64,000 nt of DNA from Dactylellina haptotyla (lineage: Eukaryota; Ascomycota; Orbiliomycetes; Orbiliales; Orbiliaceae): contig CM062383.1 in assembly GCA_031310005.1 (NCBI GenBank), positions 1 to 64,000 of the forward strand. The letters run 5' to 3'. The notes under the pieces were generated by a model. That model worked only from the letters and a program-made list of their open reading frames with translations. It was not told the DNA's origin and did not search any database. Each line of letters starts with the position of its first letter. Positions within the stretch are counted from its first letter, which is position 1. A program made the translations under genes and the position numbers. Below, piece after piece: positions 1 through 64,000 of this stretch.

Positions 1-2825
1 CCATAAAGTAACCTAGCCTCGAGGCTAAAAGTAACCAGAGGTGGATCAGTGCATCGAGGGGCAGAGTTCTACCAAAACTCCCAGCCTAAAAAATACAACA
101 AAGTAGCTCAGGTCTTGCTGTTGAAAATGTTGAATGCATACTTAATATCAATATATATATACTAGGTGATATCTCATTATTTCATTAAATTTAAATATCA
201 TGGCCGTCAAGTTGAACGTCGGTTAGTCTTGTTCAAGTCTACAGCTTTTCTAGTAGATCAAAAAGTTCTAAGGGGCCGTTTAACAGACCCCAAAATGTCA
301 AATAGAACAATATCTCGAATGTACAAATTACAGTTAAATTTCGCGTATTAATAAATCGATCCACTCGGGATAACCCGTAGCTTCAACGGCAATATGCAAG
401 AGGCGATCATAGGCTGTTGAGGAACTGTTCGCCGTTTGTCCTAAATTAAACTCAATCCAAATTAATCCGGACGGATGGCAAAATTTGTCAACTAATCAAG
501 CTGCTGCATTAATAACCGTCCCGCTTCTTGGATCCTCGGAAAGCCTCCGCTTGTCCAGGTATCCTCGAGCTCAAGCAAGCAGTTTCATTTTAAATCCATG
601 CATGCGGAATATGCAATGCCGACGCGACAGTAGCTTCGGGTTACTATCAGTCGTGTCCAGGAACTTTTATACTTCAATAGTAGCTTCGAGGAGCTGCAGA
701 AGGATCAGCTTCCGACCATCCTATCTCGCTCTATCCGCATCACTGGGGAACAACAGCGAAGGCGGTTTGTCTAAGCTAATTCGATATGACTGCGGCGGAA
801 GGAGTCAGCAGGGCTCTGAAGGCAAGCTTTGCATCACACCATAGGAATTATTTTTCCTCTATCTCGCTTTTACTCACGGAAAGACACAAAACAGACATCA
901 GCTACTCGGTACAAAGAGAATCTCTTTGCGAAGAAATATCTGCAGACCTCATGCCGCGTACTCTAGAAAGCAATCACGACATGCCGGAACGATGTAAGCT
1001 GTCCCGATAGGTTGAAGAAACGAGGGTCGATTAATGGTGATGATACATGAATATACTTAGTTCGTATCGAAAGTTTTATGACAAACCCGTTTGCCGTCTC
1101 ACTACGAAGTTGCATGCACCTAGAGGCCGATGAAAATGATGTCCAATAGTTAATCAGTTTTGATGAAGCGATACGAGATGTTTCCTGAATTCAGAGTATC
1201 CATGCATATGCTACGTAGCGGCCTGGAGAACCTGGATCTAAGAGACCCACTATGGAATTCAGAGAGCAGGCAGCACCTTCGCGGCTTGTATTCCAATTGG
1301 CACTATGCTACACTTGATTGAAGAATTTGCTGAAGGTTTTGGTGAGGTCCATTTGAACTTGATAGCTTGGCGCACCAAGGAGGGGAGGGGCCGATGCGGT
1401 TCATGGCCGGCCGTTTCCTGCCCGATCACGCGGCTGTGCTTAAGATTGGAATTGAAAATCCGCACCTCAGGTGTATTTGCAAATTTAGACCTGGAGAAAC
1501 AGATGACGTGGTACAGGGGATATTTGATCTAATCCTTCCTGTCTGAAAAAATGACCACATTAGAAAAACTTCGAAAGCTAAAGGAGAGTAACCAAAAATC
1601 CGGGAGCGGCCATGATGCTCATCAGAGTTGTCTTCAATGTAAGAACTGCTGACTATTGGACCCAGACTGTTCGAGACCAGCCGACGGCTCAAGGTCGAGA
1701 CTGTTCTATTTTTTGTTCCCTTAGAAATACATAGGTTTCAGTAAGTGCGGTTGGAAATATTTTGTCTGCATTTTCATTCTCGGATGCATTAACTGGCGCT
1801 AATACGCATCCAGTTCTTTTGCACGTAGCCGCCATTCGCAGTACATCTTGTGAAACAAGGCAAGCTTGGTGCGATCGACGAGTCAACAGCTGATAAAAAT
1901 CAATATAGCTTCCAGGAAACGTACAATTACAACTCAATAATTTATCTTTTGTGGATGTGATAACTTGATTCTGCGGGCAGCAGGGGCCGCATCGTGCCGA
2001 AACAGGTTTCCTGGCCTTCCTCGAGCTCGCTTACAGCTCTCCACTAGCTAGCCAGCCTCGCGTTCCGATGCAAAGAGCGGATTGCAGCTATCAAAGTCCT
2101 CGATGGCGGTTAAAATTTAAGATCCAGAGAAGGTTGCCATGTATCAGGGTAGAAATGTGCAGCGAGTCTGCAAATGCAGACTATGTGATTGTAATCATGA
2201 TATCTCGATACAAAATTTCGACTAATTTTCATGCATTGGATTGATTCTCATCAATGCATGCAATCCCTGAGATCACATCAATAACCAGGGTCGATACCTT
2301 TCAAAAGATCCTCCAGTGCTGGCAAACTATCATCGCTCTCGCGATTTCATGGTTATAAAATGTACTTAGAACGTGTTATTTTAAGAACGCACGGCATATC
2401 CAGGGAATGGATTTCCCGGCGCCAGCGACATCGGATGAATTCATCTGAATATCAAGGGTCCTCAATCACGTTTGCTAGTTCGGCGAATCAATTCGAATGG
2501 GGTTTGCCTTGGTGTGCAACCCACGTGAAAATCGGGTGCAATTCCGACAAGCACAACGCAGCCCGGGAACTTGTGCATTCCCCCACCAGACTATCAGTCA
2601 GAAGTCTCTTTACTGCCTGAACGGAAGCTCGGAAGGGAAACCATCTTGACACCATCTGACCAGAGGCGACTTTAGCTTGTTAATCTATTCTCAAGGTAAG
2701 CATATCGAACCTATTGGCCGGCGGCCCGTCAGATGCATCTGTGGGATCGCCTCTGCAGCTGTGGCTTCCCCGAGTGCCTGAGCTAAGACTGCCGTCATTT
2801 TAGCAATTTAGACTACTGCAGCAAA
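1..2825. other. Gene-free stretch at window start
   Basis: I see no protein-coding region I can support here. The longest open frames (about 120 codons near 485-844) have no recognisable motif and no convincing splice partners. Base composition is ordinary, unlike the AT-rich block at the other end of the window. The last ~150 bases before 2826 probably hold the promoter and 5' leader of the Dap1-like gene. Confidence 0.5.
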
Positions 2826-3424
2826 ATGGCGGGAAAATTTGAACCCAAAGAGCCGGTCAACTTGGATCCTCCCAAGGACGACATCATTACCAAGGAATAT
2901 CTTTCCAAGTGTGACGGTAAGTGGATTCTATCTAATTAACCCAGGATCCTAGTCGCCAAAATCAACGTCTATAAGATTGCCATGCATCCGCTGATCGATT
3001 TTCTTAAATCCCATCTTTCAAATAGGCACTCAAGAGGGATTTCCCATCTTAGTAGCTATTAAGGTAAGGTACTTCATACATATTCTTGAGTTACTCTCTA
3101 ATCATGGTCAACATAGGGTACGGTTTTTGATGTGACCAACAAGAAGGATACGTATGGGCCCGGGGGCTCCTATCACGGTATGTCATCTTCTTTGAACACT
3201 ATATTTTGGCTTTGATATATATTCAAGACAGTAAGCTAACGAAAACAAATACAGTTTTCACTGGGAAAGATGCTTCGGCCGGGTTAGGTAAATCTTCATT
3301 GAAGCCAGAAGATGCTCACTCGGACTTCTCAGGACTGAATGAATCAGAGATGGAAACTCTGAACAATTGGTATACCTTTTTTAGCAAGCGGTATAACATT
3401 GTGGGCAAAGTTGAGAGCGCGTAA
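2826..3424 (+). CDS. dap1: Dap1/MAPR-type cytochrome b5-like haem-binding protein
   Basis: The gene encodes a 119-residue membrane-associated progesterone receptor (MAPR) family protein, orthologous to yeast Dap1. It is a small haem-binding cytochrome b5-fold protein that, in characterised members, supports P450 enzymes of sterol synthesis. I read four exons: 2826-2916, 3026-3063, 3117-3177 and 3255-3424. All phases agree and the total is 360 nt including the TAA stop. The start region has the family pattern EPVNLDPPKDD. The core carries GTVFDVTNK, then YGPGGSYH with the tyrosines used for haem coordination, then GKDASAGL. The end is WYTFFSKRYNIVGKVE, a very characteristic C-terminus. There is no N-terminal membrane helix, as in yeast Dap1. 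Its position between two wide gene-poor gaps gives no functional hint. The identification is firm. Confidence 0.93.
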
Positions 3425-6400
3425 CCAAGGATCACTTCATGGTTTCGGTAGTGGGGACATCCGCATATGCTTGGCCTTGGTCACTCAGCCTCCAGAGACA
3501 AGCCGATGGGTCATGTGCGCATATTTTTTGAAGCATGGTATATCTTGTCAGTCTAGACCTACCCAAACAGCATCATCGGCCACTTGCTATCCGTGCGCGC
3601 CAGCTTTTTGGTAATATCTTTGGCCCAGTCCTGATGCTTTTTCTTTTGAAAGATCTCTACGTTTGTGATCAATTGAGAATCCAATTAATTCACTCGTGTT
3701 ACACAAATTTTGTATCGAACCACCCTTAAAAACCTAGGTACAAGCTGGTACGCGACGATCTCCGAGACAATCTGTGAGACCCCCACAATCTGAATCGACG
3801 CGCAGCTCGGACTTTTGTGCCCGCCCAATACAATTGAGTCACGCCAAATCCAATTCGGGTCTGAAGAGTTTGAGCTAGACCGGTTTTGAATAACATTCGG
3901 CAGGCAGTGATGCAGAAGGATCGCCCAATGTGGAACTCTACATTATTGGTAACAGTTTCAAGCGAAGAGATGGAAATGGTCAATTTTATTTGTCTCAATC
4001 CAGACGTTTCGCCCCGGAAGGCGGTCGTAGATCTATAAAGAATACAACAAGAACAACGCGATGCGCCAGATATCTAATCCTCCATTAAGAGTCGTCCAAA
4101 CGAGCATGCGGTAGTAGAGTAACAGAAAGTTCGGTGCAAACGGCTTGACCGGTTGGGCAGATGCTGAGGTGATAGGAAGTAAGTACCTCAGTCTGTAGCA
4201 TCAGGAAATTCATGCTGTAATCGAATAAATAATAATTACGATAAAAAGTCGCACAAGCGAAAGCAAATTTGAAAGCAAATTTCAGTGAAGGAAATGGCAA
4301 GAGATTATTTTGCGAGAAAAACTCAACCTCAATACCACAAACCAATAATAAAGGATATTTCATAAGACAGGCAAATTAAAAGAACACAAAGTTTTGTAGA
4401 TACCGATTGCTGCTACAATAAGAAAGGTTGTAACAGACCCCTGGTGCCATCGGCCCAATAGAGAAGTGCGAAACTGCCACTAGTCTCAGGAACGACCACG
4501 CAAGGGCTGCGGGTCAACGAAAGTTTACTCGTCGAACGAGCCGTTAATTGGCGGACCGCCGCAGGTTTTAGCAGGGCATTTAGCACCCGTTTCAATAGTG
4601 CGTTCGCGGGCTACATTTTTTGGACTCCAACATTGATGGTAAGGGTCATTTCGAGCGAAATGGCAGTATTTGATGAGCCTGTCTGCAGTATGGCCACAGG
4701 CTGGGAAGTTCATGCGTTCATACCAGCACATATTTTCTGAGCTCCTCGAAATATATGAGTTTGGAGCTTTGGAAGGATATGGTAATCTATCTCCCAGAGA
4801 GCGTCAGTGAATTCCATCAAAGTTACATGCACAGCCTTGTAGGGTCATAAGAACCATCCGGGTCCTCGCATAATACAAAGTAAGAATGGAGGAGCTCGCA
4901 TCAAATAACCGGTGCACTTACGATATCAACGGAGAACTGTTCCTCCTAATCCGATGTACCGGGCTTAAATGTGCTGCTATATGTGACTATCCGCTTCGAG
5001 AACACGTTTCCACTGACTTTGAACGTTAGCGATACTTTAATTTGAGCATGAGGATGTTCCACAGCATATTGTATGCAAGTTGGAAGAATAGAGATATACC
5101 GACAAGACGAGAATTCTACGAATAATCTGATAATGTGTCCCTTGAGAAATAGAATAGATAAACCTGATATACGAAACCAATGTATACGGTAAAGACAGCG
5201 TCAAATATATTTTTTGAAATTTTCAGCTAAACTCGAACATGTTTGATGGTAGGACAGGAACCTATATAGTTTTATAATAGCGGACCCGATGTGACGAAAT
5301 GATTTAAATCATACGCATCGACTGAAAAATGGAAAGGAAGCATGCAAACAAGGCTTTGATCGTTCAAGCCAGTCAAGACGCCTGGGTAGAGCCACTCTTA
5401 TCCGATTCGTCGAGATATTGCCTACGCTGGCTGTCTATGGGTTCGCCTCGAGTTTGCATTTCGAGCATAGGTGTAGAATAATTAAAAAATGCCAAAAAAA
5501 AAGTGAGATCACATTTTCATGTTTTTTGAAGTTAATAATATGTTGAAAATTCGTGTGATAGTTCACCTATCACCTGAAGGCAGAAAATGGTTTCGAATGA
5601 GAATGCTATTGGCTCTGTTGTGCGCCCCCGCGCTGCTCGTGTTCGTAATGCAGAGTTAGATCGATTGCTCTCCAGAATTGGGGGGTTCATGTACACCAAG
5701 TTTGAAGCAATGCATAATCCATCTAACCCACAGCTAGTACAGTGCACATGAGCGAGTAAATAGAAACACTAGCCAGTCGGTGAGGAGATTAACAGTGGCG
5801 ACTGAGAGTACCCTAAGGTAGATAACATTCGTTAGCCCAAAGTCCCAAGATTGAATGTCATGAAGCGATATAAGATGATATTTTAGGTTCAACCCCGCGG
5901 CCGAAAAGACCTCTTATAATATTATGAAGCACTAACTTTCTAGAACCAAATTGCACATATATATTAGACGGATCCTTTTATAAATTTACGTTCATATTCG
6001 AAATATGGATGATTAACTATTCCGCAATTTCCTACTTTACAAGGGAGATAGTTAACTTATCTCAGATGCAACAGTGCTCAGACTGTATCCACCTAGCTGA
6101 GCTGGTACAGTTACTTACTTCCGGATTTCTGTCTCCTCAGTGTTGGTATGCATAAGACAGCGGCAAATCAACTTCCACAACCGGCAGGCCTTCGCTGGAT
6201 AAAATGTGACGAGAGTCTGAAAATGTGATTGTTTTTCTGGCGGTTGAAGTTAGGTGACTATGGCCAGCGAAGAGTTCAAGCTACATAATACTACTTATCT
6301 CTGGAGGGATAAATCACTCTTGCCCTCCACATATCACAGATCGCATTCGAGGCAATAGACCAACAGCGGTTAGACAAACGGGTAAGAGGCGGCTTCTATC

Positions 6401-7580
6401 AGAACCCTTGTCGTCCATCAGAATCGAATCATTGCGTAAGGGAATGGGGGGTTTCGTGGGGTTGGATTTTGAGCTCCGATACGACTGCTTTGGCAAAAGG
6501 ACCTCTCAGACCGGCTGCATTCAATATTCTATGACTAGGCATTTGCAGCGCAGCCCACTCTGCCAGCCTCAGCCGTACGATTTTAAGACCAGCGGTCATG
6601 AAGAAACTTCAAAGTGAAGAGATATCTAGACATGACTTTGACTAGAACATGTCACGTATATAGGAGTATAACAGCTCCTCATATTCGCTAGATATATCAT
6701 GGACGAGAGCCACCGCTAATAGTCTACAAATTCGTTTAACTAAGATCGATCGATCGATCGATGCATTATTTTTAGATAGGATCCGGACCCGATACCACCG
6801 GAATTCCTATTGCGCTAAAGCCCACGGGACGGGCCACAGACGCACATTGGGCGAGGCTTCTGTACAAAAGAACATAGTACTCGGATCTAGAGAGATCCTG
6901 GCAGACATTTGTTCCAGGCGGGTCCATGATATGCATAATACCTAGCCATATGCAGCTCAATGGCCATCTCATAACGTATATAACACCAAAGTGGGTTTTA
7001 TCTACTGATAGTGCATAGAATGGGCACCCAGCATCTCCCAACCACGCAGGGCGCCACTCGGGGAACTGGATACACCTCCATCGAGATTACATCGCTTCTG
7101 TGGGCATATCAACAAAATGTCCCGTTTGATCTGCTCGTGAGGTACAGTAGCAAGACGCTGGTTGTAGTGGTTAGGTAGTCTCGTTGTCAGACGGGTAGTT
7201 AAGCAACAAGCCTGTCAACTCGTAAATTGGTCTCACTGAAATCACAGTATATGCTCATGCTAACAGGGTGTTAGAGTCGTCATACGCTATCTAGCCTCGA
7301 TACCAGTACGCTATCATATTCCCTTATTTAGACTAGCTATAACGCTGTCAAATTACGACTACGCGTGTTTGGCACCCTGCGCAGCCAGAGTAATTCTGGG
7401 ATATAAAACAGGCATAATTTGGTGTCTGTAGAAGATCAGGTACTTTAATTATCATATTAAATAAATATTTGACCACGATGTTTCTTTCTCCGACATCGTT
7501 TACTCACCTTCGCAAATAGCATGCATTCTCATCTTTACAGCAGCCTCCAGAAAACAACAGACGATACGTATTCTCCAAAA
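3425..7580. other. Gene-poor stretch between dap1 and the secreted-protein gene
   Basis: About 4.1 kb with no coding region I can support; open frames are short and unlike any family I know. It contains one small GATC tandem repeat (listed separately). The part around 7160-7210 faintly resembles a tRNA half but lacks a usable T-arm. The final ~100 bases before 7581 probably form the promoter of the following gene. Confidence 0.45.
6744..6762. repeat. (GATC)n microsatellite
   Basis: Nearly five perfect tandem copies of GATC. The unit is self-complementary, so the tract is also a perfect palindrome. It is a simple repeat with no evident gene association. Confidence 0.9.
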
Positions 7581-8213
7581 ATGGGTTTCCTCAAGACTGG
7601 TATCACCAGTTTATTCCTGCTTGTCGCAGTCTATACCTCGGCTTCGCCGGTGCCTACACCCCCACCCATCAATGGCATCCCACAAGTCCTCATGGAACTT
7701 TCGGTTACCTACGACAGTATCGGTGGCCAAGGTCCGCTGCTCGGTAAAAGCATTAACGCAGCTGAAGGCGCACTCTGGATCGGAAAGGATACGTCCAGTT
7801 CCTGCCCAATCGGAGACCAATTAGATTGTCCCGACGGAAACATCACTGCGATCCGCCTCTGGCAATCGACCACGATAACTATGTCTGTCGCCGTCACTGG
7901 TGGCTAGCAGTTCTATATCGCCCCCAACGGCCTCGCTTCCTACACCGAGGCACGCTACTATAACATTCCCAGCGGTTCCATTGCCGACGGATTTGTGGTC
8001 AACCATGGTAATCATGGTGGACTACTTCTCGGTAACAGGAAGAAGAGCGACTGGAAGGCTTGTCCTATCGATGATATCGACAACGGACCCTGGAAGGTGT
8101 TCCTCGGTCCAACGAATAGCGACGTCCCTACAGGTAACATTCAGGATTGCCGTAATATCCTTGTGGAATGTCGCGCATCTGAAGATGAGCCACATGCGTT
8201 CGAATATGATTAG
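7581..8213 (+). pseudogene. IgE-binding-protein-like secreted cell-wall protein with in-frame TAG
   Basis: This single-exon frame of 211 codons starts with MGFLKTGITSLFLLVAVYTS, a typical signal peptide cleaved near residue 21. The body matches the fungal family annotated as IgE-binding or allergen-like cell-wall proteins. Family-like stretches are QFYIAPNGLASYT, then ACPIDDI, PWKVFLG and VPTGNIQDC near the C-terminus. Codon 109 (7905-7907) is TAG inside the otherwise continuous frame, between VAVTGG and QFYIAPNG. No GT-AG intron can remove it. CAG to TAG is one C-to-T change at a CpA, the dinucleotide RIP prefers. The gene is therefore probably a young pseudogene, unless the stop is read through or is a sequence error. 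An in-frame upstream ATG at 7521 gives a worse signal peptide, so I prefer 7581. Confidence 0.68.
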
Positions 8214-8515
8214 ACATCCTTTGTTTCTTTCTTTCTTTTGCATTACTTTTGGGTTTGGAGGCATGGGCTTTCTGGTACTGGTTCAGGATATCGATATTCG
8301 GCCTAGTGTCTGGGACCGGCAGTAGTTTGAATTGAGGTTTGATGGCGAATCGGGGGACCACGGCTATGGTTATAGTTATCGAAACAATCAAATAATCATC
8401 CCAAGGTTTTACGGGAAAACCAAGTGAAATATCCCGTTAAAGTATTTGGACTAGTGGGAATTTCATGAATGCGGAGGGTCCCCGTTTGGTTTCTTGCATC
8501 AATTTTAAGTTCCGT
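8214..8515. other. Short convergent intergenic region
   Basis: About 300 bases between the ends of two converging genes. I see no gene; it presumably holds both 3' untranslated regions. Confidence 0.5.
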
Positions 8516-8968
8516 CTAGCCCGTTCCAACCATCGCCTTGTGGAGAAAGTCACCTAGCCCCGCCGTCCGTAAAATCTCGCTCAGTTCCTTCGAGGTATCG
8601 ACCTCGACCACCGTAAAAGGCCCTTGCAGGCGTTGCACCTTACGATCGATCGTAGAATCAGTGCCTCTTAGCTCCTGCTGTTCCTTCCTTCTAACCTCCA
8701 CCGACTGCCATTTCATCCGCTTAATCTCTTTCAGGTATTTCTGGATAGAGACGTCTTCCCCTTCAACATACAGAAATCCGGGGTAGCCGTGCTTGCAGAC
8801 GCCCCTGATGCTCATCGATTCGGCGAGTATTCGAATATGCTCCCGCTTACGACGGGCCCGAATGTGGTGAAACATGAAGAACACGCGACTGAATATCATG
8901 GCCGGTGTCGAGATGGTGTCTGACGGGACGGTGTTGTCTGACTCTCTTCGAGGTTCCGTCAAGGGCAA
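8516..8968 (-). CDS. RWD/Prp3_C (DUF1115) domain protein, C-terminal part
   Basis: The reverse strand encodes about 150 residues ending with TAG at 8516. The middle reads VFFMFHHIRARRKREHIRIL, then GVCKHGYPGFLYVEGED, then YLKEIKRMKWQSVEVRRKEQ. That is the pattern of the Prp3 C-terminal (DUF1115) domain, found after an RWD domain in RWDD2-type proteins and in splicing factor Prp3. No convincing RWD domain precedes it. The reverse-strand frames at 8969-9390 are open in pieces but do not resemble RWD and need more than one frame. The 5' end also lies against the start of the GH5 gene on the other strand. It could be a truncated relic, or a gene whose N-terminal exons I could not resolve. The family call is fairly sure; whether it is intact is not. 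Confidence 0.6.
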   Translation of the reverse strand: MPLTEPRRESDNTVPSDTISTPAMIFSRVFFMFHHIRARRKREHIRILAESMSIRGVCKHGYPGFLYVEGEDVSIQKYLKEIKRMKWQSVEVRRKEQQELRGTDSTIDRKVQRLQGPFTVVEVDTSKELSEILRTAGLGDFLHKAMVGTG

Positions 8969-9415
8969 CGATATGACGACAGGTTAGGCCTCAACACCAC
9001 CTTGGCGCTGCGAGATGGGTCCCTCGATGGCCAAGACCGGCGTCGATGTGGGGACGAGCAAGGCGTCTGGATCCAGCCGGCATTACAAAGGAAAATGGGC
9101 GTTCAAAGATGGAAGGTTCGTCGACGATGTCGGGTGCAAGTTCTCTTTCTCGGTAACCCGCGTTGAAACCAGTAAGAACCACCAACACGTTCACGTTCAC
9201 GCTCAAAGACTCCAGCCCTGCAGCCAAGCCCTTTCTTTACGTATACCTCTGCAACCGCCAGGGTTAGCTTCGCCGTCCGCGAGGGCCGGCCTGGCCAGGA
9301 ACATCGATAGAGGTCCACATCGTTTAAAATGTAGTCCACCTGCCTTCCGGTACATCACTTCACGGACCTGCAATTGCACTTCAAACACACCCGAAAGGCA
9401 TCTCGAGATCCCGCC
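8969..9415. other. Divergent region between Prp3_C fragment and GH5 gene
   Basis: About 450 bases, open in several frames on both strands. It should contain the promoter of the GH5 gene and, if the reverse-strand gene is whole, its N-terminal exons. I could not assemble these from splice signals. Confidence 0.4.
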
Positions 9416-12102
9416 ATGGACGAATCATTCATCTCCGCCCCCGTGTGCCCTGCCGGTCCCACTCGCAAGCTCCACAGCCACCCTCGTCTGGACTCCTTCC
9501 AGGACGAACATGGCCGCCATATCTTGCTGCGCGGGCTCAATGTCGAAGCCACGGCTAAAACTCCCGCGGGCGCCCCCGTCGTTGGAACTGCCGAGTTCTA
9601 CGACAGCGACAAAGTCAGCTATGTAGGGCGGCCCTTCCGTACCATTGAGAAGGCGGACGAATGGTTCAAACGACTGGCAAAGTGGGGGGTCAACATTGCG
9701 AGATTCATTGTCGTATGGGAGGCCTTAGAACCAAAGCAACTGTAAGCCTATTTGGGTTGTATGATTTGCCGCTTCAGGGACATAGTAGTACTCACAAGTC
9801 CGCGTTTAGAGGCCAATACGACGAAGAATACATAAAGTATATTGTAGCCGTGATCGAAAAGGCTCGCGAGCATGGTGTAACTGTCTTTATTGATGGTCAC
9901 CAAGACACAGTACGCACACTATATTCTTTACTGTATAATTATATTGCTAATCCAAATGTTCCATATAGTGGTCTCGGTTTACAGGCGGATCCGGTGCCCC
10001 GCAATGGACGTTTACACTGGCCGGTCTCGATCCAAAGAAGTTCAGAGCCACTGCCGCTGCATCCTTATACACCCCAGAATCCGAGAATGCACCCAAGGAG
10101 GAGAGACATTACAAATCTCCATCAGACAGATTATGGCCGACGAACTACGGTAAAATGGCAGTTCTAACCATGTTCACATTGTTCTTTGGAGGCGAGAAAT
10201 GGGCACCGAACTGCTTGACACCAGAGGGGGAGAACGTCGGAGCTGTTCTGCGGCGAGCGTACTGCAATGCCTACGCTCACCTAGCTTCCCGAGTGAAACA
10301 TCTCGACAACGTTATCGGATTCGATCCGATGAACGAACCAACCCCAGGATATCTCGGTCTTGAGGCCCTTACAGAGTTTCCCGAAAATGTCTATTTGCAC
10401 CTGGGGCTCATGCCTAGCGCGATTCAGGGAATGGCGTTGGCCGGTGGTGCGAGAGTTGAAGATATATATATGTACAGACGATCCTGGCCCGGTCCCTCTG
10501 TTCGTCCGATGAACCCTGAAGTCACCCTCAATAGCAAGCATCATAAGGCTTGGGTTGGACCCGATATTTGGAAAGACCTTGGCGTTTACAAGTTGAGCGC
10601 CTCAGGTAAACCTCAGTGCGGAGAGAAGGGTTATACCTATTTCAGATGCGAGCACGATACTGGGGAGCCAGTCAATTTTGAAAGAGGTGAGTTACGCCGC
10701 TAATATATTGTTTTGATTATCAGAAAGATTGCTGACAGACAAAGATTACTATGTTCCCTTCATTCGACAGTATCAAGCGGCTATCAAAAAAGCACTGGCA
10801 GGAGGCAAGGCCGCAGACTGGATGTTTGTGGAGCCAATCCCAAATCTGGATCCACCATCCTTCAAATACCAGACCGCTCTTCCATCTTCTCGGAGACCAA
10901 GCTTTTCTTCATCAACAGATCTTTCAAATGAAATAGCTACTCATGATAATCTAGTATATGCTCCTCATTGGTACGACGTAAGGGTTCTATATGAGAAGGC
11001 ACTATGGTATACTGTGACTTTCAACGTCACCGAGCTCGCTAAGGTATGCTTTCTTGATCTCGATATTTCACCCTAAAATAAATCTCACAGAAATGATTAG
11101 GGCTCCCGAGAAATGGGCGCGTTGACATACTACGGAAAATCCGGTCTGCTAGACAACTACACAGCCCAGTTTGCGACCCGGGTAGAACAACTGGCCGTCT
11201 TCCGTCCACCCAATCCAGAGACCCAAACCCTCGACACGGCAGTTGACAAGATCAAATCAACTCCCACCCCTCTCTTGATCGGAGAGACCGGTGTGCCATT
11301 TGATATGAACAACCAATCTGCATACGAAGATGGAAACATTCACAGCCAACTCGTCATGATGAACGCCATGTGTGCGGCCATGGAACGACTGATGATGAAC
11401 TGGACGCTGTGGACGCTGTCTCTCGAGACCGATTGTCTTCGAAATGCAGATGGAACCCTCGGTTCGCCATTCGCTTGTGGTGAAGGTTGGAATAGCGAGG
11501 ACTTCTCCGTCGTCTCGCTCGACCCGGCGATGACAGAGGTGCCGTTTGACCCGTCCCAGAAGAACCCAGCTCCGCCAGTAAACGACAATGGGCACATTCT
11601 CACCCGTGGTCGGCTATTCGGCGATCTGTATAAGGGGTGTAGGGCTACCGGATCTTGGGTGAGACCGTATGCGCCCAAGACCGCCGGGGATCCGAAGCAT
11701 GCGGGATTCGACGCCCCCAATGCGACATACAAGATGGTTTATCAAGCATCTCAAGGCAATACTGAGATTTCGAGGACAACTGAGATATTCGTCCCAGTTT
11801 ATCACTACATGAGGCGAGAGGTTACCCTCGTATGGTCCGTCCAGCAAGGATCGGGTGATGCCGTATTAGAGGGGAAGACGCATGTGTTCAGTGCTGCGGA
11901 TGATTCGCCGTTCAAGTACAAGGGAGACGATGGATACGTCGAATTGTTGTACGATATTAAACAGCAGATGCTAAAGATCAAGCACGAGAAAAAGGCCGGC
12001 GGGTGTACCATCAATGTAGAACTGAAGGCGCAGTTAGAACCGAATACGGCTCCCTGGAGAGGTTGGAAATGGTTGAGGGTTTTCTTTTCGAGTTTCTTGT
12101 AA
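9416..12102 (+). CDS. Glycoside hydrolase family 5 (GH5_12-like steryl/ceramide beta-glucosidase)
   Basis: Five exons (9416-9741, 9810-9909, 9969-10686, 10724-11043, 11101-12102) join in phase to 821 codons plus TAA. The protein resembles the fungal endoglycoceramidase-related glucosidases (EGCrP type, GH5 subfamily 12), which remove glucose from ergosteryl glucoside or glucosylceramide inside the cell. Family marks are the N-terminal HILLRGLNVEATAK, then VFIDGHQDTWSRFTGGSGAP. The acid/base Glu is in FDPMNEPTPG (about residue 265) and the nucleophile Glu in LLIGETGVPFD (about 550). A C-terminal beta-rich region ends near WRGWKW. No signal peptide is visible, which agrees with an intracellular enzyme. 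The start at 9416 has a good context (CCGCC before ATG); an upstream in-frame ATG at 9374 adds residues unlike the family. The exact substrate is inferred. Confidence 0.88.
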
Positions 12103-14137
12103 GATATTCCGAGGATGTTTGAGACTGCATCGTTTTAGAAATATAGCGGGTCGCTTCGAGACGACGTATTTTCAACTATACAATGCAGAACATGATCGAG
12201 CAATCGACAGTTTTGCAAAGATGGTTTCTTTTGTTAAATTGCTATCTTGTTGAATAGAAGAGTAGTTCGCTTCGCTTCTATACCATATCAGTACCCCGCA
12301 AAAGACTGTCTTTATTCTGCAGGATGATGCACATGCAGGACACTTACTAGATACTAGATATAGCATAAACATCAAATCAACCGTTTTGCCAGAAGACAAT
12401 AGCGGAAGCATATCAATGAATATCAATATCATTTAAGCGGTGACATTTTCCAACATCTAACAACGCGCGATCGTAGCTGCACTGTCCCCAAAACTTCCAA
12501 ATACGGTAATTGTTCTCTGATTATCATGACATTCATATTTCTTCCGTCCACGACCACGCTTCATTTCAGCCTATATTCTTATAATCTGAACCGCGGTTGA
12601 ATCCCGCTTTTTAGGAGTCTCTAACAATGAATTTTATATGATAAACCACGGGATATGAAGAAAAGCTTGTTCGTTCAGCTTGAGCACGGCAGCTCCACAA
12701 TGGGGAAAGCCACGAGCCGTCAAGCTCGCATATCGTAGCGGGTTACCACATGCGCTCCTAAAAAATCCACAAATAGCGTCGCGTATTCCTCTTAGTAATG
12801 GTGTGCCAAATGTGGGACCCTGGATGTTCCGTGCGGCAATAGAAAGTTATATTTCTTTCTCTTAATTTTAAGGGCTAAAGGGTGTGTAACTAAACTCCCA
12901 CACCTGTCTCGCTTGATGGATATCCTGCAAACCCCACTGCGCTGCATCAACTGGTCAAGAAGGCTAACTAACCTAAAGAGCCCCTCTTCTCTTTCGGCTA
13001 GTTTGAGACACCTTATTTCCATTTATCAGTCGAATGTTCTACAGGCTTTAGGCTAAATTCAAACGAGCTGCACTGGGGGTTTTGAGGGAGAGCGAGGGGA
13101 GCGAGGGAGTGCGGACGTATGCTGCTGGACTGTCATTCTTGAAAGAGGAGTTTATTCGTGTAACTCACTCCTCTATGCAGCCAGCGTATGCGATGCATTA
13201 CTGTTTCGTTGCGAAGAAAACCACCTTGAATATCTCGAAACAGACGATCTCGAAAAAATTTTTCATCCACAAAACAGCTGGGCTTCTACATTGAGCTAGC
13301 AAGGTTAAGACGGAGGCGAACTAGGTTCCGAAATAACAATAGTATACACTAACACTAGCACAGGATGCTGGTTAAACTGACTCGTTTCGAGGTTTGGCAT
13401 GGTAATTGCTAATAAGTATTTGGCACTCTAAACCATCTACAGCTGGTGAGCTTAGAGACGAGGAGAATAACGAGAGAGAAAACAAGTCTACTTAAACCTC
13501 TCGCAATGGAGGGCATCGTCTACGAAGTCTTTTTCTTTTTGGCTCCTCGCGCCTCAAGACCAGGGGCGCCCAGATGATATAGGTTTGGGATATACCGGTA
13601 TTGTCTGTGTTCATTCATTTGTGGCTTTGATTTGGTTACATTCGTTTCTTGTATGTTAGGTTGGATATTTCTGTTTCTCTCTTTCATCATTCGTTTTTCT
13701 CTCTTGGAAATTTAGACAAAAAATCTATTCAGGGCAAAAAAGGGCATCAAGGAGGGTCGTCAAAGTAAAAGAAATTGGTGGAGCGTGGAACCCAAATTGG
13801 AATTCTATACACAGAATAGGAATAAGGGACAGGGAAGATTAAAGAAACCTCGGAGAGGTATCCTCGTGAGTAAATTCTTTTGTTGCATTGGTAAAGAACC
13901 CTAAAGAAACTAAGCAATGCAGTCGAGGATATCAAAGGGGGTACTGGAGGGAGACAAAATTTTCCAAGCGTCTTTTTTTCTTTCTGGTGTATATAAAATG
14001 AGCGTGCGATAGCTCATGAATGGGATATATTTTGTTATTTTTGCTCTCGTCGTCGTAGCCACCATATAATCAAAAGGGAGAACGTAAGTAAGGAAATTAT
14101 AGACCGAAAAAAAAAACCCCCCGCACGCAGGAGTAAT
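12103..14137. other. Intergenic region, convergent genes
   Basis: About 2 kb between two gene 3' ends. I see no coding region. It contains a purine-rich patch around 13085-13110 and A/C homopolymer runs just before 14138. Confidence 0.5.
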
Positions 14138-15194
14138 TTATTCTGGTCTGTCGAGGAAGATCTTGTGTGGCAACCAAGAGTCACCGCAGACCTTGAAGCG
14201 ATCGGGAAGGGAGTCCAGGACCTTCAAGTCCTCGTCCTCGAGAACCAAACCGTCGACCTGGAAGTTGGCCTCAATGCGGGACTTGGTGACCGATTTGGGG
14301 ATGACGGAATATCCGTGGTGAAGACCCCAGGCAAGGAGGACTTGCTGGGTAGATCGGCCGTGCTTGGAAGCGATTCCAGCGAGAGTCTGATCCTTGGCCA
14401 ACGGAGAGTCGGTGGAACCGAGGCAGGAGTATGCAGTGCAGTGGATACCCTTTTCAGCGCAGAACTTGGTGACCTTGGGGGTTGGGTTGTTGGGGTGGAG
14501 CTCGATCTGGTTAACAGCCTGTTCAAAAGATAAAGTCAGGATCTACTCTGTATAAAAGAGCATCTACAAAGTAATTTCGGGAGTATCCATACTGGGATGG
14601 TCTTGGCTGTTCTGAACAGTCTGTTGAGCTGGGTGATATCAAAGTTGGAGACACCGATGTTCCTGGCCTGGGACTTTGGAATCTTCTCCATTTCTCGCCA
14701 GGTATCGATGAAATCCCAGTCTGGGTAGGCAGTGTGAAGGTTCTCATCAGCTGGATCGCTGGAGCAGGGCCAGTGCATAAGGTAGAGGTCGACGTAGTCA
14801 ACGCCCAGGCTTTCCAAGCTGGAGGCAATACCGTCCTTGACACGCTTGTGCCATGGGTTGTCGAGCTTGGTGGTGATCCAGATCTCGGAGCGTGGGACAC
14901 CGGATTCCTTGATACCCTCACCGACTTCCTTCTCGTTGCCGTAGGCGAGAGCACTAGAGATATGACGTAATTAGAATACAGTTTCGCCAAACGAAATGCA
15001 GAGAAAGAAGATATAGAACTTCCTCCGCAGAGATAGCGCCAGAGAACATACGTATCAATATGCCTGTAACCGGCCAGGAGAGCGTCGCGGACGGCGTGCT
15101 TGACCTCACCGGGTTTGGACTGCCATGTTCCCAAACCGACGGCTGGGATCTTGTCGCCGGTGTTGAGGTCGAAGGTTAGGCTAGCAGAAAGCAT
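14138..15194 (-). CDS. Aldo/keto reductase (glycerol dehydrogenase-like)
   Basis: Three exons on the reverse strand (15194-15052, 14953-14593, 14518-14138) give 294 residues and TAA. The protein is a NADPH-dependent aldo/keto reductase with a TIM barrel. It has the N-terminal [14 protein letters not shown], and the full catalytic tetrad is present: Asp in YRHIDTALAYGNE (about 47), Tyr in the same block (about 52), Lys in [10 protein letters not shown] (about 77) and His in YLMHWP (about 108). Further marks are [15 protein letters not shown] and the cofactor-binding [14 protein letters not shown]. It most resembles Gcy1/glycerol-dehydrogenase-type fungal enzymes, but substrate cannot be read from sequence. 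It is next to a second, catalytically altered aldo/keto-reductase-fold gene on the same strand, separated by 3.1 kb. Confidence 0.93.
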
Positions 15195-18100
15195 ATAACG
15201 TTAGCGTCGAGAACTCCAACCACAACCCGTGCAAATATATTGTGCAAATGCTGCGCAAGAATATCTATTGGCGACACAGCGGGGCTAGGAGGAACAAAAC
15301 GTACGTGGTCCACTGTCCGGACATTTTTGCTGCTGTGGTATATAATCTGCGTTCGTTTACAATCGTGTATTGTATGCGAATGGAGCTGGGCTGGGAGGGA
15401 AGGATACGAGGAAACGTAGCGGTCGAGGGGAGTTTGCAGGTTCGGAGAGCTCTGAAGAAGTTAAATCGAGCCGGGGAAAGCAGCATCTTGAGAGCTTTAT
15501 ATATCCACACACACTCCGAAGGAAACGAATGGCCACCACCTTTTGACCCTGGCCAGCTGTTGTCCGCCTACTGGCTGCAGCTGGGCTACTCCGTTTTAAG
15601 TTGCGGCGGCATAGCGGAAGACGAAGCTTGGGGTAATTCGTTTTTAATTTAGATTTGAACCGCAAAAATCTTTCTCCTATGCCAATCAGTTCCAGTTCGG
15701 CACTAAACTACGCCTCTTCTCCTCCGTCTGTTCATAAGAATTCACTTTGCAGGGCCCACGGTAAGGATGCTATAGCGACTCATCTCTATCGCGGCTTGTC
15801 TGGTCAATCATAGCCGTCAATGTGGATATATTCCGATATATTGCTTATCAAGCCTCAATCAAGTCGAATGTCTCCGACTGGCTTCCCTGGACGAAGGAAG
15901 GGCCCTTAACGGCGTTTCACACCTGCCTGCTGCTGTTGTGATACATATGCAAGCCGCCGCAGTTCCCGACGATGCTACATCTTACATGTTACATGCTACA
16001 TGAAATGAGCATTCGCCCCGGTGGGAAGAGCAAAGCATCCACGAATTCGACTGCCAATTGCACCCCCCGCCAGCCTTCTGCGAAGTTCTAGCTAGTCACT
16101 GAAGCATGAAGAAAAGTGGGGAGAATTGAAACCCACAATAAACGAATCGATTGGCAATTGGAGGTGGCAGTGATGCAACGGCGCATGTTCGTGGTTGTCC
16201 GCAATTAGCCAATTCAGCCTGAATTCCCCCACCTTTTGGCTTGCAAAACAAAAAAAAAAATACGATCTCGCGCAACCTGACATGCACATGGGAGTGACGG
16301 CTAACATCGTTTAGCGACCACAAATCCCGTGCCCACGTCGAACTACTCGAGACGAACCAGCTCCTGGTGTTGTAGCTAAGCAAACAGGACCGCTGGTCGT
16401 CCGATCAATATCTGGTGGGCGTGGCCAGCTAACTGAACAACGGCTAGTTGCTTTTCAGGAGCCGATACGATGCCGAAAGAGTTTGACAGAGCTATCAACC
16501 CCTGCAGAAAGAAAAGATCGCCTTGGAAAAAACATTCGCAGAATGAAATCCGAATTGTGAATTCCAACAGGGGCACAGCTGGTCCGAGTCCTCCGGCGGG
16601 GCCCCAATACCGACGGCGATAGTCTGTACCCAGTTGTAGTTTTCCTGGTTTAAACTAATTGCCCCAGAGCAAAATGTAATCTGCTACCTCTCACCTGGGG
16701 CTTTTCAATGTATCGTCTCTCTCTAGGGGCTTGCAAGTCAACGTGTTTGGTGGAGAATGTCCCCACGAGGTACAATTTTTCCGGATTATTTGGCGGGCTG
16801 CCGGAACGAATTTTGCCGATTACCAGGTCTCCCAAAGATCCGGGCGAGCTCGACCGAAACCACTGATAGGACAGGCTTAACGCCGCAATGAGCCAGGCGA
16901 AAACCCGCTTCGACATTGTGTTGAGGCAAAAATATTCAAGGCTTCAAATATGGGCCCGGCATCTTAAAAACATGAAGCTTCAGTCTCACAAGTGTGCACA
17001 AAAACAAAATTACAGGAAAAAAATTAAAAAATCGAACAGAATGTCTTAGGGCCTCTTCCGTTTTATCCAATCCTGTGGAAAAGGAAAAGAACCATTCTGC
17101 CTAATTTACCCAACCAGAAAGCAAAAGGCTAAGAGGAACTCGACGCTTGTGGCGGTCGATAGGCATCTTCCGAAATCATTCCGACTTTTAAACCCTTAGA
17201 GGGATCTTTTAGGGTATCTCTAAGAACGACATTCCCCGGATAGATGGATATCTCTTCCCTCGACAAGAGAAAACCTGCTACTCTTTCATATTTATTTTTC
17301 TTTTATTTCTCCAGAGTTTCATATCTGGTTCATAATATATTTCATATTTGATTCAGCTGACCTAAAAGCTAGGGATCTGGGCTTTCAATTCCAGAGTCAC
17401 TTGCCGGACAGGCAAAATTCATGAATTCAACCCCGATAGCATATACATACCGAGCTGCGTAACTTACTCGAGAGCTTGCAAGCTAGGCATACCACAAATA
17501 TACTCAAATTGGTATCTCAGGGCGGTCCGACGGGCTATATGGTACATTGTCTTGTACATCTACCGCTCCGGAGCCGCCAGAAAATACATGTCCATGTCCA
17601 ACCCCCCATAGCGAGCTAGCAGCCTTTATCTACATTTAATAGATTAGGCACGATAAAAAATGCCTAGCGAGGCAATAACACGGGTGACGTCTTCCGAATA
17701 TGAAATCTATTCGAAACAAATCGAGGCTAGGGTTCTGTGAATGAGAGTAATAAAGCCTTCCTGCTACGAGTCTTACTCTCACCGACGACGACTGGCGACG
17801 ACAGGTTAACGGTTACCGGATAGAGACATCGAGACCATGTTGGGCCTAATATATTGTAATATATCTTCGTTGATACTGTCTCCGAAGCTACTATTTATAC
17901 TTAGACTAACTAGTGTCCCCATGATGATACCTCGCTAACATCGGGCCTTCAAGCCACCGATCTGCACAATCAATCGTAAACGAAGCCCCAACAGGGGTTG
18001 GATTTCGTCGACACGCCGGATCAATGGGAAATTATCAGTATGCGTATAATAAATCCGCCGCACATGCTTGTCCCGATTTGGAGGGCAACATGGTTGTGCG

Positions 18101-18326
18101 GCAGCTACCAATTTTAGAACCTCCAACACCAACAACACGGTGCAGCTCCAGCAGAAGTTTTACATACTCATTGTTCATTTGTACCTGGTGTCATATATCG
18201 TAAATAGACCGTTACAACATTACTGGTCTACGCGCATTAATTGTCTCGCAAGCTTATGAGCTTTTACGCCTTCCTACATGAGGTCACTAATAAAAACATT
18301 TTATTTTTTAATAAAAAAAAGTCCAT
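15195..18326. other. Intergenic region upstream of the aldo/keto reductase
   Basis: About 3.1 kb without a gene I can support. The part next to 15194 should be the reductase promoter. Open frames at 15242-15652 and 16092-16916 look random and have no motifs. The region near 18290-18335 is A/T-rich and probably marks the 3' end of the next reverse-strand gene. Confidence 0.5.
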
Positions 18327-21122
18327 TTAAAAAAAGATGGCACTACGGCCACCGGAGGGCTTCTGCCTCCCAGAACTCTTATGCTTGATCCATCCGAACC
18401 AAAGTCCTGCCCCCCTCTCCCCCGCCCAAACGTCTCCAGACCAGATGCCGTCTACCGTAGAGGCGGCCGCAGGACCGGGACTCTCTGTGTCCCAGAGAGT
18501 CCTGATCGTGCGCCGGTCCTCATTGGCGCCTTCCTCCTCCCTCGCCTTCCTCTCCGCTAGGCTGTTCTTGACGGCGGGGTAAACCCCATTGGCCTTGCTG
18601 ACCGTCTTGAACCAGCTGCTTCTCCCGGATTTTAAGAGTCTGGCGAGCTCCCCCTCCATCTCCGCATCCATATCTCCGCCCTCCTCAGAAGGAGCAGGAG
18701 CAACCATGCACCCTCCCGTTTGTTCGTTGACCTTGGACGAGCCGTTCTCAGCATCGCTGTTGTTGCCGTCATTTCTCGAATCCGTACGATTGCCGTCCAT
18801 AAGAGCCTGACTATGAAGGCCACTACCGTTAACAGTGTTGGCGGCATTCAAGGTTCCGTCGCTGGCACGATTGACCTCCGTACGAGCGACGTTGGTTGGC
18901 TGCAAGCCTCTCCCGTTTGGATTTTGTCCTTCCCGTTCGCGAACTTTTCCAGTGCCGTGGCACGAAAATTGAACCGCAGTGCATAAGGCGCCGTTGTGAC
19001 CGGTATTTCTTGCACCATTCAGCTCTTTGGATTCGGCAGCTGCCCCACCCGTAACTTCCTCTGCCTCCTCCATTTCGTCGCTCCAGCGTTTCACAAACGG
19101 ATACTTCTTTCGCTTCGGAGAAATATCTTCCGTAAGGGTTCTAGCTAGCTTGTGAGAATCACTACCTCCATCTCCACCATGTTTCAGCGCGGCCCCACTT
19201 CGTTCGCTTCCCCTTCCGCCTTCGCTTGCTGGATAAATGCATCACTGTAGTGCTTAGCCCTCTCTCCGAGATCCAGCTCGCTCCATGACCTCTTCAACAG
19301 GCCGAATTGTGGCTCGCAGACAAAGCTATCTTCGTAGACAGCCGAAGTGCCAACAACTGAGGTACCGCTCGCGGAAACCCGAAGGAGTTCGTCAAGCTGA
19401 AAGGCATCTTCTGGAAATTCAGCTAGCAAGTCTACCTGAACAGTAGATGGCGATATCGTAGCTAGTGACTCCAAAGGCGACTGTAATGGCTCCTCTTGTA
19501 AATACTCAAAACACGTCATTCCCGTATCCGCGTTGTAAATTATAACCACCCCATTTGGCAAAATACCCTGATTCTGAACCTCCTGGGAGGGTTGCGCTCC
19601 ATTCGCATACGTCTGTAACTGATCAACCATGGTAAACTGTTGCTCGTATGGGGAAACATGGTTCTGCTGAACCATGGGATAGTAATGTGGATCCATCGTA
19701 TAACCCCAATAAGCCGGCGCAAGGGCATACGGCTCCACTTTTTCCGTTCTGTAAATATACCCATTACCGTTCCACCCGCACTCAGTCTGAACGACAGCGT
19801 ATCCAGTTCCCTCAGATTTGTTGTTTCCTTCATTCTCGTTATTTTCTTTATTCCCCCCTCGAACAGCGTCTTCTACACAGTCGTTGAAACCGCTTTGTTC
19901 ATCGATACCCTTCCACTGTTTGTAAATTTCATGCATGTGCGCCAACTCGCCGCCGAAAGCCCCGAGCATCGTGGCCCATTCGTCTGTTAGCCTTGACATA
20001 ATCCTGCATCTGGACAAACGCCATTACATTCTTCCGCATGATGCCCGGTTTCACGACTCATCCAAAACGACGCATCCGGTGCCCAAGAGGAGCATGTACA
20101 AGGCTTGAGAATTCTCAATTGATACGTTTCTCGCAACGCGCTTAACAACCTCGCAGTTTTCTAATCGGGTGCTATCAGGTCCGTATTGCGCATTTAGGGT
20201 ACCCATGGCTTGATAGACAACTTGCTTTTGTACACAGAATCTCCTGACTTCTTCGTCCCAGCCGTTCGAGGGGGTGAAGTCGTTCAGAACGATGCTCGGG
20301 CGAGGAACACCCATGCCTCTGCTGCCAGAGATGACGCTGTTCTCTGATTCGTTCCACATGAGGCTCAGGATTTCCGCTGGAGCATTTGCCAGCCCGAGAT
20401 ATTTGATGGTAGTGGGGACGTATTCTGCTAGACAGATGTATGCAGAGATAAAGACGTCCGCGGGAATGTCTGGAGAGTAATATAGGATGACACAGTCAAT
20501 GTATGGTTCTGCAGATGGGCAGAAGCTAGTGCGGTTCATCTGTGAGAGTGGGATGAGACGCAGATTTCTGATTGAAGTGAGAATCTGGTGGTGGATTTGG
20601 TTCGCCACAGTTTCGTATGGGCGATTTACATGAACTCTAGTTTGAACTAGTATCTGCTCCCGCTTGATCATGGTAGCGGCAACGCCAGCTTCAAGACCAT
20701 CTCCGACGGCGGGTTCGTCGTATTCAATGCGGTCATTAGATGTGTCGATAGCACTTTTTGCACATATTAGCCTGTGATCGTGACCGTATATATATGGTGG
20801 ATGAGCAGATGACATAAACATACCGAAAGCCATTGCGTATAGCCAGTTCAACGCATTGCGAAGCATCTTCAGCGTGCAACCCATACGTATCAAGGATCAA
20901 ATGCGGGAAGAGTGTCGAGTATTGTGCAACACCCAGTGCGGGCCCAGTAATGGAAAAAGCACGTTGCTGCGGTAGAGGATTAATGTCATCTGTATCGGGA
21001 GACATAAAGGGTCGTCTCGCCGTAAGATCTGTAGCACATGTATCTCTTTTTGCGAGTTTCTTCTTCTTGATAGGCCCTCGATTGTGCTGCTTTGGCATTC
21101 TATGTGAAGGCCCCATGGTCAT
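18327..21122 (-). CDS. Aldo/keto-reductase-fold protein lacking catalytic Lys and His, with long disordered tail
   Basis: I read four exons (21122-20824, 20753-20055, 20003-19199, 19148-18327), in phase, for 874 residues and TAA. Residues about 55-340 align with fungal aldo/keto reductases: ELAIRNGFRAIDTSNDR, KREQILVQTR, KYLGLANAPAEIL, VVYQAMGTL. The tetrad Asp (103) and Tyr (111) remain. The Lys position is Arg139 (LVQTR where active enzymes have QTK). The His position is Tyr191 (VILYYSP where the family has VLHSP). This suggests a pseudoenzyme. The remainder, about 530 residues, is rich in Asn, Gly, Glu and Ser and looks disordered. The last intron (50 nt, donor GTGGGG) is weak and was chosen because it joins two long open frames exactly in phase; without it the protein stops at 19184 after about 605 residues. 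The third exon could also begin at 19991. Confidence 0.68.
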
Positions 21123-21465
21123 CTTTTTCGTGGTATTCCGAGCAAATAGAGGGTATGATATATAGCGATAAGGTGATGGTGATAGAATTCGGAAAGGTTG
21201 TGAATAAGAAGTTTTTTTTATGGTGGTCGAGATTATTACGTTGCAGTGTTGACTGTTGGTGGGACTACGGTATAAAAAGATATATAAATTCTAGCAAAAT
21301 ACACCGATAGAAGCAAAATAATACAAAATAGCCCTAAAGATCTCAAACAGATGGCTTAGTCAATGATTTGATAAACCGCCCTTCCACCTTCGCCCTCCTC
21401 ATCAGCTGCATCATCTCCATCGTGCATATATACTCCAAATATCCCAACTACTATTCCAAAATATT
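21123..21465. other. Promoter-side gap between two reverse-strand genes
   Basis: About 340 bases between the start of the aldo/keto-reductase-fold gene and the stop of the MDR gene. I see no further gene. It should hold the promoter of the former and the 3' UTR of the latter. Confidence 0.5.
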
Positions 21466-22605
21466 CTACAATCCATCCGTATCTGCGATTCTAGCCACCA
21501 GCTTGGATGCCTTTACTTTCCCAGCCTTCAATCTATTCAACCCTTCTGGAAGACCGCCCAATCCACCCTTCAAAACCTCAATCGGATGGGTCTTGAATTT
21601 GCCTTGTTGCAAAACGCGAGTCAAATATCTGCTGAACACGTACGCGAATTCCTTATCCGTCTCGACATCCTCAACTGGGAAGTTGGGATACTCCTTATGC
21701 GCGGACCCGACATATGTCATCTTCAATTTATGCCCGTTCGGTAATTCGTGCTTGTACGGCAGAATACCGGTGATTTTGCCCTTGGGGTTCAACGCCTCAG
21801 CGAGGGGGTTCGCAGAAGGGTATTCGGTGAACCCATCAAAGGCGTGGAAGAGTTCCTTGCCGCCTAGCGCTTTTCTGATGTCGCCTGCGATGTCGTTGTT
21901 GTTGCGGTAGTCGATGATCACATCGGCCAGATTATCTTTTTCGATGATGTCTTTGCTGCCGCCGGCGATAGTGATGATGGGGTATAGACCGCTTAGACGG
22001 GCAAATTTAAGAGCAGTCAAGCCGACGGAGGTGCTACCACCGTAGACGACGAAAGGGATTGGGTTTCGTCCCTTTGGATTGTGCTGTTCGGTCCCGCGCG
22101 ACCAGGGAGCCGGGAGGGCGAGTTCCTGGTACATTGCGATGGCAGAGGTGAAAGCTACGAGGGGGATCGTGGCAGCATCTTCAAAAGAGGTGCTCTCTGG
22201 GATGTGGAAGGTGGTGTGGGAAGGGGCAATGGCGAATTCAGCGAAAGAGCCATGCACGGAGTGCATGACGTGGAAGGCGGCGACACGGTCACCAGGTTTG
22301 AACTCGAGGACATTTGGGCCAACGGCTTCAACGATGCCGGCAATGTCATCGCCAGAGTTGAAGGGGGCTTTTCCGTGAGGAATATATTTCCAGTCTTTTG
22401 GGTTGGTGCCGGTGACGACAACCTTGATGAGAACTTCTCCTTCTTGTGGGGTTCTATATTCAAAACTGTTAGAATTCTTATTGTCTCGAGATGCCCAGAT
22501 AGGCATAAAATCGTATATCCAAATATATACTTACGGCTTCTCAGTATCGACGAGCTGACCGCTAACGACTCCGGCGGCGTCAGTGACAAGACGAAGTTCC
22601 TTCAT
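21466..22605 (-). CDS. Zinc-independent medium-chain dehydrogenase/reductase (ToxD/enoyl-reductase-like)
   Basis: Two exons (22605-22535 and 22453-21466) give 352 residues and a TAG stop. The protein is a medium-chain dehydrogenase/reductase: an N-terminal GroES-like fold (GEVLIKVVVTGTNPKDWKY, then GDDIAGIVEAVGPNV and FKPGDRVAAF), followed by a Rossmann domain with the NADPH-binding pattern VVYGGSTSVGLTALKFA. The cysteines that bind catalytic and structural zinc in alcohol dehydrogenases are absent. It therefore belongs with ToxD-like or stand-alone trans-enoyl reductases. No polyketide synthase or other cluster gene is nearby, so a role in a pathway cannot be proposed from context. It is divergent from the TPR gene and shares about 1.1 kb of upstream DNA with it. 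TAG as its natural stop shows that TAG is not reassigned in this genome. Confidence 0.9.
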
Positions 22606-23685
22606 TGTGATTTTTTATTGAGGTATATATGTCCTAGATGTGATTTAAATGTATTTATCGTATCTTCAGTGATATCCGTGATGCTGTGCGTTGCGTTGGA
22701 TGTTTTAGGGTGAAGTTGGAGATGATGTCGACGGGCTTGGGAGCCTTTTATAGACTCCGATTCAGGTGGGATTAAGCATTTTCTTAAGATGTCTGCTATT
22801 ATACGCCCTTGATAGTACCAATTGATTAACGGCTAAGAGCAGTTAGTAATGTCCTCCCCGAATCCGTCGGCTAGCTGTTCGAATTGCCGACCTTGTGGTA
22901 CGAAGGTAGGGCTACGGGCCGCACGCTGCACAGGATCAAGTCAAACATGCCGTAATCGCCATGCCCATGCCCACGATTTGCTTACAGCAGAACGCACAAT
23001 GGGAAATGCGGGTCGGCCGAGGGCCTGATGGAAGATTTGCCCAGTGCTGATGTCACCAACTCGGCCCCGCTGCAGGTTGCCTAACCCGGAAGGTGGAGCC
23101 TCTTTCCATTCCATCTCCAGTGCGTTCGAATTCGGTGGATATACGTATATACATGTATCAATGAATTGGGGAGCAGAGCGGACGCACGACGCTGAGAATG
23201 GAATTCCGCGATCCCGAACCGCTGTCCGGGTTTAACGTAGACACTTCGGTTCCTTAATCTTACCCGATCCGTCGTGATCTCTCTTTTGCCATCGCGGGGT
23301 CATTGCATTCGACATCATCGCAGGCTCGTATTCGGATCTTGGTGTGTCCTGTTCGGGGCTGCAAGGGTCTGTGCAGCGATTTGATGATTACAAACAGCCC
23401 CGCGTACGTCGCTCGGCTGGCCCGGAAGCTTAGTTATTCGCCCCATCCAACTAAGTTAGTGACACCGCTCTGTTAATAGTCGTAGTGGAATATTAGCAGT
23501 AAAATACAGTGGTAATAATATCACGGCTGTTAGTTAATTCTGACGGCCTGCAGATTACACATCAGGCCACCCACCAGACTAGTCAGCCGCCGGCGACCGG
23601 ACAGGACAGCTATAGGCCAGCCCTACAGCCCTACTCCTCCCCAGTGCCCCTCCGCGCCCTCAATCTCGATCTCCGCTGGTCGAAT
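22606..23685. promoter_or_regulatory. Shared upstream region of MDR and TPR genes
   Basis: About 1.1 kb between two divergent start codons. No coding region is supported. It should hold both promoters; the part right before 23686 is C/T-rich, common in leaders of fungal genes. Confidence 0.45.
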
Positions 23686-26241
23686 ATGTTTCAGTCGTCC
23701 TCCGCATCTGCATATCGCGGCGCTGGCGCTGCTGGTCAGACGTCCGCCCCCTCCACCGACCCCAACGCCCGTAGCAGCGCGCTCAAGTCCCAGGGTAACA
23801 TCCAGTTTGGAAAACAGTACGAGCTCCTCTTCTCCTTCTGATTTGTAACAAAGATATTCGATACGATATCATATTTTACTGTTGAATTGGGTGCCTTTAC
23901 CCTGCGGCTTATGTGATATCTAATCACGCTGGTTCTGCAGGGACTTCCAAGCCGCTCTCACATCCTACTCTCAAGCTCTCAACCTCACCCCGCGTTCTGC
24001 AGCACTCTACTCCAACCGCTCCGCTACGTATCTCCAGCTCGGACAGCTCGAGCAAGCCCTAGCAGACGCTGACCGTGCCGTCCAATACGATCCAACATGG
24101 AGCAAAGCGTATCGTCGACGTGGCAACGTCCTCGAAGTCCTGGACCGTCTCGACGAAGCTATCGATGCCTACTGGGAGGGTAGAAACAATGAAACAGACC
24201 CCGCCGTCAAGGCCGATTTGGGCCGCATGATTGCTGCTGTCGAGAGGCGAATCGAAGAGAGGACCGAAATGAGACGGATGGGAGACGATTCGGTGTGTTC
24301 TTCTCAATACTACATACTTCCTCCCCTCATATCAGATCGCCACCATGCTCGCGTTTTTTTATGACAAAGAGACGTGGGAGAGATCTACACACGCATAGAA
24401 CCTCCAAGCGTAGCAAGATCTCTCACCTCCCATATCACTCATTTCCCCCTCCTATATCCCCATGACCGACCGCAGACGAAAGAAGATACAAATGGATATG
24501 CTAACAAGGTCGTGTTATCGCCATGGTGAAGATCCTATCAGTGAACGACGCCCCCGCAAAACTCATCTCTCGTGAGATCGACCGCCGCGTCTCGAAGGGC
24601 GGCCAACCGGGTGCCTGGCCGCCCCTTTGCTCTGCGGCACGCCGGCTCTGGCTCGCTGATCACCAGTACACAGATGCTCTCCGCCAGCTCTCACAATTTC
24701 AAAAGCACGAGCTACCGGCTGCAGCAAACGCGCCACCGGGTGCTTTTGGTATCTCGGGCCCGCTCCAGACACTCGCAGATTTGACATCAGTAGCTATGGA
24801 GGACTTCAAAGTAGTTTACTTTGGCGAGGGAGATCTCGAAAAGCTACAGCTGTGCTATATGCTTGAGCAGCAGCAGAGGAACGCTGTGGGGGATCACTTG
24901 AACCCCGTTCAGACTATATTAGAGTATAACAACCGACTAGAAAATGGCGCCAGCTGGGACATTATCCGGCCAGCGCTGCAGCTAAGTATCCGTAGGTTCA
25001 CCCAAATATATTCACTCTGTCTACATATATACTAACCACTCCGGTAAGGGGCCGCATTCATGAATGGCATCATCAAAGACGGCTTCCTAGAACCCCGCCT
25101 CCCCAATGGCTCCACCCCTGCCGTCGAAGACTTCCGCCGCGCGGTAGACCTCACTGAAGAAGCCCGACGAGTCTTCGCAGACGTCCCCGGTCACGTTCGC
25201 GGACGCACTCTAGAGGTATCCCTCCCCTCCCCTCCCATCTTATAATCTAATTCTAATCACATCCTACATTCGGTATAGAAAACCTTCCTCCGTGGCCTCA
25301 AAATCCGCCTCGCCGAGTCCCTGATCAAACTCTACAATCACACCGAACCACCAACCCTCACCATCATCGAGGAAATCAAAAACATAGGTGACTGGCTCGT
25401 CGCCTCCTGTGAATCCTCTCCTATCCCTGAAGTCGACGCCCCTACCTCCCCGGAAACTACAGACCGCTATTGGGACCTCTACACCCCGCATTGGGGATAC
25501 CCGCGTGCCATGGGCCACATCTTCCGCGGTATGGCCTACATGCAGCTCGGACTACATTGGAACAGGGTACAGCTCGATTCGCGGACAGGCAAAAAGGGTC
25601 CATCGACAGGAAACATGCGAGATCTGCGAATCGCAGCAGAAGAATACACGCGCGGAGCAGCATGGCTGCCCGATGATGACGTCGACGGGACAAACGCGCT
25701 TTGGATGGCGATATTTTGCATGGTGCGGCGCGGGGCGTACTACCTCGGTGATTTGCAGTTATTGAGAACCATCGCGTTGCACGAGCAAGGACTTTGGGGC
25801 CCCTGGTTCGGTGGCGATTATATACCCAGCAGTCACTCGGGGAAGCTTGCGAGTAGTGAGGCGCTGCGACAAAGTGAAGGGGCAGATCCAGAGACTATCT
25901 GTAGTCCGTTGGTGGAGTGGGGGGAAGGGTTGGAGGTTGATCAAGATATCTTGGGGGAGGTTTTGATGCCGTATATTGGGAGGGCGTTGAAGACTGGTGA
26001 GAGGGAGGGTGGAGGGATGCTCATGCTTGGGAAGATCATCAGAGGGATATGGGAGGAGAGAAGGAGGATGGGAGAGCCCAGTGTAGGGGGTTTATGGGAT
26101 GGATTGCCGGGACGGGTTAGAGAGAATTGGGAGGTTGTGTGGACTACGTACGAAAAGGAGAGGTTGGAAGGACGGAGAGGAGGTGGTGGAGGAATGACTG
26201 ATAGTTTGGATAAGATCTCTTTGGCAGAGAGGGTAGTTTAG
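23686..26241 (+). CDS. TPR-repeat protein of unknown role
   Basis: Five exons (23686-23816, 23941-24292, 24532-24985, 25049-25215, 25279-26241) join in phase to 688 residues and TAG. Residues about 30-160 carry tetratricopeptide repeats of the Sti1/Sgt type: GNIQFGKQDFQAALTSYSQ, then SAALYSNRSATYLQLGQL and ALADADRAV, then WSKAYRRRGNVLEVL. Such repeats bind protein tails, often of chaperones. The remaining ~520 residues are mostly helical in look and unassigned, apart from a second possible TPR-like stretch near GYPRAMGHIFRGMAYMQLG. The third exon start at 24532 follows a perfect TGCTAAC branch site 26 nt upstream and keeps the frame. The earlier acceptor at 24475 would cause a stop, so I rejected it. 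The C-terminus is Gly-rich just before the end. No catalytic motif is seen. Confidence 0.82.
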
Positions 26242-29200
26242 ACGTTGCAAGTTTGCTCTGGTCCCCCGAGACTGAGTTTAGAGAATATGCTGTAGTGCGT
26301 ATTGTTCATTTGATATGGTGGAGGGTATACCTATCATTTTTTACTCGCATTTTCGAGGTTGTCTTTCATCATTTTGTTTTTCTTTCAGATTTGGAGTACG
26401 TTGGAATGTGTTCAGTCCATGCTTTAATTTATGGTGGGCATATGCATGGCATGTAAAGATGCATAATGGAGCTGGTGTTCTTCTTTCAATTACGTTGATA
26501 GTTTGCTGCTGGTGCGGTTCTGTATCCTGCATCGATATCATCCGTCAAAATCATATATTAGAATCTACAACATCCGAACGCGTTCAAGTCCACTTTCGAG
26601 CATCTCGTAGCCAGCGAGGTCAAGTATCCCATCAAAGAAACTGCACTTACGTATTTCATAGGAACACACCTCGGTCTAGAAATCTCAGTCCATGTGAAAG
26701 TTAAAACTCCAAACCTATGCACAACCGAAGCCGAACATCCAAATGTTGCAACCCCATTAGCATGAGGTTAAATTCAGATGGCGCACTAAACTAACACTCG
26801 TACTGCTTTGAGAGCTTGAGAATTCAGAAACTGCTCATGCAAGTGACTGTGCAAGTGATCGTGTGATGATCTTGTACATGAGGTTGGTTACCTGGACGTA
26901 CGAGCGCCACAAGTCATATTAATTTCATACGTTGGCGGTAAGCTCTCCTTGACGGTTCCCTCTTCCTCGATCGGTGATAGTCGGCGACGCATCGAGCTCC
27001 ATAATATAACCTCTAGTCACCTGAGTTCTTATACACATAATAGGCAGCAAGGAGACCCCTGATCGCCTGCAAAATCTTTCGAACCAGTATAGCCAGCCGA
27101 AAGATTCGCTTCGATATCTTCCCTTAACTATAACGTAGAGCCAGTTCGATAGCTATCCATCGTCTAAAACTATTATGTAAGTTGTTAAAGAACAATAATG
27201 GCCCGTAATTCCAACCAGCTAAGATGGTCCTTTCAATAAAAGAATTGCCCGCCCGCTCTGTCAAGCTAGGCAGCTCGTCGCGTCAGGCAGAGACACCGCT
27301 CATGGTTTCAAAAAACTTGTTCAGTTTTCTTTCAAACTTTATATAACCAAACAACCGGCCGAGAGACCTCTTTCTCAGCTGACTAGTTTGAACGCGCTCG
27401 GTCGCATTTGGGGACCAGGCCGACTTCTTAGGATTTTCGACGACAAGGGCCTATGAACCGAGCGCATGTTTTATCTACTCCGCAAATCGTTGTTGAGGTG
27501 GAGCGTATACATGTCTACATGAGTAAGAAAGCGTTTCAAAATTTCGATGAAAAGCTATGGAGCTCGATCTCAACCGATCGATTCAGTCTTATAAAAATAT
27601 TCCAGGTTTTTTTTTTCGTTTCGTTTCGCGACCAGGCGGCCACGAGGTTATCGAGCGAATTTTATGCCGAAGTCCCAATTTATGTGAGATTTAAGAAGGT
27701 TTCCGAATCTTACAGAGCTCCTTATGTCTTTGTTATACATATGATGTTATTAATTAAACGCACGGTCACGTATATACTGGTGGTAGACTGGTGGGCTACT
27801 TGCATATCTTATTGCATTATCAGAACACCTGCAGTGCCAAGGTGTTGCGATTGGAGTTTGGGATCTCGCATGAACCCTGGGCCAAGAACCCTCACCTTCG
27901 CACTGGAAATTTGGAAATATGCGTAATCAGAAAATAGAACTTTCGAAATCGCCAGAAATTGAGTACAGGATCAATCGACACGTTCCATTGGGACGTCCAC
28001 CCGCACGGTCCCCCCGTTCCGTTGGGAACATTCGAAGCGTTCTGCGCTGTCCGGTGTCTCGTTGTTGCAGACCCGTGGGAATGTCTCAATCAAAGAGAGT
28101 CAAAAACCGTGGACCCGCTTCGACTCCAACAACCTCCTCGGCTCAACACCACCAATCTCGTGATAGCTGCCGGCCGGGTGGAGACGGCGTCCGGTGGGCA
28201 AACACACGCAGGAACCACTTGAATGGAAAAGCTGGGTAAGTTTTTAGCACATCGCGCCCAGCGGCCTAGTTACACCCACGTCAGAGGCGGCTTAACCAGA
28301 TTCCCTTTTCAACCTGGTTCCGAATGGCCACCCTCGAGCGACCTAGAGGCTTATTTCCCCAACGGTAAGCTCCGATTTGGAAAGCATCAAATCCGCGAGC
28401 CCATTATCGGTGCCTACCGTAATTTTAACCATGCGGGTGCTACTGCTTGCTTGTCTACCAACTCCGGACCTTCTCTTTCATGCTCTTATTTACATATTGG
28501 CACGCAATCTCAACCAACAAGATCCATCAATTCGCACCACGATGGTCCATGTCACAACGTGGGCTAGCTATCGATATTCTCTAGCGATGGGATGGATAGC
28601 TTGATAACAGGCCGTTTCTGCCGAAAGCGATGAAGCTTGTCGTGATATTCTCTTTCTTTGAAAGTAAGCTGATGGACAAGGCATGATATCGTGCATATTC
28701 TCTTACGGGCGGCAAACCCTAGATCCCATCTGCATCGGCGGGCGGGTCCTTCAGATGCCAAACCAGCAAAGTGAAAACTCGGTTTTCGGTACGTAAGAGT
28801 TCTGCGTTTGAGAATACGCGGGCGTGCTTCCAATTACATAAACGCAAAAATTTGAGAAAGTCCCCGGGAGCGCCACAGAAGTATTTTTTTTGCTCGTCTC
28901 ATAGAGTTTTGGCCAGGATCGGTGGAACTCACAATGAGATGCTCCAGCTAAGCTTTTCATTGTTAGCTCTCTGCTCCAGCAGCAGGTACCCGTACTTGGC
29001 CCAAGACCTGTGCGATTATCTTCGCCCTCGAAAAGAAAAACGAAGAAGCTTAAGACCTTCGATGTCTTACATCCCGCCTTTTTTCCCTGGTCTGAGTGCG
29101 CCATTCTGGCACACTGCTCGCTAAGAAAAGAAGTAATATATGCATGAAGGTGGAACCCACAAGGCTTTCTGTTTCTTTGTGTGCTGCCTTGTGGAGCTTA

Positions 29201-30519
29201 GCTTGTCCGAGACCTTTTCAGGCGCGCAACAACCAACGATCTCCAAAAACACCCTCCCTTCAACAGGGAACGTGAATCCCACATGGCAAAACATGAGCCC
29301 CGCCTCTACTATTTTTTCATTCTAGAAATAATGTTTTTTTGTTTTTGTTTTTGGCTGGTTTTAAGATGTTAGAGAATATAATTTTTCTTCTTCCTCTTGG
29401 TATTTCTCGCTACGATGGGCCATGTGGGATTTGACATGTCAATGCGCCTGGCTCAATTTGCCTGAGTCGAAGGTGCAGTCTGAAATTTCTCCCACCGATA
29501 TTATGCCGCCTGCGATATTTTTCATGCGATCGCAATCAAAACCTATCGGCAGCCTGTGAATTCTCTCTGACAACATATCCAGGCTGATATCGGGCTAGCC
29601 ATACGAACGAGATATCGCTATGCCTTCAATAGCAACTAGCTCGCGAGCTAGCCAGCTAGGTTATCAACGGCTCTCCACGAATTTACTACCGAAGAAAAAA
29701 AATATGGAGTAAATTACATATAGAGCGGGATTAGCCCAAAGATCCCAATTGCTCCCGGCTTCATTTCAGGTGTCTTACCCCAACTCCATGTATTAGAATT
29801 ATATCCTGAGAAGGAACCACACCCGACTGAACCTCGAACAGCCTTTCAACAACAAGGGTGGCATATACGCCTCTGTGTTGTATTAGGAAGGTAGGCGGGC
29901 TCACCACCCAGCCCCAAAGGTACACGACCGCTAGACCCGGACGATCCCCTCCCAGAGGAAGCAGAAAAGAAAAGAAAAGAAAAAAGCACGCAACAGGAAC
30001 ATACGGCGAATCTTGAATTAAGAAGCTTGGAAGCAAGTGAACCTTGTTCTCGATAAATCCCGTTTTGAAAATCCGTGTTCCGAAAGTTTGGCCCTATTTT
30101 GGGGTGCCATCCTTTTTTTGGAGCTGCTTCAAATTTCTAGGGACCTTCTGCGGGAGATTTTTTTAGAGAGAGAGTAGGGTAGGTAGTCATTATATCGGCA
30201 GGCGGTTTATATACTACCTGGAGCCCCTTGGATCTTTGATCTAATCGTATCTCTTCCCTACCAAATAGATATTGAAATATTGCTGGCCAGATATACGGGG
30301 TGTTGGACGGCGTCATCCAGGAAAACTTTCTTATGAGGCTCTCAGGCTTGTAGCCTCATCCTTCCCGCTGTTTGCAATACTAGCAACGTCTTCGACTCGC
30401 TCTCTCCTGGGTATCTTTTTCTGATTTTTATTCTCCTGGCAACCGACCCATTCGCTTGGAGATCTTTTTCGAGAATTAAAAAAAATACGATCAGATAAGA
30501 GAAACGACACCAAAAAACG
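26242..30519. other. 4.3-kb gene-poor region
   Basis: I find no coding region I can defend. The longest frames (27453-27926, 157 codons; 27919-28567 in two frames) show no motifs and no sensible splicing. A perfect 16-bp palindrome lies at 29636-29651. Several T- and A-rich runs occur, and the last ~150 bases should be the promoter of the rhodopsin-domain gene. Long non-coding transcripts cannot be excluded from sequence alone. Confidence 0.45.
29636..29651. repeat. Perfect 16-bp palindrome
   Basis: CTAGCTCGCGAGCTAG reads the same on both strands and has no spacer. It could be chance or a binding site for a dimeric protein. No gene is close. Confidence 0.6.
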
Positions 30520-31893
30520 ATGTCCCAGCAACCCGGCCAGCAGGGCCCTTCCTCGTTCCTCAACCCGAATTATGTAAACCCAGAGGTTAAAGGGCATTAC
30601 CTCAAGCCCGTGATTATAACCTTGATGGTTTTGTCCGGAACGATAGCGGGACTACGGATTATCACACGGTCTTCGATATTGAGGAGTCTCGGCGCTGACG
30701 ACTGGGTTATCATTCCAGCTCTGATAACAGCATATGCTTTGTCGATATTTAACATGATGTCGGAGGAGTACGGGTGGGGCAGGCATATCTGGGATATACA
30801 AGTACGCACACACAACCGATTCGCTTTTTAGGCTTGTGCGAAAATGCAGGGCCGCTATAAGCAGGCTTATAAATAATACTAACATCTCGTGCAGCCTAAA
30901 GAATGGGTTTTTATTCGCCAGTATCAGTTTGCGACACAGCTGCTTTTCACCTACTCTGTCGCTTTGGCGAAAGCCTCGATCCTCATCTTTTACCTGCGAT
31001 TCTGCACGACCAAGAGGTTCAGGATTGCGATATGGATTACCTTTGGTCTTTTGATCGCCTGGGTCGTCGGCATGTCTGGGCTTATCATATTCCAATGCCA
31101 TCCGGTGTCAAACTTTTGGAAAGAAATTCCGTTGACACAAACCAAACGTGAGGGTTGTCTACCGAATGAAGCTGATATGGTTCTGGTAAGCCTTATCCCG
31201 CACTCTACTAAAATTCGCATTTTCCAAAAGCTAATTTCAATTATTTTTTTGATATAGTTGCATGGAATCTTCAGCGTTGTCCTAGACGTTATCGTTCTGT
31301 TTTTGCCAATCCCAACCGTTTTGCACCTTGGACTACCCACCAAGCAGAAGGTCGGCCTCATCGCCATGTTCTCTCTCGGATTAATTGTCTGTCTGGCAGG
31401 GTGTCTTAGAATCGCTAGCATCCGCAGCACGATTCTAACTTTCGACGTATCGTGGTACGGATACGACCTTTACATCTACACATCCACGGAAGCAGTAAGT
31501 CCGCACCAGCATCCCGGTTTTTACCACAAAGAATTACAATCTAACAATCTTAAATAGCACGTCGGTATCATCTGCGCATCTGTACCATCACTAAAACCGC
31601 TCGTAGCCGTTTTCTTCCCCCGCCTTGTGACAACTACCTACGGCGCGGGCAGCAGAAATCGACGTTCCGGCGCATTGCCCGACGAATTCGGCAGTCGGGG
31701 AGTCCGAAACTCAAAGGGATACCCGCTAAACAGCATGATTGAATCGAGAATTGGAAGCGAGGAAACGGTGTTCCGACGGGACGAAGAGAGCGGAGACTGG
31801 CCGCTAGCGAGTTCGTCCTCGTCGCCGGATGGGGTGGTTAAAACTACGGAAATACACCAGGTCGTGGTATTACGAGACGTGCCGTTTCGGTAA
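30520..31893 (+). CDS. Rhodopsin-domain (SAT4/PTH11-like) integral membrane protein
   Basis: Four exons (30520-30801, 30895-31185, 31258-31494, 31558-31893) give 381 residues and TAA, all introns in phase 0. The protein has about seven hydrophobic helices. Motifs are those of the fungal rhodopsin domain: LGADDWVIIPALI after helix 1, YGWGRHIWDI, then KASILIFYLRFCTTKRFR, FQCHPVSNFW in the extracellular loop, DVIVLFLPIPTVLHLGLPTKQK and SVPSLKPLVAVFFP. The tail after the last helix is hydrophilic and Ser-rich. Proteins of this family sit in the plasma membrane; a few (PTH11) are proposed surface sensors, but the ligand of most is unknown. There is no CFEM domain at the N-terminus. Nothing next to it suggests a partner. 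Confidence 0.92.
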
Positions 31894-32460
31894 ACATGAA
31901 TTAATTTCCTTTTTGTTATGCGTGGAAGTTTTGTTTGGTTTTTTCTTGGATATTGGAATCGGGATAGTGAGGGGCTGGAAATAATGGCTGCAGGTCTTGC
32001 TTGGATATTTAATTATATACCCCTTTGACTACGGAATCACGCATACGACATGGGTTGTTTTTGTTATAATATTAGATGGAGTTTCGGACTATTTTCGATT
32101 TTTTTAAAAAAAAACTTTATTAGAGTATTCAATATACATATCAGTGATCTATAAAGAATCAAATCTAAATTAAATAAATAAATAATGAATAGGCTTTCTA
32201 TTTGGACGAGCGTAGAACCGGATCGGGAAGTTATACAAATCGATGTCTACAACACAAAAATATGCAACAATTCTCACGTCGTCCAGATTGGGATTAAACC
32301 CAGCCATAAGGAACTCAGAAACACCTCAAACCCTCGATATATCCCGCCGTTGCGAAATCCGGTTCAGAACTCGAGTAGTCTCATGTTTAGAGCCATACCT
32401 CGTGGCGCTCTTACATTCGAAACACCAACCGAAAAAGATCACCCACCTAAAACAACTAGG
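31894..32460. other. Intergenic region before the unknown secreted-like gene
   Basis: About 570 bases. The frame of the next gene is open back to an ATG at 32185, so a longer N-terminus is possible. The 32185-32460 part has no motif and the 32461 start gives a hydrophobic leader, so I treat this part as non-coding. Confidence 0.4.
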
Positions 32461-34792
32461 ATGGCAGGTATCATCACGCCAACCCGGAGCGGCAGCGGTC
32501 GACAGCTGCTGGTCGTGTCCCTGAACATCCTAAATATTCTCCGACCCGCAACAGCGTATATTTGGTTGAAAGCGGCAACTCTGCCGGGGGAGAATAACTT
32601 GGATATAGATCAGTTTCGTATGTTATATTCTGGAATATATTTAGTTCTCTTCCTCTTTTTCTCTACATACGAGCCTAAACCTGACCGGATTTGCAACAGT
32701 GAGTGCACGACAGACGGGGAAGCCTATAACGCTCACGAATTGGCACTATTGCGTAAATTATGACTACGAGACCAGAAACGCAAGGCTCACACCACAGAAT
32801 CTACAGGATTCGTGGTGCTCGTTTGATGCGGAGTATTCAAACGGCGCGTGGACGATCAAGTCCGCTGCGGCACCGCAGAGGATCGATATCCATAATTCGA
32901 AATATTATGAAAGTAGCCCGGACCCGGCGTACCGGCCGAGAATAGAATTCGGGGCCCTGTTCGATAAGGAATGGAATTCGTGGTGGGAGTATCTGACTAT
33001 GGGGTCAGGGGTGCCTGGGCAACAGTAGGATCAGATTCGATGGAAGGTTTATAGGCCGATAACTCAGCGGCCGGTTCGGGACGCCGGTAGGAGAGGAGCG
33101 AAAGTCGCGATTGGCAATGATGGGACTTTTGCGCAACTCAGAGACTTCGAACCAGGTGAGGTCATCACACCGCATTCATTAGAATCCGGGTATCACGGGG
33201 TTCATAGATATCTTGGTGATTTTGCGGTGATCGAGGTTACCACTGGGGCTGTGCAGCAAGGAGACTTTCTGGTGATCGAGGGAGGGATGGCGCACATTCA
33301 AGGTATACCCATTTCATCTCATATTCTACAGCCGTCGACGTTTGTTGGATTTGGCTAACGTTGGGCAAGTATGCTTCCAAACTATGACGAGCCGAACAAA
33401 GGATGGAACACTGGTTAAGGAGACGAAACCTTCTTTCTTGGAGTTATATCTGCCAGCTTCCAAGCCCGGAAAACGTGAAGGTGTCATTGGGTGTAAAGAA
33501 ATTGTCTTCCGGGCCGTGACCGATATGACACCCCAAGTCGAGCCATTCATCTTGCAGCCCACTGATCAGCAATTGCTAGTTGAGGAGCTCGACGTTCAGA
33601 GTCTCCATGAGCCGCAGATCGTGATTGGTACGGATGGATTTTCCACAGAATCGCCGTTTACCCCTGCCACTGTGATAGATCTTACGAAGAAGCTGGCGAG
33701 TCCCGTAGATGAAAACGGAGTCATAGAAGAAGAAACATCCATTCCGTCTCCAAGATTTCAGGACCTAAAAGAGGAGACCCCTGTATTAAAGCCAGAGGAG
33801 GTTGAAGAAGAGGTGCAAGAGGTTAAAGAGATTCAGTATGAAAAGTTACCTACGCCTCGAGGGGGCAAGATGGAGGAGGAGATTGTTGAAGAAACAATCG
33901 CCCCTAAGGTGACAAATAGCAGGCCTAGAAGAAATACTCCAGCGACTCCTCAGACTCGTCCCAGAGTACCACCTTTCGGGCAGCAATCCCAAGTGATACC
34001 AGCAGGTCGCCCTTCGAGGTTAAAGTTGACGTTCACGCAGGGGCCATCCACAAAAGAGTCGACGGCGGCCGCGTTGTCTGATGAGTCATCGTTCGATGCA
34101 GGTAGCGATTCTGACGAGGAGCCCAGTAAGCCAAAGACTTTATACCGATGGCCACAGAAGCTGTCCGGTCAAGCGGCGCCGAGTAGACAGCAGGTCTCCC
34201 AGCAGGGTACAGACCAGAACTACGATCAGGATGATGAACGGAACCAGCGTATACCGTGGACCATGTACTCGACAGCGGATGAGAAGCCAACCTGGCTGCC
34301 CAAGATGGAGGACTTCTTTGAGAATCCCAATTATGGTAAGAGTTCTCCAAATTCGGATCGGTAGCCGCGATATACTAAGATGTAACAGTCCCAGAATCCG
34401 CGTCAAAGGGGCCGATAGATTACAAGTCAAAGCTCTGGCAAAATATTGTACCCTCTGAAGACTACCCGAGGGAGAAGATACGGATTGACGGGCTGATGGC
34501 CAACCTCGCGAACGGAGAGTACGAGCGCGGGAGGTATCAGGACTACATGAACAGGTTTCAACGGGGAGAGCTCGATCCAACAGAGGGGGGGCAGCCGCCG
34601 CCGGCGCGGTTGGAACTTGAACCAGAACACGAGGACAACTTGGAGTTCCGGATACCGGTAGAGGTGGAGGATCGGCCTCAGCCGCTAACGGGCGAGGAGT
34701 ATGATGAATGGGCGTGGCGGGTGCAGAGGGGGGACAAGCAGCGGGCGGTGGTGGGGAGGCAGATGATGGGGCACCTGAGGTTGGATCACTGA
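32461..34792 (+). pseudogene. Unknown ~709-codon protein gene with an in-frame TAG
   Basis: I do not recognise this family. Four exons (32461-32617, 32700-33302, 33370-34335, 34389-34792) join in phase to 710 codons including the TGA stop. The reading continues naturally on both sides of a TAG at codon 162 (33026-33028, in the context CAA CAG TAG GAT). No GT-AG intron of usable phase removes it. CAG to TAG would be one RIP-type C-to-T change. The N-terminus has a hydrophobic stretch (LLVVSLNILNIL), possibly a signal peptide or anchor. Residues about 60-250 look globular with Trp-rich patches (SWCSFDAEY, EWNSWWEYL). Residues about 340-560 are acidic, Pro-rich and probably disordered. The C-terminus repeats a theme (EYERGRYQDYMNRFQRGE and EYDEWAWRVQRGD), perhaps two copies of a short helical unit. 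It may be a decaying gene or hold a sequence error. Confidence 0.6.
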
Positions 34793-35268
34793 TGATCATT
34801 ATATACTATATACCTACCTAAATCATTCGATGTATCTCCCGAGAGCAATTGTATCCTGCCATAATGATCTGATGGGATATGCATATGTGAAGATGTTGCG
34901 GGTTGTGAAGATTTGCGGTGTACCGCCACAGTGGCTGACAACGAAATGTGGCCGTGCGGATGTGTTGCGGAGGTCGGCTGCAGCCAATCAGCGGGCGGCA
35001 GTGTGGGCAAATTTTCTAGCCCTAAGCCCTCACCGCACGCTTGCTGAGCAGGGCAGGCGGCGGGACGTCCGAGGCATAGCGCACCCAATTATCGCCTCCC
35101 AACGACGACCAGCAACACCACGAAAAGAGAGAAAGAGTTTCAAGGACCAGACCATCTTATCCCGACCGACATCACCACCTCCCGACGACGCCCATCGACC
35201 GAGCACTCCTCGCCCTCGTCTACCGACTCTTACGACAGCCCCCTTCTTAATTTAATAACGCACTCGAC
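34793..35268. promoter_or_regulatory. Upstream region of the eL6 gene
   Basis: About 475 bases between two tandem genes. It contains a CCAAT box near 34984 and the AGCCCTAAGCCCT element listed separately. C/T-rich sequence fills the last 100 bases before the start codon, as is common for highly expressed fungal genes. Confidence 0.5.
35027..35040. promoter_or_regulatory. Paired AAGCCCT/AGGGCTT element before the eL6 gene
   Basis: TAGCCCTAAGCCCT contains two tandem copies of AGCCCT. It lies about 230 bp before the eL6 start codon. The reverse complement, AGGGCTTAGGGCTA, closely matches the duplicated element before the eS30 gene at 54895-54916, also about 220 bp from its start. This is likely a ribosomal-protein-gene promoter element. 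Confidence 0.45.
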
Positions 35269-36280
35269 ATGTCGACAAAGACCTTCGGCTCGGGTTCCCG
35301 GGAAATTCCTGCCAACAAGGCCTCCAAGTGGTATCCTACAACGGATGTTGCGCAGCCAAAGAAGGTGGGTGCCTTTCCCCGATGATGTGAACGTGTGTGC
35401 GTGTGTCTGCATTGATTATCATGGTGGAATTGATGGGGAAGAGCAGGAGTACTCAGGTCCAGAAAATCGTTCTATTCAATATGTCTGGCATGTCGATGGC
35501 GGCGACGATGGGATATATTTGGAATCAACTTTAAAGACAATGAAGTAAAGCAATGCGGTGGACACCATTGGAGCGGAATAGAAGGCGCTCAGAGGCGGCG
35601 GCGGTTGCTCATGATAATCAATGCATTCGATATATCGAATCCGCAGCGAGGACTAACATTTGTCTTTTTTTTGTCTACCAGGCCCGCAAAACCCAGCATG
35701 CTACTAAGCTCAGAGCTTCCCTCGTCCCGGGAACCATTCTCATAATCCTCGCCGGTCGATTCAGAGGCAAGCGAGTTGTCTACCTCAAGCCACTCGATGC
35801 CGGTGTCCTCCTCGTCACCGGTCCATTCAAGCTTAATGGTGTCCCTCTCCGTCGTGTCAACGCTCGTTATGTCATCGCCACCAGCACCAAGATCGACCTC
35901 CCAAGTTTAGATTTGTCCAAGTACGATGACAAGTACTTCGCCAAGGAGGAATCCGGCAAGAAGAGCGGTGAGGAGGAATTCTTCGATGCTGCTAAGGCTG
36001 CCAGCGAGGTAAGAAATACAGAATCACCACACACAGCCAAACCTATATAATAATTAAATTGATCAAATTACGAGGAAATACGGCTTCAATGAGCAGAAAG
36101 AGACTAACCACTATTCTAAACGAACAGAAGAAGGTCCTCCCAGAGGCCCGAACTGCGGATCAGTCGGAAGTCGACAAGGCTCTCGTCTCCGTCATCAAGC
36201 AGACCCCACAGCTCACCTCTTACCTGAAGTCTACCTTCAGCTTAAGCAAGGGTGACAGACCCCACCTCATGAAGTGGTAG
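35269..36280 (+). CDS. rpl6: 60S ribosomal protein eL6
   Basis: Three exons (35269-35364, 35682-36008, 36128-36280) give 191 residues and a TAG stop, all introns in phase 0. The protein is eL6, a component of the cytoplasmic 60S subunit. Diagnostic stretches are [20 protein letters not shown], then [40 protein letters not shown], the FFDAAKA segment and the end [13 protein letters not shown]. The first intron is 317 nt, much longer than others in this window, as is frequent for fungal ribosomal protein genes. I looked in it for a snoRNA and saw no convincing C/D pair. The promoter shares an element with the eS30 gene further right. The use of TAG here as a normal stop matters for judging the internal TAG codons in two other genes. 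Confidence 0.95.
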
Positions 36281-37224
36281 ATTTGCTCGGAGACGAATGC
36301 CAACTAGCGATCCTTGTTTTTCCTGTCAACCCTTTTATTCCCAATCAACCCGTCCATCAATAGTTCAATATATCCCGAACTTTTTGACTTTCGAATTTTA
36401 TATATCTCTCCGTACCTTTTTCTAAAAAAGCCTTTGAAGATGTTGCACGTTCTGGTGACTCAGCCTACATCTTCGTTACGATTTCGAAATCTCCCCCCGT
36501 TATCAACCTCCGTTACACGACTTTTGTTTAGCAGGCCTCCGACCCCCGGCTGGCTAGCTAGCTACATTTGACAGGAATACGGAGGTAGAAACGCCAGGAA
36601 GGAACTCGAACATCCAGACGAGGAGGAAATGGAGTGGAGTTTGTACAGGATATTGCAGCATCGTACAAGGGCCATATATACCTCATCGCCATCACCATCA
36701 CCATCCAGCCTCTCCCATACACACACTTTACATCTCTTTCAGTGTTACATACTATTTTAGTGCTTAACGGGCTGTTTTTCCTTTTTTATTACTCATTGTA
36801 TGATCATCTTTCCTGGGCTGTCTCGTTTTTGCTGCTACTACCACCACTTTTTTTACTTTTTTATTTTTTTTTTCACGAAAGATTTTCACGGTATTCTCTA
36901 GAAGCTCAGAAGATATAAGAACAATGAGAAAGATACTGTAACTCGATGAAAACACCCGCACCTCATGGCGTACCCGATGTAATGAAGAACCAAATAAATT
37001 AATCACACCAAGCAAATAGAAAACTTGAACTTGTAGGCGATAATATAATGCAGAGCCGGAGTATCAATGCTTCGCTCAACTCTTGTGTGCGTATAAATCA
37101 CGTGACATGCGCCTTTGACGACATCCCTCAAACTACATTTAACCTTCCCCGGACACTTAAATTCAACGACCTCGCAATCGATGGACCGGGAATTCACACG
37201 CCAACCGTCTCCAGCTCTGTTACG
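36281..37224. other. Intergenic region before rad10
   Basis: About 940 bases: the 3' UTR of eL6, long T-rich runs around 36780-36880, and the rad10 promoter with a CACGTGAC site (listed separately). The rad10 frame is open back to an ATG at 37048, giving a possible 59-residue extension that I judge non-coding. Confidence 0.5.
37099..37106. promoter_or_regulatory. CACGTGAC E-box-like site before rad10
   Basis: CACGTGAC lies about 120 bp before the rad10 start codon. It matches the Cbf1-type bHLH consensus (RTCACRTG read on the other strand). The same 8-mer occurs before the eS30 gene at 54874. Function is inferred. Confidence 0.4.
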
Positions 37225-38448
37225 ATGGACGAATACGGAGACATCGACGACGCAGCTTTCGCCGCGGTAGCGGACGCCGCCGAAAAGGCCCACAAGAGCT
37301 CCTCGACCTCACGCGCGCCGGCACCACCAGCACCTGCTGCCGGTCCATCGAAGCAGCCGGTCGTCCAACCTGTCCCCCGCAAGATCGCAAAGCCGGCCGG
37401 CCCGAGCTCTATAATCGTTAATACCCGCCAGGTACCAATCATACCAGTCCTACAAATCAGTTTATTTACAACTCGCAAAAAGAGATAATACTGATAAACC
37501 GTGAGAACCATGTAGAAAGGCAACCCCCTCCTCCCATATATCAAATCCGTCCCCTGGGAATACGGCGACATAGTCCCAGACTACCTCGTCACCCCGACGA
37601 CCTGCGTCCTCTTCCTCTCCCTCAAATACCACCGCCTACATCCAGAATACATCTACACGCGCATGAAAGCCATAGGGCGAGCATACACCCTGCGCATCCT
37701 CCTCCTCCTCGTCGACACAGACCAGCATTCAGATCCGATCAAGGAGCTCACGAAGTCAACCATGATCAATAACATGACGATAATCCTCGCCTGGAGCTCG
37801 TCCGAGGCCGGGCGCTACGTAGAGCTGTATAAAATCATGGAGAACACGCCCGCGACTATGATCAAGGAACGCCAGAAGGAGGACCACATGTCCCGCGTTG
37901 AGGATTTCGTGACAAGTGTTCAGGGGGTTAATAAAACGGATGCGATGGGGTTGATCAGTATGTTTGGCAGTATTAGAGCTGCGGTTAACGCTCCGGAGGA
38001 GCAGATCGCGCTGGTGCCCGGATGGGGGGAGAAGAAGACGAGGCGGTGGTGTACCGCTATCCGCGATGATTTTAGGATGGGCGGTGCGGTGATGAAGAAG
38101 AGGAGGGAGGAGGCTGCAGCGAAGGGGCAAAGCACTGCTGGGCTGGGGACGGCGGTGCCCTTGAATTTGATGAAGGACGAGGATCGGGTCGCGATCAACC
38201 GACGGTTGGGAATTGCTGCTCCGGCGAAAGTGGTTAAGGAGCCTGTGGATGTGGATATGATTATCGATCTGGATGAGGAGGAGGCGTTGCGGGCTATGGA
38301 GGATGAGGAGAGGCGGAGGAAAAAACCGCAGGAATCGCAGAGCGAACCAGTTGCTGCTGCTTCACATGTTGGGGATACGTCGGGGAATACTCCAGCTACT
38401 ACGGAAGATGGCGTTTTGGCTGCTCTGGCGAAACTGCGGAAGCAGTGA
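37225..38448 (+). CDS. rad10: Rad10/ERCC1/Swi10 DNA repair protein
   Basis: Two exons (37225-37431, 37516-38448) give 379 residues and TGA. The protein is the non-catalytic partner of the XPF/Rad1 structure-specific nuclease, which cuts on the 5' side of lesions in nucleotide excision repair and works in single-strand annealing and crosslink repair in the nucleus. The XPF-like central domain is clear: GNPLLPYIKSVPWEYGDIVP, then DYLVTPTTCVLFLSLKYHRL and TIILAWSSSEAGRYVE. The helix-hairpin-helix pair follows at GVNKTDAMGLISMFGSI and EEQIALVPGWGEKKTRRW. The N-terminus is Ala/Pro-rich and the C-terminal ~100 residues are acidic and probably disordered, longer than in yeast. I chose 37225 because MDEYGDIDDAAF begins like orthologues. 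The gene converges with the protease gene. Confidence 0.94.
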
Positions 38449-38981
38449 GGCTTCGATATACCTGAATCCGGTTGTTTCTGAAAATTTTTATAACTAGCAT
38501 TCGCCTTTTTCTATATGCATAATCTTGATACCCGCAATTTACCATTTAAAAGTAGCATGGATGCGCTTGTATATATATTTTCATTAGTTTTTATGAGAAA
38601 GCGAATTCGTGTACAGAAAGAAGTTAAACTGATGGTATGGTAAACTTATATATAAACATTACAAAATCCCCAAACTCAAACTCCATGCTTGCTGACCTCG
38701 GTCATTAATCGTGAACTTAACCGCGCTCTCGCCGCGGAAACAAAAATTATTCAAGGGAACGGAGAATGAATAATGCAACGGAAAAAACCCCGCTCCACAA
38801 AACCTATGCATGGCCCGACACAGTATGTATAAACGTAAGATCGTCGGGTGATCTTATGTATTAATGAGCGAATAGTAATGCTTGAACCAGAAATGGGACA
38901 AAAGACGGTCATGTCATCGTTAAAATTAAAAAGCGAAGTCAACTTTTTGCAGCCGGTGGGTTACATAATGGGAAACCCAGC
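38449..38981. other. Convergent intergenic region
   Basis: About 530 bases between the stops of rad10 and the protease gene. I see no gene; it should hold both 3' UTRs. Confidence 0.5.
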
Positions 38982-40710
38982 TTATAACAATGCCGAAAAT
39001 AGAATGGCAACAAATGCAAAACATGCCATTGCCGCACCGCCCACTTGGTTTCGCAAACCAGCATTCGGCGAATTTGATTGATCGGTCCCGGATCGCGCCG
39101 GATCCGTAGACTGCGAATTTGGCGATGCATTATCCGTCGTAGAGGGCTCAAGCGAAGTCACACTTGCGCTTGTGATATACCCCGTGGGCATTGGCTTCAT
39201 CACCGTTGTAACGACAATAAGAGGCTCAGACACGGATGCGATGCCACTAGCGTTAGGTACGCCGCTCTTAGATACGGTACTATTCTGGATCTCGAGAATG
39301 TTGCTGGCTGTGGCATTGAATACCGTCTGCGCCATCCATATCTTCTTCCCGTCGAGATCGTAGACGACGTAGGCTGATCGCAGAAATGTATCGCCGAAGA
39401 GGTAGCTGTCTCCAAAACCCTCAGGTTGCGGTTGGATGCCGAATATGCATGCGGGGTTGCCATCGATATCGGTCCATATGTCTCCGTTGATGTCGATTAT
39501 GTAGTTTGTGAGCTCTTCCATTGGGATGCGGATCACAGGACCGTTATGGCCGCCGAATCGGTAGTGTACGTAGTCATGGCCGTCATTCGTAAGGGAACAA
39601 GGAATCATGTAGGACTCCAGATCTGAGCTCCAGACACCGCCGACTCTCTCGACGATATTGGTGACCGTGGAGTTTGGAAGGTATGTCAAAGAGGAGCCGG
39701 AATCCAGAACAGCGGTCAGAGTTTCGTTTAAAATAGACTGTTCTACCCCATCTTGACCGGAGAATCCAATAGAGGTGAGGGATACCAGGAAATCGGTGTA
39801 GTCTTCGGTGTCAGGTGTTCTCTGAATGGGTAGCCCGATAAGCTTTCCTTCAAACTTCTTGGTGTCGATCCCGCCGAATAGAATGGAGCCGGTGTTGGCT
39901 TCTTGATCGTTGAGGTACAGGCTATACGCCCGGGCGTTTATGTACTTGTGAGCGACGAGGTTGTCAACAAGGCTCGGATATGAGCTAGCAGACACCGAAT
40001 TCGAATTAAAGCCGATGCCGAGGATTCCCGCTGAGATATCGGTGTCATAACCAACACCCAGTTGTAGATCATCGATGGTGATATTTCCAATGGTGAAAAC
40101 TTCGGATATAAAGTCGCCCCTGGAATGGGTGCCATCCAGATATGAAATACTGAAACCGTCTCTCTCGATTATTTTACTCGTGGATGACGAGTCCGGGTTG
40201 TCTGAGATTGACTGTTAGCATTCGATTCAGATACGACATGACGTAGGATTTAGAGAGCTTACATGACCCCTCATTGCACGGAGTATCCGAGCTACGGCAC
40301 TGTTTCGAATTGGACGATGGGGCCCATACATCACTGCTACCCGTGTCGACCTGGAGCCGGAGAGACTGGGGCGGGGTTCCGACTTGGACATCCACGTAGT
40401 ATAGGAGATACTAGCCGGATGATAGCTATTAGCAAAAATAAAAAGGAAATACTCGCTCATGCAATTTCTCTAGGATATATGCATATGTTCTATTTGTGCA
40501 TACCTCGTTGTCTAATGTTGCTAGCACCGTTGTTCTCCGCCGTATTTTGCGGCGCCCGGCTTGGCCTTTGGTGTTGTAGCATTTTTCCTTCTGAAAGTCG
40601 AGCGAGACAACATGCGCACCGGGGACGCTCCTTGCAAGGATGCTAGAAGCAGAGACCGCCGTGGAAGATGCAGCGACGCCTGCCAGAAGTAGCAAAGCCG
40701 TTGACTTCAT
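38982..40710 (-). CDS. Yapsin-like GPI-anchored aspartic protease
   Basis: Three exons on the reverse strand (40710-40504, 40410-40263, 40201-38982) give 524 residues. The enzyme is a pepsin-family (A1) aspartic protease of the yapsin/OPSB type, acting at the cell surface. A signal peptide ([20 protein letters not shown]) is followed by a short propeptide with basic residues (RRKIRRR), a likely processing site. The first catalytic motif is [13 protein letters not shown] and the second is [13 protein letters not shown], both with their Asp intact. Typical flanks [32 protein letters not shown] and [16 protein letters not shown] are present. After the catalytic part comes a Ser/Thr/Pro-rich stem and a hydrophobic C-terminus ([14 protein letters not shown]), as expected for GPI attachment. 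About 3.6 kb of gene-free DNA lies upstream. Confidence 0.94.
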
Positions 40711-43700
40711 GTTGTATACCGCCGATAGCTCGTATCCGAACCGGGCTCCCAGCGAGAAACAGACCTTCTAATGTCTCGGCCGTTGTTATGTGTTGTTTTT
40801 GTTGGCGATCGTGTGTTGCTGGCGCAGGTCGCTGACGTTGGGGGAGCTGCGACAGGGAAATGGGACGGGCGGTGATTGACAGGTCCGCAGCATTCCAATG
40901 GGAGCGAGACGGTATATCGACGAAGGGAAGGACGGTGATGTTGGAGAAGACCGGACGGTCGGCTCGTTCTGAAAAAGAAACCGAGAACAAAAAAGTGCTT
41001 AATGAGCACCCGATATTATTTTTCCTTCACTCCGCTGCTATTAATTTTTCACTTTTCTTTGTGCATCTACGCGAAGGCGGTGGCGCCGTAGGAAGTCACC
41101 GCATGACGCGGCGGAGGACTTGACTGCTCTAACAGTGCATGAATCGTTCAGCTCCAGGCTGGGATTGGTGGTTCGCTCTTGCCCGCCGTAGCGAATGAAG
41201 AGCTGAAGAAGGCAGTTGCGGTCTGTGATCCGGGACAAGCGAGGTGGAAGATAACGGATAGGAGAGCGAGCGATATCCAGATGGTTCAAATTGTTAGAGC
41301 GGAGAGAAAATAGAAAGAGAAAATCTGTTTCTTGGTTCGCAGCTTCTCAAGATAACTAAGTTTGGTTTTCCAGCAGGCGCCTGGTCTTGCAAGATTGGAG
41401 GTCCGGCCGAAGAGCCAGGCCTTTCGTCATCATCATCATCGTGGGCCGGAAACCTGACCGACATGGGTCTGCCTGGTTAGTCAAACAAATTCAAGCTTTC
41501 AACGCTCTTGCTCGTACCTGCCTTGTTAGCGTACTGGTTCTTATCCGGAGTGTGGAAAACACCAACACTCGCAGCATCAGCCATCATTGCGTGTCCATCA
41601 AGAAGCACGAATCTATCCATCGTGCTGGAGAACTCCGAAGAAGAATCTTGCAAAGACACAAAATTTGCAATACGACGGTAGCCTAACGGGCTGTGGTGTC
41701 TGTCCAAAGAAACCGCCTTGCAAATTGTTTTTTTTTTTACGTCGAACTGCGAATGCTTCCTCTGTTTCACCGGACTCAATCGAACCCGGTTGTGCCACTG
41801 GCGGAAACGAGTTCCTCGGCTGCTGGGGCACCGATCCAGCGAATTGCATCCCTCAACCTAGCCATACGGAACAAGCCCGACTGTCTCGAGAAACGCGGGA
41901 AATATTATTAGGTTCAAGAGAACGAACCCACATCGTGCTCTTTTGTCGAATTCGAATGCAATATGGCTACGCTGCTGGGGATATTTGTGGAGCGCTGTAT
42001 GCAGTTCTTCACCAGCCCTATATCGAACCATTTCCCATTGATTCATCATGGCCATGTGTGGCACCGTCATGTTAACGATGCTTGCATCCAACGTCCATCA
42101 ACCGAAATGAGAGCGAGTGAGAGGAACCCGCCTTGGCGCTGTTAACTCGAAATTCTGCATGCGTTCCCGTCGATGATGGCGGTGACAGCTGCAAGTAATA
42201 CTACAGTCTGATAATAAGAAGTGTGTGAGTGTATGTGGCATCGTGAGGATTCGGACAGGCTTCAACGAAATGAGAGGGAACATGTCAACCTTCAGACCCC
42301 AGGCCGGTTCTTACCGTTGCGTTGTATCCGCAACGCCCTCCAAGCCACCGCAGTCCGGCTTGATACAATCTGATGGCGTCCACAGCATCATCACCATCAT
42401 CATCGACTTCGACCATTGAGGACCAGCCTGGCAATCCGACAGGGCTCTGCGTCTTGCGAGAGAGGGAAAGAGAGAGGTTAATATCGATTGATTGGGATCA
42501 TTTGTGTAAGTAGCTGTCATTCGCTCACACCCTGGGGCACTCGACCTTCAAAGCTGCCACGCTAATATTAGCAGTTCTGTTAAGACCGCACGAGCACCGA
42601 ATGCAATTTAAGCACCAGACGGGTGAAGGCGACCCCATTGGCTCGACCCGCCGGTCGCGGTGGGGTCCATTTTAATATCGATTTCATTCACGTTTCCAGC
42701 GTGAAAGAAAATAAATGAGAATACACGCGGATCAGCATCTCTTGGGTCCAAGCGAGGCAGAATGCCATGCTGCGGCCCACGGGATATCCATTATATCAGA
42801 AACCCTCTGATCGGGCTCAGTCCATCGTTTGTTCGATCGCACATTATTGTTTGGCGCCGAGCGACGACCTCTGCTTGCCTCCAAACTCAATGCAATGCGC
42901 TTGCTTGCTGCATGCATCCGGAGGAATTTTTCTTCACCAGGCGAATTGAATCGAATCCATGTGAGCAGCTGCCATGGATTCGTTCGACGGGCCAGACCCC
43001 ATTGGCTGTCCGGCCTGATAACGATAAGATCTGATTTGGGTTGAGGGCAACAAATTTCACATTCTGCCGCTGATTCGCGAGCTTGTCCTGCACCAAGTGG
43101 GGTGGTTACCCCTGGACCTTGCAGTCCAGGATTTTGAGTGATTAAACCCACCGCAGGGGCGAGATCGAAGGGAACCCGAATTTCTGGGTGGCCCAAGTTT
43201 GCTTCCTTTGTTCAGCGACGACGTCAATCGATATCCAGAGAGCTTCTCCCCCTGATTTCATCGCTTCATCCGGAGTTGTCACGCTGGAGCGCAATCCCCG
43301 GCGAAACCATCGCGTCGATTAGGTTTAGGTGTCCAAGAAGACCAGAAAGTCGCCGTCAAGGCGTCGATGCGACTACCTTAGTGCCGGTCTACAGACGCTC
43401 ATTACTCGACTGTCTCGAGCTCGCCGCAATTTGGGGCGGTCCTGAAAGCCAGGGATCCTGACTTTTCTCTCCCGCTTTCAGCCCTCGGGCAGAAACCACG
43501 CCCACGCCGTCGCAGAGAACTCTGCATTCGGATAAGGCCCCTCGCTAATTTATATCTCTTCCCATTCACTACTGCATTCTTGAACTGTTTCAGAAAGGGC
43601 TTGCCCTTCATTGTGTCCATGTGCTGATAAACTCACCTCCTTTCTTTTTTGCTCTTCTCTTGATAATCTGCGAGATATATCGCGCTAGAGCAAAGAAAGG

Positions 43701-44350
43701 CCACAACCTCTGTGAACAATCAGAGAGAGAGAGTTCTAATAATAATATATTCCCAGATCCTGGGAAAGCTAACAAAGAAATAAAATACCCATCCACGGCT
43801 GCGGCTTGGGCGTTCTTTTAGTTTCCCTCTCTTTCCCACTCTTTCGCAAAGAGAAACTTTCTTGCGATCCCACATTCCTGCTTGTTGGTATCTATCTCCT
43901 GCATCGAAAGTTGCAGTATTCCAAACACGCGAGGAATCGAGAACGACTCCTTTTTTTACACTCCTTTTTCGAACGGACTTGCAAACCTGTCGCCTGCATA
44001 TGTCAGGTCGTCTAAATACCCACACCGCCCGAGGAAACAGACACACACACACCACGTATTCTCCTCCCTTGGTTCTCCCGAGAAAGTTCTCCCTCTACCT
44101 TCCGCCGAAGCACGGATAGTCTCATGAGATTAACTCTTGCAGTACCTTGCATCAACATTCTCGAGCACACAATCACAAGAATACCGGCCTAGACATACTG
44201 AAGTGCTCAAGCCCCATGCACTGTGCCATAGCGTAGGTTTGCTTGAATACAGCCGCGCAAACTAGGCAATTTAGGAAGCCTACTCATTGGATCACCTGCA
44301 AACTCCTGTCTCCGGTTGTAGCTCCTTAGCCAGGAAGATTGCCGCCCGCG
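40711..44350. other. 3.6-kb divergent gap between protease and hydrolase genes
   Basis: No coding region is supported. It contains short ATC/CAT microsatellites at 41427-41440 and 42386-42404. T- and C-rich leader-like DNA fills roughly 43780-44340 before the hydrolase start, which suggests a long 5' UTR. Open frames here look random. Confidence 0.45.
42386..42404. repeat. CAT/ATC microsatellite
   Basis: CATCATCACCATCATCATC, a short imperfect trinucleotide repeat. A similar perfect run lies at 41427-41440. Both are in non-coding DNA. Confidence 0.85.
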
Positions 44351-46774
44351 ATGGCCACTACTACCACGTCGGCTTCAATGTATCGCCAAAACCTCCACCC
44401 TCACAATATCCCCCGTACCACCAGCACCACCACCACAGGTGCAGGCGGCGGCAGTAGCAGCAAGTCATCCCGGCCTTCGAACACTCGCCGAAAGTCTGCT
44501 CCTTCCCCGTTGAACACATCTCAACTCTCTACCGACCCCGAGATCATGGCGTCTCTAGTTGAATCCCTTGCGAAGATCGCCCCATCGCCTCAACACACCC
44601 TTTTCTTCGAAGGTCCTAGTTCGGATTTAATCACCGGGAAAGACGGCGCTGCCTATACCACTTCTAACTCTCCAGTTCGAGACTTGCATCTTTTACACCC
44701 AGAGGATGCAGCAACACCCCCCGTTGTACGGACTAGCAAACGCTATAGTACTAGTGGCTCATCCCTAAAGTCCACCAAGGAAAGCTTTATGGGTAAAAGA
44801 TCCAGCTTGTCAACCGATGTCCCAAATTATATACAGTCGTATTCCCGAAGGAATAGTGCCGAGAAAGAAAAGATCCCCCCACCCCCAAAAGCGATCCTAC
44901 GTATGAGCAGTACGGAAGATATACGACTCAGGAACTCCGAATCTCACCCTCTTCAGACTCTCAAGACACCAACCAACAATATGGAGGCCATCGCCGCCTC
45001 TCCAGCAATAGCCGCAGCCGTGCTGTCGGTACCCGAACGTAGATCAAGTTATGGAAAGGGGCTCTCCCCGGAGAAAATGAAATCGAAAAGAGAGTCACGA
45101 CGTCACTCAGCCCTTGTCTCATCGACTTCATCTGGCCTGCAATTCGCAACTGCCCTTTCACACCTACGAGGCCCTACGCAGCCTAAGCATGTCCCGCGCG
45201 AGTACGAGCACCAGCAATTCTTCTCTCAAACGACAGAGTTCTCTACAGCATAGTTCTCACCCTCCTGTTACGAACCACCGACGTTCGTCCAGCGGGAGAT
45301 TAAGGAGGCGATCGTCCCCACCAACCTTGGCACCCTCGCTTCAGTCACTTAATGGTCTAGACGATCGAGCATCCAACGCCGATTCGATCGACGATGCCGT
45401 TGAAGCTTATCTCTGCTCCCCTAGGTTATCTCAGAAACTCCGCTTTCCTAATTCGGGAAGGACGATATCTTTCAGTGAAGTCGGAGACCCGAATGGGTAT
45501 GCGGTATTTATCTGCGTGGGAATGGGTTTGACGAGATATGTTACAGCATTCTACGATGAACTTGCATTAAGTTTAGGGCTTAGATTGATCACTCCAGACA
45601 GACCTGGCGTTGGCGAGTGATGCCATCCCAGAGTCTGAAAGGACTGTACTTAGTTGGCCAGGTATTTATCCTTATCAACGCTTCTTATCTTTTATCTACT
45701 AGATTTCTAACCCCTCATCGCGAACATAGATGATATTTTGTATATCTGTCAATCCTTGAAGATCACAAAGTTTTCGTTACTGGCACACTCGGCTGGGGCC
45801 ATTTATGCACTTGCTACTGCTCTTCGTATGCCTGGTCATATCAGAGGCAAAATCCATTTACTCGCTCCATGGATCCCACCATCCCAACTAGAGGCTATCG
45901 CGACATCACAAGGTTCACCATCGCCAGCTGCCGTTCCCTTCCCAAAGAATTCTCAGAGCATTGCCGACTCCTTTCCTCAAGGCAGCAAACTCCTCTTTCA
46001 TGTCTGCCACCAGTGCCTCGCTTACTACATCATTACCAAAGACACCAAATAAGAAGAAGAATAGAGTAAGCTCCGACAAAGGCAAGCTTCTTGCGACACA
46101 GGCCAGCGGAACAACGGGTGCCAATAGTACAAAGCGATATTCGATAACCTCGACCGGTGTTGCATCGACTACCCTCGGATCTCGCGCGTCCTTTGAACCC
46201 AGATCGCCAACCATTACTTCCATCATGGAACAAGATGCACTAAACAGCACAGATGCTATTCTCGCAGCCGCTTTGTCCAGCGCAGCCGAGAAAGAGAGGC
46301 AACAAAGTTATGATGAAAGATTAACCCACCAAATCTGGTCTCTCGCAACCCGCAACGCTAATCCTGCCGTTGATCTCCTTGTCTGCTTGGAACGCTCGCG
46401 GCCGATTGGCTTCCGTTATGTGGATATCAATCGTCCCGTCGTTATCCATCATGGTACAAAGGATACCAGAGTCCCGGTTGAGAATGTCAAGTGGTTAGGA
46501 CAGACAATGCGCAGATGCGAGGTTAATATTTTACAAGGAGAGGGCCATGGGTTGATGGGCGCGAGCGTCATGGGAGGTGTATTGAGTGACATCGCACAAG
46601 AATGGAGAGAATGGAAGCGAGCGATGGAGAGCAGAGTGGCCGCTGAGCAGAAAGTCAGCAATTCGTGGAGTATGTAGTAAATCCTTGTTTTCTATATTTC
46701 ACAGTCGAGTACTAACATGCATTTCCCTGACAGGTCCTTTGGCTACAACTCCTGAGCAAAGTGAGGTCCACTAA
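44351..46774 (+). CDS. Alpha/beta hydrolase with disordered N-terminus; two apparent frame breaks
   Basis: I read four exons (44351-45201, 45254-45661, 45730-46669, 46734-46774), coding about 746 residues if two small frame breaks are allowed for. The N-terminal ~370 residues are Ser/Thr-rich and basic, probably disordered. The hydrolase core follows: TISFSEVGDPNGYAVFICVG, then LRLITPDRPGVGE, the nucleophile elbow LLAHSAGAIYALA, the acid in HHGTKDTRVP and the His in GEGHGLMG. The triad is complete. A short intron (52 nt, GTACGA...TAG) explains one frame change. Two others cannot be spliced away. After GVGE (45615-45617) the sequence is 2 nt short of the expected GESDAIPESE. Between about 45925 and 45950 there is one extra base before the conserved LPTPFLKAANSSFMSATS. 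The last exon follows a perfect CTAAC branch site. It is either recent decay or sequence error. Confidence 0.7.
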
Positions 46775-49700
46775 ATTTTGAGATTGATTCCAACCTTGCC
46801 AAATTTACTTGCATCTATCTCTCACTCTATTATTTCTATTGCATATCCACGACCACCGGTCTCTTTACATTTTAAGCCTAGCCTGGACTATTGGCCTACG
46901 AAAAAGTTACTCATACTGGCTTTCAGATACATCTTACCGGCCTCTTTGATTTTGAACTGAAACGGACGGCGTCTAACGACTCATTTTCGGCATTTTCGGG
47001 ATATTGTATCGGCTTTCTCTCATTCAACTTTCTCGTTTTAGCATTTCTTGATTCGATTCTTGTAGATAGCGATTTTTCTGGATACATGGGCCTTTTAATC
47101 CTTTTTCTTCTAGCTTTTTTAACACCAAAAAAAACTTTCGGTTTCTTATCAACCATTTCTCTGGTTCTATTTGAATATGATAGCCCATTTGGCTTTCGTC
47201 ATGCTGCAATAGTTTAGGGATGGGAATCTTCTTTTTACTGTGTTTTTTGCTGTTTAATTTACCTATCTTGGTGTCAATCTGGATATAACCCAATAATCGA
47301 ATTTCAAACTCTTTTCATTCGATTTCCATACAAATATGGAGTGCACCCAACCGTGACGCCAGTGAAGAATAGGATCTCTCGATTTCACCCCAGAAAATAC
47401 TGATACAAGTCGTGATTCTGGAGATGTTTCGCCGAAATTTGCATTGAGGCAGCAGCAGTTCTAGATATCGGATCTGAAACCTCCGTTGGATTTATAACAA
47501 CAGGTCTAACAATCCCGACCTGGAACTTCGATAACGCGTTCCTACAATGCCTCGGGAACCCCGCGAAGGCTCCCGCGTGGTCGAATGCGGATCTATTTCG
47601 TTCAATCTAGAACGCGCAACGAGGTTCATTCAGGCAGCAGCGAACCAAGCGACGTGTTGAGGCCCTAAGACCTCAATGTAGTCTAGAGCCAACACGGTAT
47701 ACACTATCGGGAAAGTCCGGTACATACATCGAAAGTGTTCGAAAGTTGAGGTTGGTATTCCGGCGCACATGGACTGCCGATTGCATACCCGTGCTACAAC
47801 CCAAGGCTCTCATCCTGGTTAGATTACTCATCTTTATTTACAGAATATCGAGTCCAGGCATATTGCAATATATTGTTGACTTTGCCGCCAAGCTAACCTC
47901 GAATTTAAAACAGTAGCTAGTATACTGTCGTACACCATCCGTGGCGCACGAAGAGCTAATAGCTAGTGTGTGTGAGCGCGTGTGCTACTGTGCTACTGTA
48001 ACTTCTTCTCCATTGACATTACTTGACACCGGTGCCGCATAGATAGATGTATTAAGAGATCGACCAGCCACAATTAGAAGTACCTAGGTGTATATAAACT
48101 ATATGCCAATCTTAAGCACGTCGTCAGCATGATTCACAGATGCTTATATCTTCGATCTCCGCTGCATGGCCGCGAGGCGAAGCACTCTGCAGCAAGATTA
48201 ACTTTACCATGTGATCGATTTTTTTATAAATTTAAGTGAGGTGCGGGAAAACCACGTAATACTGGCATGGAAATGCCCGATGGCACTGCCAACCTATAAA
48301 CCTAAATAGAATAGTTTCGAGTTTCCGGATACCAGTTGTCCGGATCGCCAGTTATCCGCAGCTAGGGCATGCATGGGTATAGAGTCTTCTTCGCCTCCCA
48401 ATATTCCTTCGATGCAAACGTTGGGCGTGTAACCTATTTTTCGCTACTTTCTTTCTTTCTTTTTCCTCTCGCAATTGCCGTGCGTAGCACAAAGATCCAA
48501 AATCCGATTGAGTGGCGAGAGGGCTAGCTAGAGGCTTGTGATTTCATTTTTAGACTCATATTTTTTGTACGTTCTGGCAAACGAGCAAACAGCCCACTTG
48601 CCCTCAAGATCAACAGATTTTTGGCTAGGATGGTGAGGCCCGATGTGCCGCATCATTAACGATTGGGATAACGATGCGGCATTGCAGAACGTGTCTTGTA
48701 GGTGCACCCCTGTCGGGTATTCGAAGTACCTCGAGTGTCTATTAACTCGGGATTTACTCTCAACGTCACCCGGCATACTGACCAACCACGATCTCTGCTG
48801 CGAGAACCCTGGATTACCTTGTCCGGACCAATTGCCTCGCTATAAGGCCACGAGATCTACAGGGTTTCGGGGGGGCATAAGTTTCAATCCAATCAGATTT
48901 CGACAGCAGTGGCTTGGACCAGCTTGTTGGTATGTTTGTTAACAGTGGGGAAGAGCATACTAGCAGCTTTTCCGTTCAAAGTTTTTCGGTCGAAAAAGCT
49001 GAAACGATGCATTCCGGAGCGCGGAATCCACCATTGTATGAAAAGCAAGAAAAAAAGAATTGGTGCATCAACGCCTCCCTACACTAAAAATTGCTCTGCG
49101 TCTCCCGGCTTAGAGTAAAAGCAGGGAAACAGGCAAGTTTCCCTTTTTACCCCTTCAAATAGGGGACTAAGAACGTGCACAAGTGGAGGTGCTTTCTGCA
49201 GGTTATATGCATGGCGCATCGTTTTGAGTGAAGATCAATTCCTAAATCTATCGCCTCGCCGTTCCAAGTTATTTTTTGTTTGGGTTATCACTTAAACCGA
49301 GCTGGGTGCAAAATGAATGCAAACGGTCTTTGTCACATCGCGTATTCTTGCTGTATATTCTCTTCAAAACAGAAGTATTCCAGCGATGTGCGCAGTTGCA
49401 TTCCAGCTGATCGGCTCTACCTGCAAGCCATATCGCTCCAAGGGATTGTCCTTCCCGGGAGCGTTCCATAGGAAACAAATAAATAAACAGGATGAGAGAG
49501 AAAGATCTAAGAAGTTTGTACTATACACCGGCTCCTCTAATTACCCCTCTGCATTACCCATCCATCAGAAAGAAATGAAACCCTATTGGTATCCCAGGAA
49601 ACAGGCTTTTGCAAAAGAAAAGAATTAAAATGGAATAAGCTCCGACCGCTGCTCGCCCGATTTATGCGAGGGCGGGTGGAAATCAATTCCGTGTTTTGGA

Positions 49701-49983
49701 TTTGGGTACATGTACGCACGTAAACCTGCAGCTCTCTAGGAGCTCTTCGGTTTATTTAGCGAAAGGGATAGGACTATGGAGAACTGAAAGGACAAAGAGA
49801 CTATTCCGTAGGTATTAGGTATATGAAGATATTGAATAACAAACACACTGTTAACACCGTTAATTAACCAAAGTAAACGATCAAAGTATTCCACGCCTTG
49901 TAAACAATCTGGAATAATGTGTTAAAAACTTCAAAACGGACAGAAGAAAAGCAGGAGCATTTTAGATAAATATTCATGTGCTG
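46775..49983. other. 3.2-kb gene-free convergent region
   Basis: I find no gene. The frame at 46891-47217 is rich in Phe/Leu codons only because of T-rich DNA, probably the 3' UTR of the hydrolase gene. Other frames are short and without motifs. Confidence 0.5.
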
Positions 49984-52710
49984 TCATCGTCGTTCGTTAA
50001 TGTTCGCCTCATTCGATAGGACGTTTTCCATTAAGGTCCAATAAGAAGGATCGACCTGGTTAAGCCATGCCGTGTTTTCGTTTGGTGATGGAACTTTCAT
50101 GTTGCTGAAACCTAGCGCCGCGCGACCGTAGGACTCGTAATTTGGCCAAAACTTGGGCACAATGTTGTTGTCACCACGCATATCATTCGACGGCACAACA
50201 GGCGGTATATATAAAGACTTAGGGTCGCTAGGCAAAGAACTGGCGATTATAGAGGAGGCGCTAGATGCAGTTGATCCGATACTGGTGGAGCCCACGGATA
50301 CAAAGGAAGTAGGGGAGGTGCTGTATTCCACATTGTTGAAGTTCAAAGATCCAGGGGAAGCGTTCATAGGAATTGAGCTACCATAGTTGATAGGTAATTG
50401 CTCGTTTTTGAGAATTTTTGCGACCTCATCAAAAAGATGGAGACTTTGTTCCACAGTCGGACGAGATACGGCGGCCGCTTGGAGTGCTTTGATACAAGTA
50501 TGCAACTCGCTGCTTGTTGCAACCTGGAAAGGTTTTGTGAAAATGGTGGCAGCCAAGAGCAGAATTATAGATATTTTGAACGTGTGCTGATATGATAACT
50601 CGCTTTGATGAAGGCGGAAGCCTCTCTCCCAGTCAGGGTGCTGCATCATTCTATGCAGTAAATGTACCGTCGATTTTCCGACTTCCACAGATCGGATAAA
50701 GCACCGGGTTCTCAATCGTCGGTCGAGCGAAGCATACGTAAAGTATCGGTACATAGCGAGTCTGGTTGCCATCACCATCATCGCGTCTATCAGAGTCGGT
50801 TAGTTCTATAGCCTTAGATATATCGGAGCTGGTATCGAATGCCCACATTTTAGCAGAACGGGTTCTATTGGTCCGGAGTTTTCCCAATCTAGAATGCCTT
50901 CTGGGAATCCTTTCTCTATCGTGTCCAATTTTTCCTCAATCTCATTTATACGATATTCTATTTGTATTTCGTTGCCTGGCTCGACGTTCAATCGAAGAAT
51001 TGGATCAATAAATCGTGCATTCGCTATGAGCTTTTGTAAAAGGCTGACGCTCGAGAAGGTATTGGTCCCCGCTGGTGCATTTTCGAATGTCGCATTGATA
51101 AGATCGCTAGTATCGTTTTTGCCGGGTTCATCCATATCAATCTCCTCTTCATTGAGTATTGGTGGTCTACCGAATTGTAACGCTAGTTTTCGGTCCATCA
51201 TAAAAGTACACCAGAAGATACGCGATCTATGCTCGTATTCTGCCGGCGTGAATTTTCCATCTGAAGGTTTACGGTGGAGCCCGAGATCTTGACACACCCT
51301 CGCAAGACACCCAACAGTCATCCATGTAGGTGACGGAAGTGCAGCAAGATCAAGGTACATCGATAGAATGAGTAAAACTAGATATTGGTCAACCCTTAAC
51401 TTTGAGATAAATGTGAATGATGCTCATTCAATACCTTCAGCGTCGGCCAATGTATACATCGGCTGATTTAGGTCGTGAAATTTCTTCGCGCATTCGAAAA
51501 AATGCCATCCTCGTCTACTACAAGTTAGCAAGAGGACAAAACACAGGGTGGAATAGATTTATATACTTTGAGTTATAGTTCGGAGGCTCAAAAACATCGA
51601 GGTCGTCTGAGCAGATACTCGCCAAGGCATAAATTGCCATAAGAACACAAAAAATACTAGTGACATTCATCTGATCATTTGGGAATATTGGCGCTTCGTA
51701 TGCTCGTTCAAACTTGTTGAGAATTATGGGCCAATATACAATTGGCACACATCTAAGTACTGGCGTTAGAAAAGCTCGAGGTTGAGTAGTGCTGACTCGT
51801 GTATTTACGTACCTAGCCGTGTTATAATGGAAGATATCGAGGAGCTTCTTCCCACTGACTTTCGGGGGGAGCAAAGCCCGAAGGTCCCGTAACTGAGATC
51901 CTTCGGAATAGCTGGCCGTATTTGTTGGGAAAGCCTTCGCTTCGCTGTTTTTCCAGGCATCAAGAAGGGGAGTAGTGTCATACCCTAGCCGTTCAACATA
52001 TTCTTGGACAGAGGCCAAGAATCCAAGGCCGGAGGTTGTACCAATAAAGAGGTCGTCGGAGGTACTACCATCATATGAAAATCTCCTAAGAGGTTGTGAA
52101 ATAGAAGGTCGCGGTGATCGATCACTTGGTGACTGTCCGGTGGTTGTTGTGGAAGTTGTAGGGCTGTCGTCTCCCCTAGTTATTAATGTGCTGTGAGAAT
52201 CAGACGAGGAGGTTTGAAGCCCGGTGTTGCTGCTGTCACCGGATCGATCGCCGGATTGTAACTTTGCCTCCGCAATCTTTAGTTTCTCGTTAAGCTCCTG
52301 GACAGTCGTCTCGAGCATTCGAAGACGCCTAAATCGGAGGGTTTTTAGCGGAAAGGCTGGGAGAATTAAGATGTTATGGTGTTCAATCGTATCTTACCTG
52401 GCTGGGCCAACTTTTTCTGTTGTCTGCTCTCCGTGAACTTGCAAAGCAGCGAAGCCGATGTGCAAGATGAACATGTTCCTTCTGGAGGTGCATCGCACTG
52501 ATTGAGCCGAGTTAAATCTATTTATATGATATCCGATCACTCTTGATGGTTGCTAACCTTGGTTTTGCGGAGACGACAGGCGTCACAAGCTCTACTCCGA
52601 CGTCTCTTCTGAAAAGCCCGTTTGCTACTCGGTCCTGGAGCTGGCTGTGGGCGGGGTATTACCACAAGATCCTCCTCTGGGACTGCTTCCAAGTTGCTAC
52701 CACCCTCCAT
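49984..52710 (-). CDS. Zn2Cys6 fungal transcription factor
   Basis: Seven exons on the reverse strand (52710-52558, 52497-52398, 52328-51813, 51752-51567, 51517-51435, 51377-50847, 50786-49984) encode about 790 residues. Basic KRAFQKRRR precedes the binuclear cluster ACDACRLRKTKCDAPPEGTC-SSC-C, whose six cysteines are all present. A coiled coil (LETTVQELNEKLKIAEAKL) follows, then the fungal-specific transcription factor domain (RGWHFFECAKKF, MTVGCLARVCQDLGLHRKP, RIFWCTFMMDRKLALQFGRP). The protein would act in the nucleus as a DNA-binding dimer; targets are unknown. The phases of exons 2 and 3 disagree by one base at 52398/52328, although both splice sites look good. This implies a missing base near 52328 or an exon I have misplaced. 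All other junctions agree. The fifth intron (57 nt) was chosen over a shorter one because it keeps the frame. Confidence 0.82.
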
Positions 52711-54873
52711 TGCTTCCTACTCTCATTGAATGGCCAAAGACACGGTTTTGTATCGCTGTTATACCAGAAATAGAGGCTGGAACTAAAAATAATCGTGTTT
52801 ATTGTCAAGCTGAGACGGAGAACTAGATCTGAGATGGATGGAATGCCAATCAGGCCGTAGTATAGTGATATGCTCTCCACCAAGCGGGTTTTTTCAGTCA
52901 GGGAACTCGGACTAGTCGGTACATAGGGTCGGAAAATGTCTGATGCGTGTATCAAAGGTCGGTTACCGGAGCAAGTGAATTATTCCATTGAATGTAAACC
53001 TTTAATTATGGTAAGCTTGTGGCTGCGGCGCGACGATACGATGGGTCAATGAGGCTGCTCTTCGATCGTCCCTCGTCCGCCGTTTAAACTGAGTTAGCAT
53101 TCAGTTGCAACTCTCTTCTGTCGGCTGGTGGCGAGCCAGATGACAGCCCGAAGGCAAATTATTTGCGCTTTAAAGCTGATATTGAAGAAGACTTTGTGCG
53201 GCAGCTGATTTTCATTGTCCTCACTGTAGGGTGACAACGTGTGGACTTGGAGTACGGTGGACTTGGAGTACGAACTGGCGATTTTTGCCGCTCCGGCTCG
53301 TCCATGCCAAACCTCTGTTGGCGAATGAGTGGTGCACTCACAAGCGCCGCCACAAAGGCTGATTTGTAAAACAGGTATGGGCTACAATGCATCCCGGGGT
53401 TCGCCCACCTTTCTCCCCTTGCGGACTTCACAGGTCCGTGCCTTGAGGGGAAGGGAGGCAATTTCAAGCTGAGGCCGGATCTCTTGGCAACCACGCTAAT
53501 TGGCTGGATTGCTGATCCGGGGAGAAAAAAGGCGTCGGAACTGTGAATTTGAATGTCAGATTTAGGGCTCAGTTAGACCGTACTGTTTTCTAGAGATAAA
53601 TTGAATTACCGAGAAAGACCCCTTTATTCACAGTCTTTGACCATGGGTTTCAAGGCATTTCGGAATGTCATCCTCGATTTATTCGGGGGATGTGTTCCCC
53701 AATCAAAGGCCTAGACTTTCTGGGGTTCAAACAAGACAGGACAAACTGTGTTGCCTTCCTAGTTGACCCAGTTTGTAGATGCGGCTGTGCGGCAATGATG
53801 CGCAAAAGGGATTGCTTGTCAGGCTTGGACGGCCATATAAGCGGTGAGCTTGCGGGTTTCAATTCATACCCGATTTGGCTTCTGGCCCTCATGACTGGGC
53901 TAGCCTTGTTCCATGTCGAATATGTTGGCATATCCGTAAATGTTCCTTCTTATTGTTGTTCAAGTAAGACCCGCCGTTTTCTAGTCTGGTTATGCTATGC
54001 GCCAGTTTGGCATCCCGCAAAATCTGGCGCAAAGGCAGGGCCGTTCTACGAACATCCGAAAATACTGGTCGTAGCACAAAGCCATCGAGCCTAGCAACAG
54101 GACTCGGAAGACAACCGGTTGGTAGTACAACTCGATTTCCCTTGAGGTTCTCAATTTCTAGATACTCTCAAGATTTGCCGACTAGCTGTTCCCGCTCGTG
54201 GGCTAGGTACGTGAGACTTGGAGAATACCCAGAATACCACTGTTTATGGTTATATAAGTTAGCTCCTGGTCTTCCTTGATATTGTTCGGCAGAAAATTCC
54301 ATCGATAAAAGCTCGGGTTTGCGGAACTTACTCCTTCACCGTTGTTTATGAAACTGCCATGGCGCAGGGTAAAAGTGAGATGCCTCAGTTTTGCACCATT
54401 GCCTTCGAGATGCGGTCCCAGTTTTGGAGGAACAAAGCCTGGTATCTGCGTGAGGGTCTGGGACCAGCAAATATCCATCAGCTTCGCTAATGATGCCGTG
54501 CGGAATACCAGCAGGCAGATTGATTACGAACCTGTCGAGCGAGATACCCTCAGAACCTCCGTCAGCGGCGGGATTGCCAATGGATGGGAAAATTGCAATT
54601 CCCATCACTCCCCGACTGGCAAAGGCCCCCTCGGCCTACTGTACACGGCCGGGAGGCTCGCCCTTGGCCGGGATCTACATCGACGAGAAAGAAGTGTTGC
54701 CGCAGGTTGGAGGACCATCTGAATGGTCGGAAATGGGGTCTCCTTTATCCGGTGCCCCCTTCACGAGCTGCCGAGGTCGTGAGTTGTTGCGTTGCCGTGT
54801 TTGCCCGCGCAACACATCCCATCCGGGTTCCTTGACGTCAAGACTGGGAGCACAAAACAAACGGACACCGGAC

Positions 54874-54881
54874 CACGTGAC
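54874..54881. promoter_or_regulatory. CACGTGAC E-box-like site before the eS30 gene
   Basis: The same 8-mer as before rad10, here about 255 bp before the eS30 start codon and just upstream of the duplicated TAGGGCTTCGA element. Confidence 0.4.
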
Positions 54882-54894
54882 CAACACAAATAGT

Positions 54895-54916
54895 TAGGGC
54901 TTCGATAGGGCTTCGA
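54895..54916 (+). promoter_or_regulatory. Tandem duplicate TAGGGCTTCGA element before the eS30 gene
   Basis: Two exact, adjacent copies of the 11-mer TAGGGCTTCGA end about 218 bp before the start codon. Its core AGGGCTT matches the paired element before the eL6 gene at 35027-35040. I infer a ribosomal-protein-gene promoter element; it also resembles a single telomere unit, so a telomere-repeat-binding factor is possible. Confidence 0.5.
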
Positions 54917-55133
54917 ATTTCGCTGACAAACGTTACCACTTCGAGCAAAAGCGAATTGGTGGCGGGAGATTTCACAGCGAAGAGTCATATCCCAGCTAAA
55001 CACCCATCGACAACCTCCTTCTCAGTCCGCCAACCCGATCACGAACCAAGCCTTCCGGTTCCTCAACGACCTCAACGACCTCCTCCGAACGACAAATCAT
55101 CGATATACACGTCAAAACTTCTAGACCGACAAT

Positions 55134-55505
55134 ATGGGAAAGGTTCACGGATCTCTCGCCCGTGCGGGTAAAGTCAAGTCTCAGACTCCAAAGGTACGAC
55201 AATGCATCCGACGGACGCCTGGAGGAGATTGCTGGGAGCAGTACATATTATGATATCACCAGGGATATCTCTTGGAGGTGGTTGAACAGCTCTGGCTAAC
55301 TCGAGACGGGTGGATAATAGGTTGAGCCACAAGAGAAGAAGAAGTCGCCTAAGGGACGGGCAAAGAAGAGAATACTCTACACCAGACGTTTTGTCAACGT
55401 CACCCTCACCGGAGGAAAGAGAAAGGTATTTGGCCTTTTGAATACGAGCTCTCTAGACCTCTAAAGATACTAACATTGCGGTGATGTCCCAACCCAGGAT
55501 CGTGA
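55134..55505 (+). CDS. rps30: 40S ribosomal protein eS30, damaged or unusual last exon beside telomere-like repeats
   Basis: The first exon (55134-55193) encodes [20 protein letters not shown]. The second (55321-55425) encodes [20 protein letters not shown] and on to [11 protein letters not shown]. Together they are eS30 almost to its end; the protein belongs to the 40S subunit near the decoding site. Fungal eS30 normally ends MNPNPGS or similar. At 55484-55505 the sequence ATG, then TCCCAACCCAGGATCGTGA, looks like that last exon: CCC AAC CCA GGA TCG TGA reads PNPGS and stop. It appears two bases short after ATG and no AG acceptor precedes it, though a perfect TACTAAC branch site lies at 55468-55474. 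Splicing to the next AG (55496-55497) would give an unrelated tail instead. The start of the telomere-like tract is only about 37 bp beyond the stop. Confidence 0.78.
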
Positions 55506-55542
55506 GCTTGTTCACATTCTCTTACTGTCCTTCTTCGCCATC

Positions 55543-55660
55543 TAACCCCTAACCTAACCTCTCCTAACCTAACCTAACCTAACCTAACCTAACCTAACCC
55601 TAACCCTAACCCTAACCTAACCCTAACCTAACCCTAAACCTAACCCTAAACCCTAACCCT
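55543..55660. repeat. Interstitial telomere-like tract, CCTAA/CCCTAA units
   Basis: About 118 bp made almost entirely of C-rich telomere-type units on the + strand. The left part has seven consecutive CCTAA 5-mers after a short irregular start. The right part mixes CCTAA, CCCTAA and CCCTAAA. Fungal telomeres are usually (TTAGGG)n, so CCCTAA units fit and CCTAA is a variant. Orientation is that of a left chromosome end, with the AT-rich block to the right being capped. To its left lies a gene rather than nothing. The tract separates two DNA types of sharply different composition. Confidence 0.92.
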
Positions 55661-55679
55661 ATATATACAACAATAACAA

Positions 55680-58030
55680 AAAAAAACATATTCAATATAT
55701 CAAAAAAATCTTAAAAGCCCTATAGAAAGCTAATCTATATATTAAACTATCTAAATACAAATTTTTTATAAAAAAAACCAAATTCTTAAAATACATTATC
55801 AGAAATAATAATATCAAAATAAATCCAACTAAAATATAAGATATACTAAATTAGGAAGAATTAAAAGAAGAATTAAGTATAATTAAAAAAGTATAATCAT
55901 TCCTAAAATTTGCTAATTTTTATAAAAAATTTATTAAGGATTATATACAAATAACAAAATTATTATATGATTTAATATAAAAAAATTATATGTTTTATTA
56001 GGGATTACATAAAAAAAAAATATTTAAAATATTTTAAAAAATATTTATATTAGAATTAATATTTAAATATTAAAATCTTAAATTAAAAACTAGAATAAAA
56101 ACTAATATATCTAATTATGTTTGTACAGTAGTATTATCTTAGAAATATAAAAATGGATTATAACATTTGATAGTATACAGGTTAAAAAAATAATATTAAT
56201 AAAGTATAATTATAATATTTATAATAAAGAATTTTTAGTAGTTATATAAGTATTTTAAAATTAAAAACAATATTTAATGAATATATTTACTTAAATATAT
56301 ATATTAACAAATTATAAAAATTTTAAATATTTTATAATAAAATAAAAATTAAGATTACAATAAATAAAATAGATAGAATACATATTCAGATTTGATTATA
56401 AAATCATTTTTATCTTAGGAAAAACTAATATTAAAGCTGATATATTAATAAAAAGGTTGAAAAACTTTTTTTAGAGAAAGAGGGATGAAAGATTAAAAAA
56501 TAAAATTAAAATATTTATTCTATTAAAAAAAATTTAATAAATAGGTAACTTAATAATACAGAATAAATAGGAACAAGTTTGTAAAAAAAATAAATATATA
56601 TAAAGTATTTTAACCACCTTAAAAAATAATAAAAAATGATACCCAGAAATAAAAATATTTAAATATAAAAAAATTAATAAACAACTATATTATAATTTAA
56701 AAAAAAAAATCCTATAAAACAACAAAATTAGGGCCAAAATACTCTTATAATATTATAATCATCCAACTATTGAACACCTAAAATAAATAAAAACCCTAAA
56801 ATTTATATAAAAAAAATATATTTAAAAAAGAATCTAGAAAAACACTAACAAATACATTAACAATTATTATATATATTATAAAATAAAATTATTATAAAAT
56901 ATATTATAAGGATTACTATACTCCTTACAAATCTCAAAAAGAAACTAGAATAGTATATCTTTTAATCTTATTATAAGATTATTAAAAATAAATAAATATA
57001 ATACTATTTTAATAACTATATATAGATTTTTAAAAATAATCTATTTATTACTTATTAGTAAAAAATTAGACATTAAAAAACTAACCAAAATATTTCTACA
57101 AAATATCTAAAAATTATATAAATTACCAAAAAAAGTTATATCCAACCAAAACACTAATTTTCTAAATAAATTCTAAAATAAAATCAACAAAAAACTAAGG
57201 ATCTATTATAAATTAAGTATAATATACCACCCACAAATAGATAGGTAAACAGAGTAAATCAATTTTATTATTGAATAATATTTTAAAATTTATGTTAATT
57301 ATTAATAAAATGATTGGGTTAAATGGTTGTTATTGGTAGAATATTGTTATAATAATAAGATATTAAATATTATAAAAATATTATTTTTTATAACTAATTA
57401 TAGGTGGAATTTAAAAATAATAACTATTAATAAAGAAATACCAATATGGAATTAAGAAGTTTTCAATTTTATAATTAAAATAATAGAATTATAAAAACTT
57501 ATTAGAGTAAAAATCAATTATACTATATAAATATAATAAAAACAAACAAACAAAAAAAGACAGCCCATAATTAGTTATAAGAAAGAAAACAAAATATAAC
57601 TAAATATATATAATATCCTAATTATCAAACCTAGCCCAAAACTAACCAATAAAAATAAAAAACCATTTTGAATTTTTAAGTCTGTAAGTAATAAAATATA
57701 TAAACTAAATTTTCCCTTTTTTATAAAAATCCATCTAATATTCTACACTAGTTTATTATAATAAATAAAGAATAATAGATTTAAAAAATAAAATAAAGAA
57801 GAAAGGCCTCCACCTATTATTATTGATTAAGATGGTAATGTATTATATAAAGTTATAGAATTTATCAACTTTTGATGAAGAAATAACTAACTAAAATACC
57901 ATATTCATTGGAAAAACTATGATAAACCTACCTAAAAATTTATTAAATATGTTCAATATATAAAACAATTTCTTTAAATTTTTTATAAAAAATATCCTAA
58001 TAAACCAGCCTTTAGTAAATGAGGAATAAT
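55680..58030 (+). mobile_element. Ty3/Gypsy chromovirus fossil, 3' part only
   Basis: Very AT-rich DNA in which traces of a Ty3-type polyprotein can be followed in order. These are the end of the reverse transcriptase (from about 55740), RNase H (about 56000-56300), the integrase zinc-binding region (about 56760), the integrase core end (about 57220) and a chromodomain-like end (about 57800-58020). The 5' half (LTR, gag, protease, most of RT) is absent: the element begins directly beside the telomere-like tract. It is thoroughly broken, with dozens of stops in every frame, in the manner of RIP, and looks old. The chromodomain places it among chromoviruses. Confidence 0.75.
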
Positions 58031-58064
58031 TTTAATTTGAAATATTAATAATAAACTGATTAAT

Positions 58065-58246
58065 TGTAGAAGCTTCAGCTATAGCAGTATCACTGATCGT
58101 ATGTAGGTATGAGCCTGTAAGGTTGATGTTCGATGATCTAGAACTACAATACATCGAGTCTGCTTTATAAATATAAATATAAAATGGTATGGGTGAACCT
58201 GGCCTATACGGTCTAACACATAATCCTTATACTTTAGCTCGTGACA
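58065..58246. mobile_element. LTR-like block, about 182 bp
   Basis: A block clearly less AT-rich than its surroundings, starting TGTAGAAGC and ending GCTCGTGACA, so it has TG...CA ends on either strand. Read on the reverse strand it begins TGTCACGAGC, a common LTR start. It lies just after the chromodomain-like end of the Ty3 fossil and could be its 3' LTR. No target-site duplication flanks it, so it is not a simple solo LTR. Its owner and orientation are unresolved. Confidence 0.5.
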
Positions 58247-59950
58247 ATACCAGTATAATATTTATACAATTCTAAAAATATATAAAACAATAATTTTATA
58301 GTGTTAATTTCAGAGTGGCTAAAAATAATATTAATAATTAATTTATTATAACAATTACTTTTTTATTTAAAATAGAAAATTAGAACTATATAACTTTCAC
58401 CATAAAACTTACCAATTTTTTTTAATTGCTTTACTATAAATAAACAAGAAAAGTATTAAATATAATATAAAAACTTTATTGTATTATTAGACCTGTAAAT
58501 AGTAATCTCTACCAATTACGCTTTATATAATTTAAACAGTAAAAAATTGACAATATATATATATATATAATTTAAACAATTAATATATAATAAAATTAAT
58601 AATATTTCTATTACTTTAATATAATAAACTATAGTTAGAAATAGTAGTTTATACCTTTCAATTTAAAAATTACATAAATTTAAAATTAGTATAACAATTT
58701 TTAGAATTTTATGGTGGGGATGGAAACATATATTTAATAATCGATTCTTTTTTTAAAGTAGTAGGTTTTAAATATAACCTTTTATCATTTACTAATCTTG
58801 TTAAATAGTTTGATTTTACCTCATATATATATCTTATTTTTCTATTTTTAGTTTAGTACCATTTTCGTTTTCTTTACAACTATATTTATAGGAAATACCT
58901 GTTTTAATGTTATAATTAATAATTTTAATTAGTATATTTATATTATTAACTATTAATATTACTATAATAACAATTATATATGTATAGTGGTATTTATAAC
59001 CTACTTAGGTAAGTGTGCTTCTTATGTATTTGTGAATGTAGGCTATATTTGGAATAAATTAGCTGTTTAACATCTATCTACTAATTTATATATTAATATA
59101 TATTTTGTAAAATTGTAACATTAAATCTCCAGGTAGTAGGGGTTTTAATATTAACCATGTGGTTTGTAATTTCCTATAGTTTATTATTATACCTAAAAAT
59201 TTATAATATTATTAAATAATTATTTTATAAATGTATGTTTGTAGCACCAATACTTTAACTGGTATGGTTTATAACATAATATTAAATAGATTTCCCCCCT
59301 TTTTTAAATGATTGTATTGTTATTAGTATATTATAGAAACTAAATAATGGTATCAATATTATTATTTTTTAATTTTTTTACTTACTTGTTAATCTTAATA
59401 TTAGGGTGCTTTAAATATAATTGGTTGCAGTATTAATGGGAGTAGGTGGTATATTATCCATATAAATTATAATTATGATATTTAAAATATAAAAATTTGT
59501 AGGTACACCTACATTTTTATCTAGTTTAATAAATGTTATGGTGGAGTTAACTTTATTATGTATAAAAACAAATACATAAGTTATATAAATTATTATATAT
59601 TTTTTTATATATACTTATTAATTAAATATATATATTAGTATGTAAAACTATATAACAAGACAAACTAATACCAGTGATATATTCGTTTAACCATTATAAT
59701 TTTAATTTATAAATATTTTTTACATTAATATATATTAATATATTTATTTATATATTATTTATATTTATTATTATAAATAAAAAATCTTTTATATCTTTAA
59801 AAAAGTAATCCTATTTTAGAAATATAGAATTTATAAAAATTTCTTAATAATACTTTCATTATTATATTAATTATTAAATACTTAAAATTATAATATTCCA
59901 ATATAAAAGTATATTATAGTATTTATTTATATATTTAAAAATATTTAACA
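58247..59950. other. AT-rich DNA without recognisable parts
   Basis: Highly AT-rich, stop-dense DNA of the same look as the flanking fossils. I cannot assign any protein trace. It may contain the 3' LTR of the copia fossil and other degraded repeats. Confidence 0.5.
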
Positions 59951-62900
59951 TTATAATGTTTAAAGTATTGTTAAATTCCACCAATAATATTTATAGTGAT
60001 AGTGGTAATATTATTTATATATATAATTATAGGTAATAAAAAAAGGGATATTTTTGGTTTTATCTTTATAAATATTATTAATAAAAAATTTTTTAACTAA
60101 ATCCCTTCATCTTTAACATGGTTAAAAATAATAACTTTTGTTTTAGTGGAAGATTTTATAATTATTTTTTGTAGCTTATTACTTTAAACTAATGTATTAT
60201 TTTTTAATAAAAATATATAATTAGAAATTAATTTTTGTATAATATCTTCTAGTTTATAGGTTTATATCTAATTGGTATTACTGTATGCTTTAAGATTTAA
60301 TAAGAGCTATTCTTTTATAATACTATTATGATTATAATGTAAAATCTGTTTATACGTACCCCTCAAATACTAATATGCTTATATCATTATTTTCCAATAT
60401 TCTTTTATAAATATACTAGTATATTGGCCTAATTTTGCAACTATATAAATAAAATTTAGTTTACTATTTTACACTATATACATTAGAGATCCTAGTATAT
60501 TATAATACATATATATATTTTTTATATTTAATTTAAATTAGTTATCATTCTTAGAAAGTTATACCCCTGGGTCTATAGGAATATGTTTGGTCTTTTGATT
60601 TAATATATTGAAGCGTTTAAAAATCTCTTTATAATATTATTCTTAATTAATTTATAAAAATCTAATAATTTAGTTATACTGTATTTATAGTTTTAGGAAT
60701 TATTTTACTTTTTTTAAATTAGTAATTAGGTATTTTTTCATAAAAACTACTTTTATTTTTTAAATTATAGAGAGATTTGGTGATGCTATTTTAAAGTTAT
60801 CAATATACATAATAATTATTATATTTTTTAAAATATAGAGGTAGGTATTAGTAATACTTCTTTTTATATAAAATAGGAAATCTGTGCTTAATAGCATAGA
60901 ATTTAATTTTTTATTTTAGAGATAAGGTGTCTACTTTAGATTATATAAGAACTTAAATAATAATAATGCTTTTATTTTTTTTAATATTTTATAACCTTTA
61001 GGTAGCACAATTACTATTTTTTTTAATAACAATAGTATTGCATATAGAAAAATAGTTTTAATATTAAACTAATAAATGTGTAAATTTTGAATAATAACCA
61101 CTAATAGTAGTGTTTATATTATATATAAATTTACAATTAATATATATATCTCAATATAATGAACGCTATATCTCTACTTATAACCCTTAACAATTAATTT
61201 TGTTTTATATAAAATCCTAGAGTTTGTGTGCTTTTATGTGAATACCTATCTTGATTTTATAGGTTTAATAATTTTCAATACTGCTTTAAATTCAGTCCAA
61301 GTATTGTTTAAGGATAGTACTTTCAATTCTCTTTCTACAGCGGCAATTTACTGAATATGTTTATTTAAAGATATAGCCTTTTGATAAGATTGTAGTAAAT
61401 TAAAATTAATGGTAGTATTTTTTGTAGTTATTGATACAGTGGGCAATTCTTTTTTAAATAATAGAATACTTGTTGTTTGGTAGGTAATTATAGCGTAAAA
61501 TTTATGTACAGAGTTAATAATTGTAAATTTCTTACTATATCATAAAACACTTTGTTTGTTTACAAATCTAATAGCAGCTTACTCATTTTCTTCCTCTACA
61601 ACTTTATTTTGAGTAATTTAAGCAAACCTCTCTATAATTATAAAAAAGCTTAACTAATTTGGTATACCTTGTGCATTACCTACTAGTAATAAGAAATTAA
61701 TATAATTCTAGTCTTTATCATACAGCTGCCTTATACATAAGTTTTATACCATTTCAATATTTTTTGGATTTGATAGTACAAAAGTTAAAAATGCTGTGCC
61801 TATATAGGGTCTTTTTCAATAATTTTTATTAATAAAGTAGTTATCAAAATCTTCCCTTGCAGGGGTAGAGCTGTTAACAAAAATGGTATTTTTAATAATA
61901 GAGATGACCTGCTTAGATAGGTTCCAAACCCAATACTGCTTCATTGTAGCTATGTAATTTAAGAAGATTCCCTTCCACACTCTGTATGTATTGAACAGTT
62001 TTTTTTGCTATTTCTTTAGGATAGTAACGTAGATCAGGCACCTAAATGGGTGCATCCTGTTATAATTGATAGGCTGTTTATAAAATAATTTATATGGAGA
62101 CGTAGTGGCAACCTGCCCATTTGTTTGTGTATATAGTAACCTATTGCTTATTACACAGGCTGCTGATATCGCTTTTGGCCAGAAAACCTTTGGTAATCCC
62201 GCTTCAATCAATATGGTTATGGCCAGTTTATGAAGTATCCTTATTGCCTTTTTAGTAGTATTATTTTGTTTATGTGTGTATGGGGCGGATATCTCCATTT
62301 TAATCCCATATTTTTTATAGAATTTTTGTATATCAAGGCGCAGGAATTTCTTGGTATTATCCATCTGTATTCCTATAACTCTACTACCAGGACCCAACTT
62401 GCCCTCCATCATTATAACAAATTATATAAAGCACACATGGTATTTTAAATGTTTGTTAAAAAACCGTACCCATCTTATACAAATAGCTTTGTTTATAATT
62501 ATAAGCACATATTTAGTCTCTGTGTATAGTTTATTTGTAAGATCAACATGTTATTTATATAATAAAATGGTTTTGAATGGATCCATTACATCTATATATA
62601 TACACTCCAGCGGGCGTAGCTTTTTAGTGGAAACTAATTTATAATTATAATATATTATACTCTTGCCTAATACACATAACTTATATAGAGGGTTATACTT
62701 TCCCTAAAAAAGCATAGGAATTCTAACTTACTTTATAACTCTTTTCACTATCTTCCAACCTACATAGCCCAGCTTCCTATACCAACATAGTAAATTGGTG
62801 ATTTTAGTAAATAATTTATTTATAATTATATTATTTTGTATAATTATTATTGTAAACTTATTTATAAATATATTTTAATCCTCATTTGCTTCTAGCAGTA

Positions 62901-64000
62901 TAATACAACTATTAAACATATAAAAACCTATAATAAAATTAAATATAAATTTTAAAATTAGGAAATTATTTTTTTTAATAGTAGTTTATTTTGGTTTAAA
63001 GATTATTGAAATACCCCTTTTAATTAGTCTTCTAACAGAGTAGAGATTCAATACCATACTAGGCATATAAAATACATTGTGTACAATTAAATAACAAATG
63101 GAAATCTCAATTTTAATTTAGCCATATTCATAGACTAGTATAATTAAATCATTCCCCAACTTGATTTCTCTATTTCTATTAAATGAGAAGTAGTTATTAA
63201 GGATGAATAACATTATATTCTTAAAAATTTAATTGCTTACCCTAGAGTTTATATACTATTTATTATAAACGATAGGAAAATTCGTTTTTTTAATAATATT
63301 GGTTTTATATATATAAATTACATTACAATATAAAAAAACTACAATATAAATGGTAACAATGGTTTTTTTCTTCTTATTAGGATTAAAATAGGGATAAAAA
63401 TCCCAGCAGCGATCTTCTATATATTTGGTCTTATTGCAGTTACTACATAGGAGATAACTTCTTAATTTTTCATATTTATAAGGCAGTACAGAGTTACTAA
63501 TACCAGTGTTTGGTATAGTTTCGTTAAAATATATTTTCTTATTACTATTTTATATATTTTATATATTTTATATACTATTATTATCTCTATCATAGTTTAT
63601 TGTACGCTTTTACTTACATTTATTTTTATTTTTAAATGTGATAGTTGCCGCTATAATTATAGTTGGAATCTATGTATTTTTTGAAATTAATATCTTTTTT
63701 TTTGGTTTAACTATAACTCTATGGGAGTCAATTATGTTTTTTTTTATAAGAAGATTCTTTAATATAAAATTCTAGAAGTTTTTAATATTTTATTTAGTAT
63801 TTTTGGGTAATATAGTAACTATAAAAAATTATGTAAATGTTATAATTAGTTTATTTTTAGAAATATAAAAAAATTTTATAATAATATTAAGAAGTATAGT
63901 TTTATTAAAGGAATTTTTGGTAATAGTATGTTATTCTTTCTATATGTTTGTAAATTTTTTAAATAATTTTTGTATGGTTATGTAAAGATTATTATTTTTT
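59951..64000 (-). mobile_element. Ty1/Copia retrotransposon fossil, running past the window end
   Basis: On the reverse strand the parts occur in copia order from right to left. A gag zinc-knuckle trace lies near 63410-63460. The integrase core is at about 62008-62620, where a stretch of about 134 codons (62412-62008) is still open. The reverse transcriptase begins near 61300, with its YVDD-type site near 60800, and RNase H traces continue to about 60000. Integrase before reverse transcriptase identifies Ty1/copia. The boundaries are approximate; the 5' LTR would lie beyond 64000. The element is broken at many points with strong AT bias, consistent with old RIP damage, although the integrase part is better kept than the rest. 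Confidence 0.8.

Follow-up and report, generated by a model that had tools for sequence, protein, structure and literature searches.

In Pyricularia, according to the part of the report drawn on here (PMC8381367), some telomere-adjacent sequences were captured from internal loci and telomerase knockouts carried telomere vestiges joined to sequences lying about 20 to over 120 kb from the end, while strain US71 possessed eight long interstitial telomeres near its chromosome ends, four of them of native telomere length. In the same account, the exchange was largely restricted to the subterminal parts of chromosomes. Joins between unrelated sequences have also been described in sequencing and assembly work. 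In particular, single chimeric nanopore reads misassembled contigs of a fungus, an event that the relevant portion of that report calls exceptional, and an erroneous contig fusion made by Flye involved telomeric repeats (PMC7500977); furthermore, at least 1.7% of the reads were chimeric in an amplicon library prepared with one ligation kit, as stated in the portion of PMC5600009 considered here.

In this study, we analyzed a window of 64,000 nucleotides corresponding to bases 1 to 64000 of contig C5 in the assembly of Dactylellina haptotyla (39,806,839 bp in 11 contigs). A preliminary description of this DNA had noticed a telomere-like tract between a ribosomal protein gene and AT-rich DNA, and had proposed either that a broken arm was fused to the telomere of another chromosome or that two contigs had been misjoined. 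The tract is very probably the genuine left telomere of C5, and the 55.5 kb lying outside it an artifact of the assembly; no new biological feature is claimed.

The telomere tract and the DNA that it caps

The tract, a mixture of CCTAA and CCCTAA units (CTAACCCCTAACC...CCCTAACCCTAT), occupies positions from about 55543 to 55662 (approximately 118 bp) with its C-rich strand on the plus strand, as located by repeat and genome-wide pattern searches. Tandem Repeats Finder placed it at 55548 to 55645 (period 5, 18.4 copies) with a score of 128, the highest of the 12 rows reported for the window. A loose telomere pattern with two mismatches allowed gave, in the window, 11 matches compared to 5.05 expected, which, taken alone, is weak evidence for a telomere tract. 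Over the whole assembly, the telomere pattern gave 80 matches versus 2 for the reversed control, and all 80 belong to 13 tracts located at contig ends or close to them. Eight of these are terminal (C1L, C5R, C6L, C6R, C7L, C7R, C9L, and C9R), and five are interior, lying 41 kb (C1R), 14 kb (C2R), 35.7 kb (C3L), 38 kb (C4R), and 55.5 kb (C5L, the window) from the contig end. Each of the five interior tracts is oriented so as to cap the bulk of its own contig. Reading of the sequence revealed a sixth interior remnant, a short degenerate tract at C8:21953 that the exact pattern does not match.

CCTAA and CCCTAA units are mixed in every tract in which they were counted, namely, five of the eight terminal tracts, the five interior ones, and the one at C8L; the mixture could be biological or could result from homopolymer consensus error.

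Since the C-rich strand lies on the plus strand, the tract of the window caps the DNA to its right, a polarity that had been correctly recognized in the preliminary description, as had the AT-rich character of the right side: the GC content falls from 52% at 54001 to 55000 to 13 to 28% per kb to the right of 56000. The tract resembles the terminal tracts of the assembly in both repeat and length, and it adjoins a subtelomeric repeat. Thus, it most likely represents the real telomere at the left end of the chromosome corresponding to C5.

On its right, the copy search and the alignments delimited a repeat at 55663 to 57700 (plus strand) that is found mainly near contig ends. In a repeat-family search of this interval, in which 40 of 137 candidates were scored, 8 of the 12 best nonself rows among the matches listed are no more than 45 kb from a contig end or a tract (two at C7R, two at C6L, one at C9L, one at the C2R tract, and two at C5R), the other four being on C2, C4, and C8 (two). 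Copies elsewhere differ from that of the window by about 18%, nearly all of the differences being transitions; the ratio of transitions to transversions was 345:1 and 363:1 against two copies on C7 and 59:0 against 303 bp beside the C5R telomere. Such a strong excess of transitions is the mark of RIP, in agreement with the degraded state ascribed earlier to the right-hand block. Gap openings were few, the two C7 copies having four and one over 2 kb and the C5R copy none in the 303 bp immediately to the right of the tract. Since the compared copies extend past the position where the tract of the window begins, the telomere truncates the element at 55662. A Pfam search with two frame pieces of the repeat returned no match above the cutoff, so that a Ty3/gypsy-like character would be a reading by eye. 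From its sequence and distribution, it looks like the subtelomere of the C5 chromosome. Both C5 telomeres are seated in this same RIP-mutated repeat (55663 to 57700 and C5:3741168-3741470), with cut points about 300 bp apart.

The arm outside the tract and its copies on C2 and C8

Whole-arm alignment identified the DNA to the left of the tract (positions 1 to 55543, plus strand) as a copy, in reverse orientation, of C2:1376863-1432391, and this arm is probably misplaced and does not represent the native left end of C5. The alignment is single and colinear over 55,550 columns, with 99.948% identity, 1 substitution, and 14 indel events, all falling between 44077 and 55520, while positions 1 to 44076 are identical base for base. 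The copy is thus undiverged apart from indel-type consensus errors, as would be the case for a chimera. The donor region is intact, C2 being contiguous and covered through C2:1367500-1434000 with none missing, which differs from the loss at the donor site that a translocation would entail. The sequence just past the outer end of the arm (C2:1432449-1434000) is single copy in the assembly, although a longer duplication could have been collapsed by the assembler. C5 begins at base 1 of the window in ordinary sequence. The length of the arm had been considered as a sign of a single read and was dropped, because a real long duplication would likewise assemble only to about read length.

Part of the arm (41424 to 55543, plus strand) is present a third time, at C8:1-14129, as found by match search and three-way alignment. 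For the portion of the window from 50000 to 55560, the matches were the window itself, C2:1376863-1382395 (minus strand), C8:8589-14129 (plus strand), and a 66% match, a weak one, at another place on C2. Along its entire length, the C8L arm is a copy of C2 starting at 1369039, with 99.04% identity, 6 substitutions, and 88 indel events, and its differences are scattered along the arm and not confined to the junction. For both C5L and C8L, the entire arm thus duplicates a segment that the assembly also contains at its home position. Furthermore, they are overlapping copies (41424 to 55543 of the window and C8:1-21954) of one C2 region, oriented alike; by chance, the five traced arms would be expected to yield about 0.019 overlapping pairs, and 0.010 with matching orientation.

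The three-way alignment of the window, C2, and C8 over their shared stretch revealed 72 runs of differences, of which 59 are specific to C8, 11 to C2, and 2 to the window. The latter two, at 55483 and 55520 (interval 55483 to 55520, plus strand), are the only places where the window departs from C2 and C8 alike, and each is no more than about 60 bp from the tract. In the 11 C2-specific runs (shared stretch C2:1376863-1388400), C5L and C8L agree against C2; we read these as consensus errors in C2, because one of them causes a frameshift in the ribosomal protein gene, eS30, on that contig, although a common origin of the C5L and C8L arms would fit as well. The idea that the indels between C2 and the window reflect raw-read noise in the window arm was dropped, since in the comparison C2 accounts for 11 of the specific runs and the window for just 2; judging from these aligned copies, the arm is not simply a noisy raw read.

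The gene copy at 55134 to 55505 (plus strand), which we take to be eS30 from its translation and not from a family search, has its last intron/exon border garbled beside the tract (GTG-ATGTCCC in the window versus GTGTAGATGAACCCC on C2 and C8). The stop codon, TGA, ends at 55505, to the left of the tract, as previously indicated. Owing to the frame break, eS30 could escape annotation at its home copy on C2. A similar situation concerns the C3L arm, which breaks within a gene that we read as POL3: one 7-bp difference in the C4 source breaks its frame, and the C3L arm has other differences.

Arms outside telomere tracts at other contig ends

Five of the six arms lying outside tracts were traced to copies of interior loci, C2R being the exception. 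Besides C5L and C8L, the C3L arm is a copy of C4:1184460 onwards (outer end 2,000 bp at 100%), the C4R arm a copy of C5:493948 onwards (2,092 bp at 98.8%), and the C1R arm a copy of C6:1188046 onwards (2,008 bp at 99.5%); for these three arms, the comparison, and with it the presence of the outer segment at its own place in the assembly, covered about 3 kb beside the tract and the outer 2 kb or so. At C3L, 3 of the 8 differences from the source are located within 38 bp of the tract, and at C4R, 4 of 12 are within 25 bp, while at C1R, about 80 bp beside the tract fail to align to the C6 source (C1:7742500-7742645). The C2R arm consists of AT-rich repeat, and its best match, at C7:373530, has 94% identity with 82 mismatches and 169 gap openings. 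Among the contig ends lacking a matched tract, the one searched for copies was the left end of C2, which begins with an exact copy (C2:1-400, 400 bp compared) of C2:75782-76181, located 76 kb inside, and is likely another contig-end artifact.

The donor loci sit 0.5 to 1.4 Mb inside their contigs, and all five traced arms run from the break toward higher source coordinates. From the matches listed, the arms may point toward interior clusters of AT-rich repeats that are possible centromeres, and, if so, arms extended as far as the end of the donor chromosome would probably be dicentric. The outer 300 bp of the six overrun arms (C5L, C1R, C2R, C3L, C4R, and C8L) contain at most three scattered telomere units, and neither the pattern search nor the unit counts in these 300 bp found a telomere tract at any of the six outer ends.

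Weighing the possible origins of the junction

The explanation that we strongly favor is that a chimeric long read, or a path taken by the assembler, joined a telomere-ended molecule to an unrelated C2 fragment and would thereby have carried contig C5 past the true end of its chromosome. As no normal read continues beyond a chromosome end, nothing would contradict one chimeric extension there, and several contigs may have been carried past their true ends by chimeric reads or assembler joins in the same way. The join would have arisen during library preparation or assembly rather than in the cell; inspection of the junctions by eye recognized no adapter sequence. This explanation is supported by the distribution of the tracts, with 8 of 13 terminal, 5 overrun by 14 to 55 kb, and pattern matches nowhere else, and by the fact that C8L and four of the five overrun arms duplicate interior loci of other contigs almost exactly. 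In addition, a single substitution in a 55.5-kb arm stands against a divergence of about 18% among the repeat copies, and the differences cluster beside the tract at C5L, C3L, and C4R, compared to the gap-free first 303 bp on the right side at C5L. On the other hand, the C5L and C8L arms derive from overlapping parts of C2 in the same orientation, for which only about 0.010 pairs are expected; they agree against C2 in 11 runs, and the differences of C8L are not limited to its junction. Moreover, several ends are affected here, though such misassemblies are called exceptional in the portion of PMC7500977 considered, and the C2R arm has no traced source.

The main and serious rival to an artifact of assembly is a real duplicative capture, in which, after telomere failure, several ends would have copied internal DNA of other chromosomes, by alternative telomere maintenance or break-induced replication, and left the tracts interstitial, the copies being too recent for divergence or RIP. 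We consider it improbable, even if the geometry at the five ends and at C8L is the same as that of the Pyricularia cases described in the available part of PMC8381367 and the donor region shared by C5L and C8L, with their agreement in 11 runs, would suit it. In its boldest version, a burst of telomere failure would have led at least five ends to copy tens of kilobases of gene-rich DNA from deep inside other chromosomes and place it beyond their telomeres, one C2 region serving twice as the donor, a sequence of events that we likewise regard as unlikely. The outer ends of the arms lack a telomere tract, only one substitution has accumulated in 55.5 kb within a genome rich in RIP-mutated repeats, the donors are still in place, the differences lie close to the junctions, and the arms, if continued, would probably be dicentric; furthermore, exchange in Pyricularia is described as largely subterminal (PMC8381367, in the part considered), whereas the donors here lie 0.5 to 1.4 Mb inside. 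The native length of the tract had been considered as an argument against real telomere failure, but this was dropped: tract length cannot decide between an artifact and telomere failure, because native-length interstitial telomeres are also described in US71 in that part of PMC8381367.

The fusion put forward in the preliminary description, i.e., a broken arm joined to the capped end of another chromosome and fixed in the strain, agrees with the orientation of the tract and has a parallel in the quasiterminal translocation described for Neurospora in the consulted part of PMC5752202. However, the arm is a near-perfect extra copy whose original remains on C2, and thus a copy rather than a moved arm, its outer end has no telomere tract, and the pattern is repeated at several contig ends with different sources; a fusion scar is, therefore, very improbable, and of the two options raised earlier, the misjoin is the one that the data support best. 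Interstitial telomere-like repeats exist in other organisms, and the 11 matches versus 5.05 expected for the loose pattern in the window would, by themselves, be compatible with a chance or ancient microsatellite unrelated to a chromosome end. Nevertheless, the confinement of all 80 genome-wide matches (versus 2 for the control) to tracts located terminally or close to an end, and the occurrence of the right-hand repeat largely near contig ends (8 of the 12 best nonself rows among the matches listed) make this the least credible of the readings, with hardly any probability left to it.

If accepted as it stands, the assembly would imply interstitial telomeres, end fusions, and extra copies of essential genes (eS30 and POL3), features that the organism most likely lacks, and analyses of karyotype, synteny, and gene copy number, as well as surveys of interstitial telomeres, would be misled by such overruns. 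The overrun is exposed by a simple and general check, in which the DNA lying beyond each interior tract is used as a query against the assembly that it comes from.

With regard to the known systems, each of them considered from the part of the source drawn on here, the probable assembly overrun at C5 resembles the case of Drechmeria coniospora (PMC7500977), in which a long chimeric read misassembled a contig and the assembler was confused at telomeric repeats; different from that case, where it was exceptional, the pattern recurs at several chromosome ends in D. haptotyla, where it was seen in the assembled sequence. As in Pyricularia oryzae (PMC8381367), a telomere tract, sometimes of native length, is separated from the chromosome end by other sequence, but the events in P. 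oryzae were examined with MinION reads and are largely subterminal, whereas here an undiverged copy of deep interior, gene-rich DNA ends without an outer tract. Finally, the quasiterminal translocation of Neurospora (PMC5752202) resembles this locus in that part of one chromosome is attached to the end of a different one; it moves a distal segment, however, while the C5 arm duplicates an interior stretch and leaves its donor intact.
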